Positions 1-64,000 of a stretch of 64,000 nucleotides of DNA are shown piece by piece; position 1 is the stretch's first letter, and each line of letters begins with the position of its first letter. The DNA lies in the NCBI RefSeq assembly GCF_001625215.2, contig NC_030382.2, forward strand, positions 46,589,364-46,653,363, in the 5' to 3' direction. The notes beneath the pieces were generated by a model that saw only the letters and a list, made by a program, of their open reading frames with translations, was not told the origin of the DNA and did not search any database. The translations under genes and the position numbers were made by a program. The stretch is from Daucus carota subsp. sativus (lineage: Eukaryota > Streptophyta > Magnoliopsida > Apiales > Apiaceae).

Positions 1-3000
1 GGAACACTGACTGAGGGGCCCACTGGCTGGAGGTTTTGTCCAGTAATTCTTCCAAACAGTGGTCCAGAGTGTCCTGGAACAGGTGAAGATATAGCCAAAG
101 AAGGATCCAACTACAATATGTTTAACAAAAATCATATTTAGTATAGTCAAAAATGATCTAAGGCTGCAGAAAAAAGCGATAAATGATAACCAAACCTGTG
201 GGCCTGGTGCGTGCAGCGGAGGATAAGCTACACCAGGGGCAGCAGTGGCTTTCAAAGAATGGATAGATCCCATAGCTGGACTGTCTGTGCCTCCTACGTA
301 TACCCCAGAATTTTGAGAACAAGCGGATTGCACAAGATCACGGTCACGAATAAACCCGGGGGCAAAATCTAACGGTTGATCACTAGGATCACTTGCGCGA
401 TCATCTGACTGGTGGCTGAATGCATAATGAGTCTGCCCCATAGAAATTGTTCTGTGAACTGCAGTAGGTTGAGCTTGCTGCTGCGCATTTGAGTTGAAGG
501 ACCAAGGTGACTGGTTGGATTGCTTATTCTGCTCTGCAAACTCTTCTTTACCTGCCATGCCACATAGTAAAAGTCAAACATCTAAACATCAGAAGGGCTA
601 AAGATTCTGGCGTAGAGTTCCTATCCTAAGTCAATGTGCACAAAGACCGACTTCCTGTACAATTGACAACTAGAGCTAAATGAGCAAATTTCGATTGTTC
701 GAGACCTGTTAATCTAATTTGTGTTACAAAGATAGCAATTTTTGTTATATATCTCGACAATATACTGCCCTAGAGGACACCCCATTTAGTGAAAGCCAAT
801 GGATTTAACTGGAAAAACAGCAGCTTTTTTCTTTTGACTTTCTTGACTTGAAAGAAACCATATACCTCCTCTCCTATGTTTTCTTTGCTTATTCCTCTCT
901 CAGAAACCCTATTGACATCATTCACTCTTGTACACCACCCTCATAAGTCATTTTGGAGAGTTAATATTATCCTTAATCAATCCTCAATTCCTCGTAGTGG
1001 TGTTTGTTTTCTCCTAATAAACTATGCATACTTTTTAATGCTTGCTTAAGAGTTGAGAGCATGACAATACTATTGTTCTATCAGGAAAGCTATAGATAAT
1101 CAATCTGCAGCAGAATCACCAAATAGAGAATCACCTGTTCTTCAGTATTTTTGCAATCCAGACTATTCTATTAAGAAATCTTAAAATGATTGACAATAAA
1201 TCTGAACTAAGCCTGCTTAGGAAAGCAATAAAGTTAGGAAAATTTTAATATAACTCATTACTGAAGCCATTGGAGAAAAAAACATTAGTGGCAATTACAT
1301 ATTCTATTCATGCATTCCTCGTGCAAAAGCTTTGCACTCTAAATCAGTATGCCAATAAAATCATTACCTGCGACAGAAGAATAACTAGAAGGTACCTCCT
1401 GCTGGTGAACTGATGAATTTGAAGGAGAACTTTCTTGATAAAGAAAAGCAGCAGTTGATTCACCAACTAAGCTTCCATTTCTACCATTGAAAGGCATATG
1501 GCCGTCTAGAACATATCCGGAGCTGAAGGACGCCTCTGATGACTGGTAAGGCGGTGCAGTAGAAGGTTGATTTTGCTGACAGCTTGAAGCAGGAACTGGA
1601 AAATGCTGTCCATCTGAATTCTGTGGTTTAGCCATTGAATACTGATTTTCTTCTAAACTGCCAACCGGTATATATTGAGCCTCGGGAAATTGATTATTTG
1701 AAGAGGACTGGGCAGCTGCCCATTCTCTTGCCTTGGCAGCCCAATCTTCGCCATTATTGTGTACTAGAGTTTCAGCATCATTTGCAGATATAGAAGAATT
1801 GTTATATACTAGAATATAGAAAGAACAGGCTTATAAAAACTTCTGGATATGCTCTTCGACAGAACAATAGGCATCACGAATGGTCAGGCATGGCAGATTG
1901 CAAGAGCAGTTACAAGTTACAACTCAAAACCCTTCATTGTTTAAAGTGTTATACTTATATACCAAAACAAGAGGTGTAAAGCATCCTCATATTGTAACCT
2001 CCCCACTAACAGGTTCAGCTATTGAAGTATTCTGGGGCTTGCCAATTCACTTCTCATGCTTAGCTAGAAAGACTGCTATTCTCCATACTGCCTCGTCGCC
2101 TACGTTACCCCGACTCTTCATATTGCCTCGAGTACCCGTGCCGGACACTAGACACTCCGTCATGGGTATGGACACTCCGACACTTATTTTAGGCAAAAAA
2201 CATGTAAAATTTTCAAAATATTGCCGAGTCCGACACTTGGACACATATCTACTTGGACACTTTCAACTGAGTCCGGGTACCATAGCTCGCCACTTTTGAG
2301 CATTACAATTACTTTTTCAAACACACAAATTTGTGCAATAAAATATATAGCAAGAGAAGGGATGGTACAACAATATACTAAACATATAATCATAACTCAG
2401 AAGTAAAATGGTAATATTAGGCTATCAACTCTGTTCTGAAAGTCGGTGATTAATCGTGATTAATCACCGATTAATCTCTGTTCCGTAGCTCACCGAACTA
2501 ATTAAATCTCCGATTAATCATTAGTCTGTGACTTCACCGATTAAGTCCGATTTCCGCTTTTTACAACACTGGCTATCAACAACATCATGGGGATGGAGCA
2601 GTGTTGATACAATTGACTAGTTGATAACTACGACTTAGAAATTATATAAAGGTGATTTTTAAAATCATACCAAGGACTGAAAATCAGATACAAAATTTAT
2701 AGCAAAAGGCATTGCCATAGGAGGGTGTGTCTATCTGTGTATGTGTGTATTTAAAATGACGAGAACATAGCAAGTTAGCAACACGCAATAAGACGGAATC
2801 AAACAACTTGATCTTGCTAACGCTGAAGATAACATATGACATAGGGGAAAACAGCAACAGCAAGTAGGCCTAAAATATATCCCAACAGAAAAAGAAAAGC
2901 ACATATCTACTTCAAACAAGTAAGATAGGGAATTAAAGGGGGGAAAATTGTACGATGGCGTGATTTGAAGAATGAGGCAATCTATAAAGCATATATATAT

Positions 3001-3540
3001 ACAGACCTGGGTATTGCACACCTTGATTTTGATTCCAACCTGTGTTATGCCATTCCTGAAAGCAAACACATAAATAGTCCATTATGTTCCCCGAAGAAGA
3101 GGATATCCACGACTACTAAGACATTACGGCACAGTCCAAACAAAAAAAAACCTCCTCCTAACACCTAATGAAAGCTTTGAAATCATATACAACTTGACGA
3201 AGTTTTACGTATTACTACACAATAAGCAAGTTCCGAAACAGAGTACAATTCAAGCCTAATGTATAAGTTTTCCCAGTAAATTAGAAAGACACAATTACGA
3301 AAATGCAAAATCAATTGTAAGAAACGTAGTAATAATAGTGACCTGATTGAGACGAGGGGGAGGGTAATAGTGGTGTTGCGCAGGATAAGGTGGCGGAGGG
3401 TGAGAGGGCGGGGGTGGGGCCCACTGTTGATTTGGCGACGGAGAGTGGGAGAGGTATTGGAATTGGCCGGAATACCATGATTGTTGTTCCGGCGGGGGCG
3501 GTGGTGGCGGTGGTCTCATGCAGCCTTGCTGGTATTCCAT
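1..3540 (-). CDS. Proline-rich low-complexity protein, partial
   Basis: I do not recognise this gene. Five exons can be joined in one frame on the minus strand: 3343-3540, 3007-3055, 1368-1808, 196-551 and 1-110, the last running off the window. All junctions are GT-AG. The start is the first ATG of a proline-rich exon. Residues 1-66 hold a run of eight prolines and many Gln, Tyr and Trp. The short second exon is rich in Trp, Asn and Gln. Residues around 103-116 form an acidic/alanine-rich piece (EDWAAKAREWAAAQ), the only part that looks like it could fold. The rest is Ser/Gln/Asn-rich and probably disordered. Such composition is common in plant nuclear RNA-binding or scaffold proteins, but that is only a guess. 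The 3' end is missing, so a C-terminal domain that would name the family may lie outside. The 1.2-kb second intron carries two transposon relics. Confidence 0.72.
2099..2286. mobile_element. TIR repeat relic (TTACTCGGACTC family)
   Basis: This degenerate element lies in an intron of the proline-rich gene. Its ends mirror each other: GTTACCCCGACTC on the left and GAGTCCGGGTACC on the right. The inside has several GGACACTCCGACAC-like stretches. It resembles the copy at 9154-9298 and a non-autonomous TIR family that is widespread in dicots. The target duplication is not clear, so it is probably old. Confidence 0.55.
2430..2570. mobile_element. Small Mutator-like element with 10-bp duplication
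   Basis: A 141-bp insert is flanked by perfect 10-bp direct repeats GGCTATCAAC at 2420-2429 and 2571-2580. Its ends are only loosely inverted (TCTGTTCTGAAAGTCGG against AGTGTTGTAAAAAGCGG). The interior repeats GATTAATC and CCGATTAA blocks. The 9-11 bp duplication length fits Mutator-like elements. It sits inside an intron of the proline-rich gene. A more decayed relative may lie near 10300-10510, where similar CCGATTAA blocks recur. Confidence 0.55.
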
Positions 3541-3679
3541 CTTCTACCAAGTGTGTGTGACTGTGTGTATTAATATTATAGGGTTTTGTTACTTTGTAGA
3601 AGGGTAGTAATTTAGATGGATTTTACAAATAAAACTCACAAAAGATCACAGGTTAGCAGGGAAGAGTGTTAATGGCAAG

Positions 3680-4402
3680 TAGGGGTGAGCATTCGGTTCG
3701 GGTATCCATATACCGAATAGATATATCCGAAATATTTTGGTTCGGATATCGAACCGATAAAATATAATTCGGTATATGGAATGTTTTTAGATAATTTCGG
3801 AATTTCGGTTTTTTAAAACGGACTTTTGGATTTATCCGAATTAATCAAAAAATCCAAAATTTTGTAAAAAATATCTTTTATACTATTCTCATCTACTAAT
3901 TTATATAGTTATGTTGTAACTTATCCTTTAGGTTTTTTTAAAACATAATAAACAATTTCAAATTTCAAACATTATCTATATGTATGTTTATCATTTGGTT
4001 GTCTCTAATAAGCTATGATTTATCAATTTATTTCTCTAAGATAAATTATGATTTGCATTTTGTTTTATTTAAATAAATGGTGCCTTATGTTCCTGTAGTT
4101 TGAATAGCTAATATGGTCTAGAAAGAATATTATAATTTTATTTTAAGAATTTCATTTTCTTTTTAATTTTGTTATACACATGCAGTTTGTGTTATATGCA
4201 CAATTAAGGTTGTGTTATATGATACTTTTTGTTGTTTGGTTTTTTGGAAAGTTCGGAATCCGATCCGGATTAATATTAATGGTTCGGTTTCCATCCGAAA
4301 TTAATTCGGTTCGGTATTTGGAAATGAAATTTCACATTTTTGGAAATTTGAATATCCAAAATAATTCCGGTTCGGTAACCAAATTTCCGAATACTCACCC
4401 TA
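3680..4402. mobile_element. Non-autonomous hAT element, 723 bp
   Basis: The element starts TAGGGGTGAGCATTCGG and ends CCGAATACTCACCCTA, so the termini are inverted repeats of the TAGGGGTG type known from hAT transposons. It is bounded by a perfect 8-bp target duplication, ATGGCAAG, at 3672-3679 and 4403-4410. Both ends carry further TTCGGTTCGG and CCGAA sub-terminal motifs, as expected for transposase-binding repeats. The AT-rich inside has no convincing transposase, so it would depend on a source element. It lies 140 bp upstream of the proline-rich gene's start codon, in that gene's promoter region. Confidence 0.82.
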
Positions 4403-4653
4403 ATGGCAAGGGGGCTGCATTAATTTGAAGATTTATATAATTTTCTTGAATGTTTTTTACTTTACTCAAAAATAAATATAAATATGCTTTCAACGTTTAA
4501 CAATGAAAAGGATTTTAAAATTTTTGAAATTTTTCTTTAAAATTGTTTTTTAGAAATTTCTTTAACCTGCGTGATTTCAAGTTTCAACGACATTTTTTTT
4601 TGTCAGGAAGTTTCAACGACTTTGATGTCACATGATTGTCCCCTAGTTTACTA

Positions 4654-4915
4654 CTCCCTTCGTCCCATTTTATGTGAGTAGATGTAGTTGAAAAATGAGT
4701 AAAATCATGAGACTTATCAATATTTAATAATAGATTTGAGATAGTGGAGAAAAGTAGTGGGTGTAATAGTGTTTATTTAATAAAAACAGAATATAAAATA
4801 TAGGGGTAGGAGATGTAATAGTGAAAAGTAGTGTTCAAAAATCGTAAGTATTATAGATTTATTTTTTTTGGGACGTCTCAAAAAAATGAGGTCACATAAA
4901 ATGGGACAGAGGAAG
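4654..4915. mobile_element. Stowaway-like MITE
   Basis: This 262-bp element begins CTCCCTTCGTCCCATTTTAT and ends with the matching inverted ATAAAATGGGACAGAGGAAG, between TA dinucleotides. These are the hallmarks of Stowaway (Tc1/mariner) MITEs. Read in reverse, it aligns along most of its length with the element at 17121-17421, so the two are one subfamily. It lies about 120 bp upstream of the promoter motifs of the L27a gene. Confidence 0.82.
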
Positions 4916-5033
4916 TAATAGTTTGACACATAATTTTTGTATTTAAAATATAAGTATATAGAATATTTAATAGAAATCCAAAATTGTAAAATGAACCGAG
5001 GAATTAGCCTCAGGACCACACTATTTCACTCTA

Positions 5034-5132
5034 AGCCCAAAATCATTGACGAATGACAATGGACAGCCCACTAAAGCCCATAATCTCAAATACCCACAAC
5101 ACCATCTCTATATCAAACCCCCCAAACCCTAA
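5034..5132 (+). promoter_or_regulatory. Site II elements and telo-box before L27a
   Basis: Three AGCCCA boxes (reverse of TGGGCT, the plant site II element) lie at 5034-5039, 5065-5070 and 5075-5080. A telo-box AAACCCTAA follows at 5124-5132. Site II plus telo-box is the known signature of plant ribosomal-protein gene promoters, bound by TCP-type and Myb-like factors. The spacing suggests transcription starts near the telo-box, about 70 bp before the L27a start codon. Confidence 0.7.
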
Positions 5133-5202
5133 TTTTCATTTCTCACACTTGCACACTAGCCTAGCCGCCGCGTATCTCACATCAAGCGCATTCATCTTCA
5201 CC

Positions 5203-5229
5203 ATGACAACTCGCTTGAAGAAGAATCGC

Positions 5230-5261
<32 letters not shown>

Positions 5262-5646
5262 GCGTATCGGAAAGCACCGCAAGCATCCCGGAGGTCGCGG
5301 AAACGCCGGAGGAATGCACCACCACCGCATCCTATTCGACAAGTACCATCCGGGGTATTTTGGTAAAGTGGGTATGAGGTATTTTCACAAGCTCCGTAAT
5401 AAGTTCTATTGTCCTATTGTTAATGTTGATAAGTTGTGGTCTATGGTTCCTCAAGAAGTGAAAGATAAGGCAGTTAATTCCCAAAATGCCCCTGTGTTAG
5501 ATGTTACGCAACACGGGTATTTTAAGGTTCTTGGTAAGGGGAGTATGACTGGGCCGATGCCGATTGTTGTCAAAGCCAAGCTGATTTCGAAGACTGCGGA
5601 GAAGAAGATTAAGGAGGCTGGTGGGGCCGTGCTTCTTACTGCTTAG
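5203..5646 (+). CDS. RPL27A: 60S ribosomal protein L27a (uL15)
   Basis: This intronless gene encodes 147 residues, close to the 146 usual for plant L27a. The protein is part of the cytosolic large ribosomal subunit near the tRNA exit region. The N-terminus is strongly basic ([20 protein letters not shown]) and is followed by the family's [15 protein letters not shown] stretch and the [17 protein letters not shown] block. The conserved C-terminal half ends [14 protein letters not shown]. The frame is open upstream to an ATG at 5053. I chose 5203 because the family's protein starts exactly there, the context is ACCATGA, and promoter motifs lie within the upstream extension. Codon use shifts from GC-rich at the 5' end to AT-rich later. 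Confidence 0.97.
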
Positions 5647-7083
5647 GTTTTTGATTATGTTTTTTTGTTTAAGAATGTTGAGTACTTTTGATATGGATGT
5701 TATTGAACCTGCTTTGATTGTCGGTTTTATAAAGTAATGGAGCTTTTATGTTATGTTGTTGTTTTGCTTCGTTTCATTTTTGGTTGGCTTGCATGACTAG
5801 TGAATGTGTGTGTTATTTTGAATGTCTATTGAAGCGGTATTTGCTTGCCATGGGTAGTGTAATTTTCCCCAATTGAGATAAGATTATATAATTATTTCAG
5901 ATAAGATTATATAATTATTTCCTATTATGCCATATTGTGTGTAATGAAAGAGGATGATGTTTGCAGTAAGTTATTTAGTTTTATCTAGGCATTGTATCTT
6001 GCAAGTAACTTGTGGTTGTGCTGGGAAAAGGGAGAGAGAAGGGGAATACATGTTCATCGTGTGTTGTGTGCAATGTTATGGTTATCATGCTGTGTGTGCG
6101 TGAGGTTTTAAATGACTTAAGAGTTAACCAAGGGAAAGACACAATTATCATGTTTAGAATCCTAGAATAACACAAGTGACCAGGATAGATATACTTAAAT
6201 CTTCCCGCCAAATTACCCCACTCCCTGGTGGGGAATTGGGGATAAATCATAAAATTGGCTGCTCTAGTGTGTGCCCGTCCATCGGAACATGCTAAGCGGT
6301 AAATACTAAGCATTTAGCTCATTTTGATTGGTGTAGTTTTTGTATATGTTTACTAGAAAAACCGATCAAAAAATTCCTGATCTATGTGCCAGTGACTTGG
6401 TCTTGCCACTTTGTTGGCTGCTGGAATTGTTCACCGGGTATGTCTTGTTTACACCTTAGAGGCTAGTGGACCTCTCAGTAGGATTCGAACTGTAATCCCT
6501 TTGCTTTATGGATTGCTTTTCCATCCCCCTCCTGTCATGCTAAATGCCTGCAGAGAGCAGTTGACACCAGGGGTAATGCTTGTGTATGCTCTAAACATAG
6601 CTATGAACAATGTGCTGTAAATATATCCATTTACTGAGCTAAACCATCCAAATTCAAAACCATGAATACTTTTTTTTGTTGAATAAAAATAGGCATGTTT
6701 TTGTAATTCAGTCCTGTTTGAATGCATGTTCACACACCCTGCAAATGTTAAAATGTTGCACTTCTTAGTAGTCATCTAGACCCAAGCAATGACCATAAGC
6801 GATACCAATACATGCTTGAGAGGCACAGACAAGCACATATGATTCGAGGAAGCAGATTAAGGACGAGTTGATTAAATGACTGATGAGGCAAGTCACTAGC
6901 AATGGCTTTAATCTGTTTCTAGTTTCTATGTTGACACATCTTCGTTTTGCAAAACAGAGATCAAGGTTCGCTATTGAAACCAATAAAGATATTCAACTCG
7001 AAACGGAAACTGATATAGGATGTTAATACACTGACCATCAATATCCCTGTATCGGAGTTGTTGCGCACACAACACTTAGTACG

Positions 7084-7348
7084 CAGGGGTGGATCTAGAC
7101 ACAAAATCTTAGAGGGGCACTAAGCAAATTTTCGGAAAACACCTATATATTTTCAAATGGGGGGGCATTTCTATAATTTTGTAAAATTTAGAATGGTGAA
7201 AAAATGTAAAAAAACACCTATATATTTTCAAATTGGGGGGGGGGGGGCACTTCTATAATTTTGTAAAATTTAGAATGGTGAAAAAATGTAAAAAAAAAAT
7301 TTTAGAGGGAGCACGTGTCCCCCATGCCTCTTCCTAGATCCGCCCCTA
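7084..7348. mobile_element. Small hAT-type element with internal tandem copy
   Basis: The 265-bp insert has inverted ends (AGGGGTGGATCTAG and CTAGATCCGCCCCT) and a perfect 8-bp target duplication TTAGTACG at 7076-7083 and 7349-7356. Inside, a unit of about 78 bp occurs twice in tandem, at roughly 7139-7216 and 7217-7296. The unit contains CACCTATATATTTTCAAA, a G run and TAGAATGGTGAAAAAATG. The G run is 7 in the first copy and about 13 in the second. No coding capacity. Confidence 0.75.
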
Positions 7349-9153
7349 TTAGTACGATATTTCTGTGTCTCCTCCGCACTTCCTTTCTCTACCCTCGACA
7401 ATACCTTACGTTGAAGGTATTCTAGACTCTAGAGCAACAAACTACACGTGAATTTTCGTTTAGCATCCTCTGGATTTAGATTTCAACAAGCTTCCACTCA
7501 AACTCAAAGCACAGCTGAGAGTTAATACTTATCAGTAGTCATTTTGCACTCCATGCTGAAGAACGGAAACGGTTGTAAGCTTTGAGTTTTGAAAATTTTT
7601 GACACTCAGTTCTGTGATCGTGTTTCTACAGTAGCATACAAAAAGTAGGTATTTTTCAAATATTTGGTTGCTCGCGTGCCATTCTTGCATTCGACAAGAT
7701 TTGAACGTCCAACCTCTTATGAGGGAATATGCTGCCAAACCAAGTGGTTATTGGTCAAAACATTTTATTTTTTTAAAAAAAATTTGTTTAGGATATTTTA
7801 ACAATCTACTCAGAAGAAGCAGAATATCTATAATGCCAGTGATTCATAGAATCATAGTATAGATGGATAAAACAATGCTCACTTATTCTTCCACCTTTGA
7901 GATGCATACATGCATGTGTTCATTGCTATGTGCATATAATTGAAGGGTGTCGTTGAAAATGAGCCACACAGACACAGGCTTCATCTATAAATAAAACACG
8001 AATCATTTGTCTCATTGCCTGACATAAACGAAGGAGACAGTAAAAGTGATAAAACTAGTATATAATGCTAGTACTATATAGTAGTATGTCAAGCACAAAT
8101 GAAATGAAGCTCTGAAATGGCATGTGATGTCCCCTTCAATAATTGGCCTCAAATTCAGGACGACCCTGTAAAAGTTTATTCCGTTGTACCAACCTCTCAC
8201 ACATCACTCTTACTACAACAAGCCAAATTTCTAAACAAGACTCTGAGTAGAGTAGCTACTTGCTGTGGCTTTGATCCCCATGCACCTCTTTTTTTATTGC
8301 TAGGCAATCCTTTCAGTAGATTTGGTGCAATTAGCATCTCATTGTTTATTTGCTTTTCAAACTGTGCAGAATGAACATTCTCACATGCCAGGAGCATATG
8401 CAGTGTATGCCTAGAACCTTCATAGTTGAGCTCAGAGTTCTTTAAAATTATATAAAAAAAATTGTTAGTAATTATCGCGATGAATGTTTGTTTTTTCGTA
8501 TTTGAGGGGGCTAAGGCCGCTTCCAGACGGAGTCTGTCCGATCCCTACATGTTGCGCGATAAATTCGGGTCGAGTCATGAGTAGGTCCAGCTGGTTTAGA
8601 GCGCCAGTGTAGTGGATGGTGCTGGTGATAGAGATGACAATTTTAGAATAAAGCTGCCTTCTTCCTTTAAAGGGAAAAAATCTAACAATCATGCCTTTAT
8701 TTGTTGAAAAATGGTTTAGATTAAGGCTACAGAGGCTTCCCTTGTTGATATATAATGGCTTAATCATGGCTTGCATTCTTCTTTTCTATCCGTGCAGCAA
8801 ATGGGCAATTTGATAATCTAACTGGGGCCAACACAATAATAATTATCTGCACTCTTGTTCGTAGTGTTAGGCTATTAGCTGTGGATTTGACTCATTTTAT
8901 TCCTCGTCCCTCACTACTTAGCTACTCATCACCATCTGCACCTTTATTCCAGAGAAGCCTTTTACGTACCCAGAATTGCAGATAAGATTGTTCCCACTTT
9001 AGCGCCTATTACTAGCTATAATCAATCGTGTTACTATTTCAGAATTCTTGTTTGCAGTACAGTTTTATGATATGTTGCATTGCTTTAATGGAAACAAGAA
9101 ATAAATTAAGCTGGCTGAGATCAAGCCCTCCTCTCAGGACTCGTCCTAAAGAC

Positions 9154-9298
9154 TATGTTACTCGGACTCGGCCAGAAGTGTCTGGATACGTGATAGTTGA
9201 AAAGTGTATATGTTTTTGACTGAAAATAAGTGTCCGCGTCCAAGTATAAAGTGTCGGCACGGGTACGTCAAGACAAAATAAAGAGTTCGAGTAACATA
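9154..9298. mobile_element. TIR element (TTACTCGGACTC family)
   Basis: The 145-bp element begins TATGTTACTCGGACTCGG and ends AAGAGTTCGAGTAACATA, a nearly perfect terminal inverted repeat. The inside carries GTGTCCGCGTCC and GTGTCGGCACGGGTACG blocks, as in the related copy at 2099-2286. An 11-bp sequence GGACTCGTCCT occurs on both sides at 9137-9147 and 9332-9342, but not at the element's edges, so it is not a clean target duplication. It lies about 360 bp past the 3' end of the SMR6-like gene. Confidence 0.65.
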
Positions 9299-9654
9299 AC
9301 CTGAAGAAGGCGCTCTCGAGCTTGTCCTGAAAGGACTCGTCCTCCATGGATGTGAGAAACTGAGATCCATGCATGTTCTAGCAAAACTAAGTGCACTCAC
9401 ACAGAGAAGTAAAAAGGGGAGGCTTAAACAAAAAGGATATCATTTATTCAGTTGATTGACAAACACTGCTGATCTACATATAAAACTCAGTACTGAAATA
9501 CACAAGACTTAACTAAAAGGATGCATTTTACAAACTAAGAAGACAGGGTACAAATCATACAATTCTAATGTTGTCAGAAATCTAAAATCACCAGACAAAG
9601 TAGTGGCACCTCTAGATCAGATAATTCCCAAGCAACAAATAATGTCAAGCTCAA

Positions 9655-9969
9655 TCAGGCCTTTTCAGCACGACGAATAAATACTGATTCTAAGTCCGGT
9701 GGAGTAGCAAAATACTCTCTGACACCGCCATAATAACATATAGGTTTAGCCTTTCGCTTCCTTGGAGCAGGCGGACACCGAAATATACTGGAGGTTCTTG
9801 ATTCCTCGTATGTTGGTGTTGTGTTTCTCGAATTTTCGTCATCTTCCTCAGTCTGCTGCTTGGTAAATATGGGTTTCAACGAAGCACGTAACGTGATTCC
9901 GGCTAACAGAATTCGTTTCTTGGCTTCGGACTCAACGATCATGCCTTCAGTCTTCTTGGAAAAACCCAT
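9655..9969 (-). CDS. SMR6: SIAMESE-related cyclin-dependent kinase inhibitor, SMR6 type
   Basis: A single-exon gene for 104 residues. SMR proteins are plant-specific nuclear inhibitors of CDK-cyclin complexes that slow division and favour endoreduplication. The start MGFSKK, the LLAGITLRASLKPIF block (about residues 21-35), an acidic stretch with NTTPTYEES, the family motif CPPAPRKRK (about 65-73) and the C-terminal EYFATPPDLESVF (about 85-97) match SMR6-like members in order. The MGFS start and the LR-LKPIF block separate this subgroup from SIAMESE and SMR1. Known SMR6 proteins are of similar length and also intronless. Expression control is not visible in the sequence. Confidence 0.88.
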   Translation of the reverse strand: MGFSKKTEGMIVESEAKKRILLAGITLRASLKPIFTKQQTEEDDENSRNTTPTYEESRTSSIFRCPPAPRKRKAKPICYYGGVREYFATPPDLESVFIRRAEKA

Positions 9970-11910
9970 TTATATAAATGTGAGGATAAATGTAAGTCTG
10001 ATACAAGTAGGTAGCTAGGTAGAATGAGAGAATTTAGTAATGAACATTGTATAAGTAGTGAAATTATGGGGGGTTTAGAAGTAAAGAAGTGGAAGAGAAT
10101 CTAAAGGAAATTGAAAACTTTGAAGAGAAAGTGAAGGGTGGGGGAAAAGGAAGTTCTTTAATTATAGGGAACGTTTGTCCTTTTTATCTTTTCTTTAAGA
10201 AGCTTTGGAGGTGAGTGGAAATGAGTAAAAAAGAAGGCTTTGAGGTTTGAGCTCAACAAGAAACACTGTTATAAATAGATTAGATTCATGTATATGATTG
10301 TTTTTCTGAGGCGTTCAAACAATCTTTGATTTATTTGAAAAATCTCCGATTAACTTTTTTTATTGATGTGTTGATTACATTCTGATTTGACTAAATATTT
10401 CCAATTTATTAAAAAAAATTCTAATAAATTCTCGATAAATTCTGAATTGGTAGATCAACCAATTAATTCTGAATCAGTAGATTAGACGATTAATTTTGAT
10501 TTCCGATTTCTATGACCATAGTCTTCGACACAAAAATAAGTTAATCTCATCTCTATAAATCTTATGCAAACTTGAAATGAGAATATATTATATATGTATC
10601 CAATGTAACGAGAACATCATACAAAATATAAAAATTTCGAAAATGGAAAGGGAGAGGGAAAGTGAGAAAGAAGGCGAGGAGTACGTGAGGCAAACAAAGG
10701 GTAGAAGAGGAGGGATGAAATTGGGCTTGAAAGTTGGAAGACAGCAGGTAAAGGAATTTTTGGATTTGACTTTATTTTTGGCGCTCCTTATTCCTCTGCT
10801 TTTAGCCGGGAATAGAATATATTCTTATTCTTTTATTATGTACATTTGATAAAAAAAATATTAGCCTGTAGGTCATTTTCTGACTTTACATCATCAAATA
10901 TATTTATGTTTTGTCCCGTCACTTGTAACAAATTTCTTATCCAAGTTAATACTTTATGCATCCTAAATTAGGTGAAAAAAAGATCTAGGGAGTATATTTT
11001 TAGAGATTTTAATAAGTTTAATGTTGTTTCGCTAAACATATACAAATATCTCTTGATTTTGGGAAATGGTTAATTGAATAAATTTGAATATTCATGTACT
11101 CGTTCACTAATATCATCCTCCAAATTTAGATGATCGAGTACCTGACTTTGTTCTCTCAGGCTCTGCTGAATTTCAGATTATCCTCCTCTTGAAGCTGAAT
11201 TTCAGATTGTCCTCCTATTGAAGCTCCGTCAGCATCTTATTTGGATTAACTAAGCAGATATCTGTTTAAAATTAGTATACCTCAGACCTCAGTACAAAAA
11301 CATATTATACGAGGGTTACTCCAACAATCACCATATCAAAATACTCCCTCTGTCCCCGTGTTTACGTTCACTGTTTGCATGCATTTTGAGGCTCCTATAA
11401 AGTATATTTATAGATTTTTTTTTTTGAATAAAAGTTTAAGTATCAAATTTTTATTCAGAGAAAAAAAATTAAAAAAATATATTATGAAACTATACTTTAA
11501 ATGAGTGTGGAAAAACGTGCCGAAAAGTAACGTAAAAAAATGAGGGGGACAGAGGAAGTAATACTTTATTCTGGTTAAACATTGTGTTTCCATGAAAACA
11601 GGTGTTTAAATCCATAGGCAGGACATATTTCATTAGAACAAGAATTTTTTTGATTACCCAGGGAAGTACCACAATTTACAAATTCCATCTACATATAGCA
11701 AAAGAAGTCTGCGGAATAAGAAAGCATCCATATTCAGATGGACCTATGTAGGAATGTCTGATGCTTTAAGGAAATGTTTATACCCCCAGCGCCCAGCGGG
11801 GAGGGGGAGGGGCGTAAATGGAAGTAAAATAGACAGGTTTGTTGGTATAGCTAAGAACTTCCAACAGCTGAAGAGATCTTTACATAGAGAAATATTCAAA
11901 GCACTACTGC
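9970..11910. other. Intergenic, promoter side of SMR6 and 3' side of GGT
   Basis: Apart from the Stowaway-like MITE at 11344-11558 I see no element or gene. A purine-rich piece at about 10075-10150 lies upstream of SMR6. A 90-residue open frame at 10577-10849 is low complexity at its start and has no recognisable family. CCGATTAA-type blocks at 10330-10510 resemble the insert at 2430-2570. A 26-bp near-direct repeat (GAAGCTGAATTTCAGATTRTCCTCC) lies around 11160-11220. Confidence 0.5.
11344..11558. mobile_element. Stowaway-like MITE
   Basis: A 215-bp element between TA dinucleotides. It starts CTCCCTCTGTCCCCGTGTTTACG and ends CGTAAAAAAATGAGGGGGACAGAGGAAG, which mirrors the start. Its interior is AT-rich with no coding capacity. 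It lies 350 bp beyond the stop codon of the aminotransferase gene. Confidence 0.78.
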
Positions 11911-15983
<4,073 letters not shown>

Positions 15984-16454
15984 GATGGAATATATAGATT
16001 CCTATGAAGCCAACCTGAGAGGACGAAGTAAATCAGCACATACTGCCTGCACTAAATTCATTTCTTGACAGACGCACAAATTGATCCACAGCTCTATCAG
16101 TATACACTCAATTGCCATAACTAAAATCCAAATTGCCTATACAAAATATTAAAAATAGTTTAGAAAGTTGATAGGCTGATTCATAGTTAATTAAACTAAT
16201 TATGTAACAGTTTGAACAATAACAGCCTTCTTCCATAAAAGTAACAAAGCATCAGTCTTGTAATTGTGGTTCCCTCCTTTTCCAGAATACTTACCGAGCA
16301 TTCTTCACCGCAAACAGGACCACGCAGTAACACATACAAGACAAAACAGGAATCACGTGGTTCAGTCTAGCAACACCAGAATATTGCTAATTTCAATCGT
16401 AGGGTTTAGGAAATATAGTATCACGGGAGCTTAATCTTGCTTCAATGCTAGTCG

Positions 16455-16705
16455 TGTTACTTAGACTTAGAAACTGTTAATTTTCATTCATCATCCGTCA
16501 TGACTGTTAGGTGACAGTTTAGTCACTTTAGCATAGTTTGTTAATTCTCCTTGTACAAATAGGAGCTTGTAATTCAGTTAGTATTCTGTGAAAATTAATA
16601 CAAAAATTCTGTTTTATCTCTCTATATTCTCTTTCTCATCTCTCAAATAATTCTATCCCTTCTTCCTCATTTAGCCTCCCCGTTTATATTCTTCCATTGA
16701 CAACA
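16455..16705. mobile_element. Possible solo LTR fossil
   Basis: About 250 bp begin TGTTAC and end GACAACA, the TG...CA inverted ends of an LTR. The inside has a TACAAATAGGAGC promoter-like box followed by TTGTAATTCAG, an arrangement often seen in Copia-type LTRs. No 5-bp target duplication and no internal retroelement region are visible, so it is a broken, old solo remnant at best. Family and age are uncertain. Confidence 0.33.
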
Positions 16706-17120
16706 CATTGCAGAGATCTTATGTCCTCCAACATATAGATATAGGAAGAAGCAAGGCCTCAAGTGGGAAATATAATTTAAATCACGTGATGTCGAGGGTT
16801 CGAGCCATATTTAATTATAAAAAAAACCAATTATAGTACACAAGCAAGCAGCAAAGCAATAGAACAACAGAACATAGACCTAAACCATTTCTATTACAAA
16901 TTAAATCCAATGATATACATTCTTAAACAAAATAAGGCTGTGCTTGGCGCCATATCCAAGCTTTAACTTGGTACTAAACCCTAAGCTACAAGCCTCTCGT
17001 TGGAAGCATTGTGCACTGACACTCTGACAGTTTTAAGAGGACTAATGCAACAGTCCCTAATAATCAACATTTAACACAGTGCTCAAAATCAATAATCAAA
17101 CAAACATTAATAGTAAATTA

Positions 17121-17421
17121 CTCCCTTCGTCCCATTTTATGTGACCCTTATTCCTTTTTGGGACGTCCCAAAAAGAATGAACCTACAATACTTACTATTT
17201 TTGAACACTACTTTTCACTATTACACCCACTGCTTTCTTTCACTATCTCTTTTCTATAATAATATAAACACTATTACACCCACTATCTTCCTCCACTATC
17301 TCAAATCTATTATTAAATATTGGTAGATCCCACCACTTTACCCACTTTTCAACTAAACTTACTACATTTTTCTTAATCTCCGTGAAAGTCAAACCAGCTC
17401 ACTCTTTTTGGGACGGAGGAG
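17121..17421. mobile_element. Stowaway-like MITE in GGT leader intron
   Basis: A 301-bp element between TA dinucleotides starts CTCCCTTCGTCCCATTTTAT and ends TTTTTGGGACGGAGGAG. It shares long internal stretches with the reverse of 4654-4915, such as TTTTTGAACACTACTTTTCA and ACTATCTCAAATCTATTATT. The two are therefore members of one subfamily inserted in opposite orientation. Confidence 0.82.
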
Positions 17422-18614
17422 TAGTAGATAAGCACGATCATATAAAAAAGGGTATATAAGGACCCATGAAACAGACCTTAATTATCGTATCTCCTACACG
17501 AAAACTCAATCAGATTGTGTTAATAAAATAAAAACCGCAGCTTTACAAAGTGGGTTGTTGTTAAAACATAAAAGATGATATAATATTGAGAATTTAAGTA
17601 ATCATCGTTACCTTATGATGGTTAGGTACAGTGATGGAGCAAAGATTATGTCGGCAAGATTTTGTGTCAGTAACACGGATGAAATGTGTAAGTAATAGTC
17701 TGTGGGTGTGACTGTGGCATATCAAAACAGACGACTTTGGTAGAGAGCTTATGTGTCGATGTGGGAAGTGGTTTTCGAGTCCAAAGGGTGACACCACAGC
17801 CACTGAAGATGTGGTAATGTTTGAACGGATGCCGCCTCTGTCAGAAATTTGACTTAATTACCAAAAAAAACTAAATAACTATCATGTTTTTATATTTGTT
17901 GCAAGATAATACAAGTAACTTTAAAAAACTTTGTTTTAAAAATCCAATCTCACTAGTTCATAACCATGGTTAAGTTAAAATTAAGATGAGTGTCATATAT
18001 ATTATCAAGTTATTAATTAGTTTTATTAATATTTTTACTATCTCATTAAGGGTTAAAATTCTAATTCACAATCTACACAAACACAGAGCGTACTAAAATT
18101 TATGTTCGAAAGCCACGATGTTAGTGTGATTTTTTGTCACTGATGTTAGATTCGGATTTGATTATTAACACTACATTATTCTTTTTAGCATTATTAAAAT
18201 ACTGTGGTAGTTTGCAATATTTTGGTGATCTGATAACGAGAGTTTGACATGCATTGTAATACTTCTAAAAAAATTAGTTTCATAAATTATTCTATTATTT
18301 TTTCTAAATAAAAATTTATCACTTGAATTTTTATACACAAAAAGAAAATGTAAATATAGCTGACTTTTTATGTATGTATAATAAATTATGTAAAATTTTA
18401 AAATTAAATTAAAAAAAATTGATGTGTTGTGCTGTATGCGGCATTCATGTTAGCTATGAAATAACCATGGTTAGAGATTCATTAAAATTGGGTTATGTCA
18501 AATTGATTTTGTATACTTAATTGCATTATTCATTAACAAAAACAGTTTTGTGGTTAAAATGAAAAAATCACATAAGTTTAATAGTTTTTTTGGTAATTAA
18601 GTCTTGAAATTTTA

Positions 18615-18851
18615 CACTCCTATGTCCCTTTTTACTTCTCACATTTGATTTTGTACCGCTTAAAGAAATTTGTTAATATTTTATCAATTGATAAAACAAA
18701 AAAACATGCCATTTGAAAAGAATTTTTAATCTATTTTAAGATGTAATTTTCAGTTTTTTAAAATAATGAAAAGATGACTTGGAATCTTTGGTCAAAAATT
18801 AGTCAGTTTGATCAATAAAAATAGAAATATGACAACTAAAAAGGGACGGAG
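18615..18851. mobile_element. Decayed Stowaway-like MITE
   Basis: The left end ACTCCTATGTCCCTTTTTAC is mirrored by the right end TAAAAAGGGACGGAGT, followed by TA. About 237 bp, AT-rich inside. The left terminus has diverged from the family consensus, so this copy is older than the others in the window. Confidence 0.55.
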
Positions 18852-18980
18852 TATTTTAGAGATCGTCTCAAATTTTGTTCCAAAATTTTATGTCTATCGT
18901 CTATATTATTATTATTATTTTAATTAGAATTAATTGAATATTATCAATTAAGATTTGAAAAAAAATAATTGGGAAGTCAG

Positions 18981-19560
18981 GTTATTATTGTCGGCTGCAT
19001 TCATAAATTTCATATCTTTTTTGTTTTTAATCATTTCCTCCCCATTTTCTAAATTTTTTTATTTGAAAATATCTCAATTCTCAAAAAGACCGGTTATTAT
19101 TGTGTGCTATATTCATAAGTTTTTATTTATTTATTTTTGCTTTTAATCATTTTCTTCCATTCTCTAGATTTTCTATTTTAAAATATCTTAACGGTTAAGA
19201 AAGCGGGTTATTTTTGTTTGTTGCATTCATTATTTTTATATTATTATTTTCTTAATGTTTAATCATTTCCTTCGATTCTCAAAATAAAATTATCCTAAAA
19301 TATCTCAACTCTCAAAGAGACCATTTTTATTGTCTGATGTATTTATAAATTTTTATATTACTATTTTCTTTTGTTTTAATCATTTCTTTTCCTCTAAAAT
19401 TTTTATTTTAAAACATCTCTACTTTCAAAGAGACTAGCTATTATTATCTGCTGCATTCATAAATTCTTCTATTATTATTTTCTTCAACTTTTAATTGATA
19501 TTATCTGCTACATTCAAAAAAAAATATTTTTATTTTTATTTTATTGTTAATCATTTCCTT
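18981..19560. repeat. Degenerate tandem array, unit about 115 bp
   Basis: Five diverged units start near 18981, 19092, 19206, 19322 and 19438, spaced 111-117 bp, with a shorter sixth start near 19497. Each begins with a GTTATTATTG-like stretch, then TCTGCTGCATTCATAAAT. Next come TTTAATCATTTCCTT and AAAATATCTCAA, and the unit closes with CTCAAAGAGAC. The copies differ at many positions, so the array is old. It ends about 390 bp before the start codon of the secreted peptide gene. Confidence 0.75.
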
Positions 19561-19948
19561 CTGGCTCAAAAATTTGGATTAACTTTTTTGTTTGTATCGA
19601 CCATCGAGCGTGTGAACAAGTTCATTTTCGGCGCTGACCAGTCCAAGTCCAGGATTCACACATACAAGTTAAAATTAGTTTTCTATTCACACTTAACGCT
19701 TATCTAGAATTAACTTTTGTTCATGAATTCTCGATTGCCCACGTTATATACACAATATATCCCCGTATCTGTGGATGGAAAATATATTAGAGCTGTTGCT
19801 GTTCTGATGATGAAGCCTAATTATATTTATTCAAAGTCTTGCAAAAGCGTCAAACTTCTACTTCTTTAAATACCTGTATTGTATTAGACTAATCAAAAAC
19901 TAAACAACACGCCAAGGAAGCTTGCTGCTGGTGAACTTGAGCAAGAGA

Positions 19949-20437
19949 ATGGCCTCTTTTAATAAGCTCAATATTATAGCACTTCTCCTAATCTTCTTAT
20001 TATCAGCTTGTCGTGCTCCATGCAGTTCTGCTTCCTCACTTCATCAACGTACCTTTTTTTTCCCTTAATTATGTCTTTTGCAATGTATACAACACACAGA
20101 ATAAGCACACACTAAAGCTCGTTACGGGGTGTCTCTATTTTGATTACGCTATTTAGATATACTTTCTATGAACACCTAAAAATTTTGAGAATTTGGGAGG
20201 ATCGGTCATCTGATAATATGTTTAACAGGTGAGAAGCACAATCCGAGGTGGTTTTCGAATTGCAGACATGGATACAGAAAGATGGGTCATATGAACTGTG
20301 AAAATGCAGGTGGTATAACAAACACGGGAAGGGTTGCTTGGTCTGAAAGTCTCAGAAAGGCATTACCACCACCGCCAGCGCCTACCCAGAGAATGGCATC
20401 ACCTTATGGAGGCGGTCCACCGCCCACAAGAAGATGA
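19949..20437 (+). CDS. Small secreted peptide precursor, unknown family
   Basis: I do not recognise this gene. Two exons, 19949-20048 and 20229-20437, join across a GT-AG intron in one frame for 102 residues. Residues 1 to about 28 form a clear signal peptide: a short basic start, the hydrophobic core NIIALLLIFLLSACRA, then small residues. The rest is basic, with two cysteines in SNCRHGYRKMGHMNCENAGG. It has a dibasic-like SLRKALPPPPAP and ends ASPYGGGPPPTRR just before the stop. A signal peptide, a variable middle and a Gly/Pro-rich C-terminal tail are what precursors of plant signalling peptides look like (CLE, CEP, PIP, IDA families), but the tail matches none of their consensus motifs that I know. 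A TATA-like box lies 80 bp upstream. It could also be a lineage-specific secreted protein with no signalling role. Confidence 0.68.
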
Positions 20438-20849
20438 ATCCAGTGACCAACTATGTTCTTACACATAAGTATACATCAAGATATGCCAACACAACCCAAA
20501 AGTACATGGACATAGATATAAATTTTATCATTTTTGTACCATATGACTTTTGGGTTTGTATCATCATGTATCGAATAAAAAAGAAAGCAGATGTCTCAAG
20601 TTTTCATTTCGGTCGCAAGGTTCCTAGAGAGTTATTTCTATCACATTCGATAGTGAGAACCTGACAAGACCAGGCATCCATGGCCTGTCATGTTTTGGTA
20701 AGGGTAATCAAACCTAACTAAATACATCATTATGCATAACTTCGAAGTAGGGTCTGAAAAGATATATAAGCTTTAAACAATATGGCATGTTCTTGAGAAG
20801 GGTTAAAACACACTGAGGTAAGAGTTTCAAAGTTGGTGCTGTAGTATCT

Positions 20850-20940
20850 GTATATTATTTTCTATTCAGCCGGTAAATGCAGTTTTACAAATCATATGTA
20901 TATTATTCCACCTATTCAGCCTGTAAAAGCAGTATTACAC
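20850..20940. repeat. Short direct repeat, about 48-bp period
   Basis: The stretch GTATATTATTTTCTATTCAG, continuing with CCGGTAAATGCAGTTTTACA, recurs with small changes 48 bp later as GTATATTATTCCACCTATTC and AGCCTGTAAAAGCAGTATTACA. It lies between the peptide gene and the 3' end of the TrpD-like gene on the other strand, where their 3'UTRs converge. Confidence 0.6.
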
Positions 20941-21044
20941 AACAAAACTGTTTTCTAGGTGACTTTGTATAAAAATAAAAGAACTTCATCTTTGATAGTC
21001 GTCCAACTGGAAAAATCCAAAAAGTTAAGCTAACCTTTTTCCCT

Positions 21045-24000
21045 TCATCTGACTTTGTGAGACATCTTAATGTAATTCAGTAGCCTATCAAGGGCCTTGC
21101 CACTGTCAATAGCCTCTCTAGCTCTATCAAGTGCTGCCGATATATCTTCTGCTCCCTTACATCCAAGCAAGTGATCTACGATTCCAGCGTTTAGGATGAT
21201 TCGATCATATGCTGGACCTTTTTCACCGCGAAGAGCTGCTAAGCCTAATTCTATATTTCTTGAGACCTGAAAATGTAGTACAAGAAAGAGGCATAATTAG
21301 TAAGAAAGAACAGATAGACTGTTAACTTCTAAAACCTTATGGCCGAGGACTGGGGAGAATGCTTACAGTATGGGACACATTTGGAAAGAAACACATGGCC
21401 TTAAATATAATGGTTTCAAGTATTTAACTCAATACTGCTTCAGAACTAGGAAGCTTAACAGCTCTATGCACAAAGTTCATATCTAGAGGCCCAGGTTTGT
21501 GTCATATTAATCCAAAATTAAAACCATAATATGATAACAAAGCAGATGTACATAAACGCCATCTGTAGTTAATAGAATCATACTTCTAATGTTTCTAACT
21601 AACTAAAGATGCGAACATAAAAACCTACCAACATTACAAAAACAATTATCACAGTAGATCTAGAAAAAATATTACCGATTTATCTGTCCTTGGAGTTTCG
21701 GTGGGATCAAAGCCATACTCCTCTGCGTTCACCACAAACTTAAAATTTTCAAGCGACACACCTGCATCATATCAAATAGCTTCAATTTTTAAACTTATAG
21801 GGGCTTGCCTAATGCCTAGTCAAGTGATGCTTCATGTGGAATTGAGACCTGAAGCTAGATTACAGATCTAAATCACTTCAGCTACCACATAGAGAAAAAA
21901 TAAAATTAAAGACTGAAAATTTTTTGCACCGTCAACTTCATAAGGCATTGGCATGTCCACTGAGCGAAATCCGGCACAGTAATTAACTGGTAGTCCTTTT
22001 GATGCATTCATTGAGCGGGCTTTTGTTGTCATTGAGAGTGCACCTTCCTCACCCTAGATATATAGATACAATATAATTGATAACCTCTTCTTATTCTTCA
22101 AAGAAACAAAACATAAATACTAATAACTAATGGTTTTTCTTTCTTTAACTTTTTTAGTAATGCCTTTTAGGTTTGTAAGCAGAGATAATAACAAAAATGA
22201 GTTCCATACAGCTCAAAAACAACACAGAAAGAAACAACTCAGTCCACATATAACCATTTGTATACCTTTACCACCAAACCAGAATGAACGCCTCTTCGTT
22301 TCATAAGCATCAAAAGGGGTTCTTCATAACCTTCATGATAGAACCCAGCAACAATCGATTCCTTTCCCCGAGCCTAGATAAAAAGAAGGCGCAGACATAT
22401 ATTCAGAAGGAAGTCATTTAGAAAAGGTATAAGTGTCAGAATATTGCACCTGGGTGATTGAGAAATTCGAAACCCAGAATGTTGCAACCTACTACTAATC
22501 AGTGTTATACACATGAACATTATCACATATTTAGATGTAAGGAAATGCACAGATGTTAGTACATACTGTCGAGGTATCCCTTTTTGATATGCTCTATGCA
22601 TTGTAACTAAAAAAATGGCAGATGCTAAATTTATGTAAATGTGAGGTGTCTCAGATTTAAACTTAATAACCATATTAGCCTGTGAGATTCCTATAATGAA
22701 TAATAATAAGCTTACCCTCACAATCTGTTGAACCTTCTCAGTTGTTGCTAGTGGTGGACGTTTCTTTATATGTTCCCGGAGCCCAATAACTGAATATCTA
22801 TTAATTTATAAAGACAGGTTCCAACTCAGTCCACTACAGACCTATATGTGAGTATATGATAACAGAGTCTAAGATAAAAGTCAAGAGAGAAGATATGAGT
22901 TGATTTCATACAGTGATGGACAAGCTTCTCGCTGACTCACATAAGCAAAACCGACCCCCTTATCCTGTACAAATGTATCACCAAATTAAATGGTCTGAGC
23001 AATCAAATGATGACACGTCAAGAAGACATAAAAAACACAATCACCTCAAGAAGCCTCTTAGCCTGCAAAGGAGATAAATTCGTGTCTGCTCCCATGAACT
23101 TCAGCATTTGTTCTTCAGTTATGCCACCCTGCAAACAAGAATTATTTAGGTGCGCACAGATCGAATTGGCACACATTCCGAAGATTTTATCATCCTTAAC
23201 AGTTTTCATCCTCTTTTTGAATTCAAATTATATTCTTATATTCCAAAGCTTCTAAGTGCAGAAAATGCAACTTGATACACTTAATGGTGCCAAAGAACAA
23301 TAAAGCACTGTGATGCATATGTTACTTAGCAGATAGAGAAACGGCATAACCGTGAAACATATTTATTAAGCTACTGCCTTTTACTCAGTAAATAACTTTG
23401 GGGATGCTCAAATATCTAGCACTATACTCCAAGTGCAGCAGCAGCCACCAAAAGGAACCACTACACAAATATAATACCTTTGGTGGCATCCAATCCACAC
23501 CATGAAGCAAAGATGCTTCATCATAACAGGATCTAACAGCAGCAACAAAAAGTGTGCTCCTGAAGAAACGGGTATTTCCATCATATGGTTCACCGTAATG
23601 AGTCAATGACTTAACATCTGCAATTGGCACTGGACCTGATGGTTGGCACATAAACAGATTCAGGACAACAATAAAAAATAGCCAAAAATGACTTCAAAAT
23701 TAGTTAGCCAATGAAGCATTACCAAGTTCATTATCGAACGCAAGGCAGTATGCTTTCAGCTCACGATCAGTCTCCCTGTTCATACGTTGACCTATCAAGA
23801 AGGCTGAAAGTAGAGACTCTGTAACAATTGCTGATTTGTTCTCACTGTTCAGTGGAAGAACATCACGCAGAACACCTTGAACTTCCTCATACCCAAGATG
23901 CCCCCCAGCTAAAACTTCCCTAAGAGCGCCAACCAATCTCATGTCAGATGTACCATTACCTACATATTGTGGACCAATTGAGTTACCAGTTCCCATTATC

Positions 24001-25143
24001 GAGCCTTCGGGATCAGCAACAAATATTATATCAGGAGATAAGACTCGAACCAAGTGTGGCCAGTACGCATTTATTGCACGCCTTTCCCCTTCACTCCACT
24101 GTGTTGGTTCCGGAAAAGCATTAGCACGGATTGTCATTGCCGCAAAAAAGGCACCTAGTTGCGCTTTTGACACTTTCTCATCATCCTTTAGTTCTCCTTT
24201 GGCTGACAATCAACAGAAACCTATGTAAACAGATACCTTCCTTCAGAGGCTATAGCCATATTATATCTCACTATACAGCATCATAACATATCCAGGCTCG
24301 ACTGTTAATTGTTAAGTAAATTATGCAAATTATGTATCACACTATACAGGTTTATAATTGATCTTCCTATAATTCTCTGTTGGACTCTGAATATCATATC
24401 AGTGCCAGGAGCATACTCATAACTCAATTAATCCCAATATGACTCATATATAAAGTTATAAGGTTAAATTATATAATTGTTGATAAATGTGAGCAACAAT
24501 GAATTCAAAAGTATACAATTACGAACAAGACCTAAAACGCAAAACTGCCATCCAACTGACAAGACAATGGGAAAACAAATTCAACAAAACGCCAGCAAGC
24601 CTTATAAGAACTAGCCAGATATCGAACATGTATCATAGCATCCAAGTCAAAATGATCAAAGCATACATATATCCATACATGAATTCAACGCAGCCAAGCA
24701 CACAAAAGGACAGAAAGAAACTTAAAAATATAACTACCACAGCATAAACTGAAGACAGTAGGCTTAATACCTGATCTTAGAATGGTATCAAAAACCTTGA
24801 AAGCCTGTTCTTCATTAAGAGGTTTGGTCTGAGTGGGGCCAGTACAGACCCTGGTCTGAGCTTCCAACACAGTCTGATTGGGCTTAGAATAATGACAACT
24901 CCGGTAAGAAGACGAGACAGTTGGGTTTCGAATATCAGGTTCTTTAAACCTCGATTCCTTCACTTCTTTAGAATCTAACACAGCTTTTACACTCACTCGA
25001 CCCCTTCTGGGGCAAATCACAGCTTGGACATCTCTAACCGGGAATTGAGCTAACCTTTGAGAACATGTGTGATTAATGTTGGTGTGTGTATAGTTGGTGG
25101 GTGTGGAGAGAGATGATGAAGTGGGTTTGAACAGAGCTTTCAT
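21045..25143 (-). CDS. Anthranilate phosphoribosyltransferase-like protein, plastid
   Basis: Ten exons join in frame: 24771-25143, 23723-24202, 23478-23635, 23045-23128, 22912-22964, 22716-22797, 22266-22373, 21930-22053, 21676-21761 and 21045-21266. They give 589 residues, close to the plant protein known from Arabidopsis At1g70570. The first ~60 residues are Ser/Thr-rich and basic with few acidic residues, typical of a plastid transit peptide. The TrpD-type helical domain follows (LNEEQAFKVFDTILRS, QLGAFFAAMTIRANAF), then the catalytic-fold part (FFRSTLFVAAVRSCYDEASL, GGITEEQMLKFMGADTNLSP, HSGLVVKGEEGALSMTT). The classical GTGGD phosphate-binding motif of true TrpD is not visible where expected. 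The equivalent region reads HYGEPYDGNTRFF. So it may not make phosphoribosyl-anthranilate, and plants have a separate bona fide enzyme. Function is open. Confidence 0.93.
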
Positions 25144-27667
25144 GGCGGTCGTAATCTTGAGTTGTCCCTTGGAATCAAGAAATGGCGAGACTGACTACAA
25201 TTCCCTCATTTGGAGTGTGGGCTGGTACTCGCGGTTAGTGTTCGGATTTTGGTAGTGTATTTGGGCCTGATCTGGGTTGGGGCCCGCTTCCCGACACGAG
25301 CATATATAGCGGGGGATTCATCGGATACATTCTCCTTTCTTTTCCTTTCTTTTTACATTACTCTGACACGTATTTTAAGACACATATAAAGCATAATTTT
25401 AAAATTTTTTTATAAAAATTTAGATAGTAAATATTTATTCACAAAAAAAAAATTCAAAATAATTTATCAAATTATATTTTATGAGAGCATTAGAATGTAT
25501 GTCGCGAGCCCCCGCTCCCTAATATAAACAATTGAGAGCTACGAAGGAAGTGTATATCTACGTTTTCCGAATGAGCACCGTCGGGATTATAACGTTTTTA
25601 TTAATATATTTAGAAGTTTTTAGTTGTTGGACTAGGGCTCATGCGGTGTTTAAAACATTTCGTTCAAAGGTTAAAAATCACTAGACATGTTAAAAAATGT
25701 TATAATCTCGATAACTGGACATTCATCTTACGCTCAAAATTGTGCAGGTTTTATAAAACAACGGGAACCCATATAATTATTTGAGAGATATAGGATGACC
25801 AAATTATTAATATAGTTATATAAAATTATTTGTTATGTATTTGTTATGATATGATTTATTATATGTAACATAGTCATAACATGCTAATTTAAATTATGCA
25901 TACAAATAAAATGCAATACATATATTAAAGGTTTATGAAATGACTCATTTCATTTATATGTTTGTATGTATAACAAATTTATTTTAAGATATCGAAGAAA
26001 ATTAATAACAAACAAGAAAAACGCGATAATTTCTGTATCTTGTCCTGAAATTGAATAAGTTATGTGCAGAAAAAGTTGGATACAAAACTCAAAAAAATGA
26101 CGCAAATTTAATTATTTTGAGTGTTGAGGGACAACTTTAAGGTTTATAAGCAATGGAATGCAACAATGTCACATGATATTATCCTCTTTTTCAAAAAACA
26201 AATATTATTCATGATATTTAAAAATATTTATTATTATATTTTCTAATTGTAAAATTTATGAAATACAACGTTAAGAAGCTAATAGTATCTTCAAACATAT
26301 AGTACCCAAACATGTAGTACCATTGAATGAAAATTATTAATATATTAAATAGAAATGTAAACATCGTATATAGATAAGTTTTCGATATTGCGGGATTTGA
26401 ATGTCACTCACTATATTGAAGTGAAATATTCGAGGAATTGATTTAGGCAACACATCACCCGCTAATGACGATTATAATGATTTACATTAAACTTGAATGC
26501 TTTTATATTTGACTTTAACAAGAGAGTGATGACAATAAATCACTTTTTCGATCAATGACCAACTCAGTCTTCAGGTTGTAGTGAGTTACCCGAATCCTGT
26601 TATTTTAATATGATAATTGATAATATGACATTTGCTGCATATTTGTAGTCTTTTAACAAATATAATCATAAGGACTTGACTAAAATTATATATAAGCGGA
26701 ATGTATGGTTGGAGCGTGAGATTTTGATAAGATTATCAATATTTTTTATTTTTACAACTCATTATTTAGGTAATAGTATTACTGGGTTGGAGTAGAGCAT
26801 GCATTCAAATTTATAATATAATATAATTATGACAAAAAAACAATTTAAATATATAATTCTTTAATATTTTTTATAAGTTATAAAGAAAAATATAAATTAT
26901 CATCTTTGGGAATAAAAATTATTAGAGCATCTCCAACGGCGTTGGCTATAATCGTTGGCTAAATTGGACCTGTAAGACTTTATGTAAAATTTGCTGAACT
27001 TGTAACACATTTTGCTTCAATGGTATTGGCTATCTTGGTTGGCTATAATTTAAAAGTAGTATGTTATTAATATTTCAAATTGTTAAAATAGAATATATCA
27101 GTTCAATATGGTAATAAATGATGTGCAATCTTGCTACAGATTTTCTTACAGACCTGTAGAGATTCGACAAATTTAGCCATCCATAGGAGGTTGGCTAAAA
27201 TTATAGACAACAGGTGGGCGTGGTTGGAGTGTACTTTTTTGACGATGTTGGCTATAATTTTTAATTATGGTATGCCAATTCACATTTTAGCTAAAGGTAC
27301 TCTATGGTTGGAGATGCTCTTAGCGTGGGCGCATTCAAGCAAATGTTGATTAAAATACAGAAGAAGTGACCTGCTTCTGAGTTTGAATTGCACATCTGCC
27401 GCAGCCAACCCTTGATTTTCTATTTGCAGGTTGCTGAAGGCAGTCTATAATAAGAATTGAGAAATACAATTAGCTCATATCAAAGCGATTCCAATGAATT
27501 GAATTATAACACAGGGAATGCAAGGCCCCTGGAATCTCTCGATTTTGATTCTACGTCGCTGTTGAATAAACATATCAATCAGATCAGCAGATCTAATCGA
27601 ATTACAACGACTCTGATCTGATCGCGCTAATTTGAAACCCTAGGAAGAATATTTGTTATATTATACT
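25144..27667. other. Intergenic, divergent promoters; one Tourist MITE
   Basis: This 2.5-kb AT-rich stretch separates the divergent TrpD-like and AP-1 genes. The only element I can name is the Tourist-like MITE at 26935-27319. Open frames here are short and the one at 27131-27349 lies within that MITE. A telo-box-like AAACCCT at 27635-27641 lies just before the AP-1 start codon. Confidence 0.55.
26935..27319. mobile_element. Tourist-like (PIF/Harbinger) MITE
   Basis: The 385-bp element has the typical GAGCATCTCCAACGGCG start and TGGTTGGAGATGCTC end, between TTA trinucleotides (26932-26934 and 27320-27322). That is the target preference of PIF/Harbinger elements. The interior repeats TTGGCTATAATT in both orientations. 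It ends about 350 bp upstream of the AP-1 start codon and could affect that promoter. Confidence 0.83.
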
Positions 27668-30600
27668 ATGGCTGGCGCGGCCTCGGCGCTGTTTTTTCTC
27701 GATATCAAAGGCCGTGTTCTGGTCTGGCGCGACTACCGAGGCGATGTAACCGCTGCTCAAGCTGAGAAATGCTTCACCAAACTCATCGATAAAGAGGTTT
27801 ATTTCCAGAAATATCTTCAGTGTCTTTCATTTTCTGCTTTCGGTATCATTCGATTTCGCAATTTTAGTTACTGCTGTATCGGCAGTATATTTACTTGTTT
27901 GATCTACCTGCTTATCAGCAAACGAAGCCACATATTTATGTTGTGTATCTCTAAGTTCCTACTTTCTGTATCATTTAATCTGCAATTTTGGGGAATTTTT
28001 GCTACTTCGCTGATATGTTTGCTTGTTCGTAAATGTAGCGCGAACAACAGAATTGTACGATTTATAAGTTGCTTGATTTGGTTAAGATCAGTTTATGCTG
28101 TGGCAGCTATTTAGTCAATTGGTGTTGTTATGAATTGGTTTTGTCTTGATCCATTTGTGTTGCGAGTGCATATGGATTGAAATGAACTGTGAATAATTGG
28201 TTGTGTTGTTTTGATTTACTGTAGGGAGATGCAGATACGCAGAATCCGGTTGTGTATGATAATGGCGTCACATATATGTTTATACAACACAATAATTTGT
28301 ATTTAATGACCGCATCCAGGCAGAATTGTAATGCTGCCAGTCTCCTCTTATTTCTGCATCGCGTAGTTGACGTAAGTTTCAGCGACTATGCAGATTTATA
28401 TATTTTTGCATGTCCATTCAGTATTATCATTGTAGATAATTAGTCCAGTTTTAAATTTATTTTTGGTGACAGGTCTTTAAGCATTACTTCGAGGAGCTAG
28501 AAGAGGAATCACTTAGAGATAATTTTGTAGTAGTGGTATGCTAAACTTCTATTCCGTGTAAAGTACCACTTTTGTGACCTTAACAGAAAGTAAAATGATG
28601 CGCGAATGTTATTGTGCTGATCCAAATTTTGCTATACACAGTATGAGTTACTTGATGAAATGATGGATTTTGGTTATCCCCAATATACTGAAGCAAAGAT
28701 TCTTAGTGAGTTTATCAAAACCGATGCTTATAAAATGGAAGTTTCGCAGAGGCCTCCCATGGCTGTGACAAACGCAGTGTCTTGGCGAAGTGAAGGAATT
28801 CGTTACAAGAAAAATGAAGTAGGGAATTTTAAATTTATATACTTTTATATCGACTATTGGAAGCTATTCAAGAGAGCAGATCATAAATATTCTTTTTATG
28901 CCCAGGTGTTTTTAGATGTTGTTGAGAGTGTTAATATACTCGTGAACAGCAATGGGCAGATAATTAGGTCTGAAGTAATTGGTGCATTAAAGATGCGGAC
29001 GTATTTGAGGTAGATTCTTCGCCAATTTCAAATATTTTTGCGACATACTATCCTACTGAGTTTTGTTATATCACTTATAATCTTTAGTTAAAGTGAATGT
29101 TAATTGTGCCCAGCGAATGGTTTTGATAATTTTATAACTAAAAATGAAGACACTGTTGGTGAGAATATAACTCATGATCTAAAACATTCATCCTTTTTTC
29201 CCTTCTAAATACCGCAAACATGAATTGTGATTATTTATATCGTACCGGAATATATGCATGTTTGGTTGTCAACTTGTCACTAGAAAGGTCTGTTAGCAGA
29301 AGAGTTTAGCCTGTGTCTTTCTTTACATGTTATGAAACTGATATGTTATTTCGAAGATGATTGGCATCAAATCATTTTCACTCTGCTACGAAATGATTTT
29401 TTGGTTGTAGGGGCAAATTGGTTCCCAAATATTATGTTCCTATGTTTTTGCTTTTTTAATATATGTACCGTCTAGAACATAAATGATCCGCCTGTCTGTT
29501 GTAGTGGTATGCCTGAGTGCAAACTTGGGCTAAATGATAGAGTTTTGCTGGAAGCACAAGGACGGGCAACTAAGGGAAAGGCCATTGACTTGGACGACAT
29601 CAAATTCCATCAGTATGTTATCTACCTTCTACATTACATTTAGTACTATGTTTTTGAAGGGCATTTTTACTAATATTGTGTGTACTATGAATTTTCCTTT
29701 CTTCTGTCAATAATCATCTTTTTCATTATATATTTTTGTGTATTTCATTTTCCTGTTATCTGGCTGAATTCACTGTTATAATAGGTGTGTGCGTCTTACT
29801 CGATTTGAAAACGACCGGACAATATCCTTCATACCTCCTGATGGAACTTTTGATCTCATGACATACAGACTCAGCACCCAGGTAACTTTTGCACATAGTG
29901 TTCTTTTCATTGTCTTTTCCAATTTATCTTTACATAGAAGCATGTTTGCCATGACGAGTGTTATTATTTGATTTTAGGTAAAGCCTCTCATATGGGTGGA
30001 AGCTCAAGTGGAAAGGCATTCTAGGAGTCGTATGGAAATCATGGTCAAAGCGAGGAGCCAGTTCAAAGAACGAAGGTTTAGTCACTAGTCTGGCATATAT
30101 CTATATCTTAAAGTTCTATTTTAAGGCCTACTGTATGAGCTAGTTTGTTATTCCAGCACTGCAACAAATGTCGAAATCGAGTTGCCTGTTCCCTCTGATG
30201 CCATAAATCCAAATCTGCGGACATCAATGGGATCTGCTTCGTATGCACCTGAAAATGATGCAGTGCTTTGGAAAATCAAATCATTTCCGGGTGGAAAGGT
30301 AAATTTGTACTCCAATGTTCTTTTGTAATAATGTAAATACATTACCTGGCGGCTGGCGCTATTGATATTAAAGTCTATATTTTCATAATATTTATTTCTT
30401 GTGCGAAAAATATTGATTGGTTTTGTTCTGTCTACAATAATGTGTAGGAGTATATGTTGAGAGCGGAGTTTAATCTTCCCAGTATTACAGATGAAGAAGC
30501 AGCTCCTGATAGAAAGGCTCCAATACGAGTGAAATTTGAGATACCATATTTTACTGTTTCAGGAATACAGGTGCGCCCTTATGCATATGTACTTTAATTT

Positions 30601-31787
30601 ATGGATCTAGAAACACTTTCATGTCGTGGATGGTGGTTCTTCTCTGTGAATCGCAACAGAACGTTGTTTGTTTTCTGTACTAATTTTGGGTATATATATA
30701 TATATATATATATTTCAAGAATCAGTCAAATAGAGACATCATCCTTCTACTACTGTGTGTATGTTATTGTCAAGGTCTTGTTATGCAAAATATTATATAT
30801 ATGGCCTGCTTGCTGTCAAAACATATTGACAAAGGGATATTTTCCTTCAAACCAATAATGTCATTTCCTCGAGATAAGGTAGATATCCACATTTTTAATC
30901 CTCTACTAGACTACTACTACATTTAAAAAGCTGATGATTATCTGAGTCTAATATGTTTAATCTAAAAATTGCAACTAATTTATCTTTATAAATGAATATA
31001 CACGATAAACAATCAACAGCATAACTCTGTATCCCGCATTGGCTGGTCATAAAAAAGTAACTACACTTGTACATACAAGCTTCGAAATGGAAAATGCTTA
31101 GATTTGGTAGCATAAATAAGTGATGCCTCAATGTTTCTATTATTCCATTGCTTTAGAGTCGCATAAGGTGTGGTGCTGTTCTTCTCTACTTAATTGCGAC
31201 GTTGCATGGATTTAGATGGTCTCTGATCATTGCATATGCTTCACATGATCGTGGTATTGGGTATTCTGTACTTTTGTTAGTTTCTTAGACAATACACATA
31301 ATGTAATCAGCAAGAACTATTTTATTACTGCTTTGGAGTTTAGGGTAGAAGTGTTTTTGTTAATGTTTACATAGCATGTCCACCTTATAGCAGTTTTCTA
31401 TTGAGAGTATTCGAAAGATTGCCCAAGATTGTCTATATAAGTTGGTACTTCTTTCTTATGCACTTTACTGCTTTAGTATCTGATCATTTGGGGCGTGGGG
31501 AACAATGTTATTTATGTATTTAAGGCTTCTGAGTTGCGTATTATTCTTTATAGCATGTTCAATAATGAAAGGTATCATTGATAGTCTGTTGACACCTCTT
31601 TCGTGGTTTTTCTGTGTTGTACATGCTTAACCATAATGTGGAATATCTTATGTTTGATGATTATAAATTAGTTATCGGGGTTTTGTAGGTCCGATATCTG
31701 AAGATCATTGAGAAGAGTGGGTATCAGGCTCTACCTTGGGTGAGATACATAACTATGGCCGGTGAATATGAATTAAGACTCATGTAA
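27668..31787 (+). CDS. AP1M2: AP-1 complex subunit mu
   Basis: The medium subunit of the AP-1 adaptor recognises tyrosine-based sorting signals and helps form clathrin-coated vesicles at the trans-Golgi network. Eleven exons join in frame: 27668-27796, 28225-28371, 28473-28535, 28642-28818, 28906-29009, 29505-29612, 29785-29881, 29978-30075, 30157-30298, 30448-30570 and 31689-31787. They give 428 residues, the length of Arabidopsis AP1M2. The longin-like N-terminal domain starts MAGAASALFFLDIKGRVLVW. The linker ends at IRYKKNEVFLDVVE. The C-terminal mu-homology domain runs to the end, with SGMPECKLGLND, FIPPDGTFDLMTYRL and the family's closing ITMAGEYELRLM. It is called AP1M2 after the ubiquitously expressed Arabidopsis copy (HAPLESS13). 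The sequence alone cannot separate it from the AP1M1 paralogue. Confidence 0.96.
30691..30713. repeat. (TA)n microsatellite
   Basis: About eleven TA dinucleotides in the last, 1.1-kb intron of the AP-1 mu gene. A likely length-variable marker. Confidence 0.9.
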
Positions 31788-32930
31788 AAGCCACTTGTCC
31801 AGCATTGTTTCAAGTCCTGCAGTATGACCGCGGTATCGCTAGTGTTCAGCACAGGCTTTTAATCATCAGGAAGCGAGAGGAGTTACTTGTCATAACCAGA
31901 ATTGGTGATTTTTCAGTAAAAAGTTTACTCACGGGCAGCACATGTTATGTGTATTGTTGTCTTTAATAGACTACAGGTTTTACTTTCTTGTATAATCAAT
32001 CAAAATTTGATCTTGCACATTCTTTATAAAAGAAATCCATTTTTGTTGTTTCTTGTCTACTTACTGTTTAGAACATTTTGTCCAAGGGCAAAGGTCATGT
32101 ATTTTGAATCAAATGTCTCTGGCTTGGCTTGTAATTCGTGTTTTGGAACAAGTCGACTACATACCTGTATTTGGATGATGGATCGATAGTTATATGATAT
32201 AGTATTGAACTGGTTTAAGGAATCGGCAATCCAATGCGTAGCTACACTTGAACGGAAAGATGCATTAAAAGATAAATGTTTAAGATGCAAGAAAATAATA
32301 GTTGCTTATTTATTTGGAATAAAAATAATTATTAGTCTTTTTTGATGGGTGACTTTCGACTTGAATATAACAATTACCATATACAGTTCAGCGTTAGCGT
32401 TAGTATTTGTCACTTTGGATATTGGAATATGTAGGACATTTTGCTTCCAACGACAACAGGAATGTTCTAACCGTGTGCTTGTGCTTGATGTTATGTTATC
32501 CAAAATAAAGAAAGCAAAGTTCCAACTGTCCACTAACTCGTACAGGATACGAAATCCATATATATCATCACATCAAGCAAACCAGGCTACAAACTCACTT
32601 GCACATCCTAAGAATTACAACAAGAGGATTCTAACATTCAATACTGAAGGTCTAAAATCAAATGAAATTTGAACAAATTCTAACGTTCTAATATATTGTA
32701 GCACAAGGCAGAAGAAACCCACTCCATGAAATTTAGATACAATCTCTGTTTACTAAGCTACAGCCTAAGATCTGGTGCCCCAAAATAAAACAGTTTCACA
32801 GGGGCTGCCAAGAAATAATCAACTAAAGAAAATGAACATATCTACATTAGAGTTGGAAGGGCCTAACAAAATGAACATGTTTCCACCAAATGTAGGTAAG
32901 TTTCCTCCCCTTCTCTTTTCTGTCGGGGTA
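31788..32930. other. Convergent intergenic region
   Basis: Holds the 3'UTRs of the AP-1 mu gene (plus strand) and the lipase-like gene (minus strand). No gene, RNA or element is recognisable. Open frames are below about 110 residues and without domain signals. Confidence 0.6.
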
Positions 32931-35900
32931 CTAATGCTGTGCATGGTTTGGTAATGTCGGAGTTCTTCTAAATGCATGTTTTCTGCAACGTTCAAAGATG
33001 CTATCATATATAACATCAAACTGAACTCCTGCTCTCTCTCGATTCACAATAAACAGAATGTGATCACCTTCAACTATCTTGTAGTACCTGCAAAAAAACT
33101 TCGTCACTAAAACATCTACAAAATGTGAATCTTCATAAAGATGCGTCTCACTTAAATACAAGCAAACATAACTTATATGGAAAAGCATGAATTTGACTTG
33201 CAAATGGCCTCTCCTTTTTCTAATAGAATATTCACTCTACATATTGCACATATCAAAATTTTTGCGACATTCTACCTTGTCGATATGATTCATTCAGTAA
33301 AATTGTAGAAGTACCATTAGAAAACTCAAAAGATAATGATCACTTTATAGTTCCAGCTAAGTTGCCTAACATCTTATACACCAAAAATCTCAGATTCATG
33401 GAGAAAACAACCAGTGCCTCCAAGATTCATGGAGAAAACAACTGTAGAAGTTTGAACTGCTCAGACATCTGTCCATATTTACAGATGATCGTTTGAGGGT
33501 GAATGATAAGTTGCTGCTATCAGATTTCATAATGCAGCACTTATATTTTTCAACAAATGGTTGGTCATGAATATACATGATATATTTAAAAACGAATATT
33601 TATAGAGACCAATAATTGGAAAAGATTGTCCGAGCCAAAGCTGAAATGCTTAGAACTATTTAAAACCCAAGGAAGAACATCCTGATTGAATATCTAACAC
33701 AAATTATTAACACATGTATTACCTCACATTGAAATTGCAATATAAAACAGATTGAAAGTAGTGGAACAAACCAGATGCCTGGCTGTAAGGGCTGGCACTC
33801 AGAATCATTTATAACAAGGCTACTTGGGTGTTCAACAGGATAACGTGGGTGTGTCATCGATATAGTGTTGAGTGCTCCATCATTTTCCCACCAATCTTCA
33901 TCCCTAACAATGTAATTGTAATTTAGCACAAAGCATGACAAAAGGATGTTGTTCAAATATGTTCTGAATGTGTATCCAGCAGTTATGCGGAACTGGGAGA
34001 TGTCAAAGGGATCTAAAAGATAATTTAAATATATAATTTTCAAATCCCTTCAATTTTACTCCTTTATTAAAAGATGAGTCTATAGACAGATGAAATTACT
34101 AGTACTTAATTCTACAAGATTCAAATATTGCTCACCTGTACCCTTTAAATGGCGGAGATACGTCAGGAGGATGCCGCCACTGACTCATCTGCAGCACTCT
34201 GATGAAAAGCAAAGGGTGAATTCCAAGTATGCCAGATGGAATTGTTACACCCATAACTTTCGTAGTACGCTTGGTAGCATAGCTGAAGTAGTAAGTATCA
34301 GGAAATGTAGATAAATGTATATTCATTCTCAAAGATCCCTGGAGTGTCAAATCGGGAAGAATCCAATCTCCAGAAGCAAAGGGACCAGAATTCCCTAGGA
34401 GGCAATCAACAAGACCTCGGATACCAATTTTCTTCCATGAAATGTTGTAGTGATCAAACCCAAAATTATAGTACGACTTTAACCATGGAATGTCAATCCA
34501 ATCATAAATTATTACTCCTACTCGACACCCCTGTAGCAAAGATAGAGGTTTCAAGGACCTCCCATCTTCCGGTCTGTAAGAAGTTCCATAAATAAGAGAC
34601 ATTATTTAATTGGTGATCACAAGAAATAAACACATTGCAATACTCAAAAGATATGCATGCACCTATGAAGCAAATACAGATAAATTGCAAATTTGAGCAC
34701 AGATTGAACTGTAGTTCAAGGTTTTAATTGAAGTAAATGAACATTTGACATTAGAAATTATAAAATCCATGCAGTATCACATTGATATAAAATCCCGGTC
34801 TTGAACATGATATTCTAACTCACAATCTGTACATTCACATGCAAATTAATGGAAATAATGCTTTGCTTAATTAAATACAACTTACTGCATTCCATCTAGG
34901 TAACTTCTTGTAGTTCCATTAAAAGCACCGGATAATGATGTTATGCTTAATACCCAGTTCTCAGAAGTGCTCTCATGCCCCTTGAATGCCTGAAATTAAG
35001 CAAGTTTGATTTTATTATACAACGGAATTAATTACTTGTTAACAAATGATATGATATCATAGAAATTGGATTACCTTGTCGGCAAGCATCTGCTGTAGAA
35101 CACGAACAACCTGCGCCCCAGCTGAGTGCCCAACAAAATGAATTGGGTGATCTTCATCCCACTCAGGATAGTGCCCTGCATTCCAGTTGCATCGTCCCAA
35201 ATCCAAGTAAATAATCAATCCCTTTAATAAAAATTTAGCTCCCCTGTATCCAAAATACCAAGTAAACAGCTAAAAAGTTAACCTTTTCCATAAACTCGAC
35301 CAAACTGCGAGTGTCCACAAGCTTTGCTATGCTCCTCCCCATAATCAACTTGTCCGCCTTTCAAATAATAGAACAATTCACGTGCCCTGAAACCTCAATC
35401 CCCTTTCATAATTTCAAAGACCAAACAAAACAAACATGTACACTACAAAACTTGTATAAACTGAACCACAAATATATACACAGACTCACCTATCATATAT
35501 ACTTGTTAATGAACCAAGATCTGGCACCAAAACTCTCTCATCCTTCTTCTCTGCCCCAGCAAAATATGATAACCCACCCAATTTCTGTAATGTAAAAAAA
35601 CATGACAAACATCAAAAATTAAAAAAACCCAGAAATTAACTTTCGAAAAGGTATACATTTCACAACATTTCCAGGAAAAATATATAAAAAAATCAGAAAA
35701 ATCTCCACATACTCCTTTACCAAATCCAAAGATTCCATGAACCAACACAATGGGAGGCAAATCAACAGCAGAGGTCAAAATCTTGGAATCATCAATTGTA
35801 ACTTCTCTAACATTAGAATAAGGTTTATAAATCCATTCATTCAAGGCCTGAGAAAAATCACCGGCCAAAGCTGTGCTAATTATATAAAATCCATATAACA

Positions 35901-35964
35901 TATGCACCAAAGAACTCACAAACACCTCTGACAATTGCAGTGCTGCTATAGACAATCTAATCAT
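32931..35964 (-). CDS. Alpha/beta-hydrolase, lipase-like
   Basis: Eight exons join in frame: 35713-35964, 35490-35584, 35283-35386, 35075-35175, 34886-34989, 34136-34573, 33772-33903 and 32931-33087. They give 460 residues. The oxyanion-hole motif LVHGIFGFGKG (about residues 76-86) and the nucleophile elbow HFVGHSAGAQVVR (Ser about 168) mark an alpha/beta hydrolase. The later blocks DHYNISWKKIGIRG, PDTYYFSYATKRT and ENDGALNTISMTHPRY resemble the plant proteins related to secreted lipases of Staphylococcus and Geobacillus. Residues about 14-36 are hydrophobic (FVSSLVHMLYGFYIIST) and could be a membrane anchor or signal. It is likely to cleave a lipid or another ester, but the substrate is unknown. 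The start is the first ATG in frame. The frame continues upstream without another ATG. Confidence 0.92.
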
Positions 35965-36386
35965 ATCTACAAGCCCCAAGAAACCAAAAATCTGGGGTCT
36001 TTGTATGTATCAATGTATGTATATATCACACAACAGAGCCTTCTTCTGTTTGTTGTATTTCCTGAAGAAGGATGTTCTGAAGCTTAGAAAGAATCTTGAA
36101 AAAGCAAGAAATAATCAAAACCCTTATGAAATCCCACGTTTTAGAGGAGATGAGATGATGCAAAAGAGACCCTTTTGCTCAAAATTTGATCTTTTGTTTT
36201 GGGGAAATTGTTTCCCACCAATTTCTCGTGGCTCACCTCACAAGTGACACAAAACCATCGGAAATGAACACATTATTTTATGGGATGATGGTTTGTATAT
36301 AAGACTAACAAGACACACAACAAACCTGGATTAAAAATTACTAGTAATAACTTTGTTGTAGCTGGAGAAACAACCTTACAAAAGAA

Positions 36387-36412
36387 TTAATAATTAATAA
36401 TAATAATAATAA
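36387..36412. repeat. (AAT)n microsatellite
   Basis: A run of AAT trinucleotides, followed 20 bp later by a second short AAT/AAA-rich run near 36430-36450. Located in the promoter side of the lipase-like gene. Confidence 0.85.
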
Positions 36413-37311
36413 TTCGTCAAAAAAATAAAAAAAATAATAATAATAAAAAATTCTGGAGAAACCCGCTCCACAAAGTTTAAATTGTGCAAGGCTCCACATA
36501 GTTCGGACTACTATACTCTCAAAAAAAAAAGTATTGCAATTTTATATTTTAATTTTGATAAGAAGTAATTTTTTTAAAGTGTTTACACATCTTATCTCAA
36601 GTGTTTACACGTTTAATATTGCACTGAGATAATAAATGTGGGAACAGTAGAAATTATAGCCTTCTCGAAATAATATTATATTTTCAAAAAAAAGTTAATA
36701 TTTTTTCTAAAATTGACCTTTGCACAATTTTATGATTATCATATTATAAATTTGAAATTTCAATCATTAAAGTCAAAAAACAAATAAAATTCGGCCATTG
36801 GTTTATAATTTGTTTCATAAATATGCAAAGCCAAAATGGTGTTGGTAATTTGTAGAGAGTACATGTACAACTGTCGTGTGTGCTGGATAAGAGTCGTAGG
36901 TCTTCCATTTCTTATCCGGTTCAACGCTATGTGGTCCCACATTTATCCGCTTTGTTCTTTGCTGCGACGTATCCCCGAGTCCCCCTCTCATCTGTGACTG
37001 CACGGTAACTTATTTGTCGTCCAATTTAATTTTTTTTTTGTTGTATAATTATTTTCTTTATTTTAATAAGAAAGTAAAATAAATTTGATAAAATCTACGT
37101 ATATTATTGTAAATATTAGAAATTATAATCTTATACTTAGTTGTGATAACATCCAAAAATAATGTATAAATAATATTTTTACATTTTAAACTTATATTCA
37201 AAAATATATGTAGCCAACTTAAATGATCGATTTGAAATCATTTTAAGTTTGATGACTAACTTATATATCGAACCCACTCATGATTCACTTAATTATTAAT
37301 AAAAAAAATTA

Positions 37312-37591
37312 CTCCCTTTGTCCCACCCATTTCCTTACACTTTTCTTTTTGGGTGTCCCACCTAGTTCTTTACATTTCAAAACTTACCAAAAATAGTCAA
37401 TGGGTCCCACCATTTCTCCACTTTTCTTCCTTTTCACACTACTTTTACCCCACTATCTTTTTTTTTATACATTAAAAATCAATAGGTCCCACCACTTCAC
37501 CCACTTTTCTTTCTCTTTTTCATTACTTTATACATATTTCTTAACTTCCGTGCCCAATCCATTCGATAAGAAATAGGAGGAACGGAGGGAG
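37312..37591. mobile_element. Stowaway-like MITE
   Basis: A 280-bp element between TA dinucleotides begins CTCCCTTTGTCCCACCCATT and ends ATAGGAGGAACGGAGGGAG. The interior carries GGTCCCACCA blocks. The inside differs from the 4654/17121 pair, so it belongs to another subfamily. Confidence 0.8.
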
Positions 37592-38212
37592 TAAGAAGTC
37601 AGGAAAAAGGCACGGGAGCTAAATTGTGAAGGGGAGTGAACATGATTTCCCTTTTTCTTGTCACAAATTGAACATGATTGATTTATGTTGAAGCTGTTCA
37701 TTTTTATCAAATGTAAATTTGAAAATTTTCCCATAGATAAAAAACAGAGAGACGGTGGCAGTTAGCAGCTGCTAAGTTGGATCCACCCATGTTTCTCTGG
37801 CACCTCCCACGCCGACCTCTAAATGATTGTTAATGCCTCCCAATGATTCCCTCTCAATGATTCATGAGCATTTATGGTCTACTCGAGTTTTAGCCGGTCT
37901 CGATTTTTTCCTTTTTTCCTTCGGTCAAAAATTTTGTAAATATATATATATTTTTGATGCCAGCTATATAAACAATTTTATTTTCATGGAAGTAAGAAGA
38001 CTGTTCCTGCATTTCACATCTAAGATATCAAAACAAATCATAGCTAAATATATATATAGAATGTCAATTTTAATTTATAACCGTCTAAATAACATTGTTG
38101 AAACTTCGTAACTGATAAATATTAATTTTAATATATAATTGTCCAAAGAATATTTTCGAAACAAATCATCACTTTAATTCTCTGTAATTTAGACAATTAT
38201 ACATATATAAAA

Positions 38213-38494
38213 TTTTTTAAAAAATTTTAAACCGAAAAAAAAAATGTACACATGAATCAAAAAGATGAAATGGGCTGCTAAAAAAACTCAAATTGGGCCT
38301 ATAGACGAGAAGCCCCGTATCTGTTAGTTACCCAGAAACCAAATATTAAAAAATAATATTTTAAAAAAATTTAAACCGAAAAAAAAATGTACACATGAAT
38401 CAAAAAGATGAAATGGGCTGCTCAAAAAATTCAAATTGGGCCTATAGACGAGAAGCCCAGTATCTGTTAGACCAGGAAGAATCAATCTAGGGTT
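38213..38494 (+). promoter_or_regulatory. Duplicated site II block and telo-box before PPR gene
   Basis: A block of about 114 bp occurs twice in direct orientation, at roughly 38213-38327 and 38357-38470, with only a few differences. Each copy has TGGGCT (38271-38276; 38414-38419) and TGGGCC (38294-38299; 38437-38442). The second copy also has AGCCCA at 38454-38459. A reversed telo-box TAGGGTT follows at 38488-38494. Site II elements of this kind drive plant genes for mitochondrial and ribosomal functions, which fits the gene that starts 58 bp later. The duplication doubles the number of site II boxes. Confidence 0.72.
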
Positions 38495-38551
38495 GTTCTG
38501 ATTCCACCATTTTCACAAATCTGTGCAGGGGTTTTAGAAAAACAGGGCAAA

Positions 38552-40919
38552 ATGGCGTCGTTTATGCATAAATTTGGGAGATCAAAGAGTGTAGTAAAGA
38601 GATCAAAGAAACATCTAGAAGAAGCCCTTTACAAACGTTTGTTTAAGGATGGCAGCTCTGAGATTAGTGTCCGACAGCAGCTCAATCTGTTTCTCAAGAG
38701 TAAGAAAAAGGTTTATAAGTGGGAGGTTGATGATACGCTCAAGATCCTTCGTTCTCGTAATCGATTTTATCCTGCTCTCAAGGTCTCTCTAATCACTTGC
38801 TACTCTTTTAATTCTGTTTTTGTATGTGTGTGTAAGATTATGTGTGTTAGTGATTTTAAAGATTGGTTCTTTTTTCATTTCTTGAGATTCTTGTTTCGTT
38901 TTTTTTGTTAAAGCAAATGTACGTGGTTAGACATTTGAATTTAATTGTTCGGCTAGCTGGGTTTAGATAAAGTTGCGATTTTGAACATCTTATGCAGCTA
39001 GGAGCCAGTCAAGGGTATCTGGGATTTTTGTTTTCTTTTTAATGTGTCGGAGTAGCTCCGACGTAGCTACATTTGTGCCACAGAGCTCCCACTTCGGTGA
39101 TACTTCAAAAAATAATATGATCACGTAAAAACATCAATTCACTTTTTTGCTGCTTATTTTTTTTATTGCTACAGTTCATCTCTGCTAATTTTGCTATGAA
39201 GGAATTCATTCTTGTAGTTGTTTGTCGTTGCAGGTTGTGGAATTTTAGTGTTTTTTTATAGGGGATCCTGTTAGTTTTGAGGATTTTAGTGCATGTAATG
39301 ATGTTCATTTGGGTTTCTTAGTACTCCTTACACCTGCTAGCATATAATTTAGTTGCTTGTTTTCAGGCTAATGAGTATTTACACCTAATCATTTTCTGTT
39401 AGGAGGTTAAATGTAATACATGTAGCTTCTTGCTGTAATCAGCATTTATTTGCATTAAGTATTATTTAATTTCTTAGTGTTTGCATTATAACGTCCTTGT
39501 CTAGTACTAGAGTGAAGTTGGAGATATAATCTTGTTAATTAGTGGTATGTTACTTATGTTTTCACAATTCACGTCTTTATCTCTGCAGTTTTATGTTATA
39601 TCTGATATCTTGCTGTATGCTAATCTGGTATTGATTCCATTGCATGCTTCACATTAAAATTTGTTTATCTGCAGCTTTCAGAATCCATGGCTGAAAGGGG
39701 TATAAATAAGACTGTCAGTGATCAAGCCATACATTTGGATCTTGTTGCTAAAGCCAAAGGAATCTCTGCTGCAGAAGCGTATTTTGTTGGTCTTCCCGAA
39801 ACATCCAAGAACCATCTTACTTATGGTGCTCTTCTGAATTGCTACTGCAAGGAATCAATGACTGAAAAAGCAGAAGCTTTGATGGATAAAATGAAAGAAC
39901 TTAATTTAGGCTTAACTGCAATGCCTTATAACAGCCTGATGACACTGTATACTAAAACCGGCCAACCAGAGAGGATCCCAGCTATTATCCAGGAAATGAA
40001 GTCTGGTGACATCGTGCCGGATTCTTACACTTATAATGTTTGGATGAGAGCACTTGCTGCTGTCAATGACATTTCCGGAGTCGAGAGAGTTATCAATGAT
40101 ATGAAGAGGGATGGCCGAGTTGTTGCAGATTGGACTACTTACAGCAATTTAGCATCAATTTATGTCGATGCAGGCCAGAATGTAAAGGCCGAGAATGCCC
40201 TTAAGGAATTAGAGAAGAGAAATGCCTGCAAAGATCTGCCAGCTTTTCAGTTTCTTATAACATTGTACGGTCGAACTGGGAATTTACTTGAAGTTTATCG
40301 TGTATGGCGTTCTTTGAGACTTGCTTTTCCGAAAACAGCCAACATTAGCTATCTGAATATGATCCAGGTGCTAGTTAAGTTAAAAGATCTTCAAGGTGCG
40401 GAAAAATGTTTCAGTGACTGGCAATCTAATTGCTCAACATATGATATTAGGATAGCCAATGCCCTCATAGGTGCTTATCTGAATGAAGGCCTGTTGAATA
40501 AGGCCATAGAGCTCAAGGCACAGTCCAAAAAGAAAGGAGCTAAACCTAATGCTAAAACGTGGGAGATTTTTCTTAATTACTATTTGAAAGAAGAGGATTT
40601 TAAATCAGCAGTTGACTGTGTTGAAAAAGCAATTTCAACTGGCAGGGGGGATGGAAGTAAATGGATCCCACAGACAGAGATAACACAGCGCCTCTTGGGG
40701 CATTTTGAGCAGAATAAAGATGTTGAGAGTGCAGAAAGGTTTGTGGAGAGTTTAAAGAAGTCTGTGGATGAGGTAGGAGCTGATGTATTTGAATCATTGA
40801 TAAGAACATATGTAGCTGCTGGGAGAACAAATCCCATAATGCGTCGCCGCATAAAGATGGACAATGTAGACTTGAGTGTCGAAGGTATAAAGTTGCTGGA
40901 TGCAGTTTGTTCCGAGTGA
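38552..40919 (+). CDS. P-class pentatricopeptide repeat protein, At1g60770 type
   Basis: Two exons, 38552-38782 and 39675-40919, give 491 residues, the same length I recall for Arabidopsis At1g60770, which it matches block by block. PPR proteins bind RNA in organelles through tandem 35-residue helical hairpins. This short-armed P-class type is usually mitochondrial. The N-terminus is basic with KRSKKHLEEALYKRLF, then RQQLNLFLKSKKKVYKWEV and NKTVSDQAIHLDLVAKA. Typical repeat starts are visible at NHLTYGALLNCYCKE, MPYNSLMTLYTKTGQPERI, DSYTYNVWMRALA, DWTTYSNLASIYVDAG and TWEIFLNYYLK. The C-terminus has the conserved AAGRTNPIMRRRIKMDNV. Proteins of this group have been found in plant mitoribosomes, so a translation role is plausible. 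No DYW or E editing domain is present. The site II promoter fits an organelle-biogenesis role. Confidence 0.95.
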
Positions 40920-43900
40920 GTCTATTTAATAAAATTTTATTCTGGAGAGGGTAATGCAGATAAATTTTATTTTCCTACAGTAGACCGTCTTGTCTTGAGG
41001 TTTCCCCTTTCCTTATAAATTGTTATTGGGAGGGCAATGTTGAAGCTGAATGAACATCTCCATTTGAAGATTCAAAGTTAACAAAATGTCAAAAACTAAT
41101 GTCAATAAGTTGACCTCTTATAGCAACTGCAAATAACCACTTTGCAGTTGTTTTGGCTTTGCTTGGCTTACTTTTACTTGATTGGTATTGTTTCTGCTTC
41201 TGTAACACACTTAAATACAGTGTCAAAGAATTACAGAAGTTTGGCCTGAGTTCATTGATATTGTAGTCTGAACTCTGAACTATTTAGCAAATAACAATGT
41301 TAGTGTAATGTATCATGGCTGAAGCAAGAGTTGGATTATCTGGATTCTAACCAGACTTGTTAGCATGAAGCACCATATTTCTCATTTTGGTCCTATATAT
41401 GTTCTACTGACTAGTTTTAATGTTTCACAATATCAATAGTCTCTTTATACAACAGGCCCACTGAACTGTTTTAGCATGTATGTTTTTCTCCTTCTATTTG
41501 AGTAGTGTGATGACTTGACAATTCTGTGGTGCATAAAAAGGAGAAGCAACGAACATTCAGTTTTAGGTTTCAAACTTAGTGAGGTTGTTTCAATAGAAGA
41601 GAGTAAAATCAATGTATGAGGAGGGAAATAAACAAGGTATTAGGCAGCTGATAGAGGACTAGTATTCTTCCATGTCTTCTACTCATATTCATCCTCTTCC
41701 TCACCCATTCATTATATGATGCTGACTAATCGACAGACGTGTGTGATAATTTGTTTTATGAGATAGCCTAGTGTTAAGAGCTTATTCTCTTTCATTTCAT
41801 TTCAGGTCTTCAGTTTGGTTTAGTTAAGAGCAGTTACCAACTTATAAGCTTATTTTTAATTATTCAGAAAAAATAAATTTATGACCTGCGGATTCTGATG
41901 CGTGGTACCACTCCTGAAGTAACTCTCACTCAGCAACCATCCTTTTGTTGGTGTAGTCATTAAACCGAGCACCAGTCTGCAGGGATGCATGCCTGCATCA
42001 CACAACAACCAGCTGGCTGGGAAAGCTTCCCAAGTCAAACCAAAACTAATAAATTCTCACGATTGCAAATTGCAATCTGGACTCGGTAATATTTGGCCAA
42101 CAAATTCGTATATAATTTAATTGTTTATATGTAACTAGTCACAAAGTCACGGCTCATATATCAAGCTGCCCTTTACCATATTTCTGTCTACATCACACAT
42201 ACTCATGCACTTTGGTTGGCATTATATTAAAAAAACCACGTACTCTAATACAAATACATAACGTAGGAAGAAAGATCTAAAAGGGGTTAATAGGCAAAAA
42301 GATCACTGAACTCATAGCCAACTTGCAATTTGGTCACTGAACTCAAAAAGTTTGCAAATGGATCACAAAACTAGATTTAACTTGCAGTCAACTCACTGAA
42401 CTAATAAAAGTTTGCATTTAGGTCACAACGCCGTTAAATATGAGTTGACTTTAACGGAATCCGTTAAAAAAATAAAAAAAAAATCGGTTTTTTAAAAAAT
42501 TATTAAAACTTAAAAAAATCTGAAAATTTTGAAAAAACTTTAAAAAATATGAAAAAATGTAAAAACTTAAAAAAAAACCAAAAATTTTGAAAAAATTTAA
42601 AAAATCTCGAAACTCAAAAAATATACCTAATATTTGAAATTTAAAAAATTTCAGAATTTTTTCTAAATTTCCATTTTTTTTGAAGTTTTAAAATTTCAAA
42701 AAATTTAGAATTTTTTGAAGTTCTTAGATTTTTTCCATATTTTTATAAACTTACATATTTTTTTAAAATTTTCAGATTTTTTTTAAGTTTTCAAAATTTT
42801 TCAAAAAAAATGAAATTTCATATTTGTTTTTAAAGTTTTTTTTTATTATTTTTTATATTTTTTAACGGATTCCGTTAAAGTCAACTCATACTTAACGGCG
42901 CTATGACCTAAATGCAACTTTTTATTAGTTCAGTGAGTTGACTGCAAATTAAATCTAGTTCTGTGATCCATTTGCAAACTTTTTGAGTTCAGTAACCCAA
43001 TTGCAAGTTGGCCATGAGTTCAGTGATATTTTTGCCTATTAACCCGATCTAAAAGCCATAGCTTCTTTTGTTTATAGGGTCTGGGCGATTCAAATGTGAG
43101 ATATCTCGATAAATAATCCTTTTTGTCGTGACAGGTAAAAACAAGTCATTTTTGTAGGTAACCCAAGATTTCATATTGTATTATCTTCAAGTAGAAGCTA
43201 CGCTACGCTCCTACCAATCTCGCATCTTCTTATTCTTTCTATATTTATCTTCTCGATATGCTTCTGCGAATCTACCAACTTAATTTTCTGCATTCTTAAC
43301 TATTATGTTTAAGAACAAACAAAGTTGATTAGAGAGGATGTTTAAGAACAGAAACAAAGTGACAAGGGATTGGTTAAAGAGGTTGTTCCAAAGAACAAAC
43401 AAAATTTTCATCACATACTCATATTATGTTTATAAAAAAATAATCACCAGGAAAATATTTGAATTCATTAATATCAACATTATTCTGATTCATATCACAA
43501 AAATGGAAATTTCATCACCGTTACATTAAAATCGATGAAATGTGACTCATGTCAATTAAATTTAAGAATCATGAAATATACATTTCTTGTTGATTTCACA
43601 ATATTTTACTCTTCAAACTTTTTGCATTTTTTGTTGTTTATTTAAATTTGTTAACGAAGGAAAATGAAAACAGACCAACCATTGCATCTTTGTATATATA
43701 AGTTGTTGGCGTAGATATTGGAGAAATTTTAAATAATGTTTATCAAAAGAGTTCTCACTTTACACAGACATGAATACCATTAATTTTAACATTGATGCTC
43801 GTTTACTTAGATAGAATTATTATGATTCTTTTCGTGGCATAGTTAGAAGTTCAGATAAAAAATATATTTTTCATAAATTTTTTTTATTTCGGATTTAAAA

Positions 43901-44329
43901 GAGCATTTTCAATAATGTAAAAATTAGAAGAAAATAAATAGAGAAAACAGAGGATATAGACAGTGATACGTGTGAAAAATACATTTTCATATATTTTATT
44001 TAGATTTAGAGTGCCTTTGGTATCCTTCGCTCTTTAATAAATTTTCTTATATTCAAAAATATTTAAATATCTTGAATATTAATATTAGCCGCAAAAATAA
44101 ATTAAAGCAATGACACTCAAACGCATCAAACCGGAGTAGCTCACAAACCGGATAGTATATTCACTAGTATTTCACATTTCAAAATGTACATAATAATATC
44201 GATGAGTTCGTATAATTAACAGATTACATGTTAGATCGAAATGAATAACTCAGCCTCTAGGAACAAACAAGCTCCCCTTGAAAAGACAGATACCAAAATT
44301 ATAAGAACCATTCCAAGACCACCCCTTAA
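40920..44329. other. Convergent intergenic region with fold-back element
   Basis: Holds the 3'UTR of the PPR gene and the 762-bp fold-back element at 42284-43045. From 43056 to 44329 the DNA is AT-rich. A 63-residue open frame at 43338-43529 is lysine/isoleucine-rich because of base composition and is not supported as a gene. I see no RNA gene. Confidence 0.55.
42284..43045. mobile_element. Fold-back Mutator-like element, 762 bp
   Basis: The two arms, about 42284-42475 and 42860-43045, are inverted copies with few differences. They start GGGTTAATAGGCAAAAA and end TTTTTGCCTATTAACCC, and include TCACTGAACTC, AACTTGCAGTCAACTC and TTTAACGGAATCCGTTAA with its mirror. A perfect 10-bp target duplication GATCTAAAAG flanks it (42274-42283 and 43046-43055). 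The middle is A-rich on the left and T-rich on the right, so almost the whole element can fold on itself. Long terminal inverted repeats with 9-11 bp duplications are typical of Mutator-like elements. No transposase is present. Confidence 0.85.
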
Positions 44330-47103
44330 TCAGGGACATCTCGAATTTCTTCCAGGCCCTCCGTAATAAAAATAATGACCCCACACCCGATTAATCCCTC
44401 CTCGTATATCATAACAATTCGGATGATCAGCCAAAACCTTAAGATTCTGCGGCGGAATCAGGCTATTATCCCAATCCACCACCTGTAAATTTCGAAAATA
44501 CGAAGCTCTGCCGAAGCCTTCTCCAGCGAAATGGCCACTCCCCATCTGTGTGGGCGTGTGATAACCAGAGCTTCTAGTATTCACAACTTCACCTCCGTAT
44601 TGTACCATGCTTGCATGATTCCTCAGGTGTGTAAATAAACGTGCTGGCCAGTACCCTACCAGGATTCCGGAACCGAACTCCAGCCACCAGTTCCCGTGCT
44701 TCGGGTCCTGCACGAATTCGTCACGTTTCATGTGAACCACATTTTGTTGCATTTTTCGACAAATATTTTGCCGAAATGTAATAATCGATAAGATTTGTGT
44801 TTGTGAATGTTCACATTTATTACTGTGTGCACCGTGCGTGTCTTGATGAGAAATTGTCTGAAACAGTGGGTGAAAAAACGAAAATGATAAACACTGTAGT
44901 AAATACTACTGTGTATAGTGATGTACTATATGGGAATAAGACAGTATTGTGAGGTTACTGATCTATCAATTCATCGCCCAACCAACCTAATAATTTAACT
45001 GAGAAAACGGTCCAGAAGAGTAGCTAGTAGCCTTATTCCGCAAGCTATTTTAGAAGTTATTGCCAACACTTTTGTAAGGCAACTAGGTAAAATCTCTGTC
45101 AACAATTATGCCCTAGCGTGTACTCCCTCCGTCTCAATTTACATGTCATTTATGGTTTTTTAAAATTCAAATTCACCGATCGTTAACTAGTCAAAAGTCA
45201 AAAAAGACATGTATTATGGGACGGAGGGAGTTAAACAATAAAAGTAACTTATATTTTACCTTCCATATCATGATGCTAATATCAAACTGGCCACCGCGGT
45301 AAGATGATCTGGGAGAAATTGCCGCTCCTATTGCTATTCTGTTGCTGGTCTGGACAAACCCCGAACACAGCAAATTGTAGCACCCTGTTGCTTGATATGC
45401 ATCCGTCTGCACGCGATGGATATCAGATTATCAACGAGTTGCCTCGGATCATTGACAGAAGCCAACATTCACATACATGTTACTGTAAATGCATTGGAGT
45501 GACTGACTATGTAAAATCAACTTACAGTCCAGTAAGTGAAGAATCGAGGATAACTGTCCCCATAAAGTTCTGGGCTAACCTGTGAAATATCAATCAATTA
45601 ATGAAATTAGCTTATATGGCTACATTACAAATTCTTTAACTGAAAGGTAGTTGAGATGTAATTGCTGCTTTTAATGCCTTATTAAATCCACTGTTTTCCA
45701 TTTCTTTCAACTAATTAACTCATTGATTGCAGGATTCTATACCAGCAAACACATTCATTCAAATTTTACTTCACACAATCTTTCTTGAAAATCACAAGAT
45801 TTGCAGTAACTATTCAATTCTGAAAAAATTACAGAGACATATTAGTGTATGAAGCTATGAACTTGCCTGCCAACCAGCTTCAATGGTGTTGAGATCATTT
45901 CCAAATGAACCGGAAATGACCCACATCTGAGATAAGCTGAATTCATAGCGGCTAGCCACTCGAGGCGACCACACATTTATGCTGGCCTTTGCTCCATAAT
46001 ATTGTTGTCCAGTAACGTATCCAACTGCATGCTGTAGCCATAAATTTGAAAATTAATTCTATCATCATCATGTCGAAACAGAATTGTAAATTGACTAATG
46101 TGATGCTGTTCATGGATTTGATCATCAGGTTTATATATACCAAAAATCAAAATTAATGAAATTTTTTGAGTAGTTGAAAGAATTCTGGTTTTCAATAGTA
46201 ATCAGAGAAAACATGGATAGAGATGTATGGCTGCATTTATTTTTCGAAGACTTTTGTCGAGGTAATAAAAGTACATGATGAAAACACACCGCGAAAATCT
46301 GAAAAATCTGAATTCATTGATTTCATGGTGCTCTAAAGAACAATCATAATCATACCAATTCGTATGTTCGTTCTGCAGTATGGATTAATTAGATTATACT
46401 AACCTCATGGCCACTGCTGGAAGTGTCTCTTCTGATAGGCCTTTGAAATTTTCGCCCGAATCTTCGAACAGAACTAGCTCTGAGAACATCTTGTTCAGTT
46501 GTTCTTCTGATTGGAACTGTTCCTTCTGGACATGATTCTCCAGAAAAGCTCCACAGCTGATAATTTTCCGACGCCGTGTCTGCTGAACCATTACGCACCC
46601 TTTCTGGAGGATCCTATTAAGCCAATAATATGGTCTGAGTTTGTAAAATTAGTAAAAAAAGAAAAAAGAAAAAAAAGACAGTGTTATTTCAGATGAACTG
46701 GTAAGAATTTCATGAATGTACCAATGGTTTTTGTCCTTTCAAATGAGGATGATCAAAAGCTGGTTGCTGATGAGTTGGCACACATTCTATCGAATCTCCA
46801 TCTGGGCTCTGCAACAAATTCAAGATTAACATAACAAAACGAAAAAAAAACAAACTTTTACAGTGCTAAAGATAAGAAAAATGCCTGAATTGTCTTGACA
46901 GAAGGCTTGTTGATCTTCTTGAGATGAGCTTTGATGAGCTTCAACCTCTGCACTTCTTTCCCTGTTCTCAATGTCTGATTTCCTTGCTGAATATTTTCGG
47001 GTTTCGAAGAAAAAACAGGAGGAACAGAAGAACTAACACAAAGAAACAAGACAAGAAATGAAATGACTGGGGAGATCTTGCAATAGCTAGAAGAAGACAC
47101 CAT
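44330..47103 (-). CDS. Neprosin-domain (DUF239) secreted protein
   Basis: Seven exons join in frame: 46885-47103, 46722-46808, 46404-46613, 45867-46031, 45526-45579, 45260-45406 and 44330-44707, for 419 residues. Residues 1 to about 33 form a signal peptide (SPVISFLVLFLCVSSSVPPV core). The activation-domain part has RLKLIKAHLKKINKPSVKTI, then IQSPDGD and CPEGTVPIRRTTEQDVLRA. The neprosin domain follows with HAVGYVTGQQYYGAKASINV, IEAGWQVSPELYGD, TGCYNLLCSGFVQTSN and GNWWLEFGSGILVGYWPARL. It closes with YDIRGGINRVWGHYFYYGGP. Neprosin of pitcher plants is a proline-cleaving glutamic peptidase. Glu in IEAGW (about 223) and WWLEF (about 304) are candidates for catalysis but I cannot confirm them. 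Introns 1 and 4 start with GC, not GT. In-frame ATGs also exist at 47280 and 47256. I chose 47103 because the signal peptide begins there. Confidence 0.93.
45123..45230. mobile_element. Short Stowaway-like MITE in neprosin gene intron
   Basis: A 108-bp element starts CTCCCTCCGTCTCAATTTAC and ends GTATTATGGGACGGAGGGAG, preceded by TA. It lies in the sixth intron of the neprosin gene, 29 bp from the preceding exon. The ends are close to the Stowaway consensus, so it is probably a young deletion derivative. Confidence 0.78.
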
Positions 47104-48029
47104 GTATGAAGAAGAAGTATGTACAGTTTCTTCTTCTTCTTCTTGCAAACAAATTGTTTTTGTTTCTGTGCATTGGTCTTGTCTTGTTCTGTGATCAGAA
47201 TAGCTCAAAAAATTGTCTTTTTTAGGCCATGGAAGAAGCAGCACACCTCCCAGCATTTCCACACAACATAGAATAACCATTCTTGGAAACTTACTTCAAT
47301 GCTTCACCATTTCCAACCCCTAAAACCCAAAAACCCTATTCTACCCCTTGTTGTAAATGTTCTGACAATAAGTATACTGCTCTCAGGGAAGAGCTGTTAT
47401 GTAATTTTCTTGAGTTCAAGCCATGTGGATGTGGAACAAGTTTAAATACTCCTCAAACACAACAGTATCATCAATAAAAAACAAATATAATTAGTATTAT
47501 TAATTTTCTACCAGAATAATATACTAATAAATCAGCTACTTTGGCAGTGCAATTATATATATTTTTGAAGAATGAGAAATTGGAGAAAGGAGAAAGAGAG
47601 GGTTGTGGGTATGTGGGGTTGTGTTTCCAGTCTTCAATACAAAGACTGGAACTTTGAGCTTTTTTATGTTAATTTTTATAGATAGGGGCAGTGCAAATTT
47701 GTATTTTATATAATAAAAGTGATTTATGTTATTCTTTACTTTGGGTCTGAAGACAGATAGGAATTAAACTTGATTCTATTTTCTTTTTAAAGCTATTTGC
47801 TTTGAGCATTTTTCTTTCTCACTTCCCTAGACTTGCTTTGTGTCAGCTGCTCCTTTTTATTTTCTTTTCATAATTATGTTCTATAATGATATGTAATTCA
47901 CCAACAAATTAATATCATATTACATGGGTAAAGAAAACATATATACTTAACTTGCCTTTGAAATCCGGCTTTACTAAGCAACATTAGATACCAATCTGTT
48001 TAATCTCGAAATGTTAGGTTTGTAATTTG

Positions 48030-48663
48030 GAGCCCGTTTGGCCGAGTCTGTTTGGATAATTTTGATTTATTGATGACTTATGAATTATTAAAAAATATAG
48101 ACCTTGTTTGGGATTACCTGTTAGCGGATTGAATTAGATGTTTTGACTAACGGATTGAAATAGATGTTTTGACTAACGGATTGAATTAGTTGTTTCTCAT
48201 AAAACTGTTTGGTAAATAGCTGATTGATTAGTTTTTTCTGACACAAACCAAAATCTCTCACCTAAAAAACTCCTCAAAATAGCTTTTTCAAAATTAGCTT
48301 TTTGTGTCCAAACCTCTGTGTCAATCCGCTAACTACCAAACACTTATATTAACGGATTATTGTGGTCAAACCTCTGAAACACCCCAAACCTCTAATTTTG
48401 CCCCAAACTTCTAACTTCCAAACAAGGCCATAATGATAAAAATAAAAATATTTATGGGTAACTTATGACTTAGGAGTAATTTTTATAAAAAAAAATGTTC
48501 AAAAACATTAATTCACCGGAAAATGTATCTCAAACTAACTTCTGGCTCTAAATCAGTTTCCGACTTTAAGCCGGTTTCTGACTTATTACACGAATAGAAA
48601 AGTTTCAGTTTAAAGCCAGAAATGATTTAAAAGTATGAACTTTAAACCGAGGCAAATAGGCTC
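48030..48663. mobile_element. Outer MITE with a nested insertion
   Basis: The ends GAGCCCGTTTGGCC and AGGCAAATAGGCTC are inverted repeats of each other. Inner halves (TTATTGATGACTTATGAATT on the left, GGTAACTTATGACTTAGGAG on the right) also correspond. The element is interrupted by another MITE at 48100-48429. Without that insert it would be about 300 bp. The target duplication is not clear. Confidence 0.6.
48100..48429. mobile_element. Nested MITE, GGCCTTGTTTGG family
   Basis: A 330-bp element with ends GACCTTGTTTGGGATTA and TTCCAAACAAGGCC, flanked by ATA on both sides. Near its left end a 26-bp unit (GGATTGAATTAGATGTTTTGACTAAC) is repeated three times with small changes, at about 48127-48196. 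The interior also carries AACCTCTGAAACACCCCAAA. It is related to the element at 58196-58492 and lies inside the outer MITE, so it inserted later. Confidence 0.7.
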
Positions 48664-48675
48664 TTGGTTTAGCTA

Positions 48676-48725
48676 GCTTCATTTCATTTTTGTGACATTA
48701 GCTTCATTTCATTTCTGTGACATTG
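48676..48725. repeat. Tandem duplication of 25 bp
   Basis: The sequence AGCTTCATTTCATTT followed by YTGTGACATT occurs twice back to back, with one difference. It sits just outside the outer MITE and has no visible function. Confidence 0.8.
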
Positions 48726-49329
48726 ATATCTCAAAAACATAACTGTAATTGATGGGTTTAATTATGTGTGTCGAATGAATTAATATTTAATATTAATATA
48801 AATAGGAAGGTGGTGGAGCAGTGATGCGGGTAAGAATTAGTAGCACAATTAAAGAGTATCTTAGTGGGCGTTGAGCAATGATGTGGTACCATGCGCACCT
48901 GACCTGACCTGGATATGTTCATCTACATTCTGGCATGTGCATGCGCGTTTTCAGCTGCTTATATTTCGCTTCCCTTTTCTTTATACTTTACCCACTTTCA
49001 CTCTCCTCAGCTATATATATGCATCAACTATAAATATTAAGACTTGATCTTCATATTCTTTAAATCTTTCGAATTCAGTTATGCAACTCTACCTGCAGGT
49101 ACCAGTAACCTTAAGTTTAGCTGTAAATATGTGAGTCGCCCCCCCGACCTACTTTTATTTAATCGGACAGAACTAGTAAGGAGCAACGCATAAAAATAAC
49201 TAAATAAATAAATGCTCCTTGGAAATTATAGAGTATATATTACTTCAAGTCTCAACTAATTTTGCATATAAAAATTTTCAAATTTGATATTTTAAAATCT
49301 GGTTTTGCCACGACTAAATGCATGAAAAT

Positions 49330-50440
49330 ATACGTGGTGCTTGGCAAACAATTATAAGCCAACTTGTGAATTTATAAGTTAGAAGCACTTATTTACGTTT
49401 GTGTAAAAAGTTAATAAGCACTTAAAAGAAGTTAGGATTACTAGCTTTTGTATCAGGACTTGTGCTTATTTCTCAAACAGTTTTATCACTTATAAGTCTT
49501 AACTTATTTCTGACTTTTACTTCATTTTTTTATTTTAAGCAAAAAACACTTATTTAAGTTCAACAGCCCCACAGTCTATGCACGATGCCATAGGAACCCA
49601 AGTCTTTGGGTTATCGATTTGCAGGGTCTGGTGTCGGTTCCAGAGGGTTTATATAATAAGGTTTTTATTAATACATTAATATTAATGGTTAAGTTGGACC
49701 ATTTTGTTAAATCTCAGTAGTAGACCAGGGGTATATATCAAAGCTGTTAAAGCTTTCACATGGGCGAGTAAGATGGCTAATAACGACATTAATAATTAGC
49801 TTGCCGCTTATATTTATCTTATCAACACATACAAACTATTACATCAATACTTTGTATTAGTAAATGTTTTTACAAAGTAAAAGCTGGGAGGAAGGACTGA
49901 AAAACTAAAATATGTAAAACATGTATCCTCACGTTCATTCGTAAAAAAACGAAATGGATCTCTTTATGCTTTAGTTAGCTAGGTTGTTGCGTTGATAAAA
50001 TGATAGATGAAGTACCACATTTTTCACTTGCTCCTAATTCAAAGGTATGCGAATAATGTGATGTTGGTCGTATTAATACGAAACTCAGGTACCAGTTTGG
50101 CGTGAATTAAATAAGTGTTTATTGAAAAATTATTTATAATTGAGAAGTCATTTTATTTTTATGTGTTTTGATAATTTTTTTGATATTTACAACTTATTCG
50201 ATATTAAAATTATTAATATAATATTAAATTATATAGATTATTTTTTGAAGTGGTCATCTATGTAGAAATAAATTTCAAAAATAAAATAAGTCATAACAAA
50301 GCCTAGGATTTTACACTTCTTTGCTTTTAAATTGAGAATTGACTTATAAATTCATTACACATACAAAACGAATAAAATATTTCTGACTTATAAGCCTTGA
50401 CTTGTTGAACCCAGTCAAACAGTCCGTCAGCACTACAGTT
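49330..50440. repeat. Possible hAT-like MITE relics
   Basis: Two AT-rich blocks look like remnants of non-autonomous elements. One begins near 49338 with GTGCTTGGCAAACAATTATAAG and has internal CACTTATAAG repeats. The other runs from about 50095 (CAGTTTGGCGTGAATTAAATAA) to about 50425 (CAGTCAAACAGTCCG), with loosely inverted ends. The boundaries are not certain and no target duplication was found. Confidence 0.35.
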
Positions 50441-51309
50441 TTACACTTTTCTCAAGGAGTTAGAAGTTCATTATATATTAAAATAATTAGGTTGCATCTT
50501 CATTTATTGATTATAATGGTTGATTAAAATAATATAAATTATAATAATTAATAATAATATTTAATTATATTTCAATAACAATAATTTAGAGTAATTTACA
50601 CTTTACATTCTAAAATTTCAAGTGTTTTTTCGATTTGGTCTCAAACAATATTTCCTTTCAAACATGCCTGCATGTTAAACAGCACTTCGACATATACCGC
50701 TTTGACTATCTTACGTCAAGATGATCGTCAAAATTGAGTTTACATTTTGCACCTCATAAATTTAAGCGCTTTTTCATAAGTATTTTTTAAACTCTACTGG
50801 TCTTACGATAAGCTATGCGAAATCATCAATCCTAGCGGAGTTAAACAAGATTTATTATAAATTAAAAATATTATACAATTTAATTTAGAGGAGTTCGTAC
50901 CCAAATGGCCAAATCCATTATAGTGAAAAATGATGGATAAGTTGACCAAACCTGGTTGAACACTCACTAAACTTAGATTTGACTAAATTAATCTTTTTTA
51001 TCTCAAAAGTGGAATATTTGATGAGACACTTCGATTAATCGCAAAATCATCATTCCTGATCTTTTGCTTTGGAGAGTTGAAACTGAGCCTACAAAGAAAG
51101 AACAAAAGTGAGCTTTTTTGGGCTCAATGTAAATATGTAACCTTGCAAAAGATTGTAATCAATAACCCCTACTTTGGTTGCTTTGAATTCAAACGCGATG
51201 TGTTTCGTTCTAATTTAATATCAAGTCCTTAAGTCCATCATTGATACGATAGGCAGTGGTAATGATATCACTTAATTCTTGTTCAAACTTCAACTCCACT
51301 AAGCTTATA

Positions 51310-51549
51310 CTCCCTCCGTTTCAAATTAGATGTCCACTTTTAAAAAATAACACAGTTTAAGAAAAGTGGATATTCACAAATTAATTATCAAAATATGTGA
51401 AGTGAGATTGATCTAGGAAATATAAATAAGGGATATGTGGAGTAGAATTGACTTTGGAAATATGATTTTGCATTGAAAATTGAAGTGGACAAGTAATTTG
51501 AGACAAAAAAATTTCTTAAAAATGGACATGTAAATTGAAACGGAATGAG
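51310..51549. mobile_element. Stowaway-like MITE
   Basis: A 240-bp element between TA dinucleotides starts CTCCCTCCGTTTCAAATTAG and ends CATGTAAATTGAAACGGAATGAG. The interior contains GTGGATATTCACAAATT and short repeats of GAAATATAAATAAGGGATAT type. It is in the gene-poor region. Confidence 0.78.
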
Positions 51550-51681
51550 TATTATAGAAACTCCGAAACAAAAAAGGGGAGCCGATTGATGATGCCACAA
51601 AAATGAAGTTGAATTGCTTTATTTATGCCAGTACGCTTATTAATTTTGATGAATCACTGTAGACCAATGTCTTGCATCATA

Positions 51682-51938
51682 ATCCCTCCTTCTACATGTC
51701 CTTATTTAAAAAAAATTATCCCCAAATATATGTCTTATTTCTCTTTTCAAAGCAATTTTTGAAAAAATTTTCTAAAGAATAATTTTTGAATACAAGTTTT
51801 CATATTTGATTACCACCCATATATGAATAAATCAATTTAATTCAGTGCATTTATTAGCTGTAGACTAGAAAATCAAATACTCAACTAATTTTTTTTTAAG
51901 ATGCGTGATTTTTTTAAAAGGGACATGTAAATTATGAG
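51682..51938. mobile_element. Decayed Stowaway-like MITE
   Basis: The left end CCCTCCTTCTACATGTCC is mirrored by the right end GGGACATGTAAATTATGAG, with matching T-rich stretches next to each. About 257 bp. It lies 130 bp from the copy at 51310-51549 and is more diverged. Confidence 0.5.
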
Positions 51939-54678
51939 TTTTGCAATGTATTAATGCAATATTTTACTTATACAAAATAAGTGGTCTCCACGATTTCCAA
52001 AAAAATAGTCTTCATAAAACTTTACTCTATATTTGCGGGATAAATTGTCATATCTGCTTTTTAATTGATACGGTAATATATAAACAGCTTGCTTCATTTT
52101 TTCGGCAACCAAGCAAATAAAGCACAAAAATTGCTAATTACGACAAAAACGAATGGTCCAAAATATGTAAGTGGAAATGTGGAATCACAAGCAATCCAAA
52201 ATTAGAGTTCGATATTCTCATCTAGATTTCATATTCCTTAGAAAGGCATTAATATTATCTCCAAGCATCTGAAAATGTGGAATAAGAGAGAATAATTGAA
52301 GAAATTGTAAGGTGGCAGATGAAGAATCCTCCCACTCGCATGAAAAGGAGAGAATCGAATCATGAAAGAGAATCAAACAACTGCAGTTAGTACTGGTTTG
52401 ATGGACGGTGTTTCCTCCACCATCCATGATCCAACCTTGGCATAATGACTACTACTTCCGATTATTCCTTTCACAAACGGGCGTGTATGCAGGCCGATCC
52501 TGTGGCCCAAGCTGTTCCTAAAATTTATTTTTATGACACATTTTTGTGTCATTCAAAATATTTAAAAAAATATGAATTTTTTAAAAAATGTTATAGGTGA
52601 ATATGAATTTTAAAAAATATATAAGCAAAAAACTTTTTTGGACATATATTTTTAATTTTAATTTTAAAATAGTACTAAACATGTTGTTAAATATTTTGAT
52701 AGAATACTTGTGTTAGAATATCTTTTTTTGTGGACATACTTTTTTTTTTTTAACATAACTGGCCATGCGCGTACATAAAAAGAACAACGAATTAAGGCCT
52801 AATGCAAAAATAAAGTTGTAATTTTGGATGCTATTTTGTTTAATTCTCTATAACGTTATGTACGTTTAAATTACAATTTGTACTTAGAAAAGTGAATGCA
52901 TCATCATGTATGCAGCATTTTTGATAAATTGTGGATGCTGAAAGAGGGTGAAATAAAAGAGGACAGGAAAGGCATACGGCCGTGGAATGGTTATGATTGT
53001 GTCCAAGAGGCATGACTCTTATTTTCTTCCTCAGGAAAACACTTTAAAAATTATTCAACTGGGAGGTGTTAGTGATCATGCACCCACCATGCCTAGAGTG
53101 GAGAATTCCCAACCCCAACAATGAACAGCGGGTTTGGAGTTTAAGATGCAAGTGAAAATCAATTTATGATATATAGGTTTATCATTTATTTATAGAAAAA
53201 AAGTATTTAAAATTCATCTAATACGTCTCAAATTTATAATATATTTATATTTAACAAAAAATTCAATTATATGGATGTAAATATCTTGTATAAATAAATA
53301 AATATACAAATTTTCAACTAATTTAGTGATTTGGATAATTGTTTTTAACAAATAATGATCGACCAATCTCTATCATAAAATTATATCAAAAAAAAGTATA
53401 TCATTATAAAATTAATATTCAACAACTTTTTTTTGATGGAAATTCAACAACTTAAATATACTTAAATTTATTCTACTACAATATTGTTATAATATTGTGA
53501 GACAATCCTCATATTGGTATGGTCAAATTGTTGAAAAAATCTATTAAATATGATTACAGGCGCACTAATAAAAAAGTGTTGTATAAACTCCAAACCCTTA
53601 TTTATATATGAAAAATATGAAAATTTTAGAATTGTTAAACATGAGAGACCCTGCAAGTCTGCAACTGATTAACCGTTTAATACTCAGGTCCACCATGATA
53701 TAAAGGAATCCATAGTCGAAAATTCAGAAAATGTAGCTGGGCAGGGCAATGTGCATGTGTTGGAAAAGAATCTCTTAGTGAATGGGTGACAATCTTTTTA
53801 TCTTGCTTTCCTACATCATAGTGATGCATATAATCATGATTATGTTGTACACTCAGACTACATACTCGCAAGTTTTCGCTTCATTTTCCTACTTGGGGTG
53901 AAGTCCATACACGAGTATTATATATGCATCCTAGAATCCATTGATTGCATGCACCATTGCACATTTGCACCTACCCACTTGTTGAAAAACAAATATCAAC
54001 ACATTTGAGAGACGCAGACACAAAGTATTAATGCTCATAAACCGCGTCAACCGAACGTAAAAGACTCGGAAAATATAAAAAGTTTAACATCAGGGCGAAA
54101 AATGGCTGTATGATGAATAAGTGGAATTGGTGGGAAGTGGCCGCCACTGCACTAAGACAACAGTATGATGGGTGCGGCCCAGACCCAGTATTCAATTTTT
54201 TCTTCGACATGTCTTTCGTATTTAATTTTGTTTATTAGGACACGATACGTGATACATCTTGGTGGAGCTGCCATCATTTATTGCATAGCTTTCAAAACTC
54301 TCAACTCATGACGCATTAGTGCATAATGCTGATCACTTCATGTTTATTTTCACAGGGTCGATGGTGCTCATAATACATGCAGACTGCTGTTTTCTTTTGC
54401 AATATTAATAGACCACCTAAAAAAAGAAAACACGGGTTAATGCTCATTAAACAATAAGTTTTTTTTTGTTTTGTTTTTGCGAATGACGAGTACAATAAGT
54501 TGACAACTATTTTCTGTAATATAAACGCAACCTCTTGTAATGTTACAGTAGTAGCTGACTCTTCTTACAACCTTTTAACCGTTTAAAGAATAAACTATGT
54601 TCCCAGAAACTTGTTTGGTAGACAATCTCTAGTTCCTTGCCTTCGAACAATATTTGGATCTTGAAACCAGAGGTTTGC

Positions 54679-57600
54679 TTACATCTGGGGTCTTGTCTGG
54701 ACAACATAGATCTTTCCATCTCTCACCACTCCTTCGATGTCTTGAGGAGATCCATAGAGCTCTTCAATTGCACTTCCGGCACGAGCAATGCTAGACAGTA
54801 TGGATTTCTGGAAGTCACTGTCGATTATTAGTGGGTCGGATGAGTAATCAACAACTACTCTGTCTTCTTCATCCATAGGCACGCTAAGGAAAGGGATTTG
54901 TATTAGCTCTTGTGTATCAATTAAATAAAATAGCAACAGGATAAGTCGATGTTGATGCAAAACTATTGCTGCAAGCAGAAATAGTACTAGCTTTGTATAT
55001 GCAAAAAGCCATACAACTCAAAGTGAACTTAAGACTAAACCAATAAGCATTAGCTTCAATACTGTCGTACTAATTGGAGTTGTGGACTTCGAATGAACCA
55101 ACATTAGCTTTAACAGTGTAGTGGAATCAAATTTGTGAACTTAGAATAGACCAATAAACCTTTGCTTCAACACTGTTGTTTAAATCAAAGTTTGTACAGA
55201 GAATAAGATGTCCGTGTAGGTACAACCAGAAAAGGAATTTATGAAAACAAGAACCAGGACTTCAAGAACATTGAAAAAAAAGACATAATGATCTACAAGA
55301 ATGAGAAGGTTTTGTTACTGGAATCTTAATGTAGGGTTAGACTTCAAAGGACATTAGTCAAAAAGGCTGGCTAATTATATTGCATGCAACTAAGTCGAGT
55401 TCTTGAAATTGTACCTATCATAAAGGCCAGCACCAGCATAGCCTTCTAGATCTTCACCATTGGAATCAGATCGAAAGATAATGGAACGTTTAATAAAGAG
55501 GCCAATAGGTTTGCTTGGATAACCCAATACCTGAAAATATGAAATTTTAAAATCCCTTACTGTGGCATTTTGCCAGCATCCATAGGAGATTCAGAGTGAA
55601 CAACATATATATAAGAGATAACAGGAAAGCGTAGATTTACTTTGGGAGAGTTGAGATCATCTTTCTTGCACACAAAGCTCAAAGCCCGACCTGGATAGGC
55701 TCCAACAAGAGATTCTCCTAGCCCTTTAACCACCTTGTGAGAGTTGAAAGCAGAGGTTAGCATCCAGTTTTGCCTTTTGCGGATCACTACATGAAGTTAA
55801 CAAAACAACTAGATTTCCTTGATCCAACTTTTAGAAGTTACATGTATAATTGTCTAAAAACCTTTTCAAGGCCAGGTTGTTTACAATTTATATTGGCTGC
55901 CAGGTGGGGATTGGACAGTTGTCATATGATTAATTTTAACATATCATTTCTAGAGTAGGAACTACTTCAGATAACTTTGTCCTACCATTGCACATTGGTG
56001 GATTGCTACAATGCCGCTTGTTACATGAATATGTACCTCTTAAGATTAATGCGCATAAATTAGCAGCATACTACTATGAATATATTTCAGTAGAACCTAA
56101 GAGTGGCTCAAATTAACATCCAAAATGAGTAAATCCAAAGTTACCTCTGTGTATATCTCTGACGAATCCCCTGAAGATGGATTAGTAGTGTGGATCACGA
56201 ATGCATAATCGGCATTTATTATTTCCTGAACAAGGACAGCCATACAAAGAATGCTGTGATCTAGCTTTACTTTTTTTGTGCTGAAGTATGCTCTCTCATT
56301 CCACTTTGAAGCCCAAACCTGGTTATATAGACAAGTCGTATCCTGGTAATTTTAGAACTAGTTCCTTAAATAAAGTGATACCTGGTATATTTGGAATGGA
56401 TGATAAGAGAAACTGAAGAGGTATTAACATGCACAAAATACACAGTGTGCTAATAAACTATTAAAAACAATTAGATATATGTAGAACCTAAATTGCAGTT
56501 GAGGTTGGTGTTAGTCCACCAGTCATTTCTTTTTTAGACAAGTAACCTTAGAAGTAGCCAGTGAGAAATCAAAATATGAATATGGAGCACGGATTGGTGA
56601 AAGCCTCATAAGCTGTCCATTTTTTGATTGGCAGAGATTTTCCTTGTGATATCAGCATATGTGATACATAAAAACATTTTTGGTGAAATGAGGAATATGA
56701 TTGTGCAGCGAAGACAGATATCCACTGCTTGACTAGGGCAAAACTGAATTATCAAATCAGTATTCATGTGGTACTTCCAAAGGCTTGAAAGTTTTACCTT
56801 CTTGATAGCCATCCATGCTTGATCCCACCGCTGCTCACCCTCATCACCAGGCCAAGGCATGCCAGAATTTCGCATCTTTGTTTCCAATTCTTGTACCTGC
56901 AAAATTCTTGTCATGAGGTTTAAACAAACAAACAAACTGGCAAGTGGCAACACCACAACCGTTTTTTGTTTTGGCTATGTAACACCAAGACCGTTTTGTC
57001 ATCAAGGGCATCATAAGTCATTCTATCCTCACGTAGAATCCCTTCTGTATCATCTCAATAATGGTCATGCTAATATATTTTATTTTGTTCTCTGCTCCTC
57101 ATTTCCCAACAAACAGTTTTCATTTGGTTAGGTTGTTATGCCTGTCTATTGACCCATTTAAGAGTAGTTATAAAAGGATTCAAACAAACAGCTCTCTAAT
57201 AGTCTTAACGGCCAGCAGTGAGCAAATTCCGTAACATCAAACTTTTATAGAGAAAGAACTTTGGTCTGTGAGGAGGAATATACAAGTCATTTTAGGGATG
57301 CAAGGTTGAAGATGTTTTCTTGCCTAAAAAATCTATATGGCTAGCAGTCTAAACAGCTTGCTTTAACACTTGCAGATCCAAGTGCTACTAGCTAGCGATA
57401 AGGCAACAAGAAACAAACACAGCACTTGCAAAGAGCTATATGTACTAGTACCAAAGACTTAACCGATTCCCTTCATCAGATGAATATTTTAAGGTACTTT
57501 CTGCATAAACAAAGTAAAAAGAAGGCTAATATATGAATATCTTCAATCCCCTTTTCATCTTATGGAAGCTTACCAATTGTGGCGGTGCTGCAAGTGCCAA

Positions 57601-60600
57601 AACTGTCCGACGAATCTCCTGGAGAACATTGAACTCCCCTTCTTCCAACTTATTTTGCAGGATATGCACCTTTTCTGCTACTCCCTGTAGATTATACACT
57701 TCAACGGTTAATACAAAATACCAGCTTGAAATAACAAAATAATGTATGTAAACACTAGCTACTTCAAAAAATTTATTAAAAAAGAGATCTGGCTAAAATA
57801 ACAGCAAAGACAAACGCGCTGAAGCAAAATATGGGCAAATCATACATGTGTTACTTGAGAGCAAATAAGAGTTGTACTTGGAAAACAAAAACATGCCTAA
57901 CATATAAGTGCGTAATGAATTTTATTATTGAATCCATGAAGATGCACAATTTAGCTGAGGAACCTTGTTTAAATCATCCGAAAGAACTTTCTCGAACACA
58001 CCAAAAGGTAGGGCAACTGAAGTTGGAATACCGACCCAAGATGGCACTTTTCCTTTTAGATATCCAATATTACGTGATTTGGCTCCAACCTTCAAAAAAT
58101 AGAAGAAAGGAACTCATGTTAAAGCATAATAAAGTGTATACCAACTCTCCTACAACCTTAAGCTGTAAGGAGGGGGTGCTGCATTGCCTAATATTGGCCA
58201 TGTTTGGAAGTTAGAGGTTTGGGACATATTAGAGGTTTGACCATGTGAATTAACCTAATATTATTGTTTGGTGGTTAGTGGATTGAAATAGCTTTTTAAA
58301 CTCAAAAAGCTAATTTTCAAAAAGTTACTAGGAGGAGCTTTTTGGATTAGAGGATTGACATGTGTCTAGTTAAAATACAAAAAGCTAATCAAACAGCTAC
58401 TTACCACACAGTTCACACTAAACAACTAATTCAATCAGCTTAACAGCTATTTCAACCCGCTAACAGCTAACCGCTAATTGCCAAGCAGGGCCACTGTATA
58501 TCTAACATTCCCCTTTGCTCAAAAGGCAATTTTTGGGACTGAAGAGCGGATCACTAGAAACTCATCTTTGGGACACTATAAACCCTAGTCAGCTATAATA
58601 CCATGTTAAGTATACAATCCTTCTAGAATCTAATGTGTTAGTAAAAGATCTTAATTAAATAAAATTTGAATTTTTAATGAAATATTTGTTCAATATTCAA
58701 CAATACTAAATGCATTCCATGACTCGGTGATAAACAGTGCACTTGAAAAGTTCATAACACAGACAAGCAAAGGCTTACCAATTCATTTGTGAAATCCTCA
58801 GATGATATGGCATGTCTTCCACCAAAATTTTTTTGGGTCAGTGTTATAGACCCTCCAGGACTACCTTTGTCAAGGTTGCTCGAACCTGTTACATCGATAT
58901 CCTTTGCCTCGCTAACAAACAGTATGCAAAAAAGCAAAATCCTTACTTTCGTAAATCACAACTGATTTGGGGAAATAATTTCTCATCTTTGCACGAGGCA
59001 AAAAATCGTGTCAAACAACAAAAAACTGTCAAATCATCAGTTTTGTAATCAGATCGAATTCAGATATCAAAAGGTATTACAGAAGATCGGTCAAATTCAG
59101 ATATCAGAAGGTATCACAGAAGATCGGTTTATATGTTACCTATAAACTATATCGGCAGATGTAGGTATTAGATGCAATAAGTTTCCTTCTTTTGCTTGAA
59201 GGTCAGAGAAAATATTGGGATCATAGCATGTGGCAAAGCAAACCTGCCAATGTTGCAAAGCTGGTTACATATCTCCTCTTAAGGTCATGCAATCTAAATA
59301 TCACCACAAAGAAAATATAGTGTACCTTGCTGTTTCTTGCTCTAACAGATACATGAGACAGGACATCTGGCATGTCAGGTGTCAGCACAGCAACAGTACC
59401 GCCAGGAATCTCCTCCTCTCCTTTTACAGATCTTGCCACCAGTATGGTTGGCTGTTCGTAAGTTTTATTTTGAACTGCAAGCAACTCATCCACTACAACT
59501 ACAACCCCTACTGCTTCAACCGGACTTATAACCTGCCAACTATAAAGCAGCCAATTCAGAGTCAAAGGGTTTATCATTTCATGTATTTGCCTGTACCCAT
59601 ATGAAGAATTGCTAAAACGCCAAATTTACAGCAAAAATTCAAGCATAAATACCTTCCCAGATTAGCAATTTTGCGAAGACTGGGATCAAGTCGATTAAGA
59701 AGTACAGATAATGAAGCAGCAGATCCAGCACGGATGATTTCTTCAGTAAATATGTCCACCTGCATAAATTTACAGCACAGTTATGCAATCCACAAAAATT
59801 AATTAAGCAGCTCTTAACAGATATTACATACAGCGCACTCATCCACTCCTAGCCTAGACCCAAGGTATTCAGCGGATGGTTGTAATTGGCGATGATACAA
59901 CTCAGCCTTGCTTGTAAGAGCAAGCCGTGTTCTATCAAGGACTGATTTTGCATATAATGCCCAGTGATCGTCACCAGCGCTCAACATGCTTATTGCTTGA
60001 TTCCATCCCTGCAAAAGAATGCAACATACAGTAGAACCTCAATAAATCAATAATGAATATCGAGAACTGGGACTTGGAAGTCCTGTGTATACATTAATGA
60101 ATATTCAATAAATTTCAAACAATATGAGTATTTAATATTAGTCATCCAATCAAAAATGTTCATATACATTAATAAGTATTTTGTTATTGATTTTGACTAA
60201 TATCTGTAAGCCATTAAATTAAAAGTTAAGAAAGACATATTCTCAACAATAGAATTAAGAAAGACAAAGTAGAATAGATATATAGGTTAAAATGAAATCT
60301 ATAGACTCTAAGATTCAAGATATGCAATCATATAAGTAGTCTTACGTACAATCTTATTAGTAACATCAACTACACTGCACTTGATCCACATGTATCTGGA
60401 GAGTAAATAAAAAATGAATGTAACTACAATTTCCATGCGATTTTATAATCGTTACGTTTTACATGCATTTTGTAAATTAAACACAGATAAATTATTTATC
60501 TAAATGAATATATTTTTTTTCGGTACACAGTGACTTATCGAGATTCTATTGTAGTTTTGCTACAAATATGGATTCTTTCTAATCATAAACTTTTCTAACC

Positions 60601-63600
60601 AAATTTTTGTAGTGACTAAATTGAGAATTGAGATCCACATTTGATGATACAAGAAATACAAGAGAGCAATATAATATTCTGAGTGTTAAACATAACTTTA
60701 TCAGTTGACAAGGACATGCCAAAAGGTTATTACTGAATCCAAAATAGGGATCTATCCAGGCTACACATGTCTACTCTGCGACAACCCGAGTCAAATCCCG
60801 AGTCTTTTTTTTTTCGAAAATCGGGTCTAGTCCCGAATTCCGAACCGAAATAAGCCGAAATATATTGTGCCAAATGCAACAACTTGGGTAATCCACAAGC
60901 CCACCACATGCTCCCAAAAGATTTGTTGGTGCAATTGGTCTTAAATTTCTAACGTCCTCGTCAGGCCAAAACGGATACCCCATAGGCTCTGTGACCCGGG
61001 TCAAATCCCGAGTCTTTTTCGAAAATCGGGTCTAGTCCCGAATTCCGAGTCCAAAAATAAGCCGATATATACTGGCCCAAATGCAACAACTTGGGTAATC
61101 AACAAGCCCACCCCAGGCCCCTAAAAGATCATATTTGTTGGTGCAATTGGTAGTAATACTTAGCTTATAAATTGAACTAAGTCTCCACACTCCTCGATGT
61201 GGAACTCGGGTGTTACATTCTCTGTCAAAACAATGAGGTACAAGGGGAAAGTAGATAATACTTAATTTTATATTTTTGTACATAGTGTCAAACAGAAGCA
61301 CCATTGATTAATGTTGAATGTTGATTTTTCATGAAGAACAAGAAAATCAGAGTTGGCCTTTTTTATATATAAAGGGTAACAAGTTACAACAATAATGCTA
61401 ACCTTTCCAAGGCTGAAGATATAATTCTAATTTCAAACTTTATCAAGAAATTACTTTAATCAATTTGCCTAAAAAGAAAGTACAAGGAATCTAACTTAAG
61501 CAAGAATACTACTTACCTTTAAGGAGTAGATGAGATTTTCATTATCATCCGATGAAAGTGCAAGGTTTTCAAGAAGCAGCGTAATGAAGTGCATGACTTT
61601 CTGCGGACAAAATACATTGAATATTCTTATACTGACTATATTAATATTGAAGTTTCAAAAATTTGGCAAAACTGTAATAAACAGGGATAGAACAAGAATT
61701 AATGTAAGATGATTATATGAGAATATAATAATAATATAAGAAAATTGTAATTACTGGGGTGGGCTGGAAGAGTGTAGAGATTATAGAATACTAGGCAACA
61801 ATTACCTCTGGTTTAGCACTATTTAGTTCCTCATAACCCCTTTCAATGGCTGTCCTTACAGTAGAATCAAGGGCAATGTCCAGAAATAGAAGATCTTTAA
61901 GCCTATCATTTGGGTTAGAGATCAGTGGTCTAAGCTCCTCCCTAACCTCCAGTAATCCCTAAATAACAAATTTGCATCTCTAGTCAATACATTTGGGAAA
62001 TAAAAAAGCAAGAACACAGAAAAACAGAAGCATTGATGAAAATTTTAAATACCTCTAGAAGGGCTTCTACATTTTTATCCTCCACATGAGCCAGGATGAA
62101 CTGAAACAGTTCCTGTATGATAGCATAGAAATCATATAAAAAGAACTAGCTTTAAGTTGAGAAAAGGAAGCAGAGAACCCTTACTGGAATACCAGATGGC
62201 AACCCTGATACAGGATTGATTTGCACCCCGACCATGAACCCTTGTCCCTGAAAATGATTCATGTAATTTATTCATGTAATCTACTCCAGAAAAGTGTGCA
62301 TAACAATACAGACAGTAATAACACATTACCTCAGATGTGTATCCCATACAATTGGAAATTGCAGACTCAAGATCAGCTCCTGAATGTACTGCCTACACAT
62401 TGAACATTGGTTGTACCATAGTTACATAGGACTGGGTTCGATTCGAAACGGGGAACGAAATCGGGTACGTGGAACATTAGTTTTAGTGAATCTGGTACGA
62501 TGGAACGTATAGGTACGATGGAACGTATGGGTACGATTGGTCCTTTTAAAAAGAATTCTATAATCATATATATAAATTCCATTATAATATACAATTTTAG
62601 TTGATAATTTATACATTTATAATTTTTTATAAAGAAAAAGATATTGAATAACAAATAAAAGTACACATTTATTGATAAAATAAATTACTTATCATATGAC
62701 ATAGACATGGATCTATTGTTCAAAACAAGAATGAAGTGTGTTCTTGCGGGTCGTCACTTCCGGCGATCTGGGTCGCGACCCTGAACGTTTCCGTTCACGT
62801 TTCCGACCGTATCGGGTACGAACGATCTAGATCACGGTACGTGGCAGCGTACCCGTTTCCTTGTATCTATGGGTTGTACAATAAGATAGCTATCAAATGT
62901 TAAATATTTGAGGGGCTTCTCTTTGGTAGCATCAGTTAAGTTTGGATAACGGGGAATGACAGGGTTTCTTATTTTGATTGGAACACCATTTATGTAATTT
63001 TGCATTGTTTTGCATAAGAAAAATACACGGGGTATATGAATACTCTACACAGATAGCACTTCAAATATAAGTTCTTACTTGAATTAAGGTCATTATTCAT
63101 TAACAAAGTTTAACTGGAGGGCAAAAGCAATATACAAAGAACTAAATCACAAATTAATGGAAGAAAACCTTTAATGTTTTCATGTAGCTTCCCAGGTCAT
63201 GCAAAAGACCATCTTTCTGATCTCTCCTAAAATTCGGTTCAGATCGGATGGCTCGGTCATAACTTAAAAGTCGTTCTTTCGTTATCCCATTTTCATTTAG
63301 GGTTCTCCAATAAATACTGACGTCAAAGTCGCCTTTTATATAATCAAGTAATGCCTGTCAAAAAAAAAAAATTAAGAAAATCTAAGAAAGTAAACCATAT
63401 ATTCTACTTATGATGCAACTTATTACCTGGCAGATCACAACATCATCAGGACTAGTATTATTATGCAACTTTTGATGCCATTGCTCCATCATTCCTCCCT
63501 TGCAATCATTTTTGCTCTGTAGTTCAAATTGCTCTTTAACTGTATTATCCCTTTAAGACATGAAAGAGAAGAGTGTGACAGAACAGAATCACTTAATATT

Positions 63601-63774
63601 AGAATACAAACCTGAATAACAAGTATTTCATCCCTTATTCTCTGTCCTACATCTCCTTCACCTCCACGGCCAACAGTTGACATAATCATACGCAAGAGTT
63701 CACGGTACTCAGGGTGATTTTTGTAGACATTCTGGAGCAAGCCTGTAAGCCTATCTTGAGCCTTGCTTATTTCT
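54679..63774 (-). CDS. GWD1: Alpha-glucan water dikinase GWD1, C-terminal part
   Basis: GWD1 is the plastid enzyme that phosphorylates glucosyl residues of starch at C6 with the beta-phosphate of ATP, which opens starch to degradation. Twenty exons join in frame: 63612-63774, 63427-63516, 63169-63354, 62330-62392, 62185-62247, 62053-62112, 61806-61958, 61517-61600, 59832-60008, 59653-59759, 59326-59539, 59140-59243, 58779-58911, 57964-58089, 57574-57684, 56798-56896, 56145-56318, 55641-55733, 55415-55530 and 54679-54883. They encode about 839 residues, the C-terminal 60 percent. VGRGGEGDVGQRIRDEILVI and HQKLHNNTSPDDVVICQ come first. The phospho-histidine domain has LTPDMPDVLSHVSVRARN, with its His codon at 59353-59355. 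The PPDK-like ATP-binding domain has FRSDSNGEDLEGYAGAGLYD and ends VVQTRPQM. DMPDVLSHVSVRARN and SNCMGY fit GWD1 rather than GWD2 or PWD. The plastid transit peptide and starch-binding domains lie beyond the window. Confidence 0.96.
58196..58492. mobile_element. MITE in GWD1 intron, GGCCTTGTTTGG family
   Basis: About 297 bp start GGCCATGTTTGGAAGTTAGAGG and end GCTAATTGCCAAGCAGGGCC, inverted ends of the same type as 48100-48429. Shared internal phrases include GGTTAGTGGATTGAAATAGC against ACGGATTGAAATAG. The orientation is opposite to that copy. It lies in the intron between GWD1 exons 58779-58911 and 57964-58089, which has 689 bp. Confidence 0.65.
60784..61151. repeat. Direct repeat of about 157 bp in GWD1 intron
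   Basis: Two copies, 60784-60939 and 60994-61151, are offset by 210 bp. Each has TCAAATCCCGAGTCTTTTT, CGAAAATCGGGTCTAGTCCC, AAATGCAACAACTTGGGTAA and TTGTTGGTGCAATTGGT. After the second copy comes CTCCACACTCCTCGATGTGG and GAACTCGGGTGTTACA, a phrase resembling the end of some plant LTRs read in reverse. I cannot define LTR boundaries or a target duplication, so the origin is open. If LTR-derived it is an old, broken fragment. The host intron (60009-61516) is the longest in this part of the gene. Confidence 0.7.
62417..62871. mobile_element. hAT-type MITE in GWD1 intron, 455 bp
   Basis: The element starts CATAGTTACATAGGACTGGG and ends CCCGTTTCCTTGTATCTATG, imperfect inverted repeats of about 20 bp with CA...TG tips. 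A perfect 8-bp target duplication GGTTGTAC lies at 62409-62416 and 62872-62879, the size made by hAT transposases. Inside, GGTACGATGGAACGTAT occurs twice in tandem near 62513-62541, and the right half is GC-rich (CGGGTCGTCACTTCCGGCGA). It lies in the 776-bp intron between GWD1 exons 63169-63354 and 62330-62392, only 17 bp from an exon on the left side. Confidence 0.82.
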
Positions 63775-64000
63775 CTGCACCATCAAAGATATGCATTGTA
63801 ACTTTAGAATGACCATAATATTTACATTGCTATTAAAGTTTTAATAAAGGGTGATGAATTTAGAAGCTCAAGACTTTGTTAAACAACCTATTACGATAAA
63901 TTTGAAACCAGACATTTCCAGTTATACTGTCCAGGTAGGAAACTTGTGTAAAAATTATTACAAGTCGAATCAGGTCTCAATATATACATAGAGAAGCCCG

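What the first reader, a model, noticed from the sequence alone, without database searches (positions are those of the whole stretch)
19949..20437. Unrecognised secreted peptide precursor with a Gly/Pro-rich C-terminal tail
The sequence shows a two-exon gene for 102 residues with a clear signal peptide, a basic body with two cysteines and the tail ASPYGGGPPPTRR ending at the stop. From known families, plant peptide hormones have this layout, with the active peptide at the C-terminus. The tail does not fit CLE, CEP, PIP, IDA, PSY or RGF consensus motifs that I know. I infer it could be a member of an undescribed signalling-peptide family.
Basis: partly seen in the sequence, partly recalled or inferred. 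Interest (0 to 1): 0.72.

Follow-up and report, generated by a model that had tools for sequence, protein, structure and literature searches.

The report
Secreted-peptide precursor family, internal conserved motif

Summary
The two-exon gene at 19949-20437 is real. The window's own 441-Mb plant genome holds at least 13 further intact relatives: 11 in a tandem array on contig C9 and 2 on C7, plus degenerate copies. C2 and C9 are collinear duplicated segments and C7 keeps part of that gene order, so the family looks old. The window protein has no Pfam or PDB match at E <= 10.

The C-terminal tail is among the least conserved parts (pooled dN/dS 0.81; 1.25 for window-versus-C9 pairs). The constrained parts are a two-cysteine R-K-[LM] loop (0.28), an internal W-S-x-S-L-[KR] motif (0.10) and the proline block after it (0.39). 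The layout resembles Brassicales PROSCOOP precursors, but the family has two conserved cysteines, lacks SxS in both C7 members, and no homology to PROSCOOPs was shown.

Most likely it is a secreted peptide-signal precursor whose active part is internal. Expression, processing and receptor are untested; the species is unknown.

The parts
19949..20048 (+). Exon 1: signal-peptide-like start and the segment SASSLHQ(R)
   Evidence: GT donor at 20049; S27, A28, S29 nearly invariant in 14 members
20049..20228 (+). Intron, 180 bp, phase 1, GT..AG
   Evidence: equivalent position in 10 of 11 intact C9 copies and both C7 copies
20229..20437 (+). Exon 2: mature region and stop codon
   Evidence: tblastn of own genome
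20261..20299 (+). Two-cysteine loop C45-RHGYRKMGHMN-C57, with R-K-M resembling an RxLx subtilase site
   Evidence: dN/dS 0.28 over 66 pairs; Cys pair in 13 of 14 members; PROSCOOP RxLx/RxxL sites described in PMC13157962 (passage)
20300..20338 (+). Fast-evolving linker, residues 58-70
   Evidence: dN/dS 1.15 over 66 pairs
20339..20356 (+). Most constrained motif, residues 71-76 W-S-E-S-L-R
   Evidence: dN/dS 0.10; S72 and S74 invariant in the 12 C2/C9 members; S72 replaced in both C7 members
20369..20386 (+). Proline block, residues 81-86 P-P-P-A-P-T in the window protein (SPPPAP in most relatives, starting one residue earlier)
   Evidence: P82, P83, P85 invariant in 14 of 14; dN/dS 0.39 for 81-86
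20387..20434 (+).
   Evidence: dN/dS 0.81 pooled, 1.25 window versus C9; P98 invariant and P99 nearly so, the rest variable
19865..19872 (+). TATA-like TTTAAATA, 84 bp before the ATG
   Evidence: sequence

Best explanation
The gene encodes a secreted precursor, one of at least 14 in this genome, that is processed outside the cell into a short signalling peptide. Proposed steps: the signal peptide sends the precursor to the apoplast. A subtilase-type protease cuts near the conserved R-K-[LM]-x site in the two-cysteine loop and others trim the rest. The released part is the internal W-S-x-S-L-[KR] motif with the proline block that follows it (S/P-P-P-[AP]-P, prolines hydroxylated), and a leucine-rich-repeat receptor kinase reads the paired serines and prolines. 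The C-terminal tail is a disposable propeptide. Shown here: gene structure, family, tandem expansion, origin on duplicated segments, regional constraint. Inferred: secretion, cleavage, hydroxylation, receptor and signalling.
For: 14 intact members vary in linker and tail but keep the signal region, Cys loop, SL and PPxP, with SxS in 12. Pooled dN/dS 0.10 for residues 71-76 against 1.15 for the linker and 0.81 for the tail; window-versus-C9 pairs give 0.21 for 71-86 and 1.25 for the tail. Median whole-CDS dN/dS 0.51 over 66 pairs. Tandem array and size match how PROSCOOP precursors are organised (passages). SxS is essential for SCOOP12 activity (passages), and native SCOOP10 peptides carry SxS with hydroxyprolines (passages). 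A single-sequence model of exon 2 shows no confident fold, mean pLDDT 52.7; this agrees with a propeptide but is weak evidence.
Against: No transcript, peptide or receptor evidence. Only paralogues from one genome were available. Both C7 members read S-F-E-S-L, not SxS. One of the 14, the short copy l, lacks the first half of the Cys loop. The two conserved cysteines could mean a folded mini-protein. The window gene alone gives modest proof of constraint: 259 to 450 of 4000 neutral simulations stay stop-free. In four pairs chosen as independent (f-g, k-n, e-i, m-l) the tail's dN/dS (0.48) is not far above the 71-86 block (0.33). The window gene has no W-box within 1 kb. Even true SCOOPs can be weak ligands: native SCOOP10 peptides gave little ROS or growth response (passage).
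Confidence: 0.5

Rival explanations
1. The whole mature protein is a small disulphide-linked, basic secreted defence protein (antimicrobial-type); the Cys loop is the working part and the Pro-rich end is a spacer.
For: Cys pair in 13 of 14 members; mature net charge positive in 13 of 14, +9 in the window protein; tandem expansion and fast linker.
Against: The strongest constraint lies outside the Cys loop, at 71-76. Only one Cys pair. Member l lacks the loop's first half yet keeps SxSL-SPPPAP. Member d has net charge -2.
Confidence: 0.18
2. It is a small hydroxyproline-rich cell-wall or arabinogalactan-type protein; SPPP and PPP are glycosylation modules and the protein has a structural role.
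For: Proline block in 14 of 14 members and P98 invariant; signal region present.
Against: Mature proline content is only 7-17%. The most constrained residues include S72, S74, L75, K51, C57, which a structural glycomodule would not be expected to need.
Confidence: 0.15
3. True PROSCOOP homologues: the family shares descent with Brassicales SCOOPs and acts through a MIK2-like receptor.
For: Two exons in 13 of 14, 81-105 aa, tandem array, internal motif, SxS in 12 of 14, RKLx in 9 of 14, against the PROSCOOP traits (passages).
Against: Conserved cysteines, whereas PROSCOOPs were described as lacking cysteine. C7 members lack SxS. Published searches found PROSCOOPs and MIK2 only in Brassicales (passages). 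No sequence similarity was measured; no PROSCOOP profile is held.
Confidence: 0.07
4. The window copy is a decaying duplicate without a function; the family's work is done on C9.
For: Its ORF alone is weak proof of selection; no W-box upstream, while 9 of the 11 C9 copies have one within 1 kb.
Against: Intact frame and splice sites, and it keeps every residue invariant among the 12 C2/C9 members; window-versus-C9 dN/dS is 0.21 in 71-86 and 0.39 in 27-57.
Confidence: 0.1

Closest known systems
PROSCOOP/SCOOP (serine-rich endogenous peptides, Brassicales; MIK2 receptor)
   Same: Signal peptide, 2-3 exons, about 70-120 aa, tandem cluster (37 kb in Arabidopsis), conserved motif not at the C-terminal end, SxS with hydroxyprolines, RxLx/RxxL subtilase site (passages of PMC6382344, PMC13157962, PMC9784617)
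   Different: Two conserved Cys (PROSCOOPs described without Cys); SxS absent in the two C7 members; conserved L-[KR] and PPxP after SxS; spread over old paralogous segments; relationship to Brassicales unshown
CTNIP/SCREW (HSL3 receptor)
   Same: Small secreted precursor with two conserved cysteines needed for activity (passages of PMC9191895)
   Different: There the Cys pair lies in the C-terminal 23 residues, ten positions apart (C58/C68); here it is internal, 11-13 positions apart, and the more constrained motif lies after it
IDA/IDL and PIP/PIPL
   Same: Proline-rich core and signal peptide (core: PMC11331138 passage; details recalled)
   Different: IDA-type precursors have a conserved C-terminal motif (PMC13056886 passage); here the C-terminus is variable and has no HN or GxGH end (end motifs recalled)
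HypSys (hydroxyproline-rich systemins)
   Same: Hydroxyproline peptide from a secreted precursor (PMC13157962 and PMC11756074 passages); SPPP-type block recalled
   Different: No SxS or Cys loop is recalled for HypSys; no sequence comparison was run

Membership tests
PROSCOOP/SCOOP | Precursor of about 72-117 aa, 2-3 exons, tandem arrays | tested here: met
   81-105 aa, two exons in 13 of 14, 11 intact copies over 28 kb of C9; definition
PROSCOOP/SCOOP | N-terminal signal peptide | tested here: inconclusive
   Hydrophobic N-terminus in 14 of 14 by Kyte-Doolittle; no predictor available
PROSCOOP/SCOOP | SxS motif | tested here: inconclusive
   Present in 12 of 14; both C7 members have SxxS (SFES) instead
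PROSCOOP/SCOOP | RxLx or RxxL subtilase site N-terminal to the motif | tested here: inconclusive
   RKLx in 9 of 14; window protein RKMG; others RKMA, RKMG, RKVD, TKLD; definition
PROSCOOP/SCOOP | No cysteine in the precursor's mature part | tested here: not met
   Cys pair in 13 of 14 members; absence of cysteine stated
PROSCOOP/SCOOP | Perception by MIK2 with BAK1 | not testable with these tools
   needs binding or response assays
CTNIP/SCREW | Two Cys inside the C-terminal 23 residues | tested here: not met
   C45 and C57 of 102 in the window protein; definition
IDA/IDL | Conserved C-terminal EPIP motif | tested here: not met
   C-terminal residues variable, dN/dS 0.81; EPIP-C definition in PMC13056886 passage
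Any Pfam family | Match to a curated model | tested here: not met
   0 families at E <= 10 for the window protein; for 14 members three families at E <= 1, one member each, best E 0.023
   0.32 versus 0.52 mean column identity in 12 members

The most novel reading that the evidence does not exclude
An undescribed eudicot family of phytocytokines that arrived at, or shares an older root with, the SCOOP solution: a paired-serine (SxS) ligand plus hydroxyproline block, cut from a cysteine-bearing precursor by subtilases and read by an LRR receptor kinase. It would predate the tandem expansion and sit in the same syntenic slot on old paralogous segments, which would make SxS signalling wider than the Brassicales.
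Probability: 0.15. Interest if true: 0.82.

Novelty: new variant of a known kind. Interest (0 to 1): 0.52.

Why it matters
If right, the locus gives a ready set of 14 natural variants that mark the residues that matter (K51, C57, S72, S74, L75, P82, P83, P85), so one peptide-synthesis experiment could find the active fragment. SxS has been called unique to SCOOPs among known plant secreted signalling peptides, and SCOOPs have been reported only in Brassicales (PMC11331138, passages). An SxS family on old duplicated segments of a plant of another order would test whether that ligand type is older or arose twice.

Tried and rejected
Species: 11 contigs and 441 Mb suggested Ophiorrhiza pumila. 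Rejected: the closest own-genome match to a segment of the solved strictosidine synthase 6s5j (recalled to be the Ophiorrhiza enzyme) is 48% identical. Paper searches by assembly size (42 papers, 40 listed) and contig length (6 papers) found nothing usable. A Bowman-Birk search was negative but had no positive control. A SABATH methyltransferase fragment matched the xanthosine methyltransferase chain 2eg5 best (E 1.2e-33, identity not shown). The species and its order stay open. A Brassicaceae origin looks unlikely only from recalled Arabidopsis gene order.

W-boxes: 26 in 13.7 kb upstream of 14 genes against 15.3 expected from background DNA; 24 of 2000 random sets were as high. Ten of the 26 come from two recent duplicates (f, g) and the window gene has none, so no claim is built on it. 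An earlier shuffle control looked stronger but is the poorer control.

Trees of 14 members do not resolve where the window copy falls. C8 segment: SMR-like, aminotransferase and AP-1 mu genes are there, but no peptide gene turned up in four whole-genome protein searches, which score only their best candidates, nor in 10 kb of the roughly 67-kb interval. Weak family matches judged chance: Conotoxin E 0.023, PyocinActivator and DSL in one member each of 14; the bacterial model Eex_IncN in the window protein only (E 3.6e-6, but 26.8 bits under its cut-off of 33; residues 6-60, so in part the hydrophobic start; 1 of 14 members). Paper searches for motif strings: six strings, 0 papers; 'SPPPAP' gave 53 papers, 30 listed, none on plant signalling peptides by title. 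In one search the SxSL and RKx columns show the first match in the protein, which for some members lies in the signal region; the counts given come from the alignment.

Full report
WHAT IS THERE. Exon 1 is 19949-20048, the intron 20049-20228 is GT..AG in phase 1, and exon 2 is 20229-20437. It gives a 102-residue protein with a hydrophobic N-terminus and the tail ASPYGGGPPPTRR. A TATA-like TTTAAATA lies 84 bp before the ATG.

IT IS ONE OF A FAMILY. The window lies in an unnamed 441-Mb genome of 11 contigs (C2:46589364-46653363). A search of that genome found the gene itself and a cluster on C9 at E-values down to 3e-18. Modelling the cluster gave 11 intact genes between 45183364 and 45211619 (28 kb) on the minus strand: d, e, f, g, h, i, j, k, l, m, n. 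Degenerate or partial copies (a, b, c, x, y) lie among and beyond them and stretch the array to 36 kb. Ten of the 11 have two exons with the same phase-1 junction; l is a shorter intronless ORF. Two further intact two-exon genes lie on C7 (9289655-9290049 and 9291057-9292292), and C3 holds a fragment. Total: 14 intact members, a lower bound because the search scores only its best candidates. The window protein has no Pfam hit and no PDB hit at E <= 10.

AGE. The window and the C9 region are collinear: SMR-like gene, class I/II aminotransferase, peptide gene(s), AP-1 mu-type adaptin (Pfam support for aminotransferase and adaptin exons; the SMR name is recalled and that protein had no Pfam hit at E <= 0.01). 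Relatives of the SMR-like gene and aminotransferase also stand together on C8 and C7, with the adaptin on C8. C7 carries two peptide genes 37 kb from its aminotransferase; none was found on C8. Rough dS values between C2 and C9 are 0.65 (SMR), 0.72 (one adaptin exon) and 0.51 (one aminotransferase exon). SMR values of C2 and C9 against C7 and C8 are 1.48-1.98 or saturated, and the adaptin exon of C8 differs from C2 and C9 by 1.71 and 2.02; the aminotransferase exon does not separate the segments (0.37-0.65). I read this as a later duplication C2/C9 on top of an older one, with the peptide gene present before both. That reading is inference from few short exons.

WHERE SELECTION ACTS. Over the 66 pairs of the 12 C2/C9 members, pooled dN/dS by region is: signal 0.58, residues 27-34 0.34, 35-44 0.31, Cys loop 45-57 0.28, linker 58-70 1.15, W-S-x-S-L-[KR] (71-76) 0.10, residues 77-80 0.49, 81-86 0.39, tail 0.81. 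These pairs share ancestry, so the numbers describe the family and are not independent tests. Four pairs chosen as independent (f-g, k-n, e-i, m-l) give 0.46 (27-57), 1.13 (58-70), 0.33 (71-86) and 0.48 (tail), so the contrast for the tail is weaker there. Pairs of the window gene with each of the 11 C9 genes give 0.21 for 71-86, 0.39 for 27-57, 1.24 for 58-70 and 1.25 for the tail. The last 15 residues have mean column identity 0.32 against 0.52 for residues 30-87 (12 members; 0.29 against 0.46 with all 14); 162 of 20000 random column sets were as low (234 with 14). Residues invariant in the 12 are M1, K51, C57, S72, S74, L75, P82, P83, P85. With C7 included they are K51, S74, L75, P82, P83, P85, P98 (both C7 members do have a second Cys, which the alignment places in a neighbouring column, see the Cys-pair listing). 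The window gene's own reading frame is modest evidence of function: 259-450 of 4000 neutral simulations stay stop-free.

HOW IT LIKELY WORKS. The anatomy fits a secreted peptide precursor with an internal active block. The nearest functional parallel is PROSCOOP. Gully et al. describe 14 genes with two or three exons, 72-117 aa, signal peptides, a 37-kb tandem cluster, no cysteine, and a motif not at the C-terminal extremity (passages of PMC6382344). SCOOP12 activity needs SxS and MIK2 (passages of PMC11331138 and PMC8448819). Most PROSCOOPs carry RxLx or RxxL sites proposed to be cut by subtilases (passage of PMC13157962). Native SCOOP10 peptides carry SxS and hydroxyproline and are largely unstructured, though they gave little ROS or growth response (passages of PMC9784617). 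This family shows SxS in 12 of 14, RKLx in 9 of 14, a proline block in 14 of 14, and no confident fold for exon 2 (mean pLDDT 52.7, single sequence). It differs by its Cys pair (13 of 14) and by SFES in place of SxS on C7. So it works like a SCOOP-type precursor in layout, but I do not file it as a member. CTNIPs also need two cysteines, but there they lie in the last 23 residues (passages of PMC9191895).

LIMITS. All relatives come from one genome; no plant collection could be searched, so 'undescribed' rests and the paper searches only. Of the other family libraries, NCBIfam (prokaryote models) gave one match below its cut-off, in the window protein only. Species and order are unknown: a first guess of Ophiorrhiza failed its test. 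No signal-peptide predictor, transcript or peptide data were available. W-box enrichment upstream of the family is borderline and absent from the window gene. Papers were seen as search listings and passages only, none in full.

Noticed in passing
window 19019-19484: Four degenerate copies of a 114-bp AT-rich tandem repeat upstream of the gene (72% matches), ending about 465 bp before the ATG.
   Followed up: no
window 9655-16300 and 27600-32000 with C9:45168001-45231000 (L009-L015): Clear collinear duplicated segments: SMR-like gene, aminotransferase and AP-1 mu-type adaptin flank the peptide gene(s) on C2 and C9; further relatives on C8, C7 and C4.
   Followed up: partly
C2:55869217-55889644 (L031-L033): Five strictosidine-synthase-like exons with the same score at spacings of 5.05-5.09 kb, which suggests a very recent tandem array or an assembly effect.
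   Followed up: no
C9:45183k-45219k: Members f, g, h differ by dS 0.10-0.22, so the tandem array has duplicated recently; broken copies are mixed with intact ones.
   Followed up: partly
window 20300-20338 (linker, residues 58-70): Linker between Cys loop and SxS motif has dN/dS 1.15 pooled and 1.13 in four pairs chosen as independent: relaxed or diversifying.
   Followed up: partly
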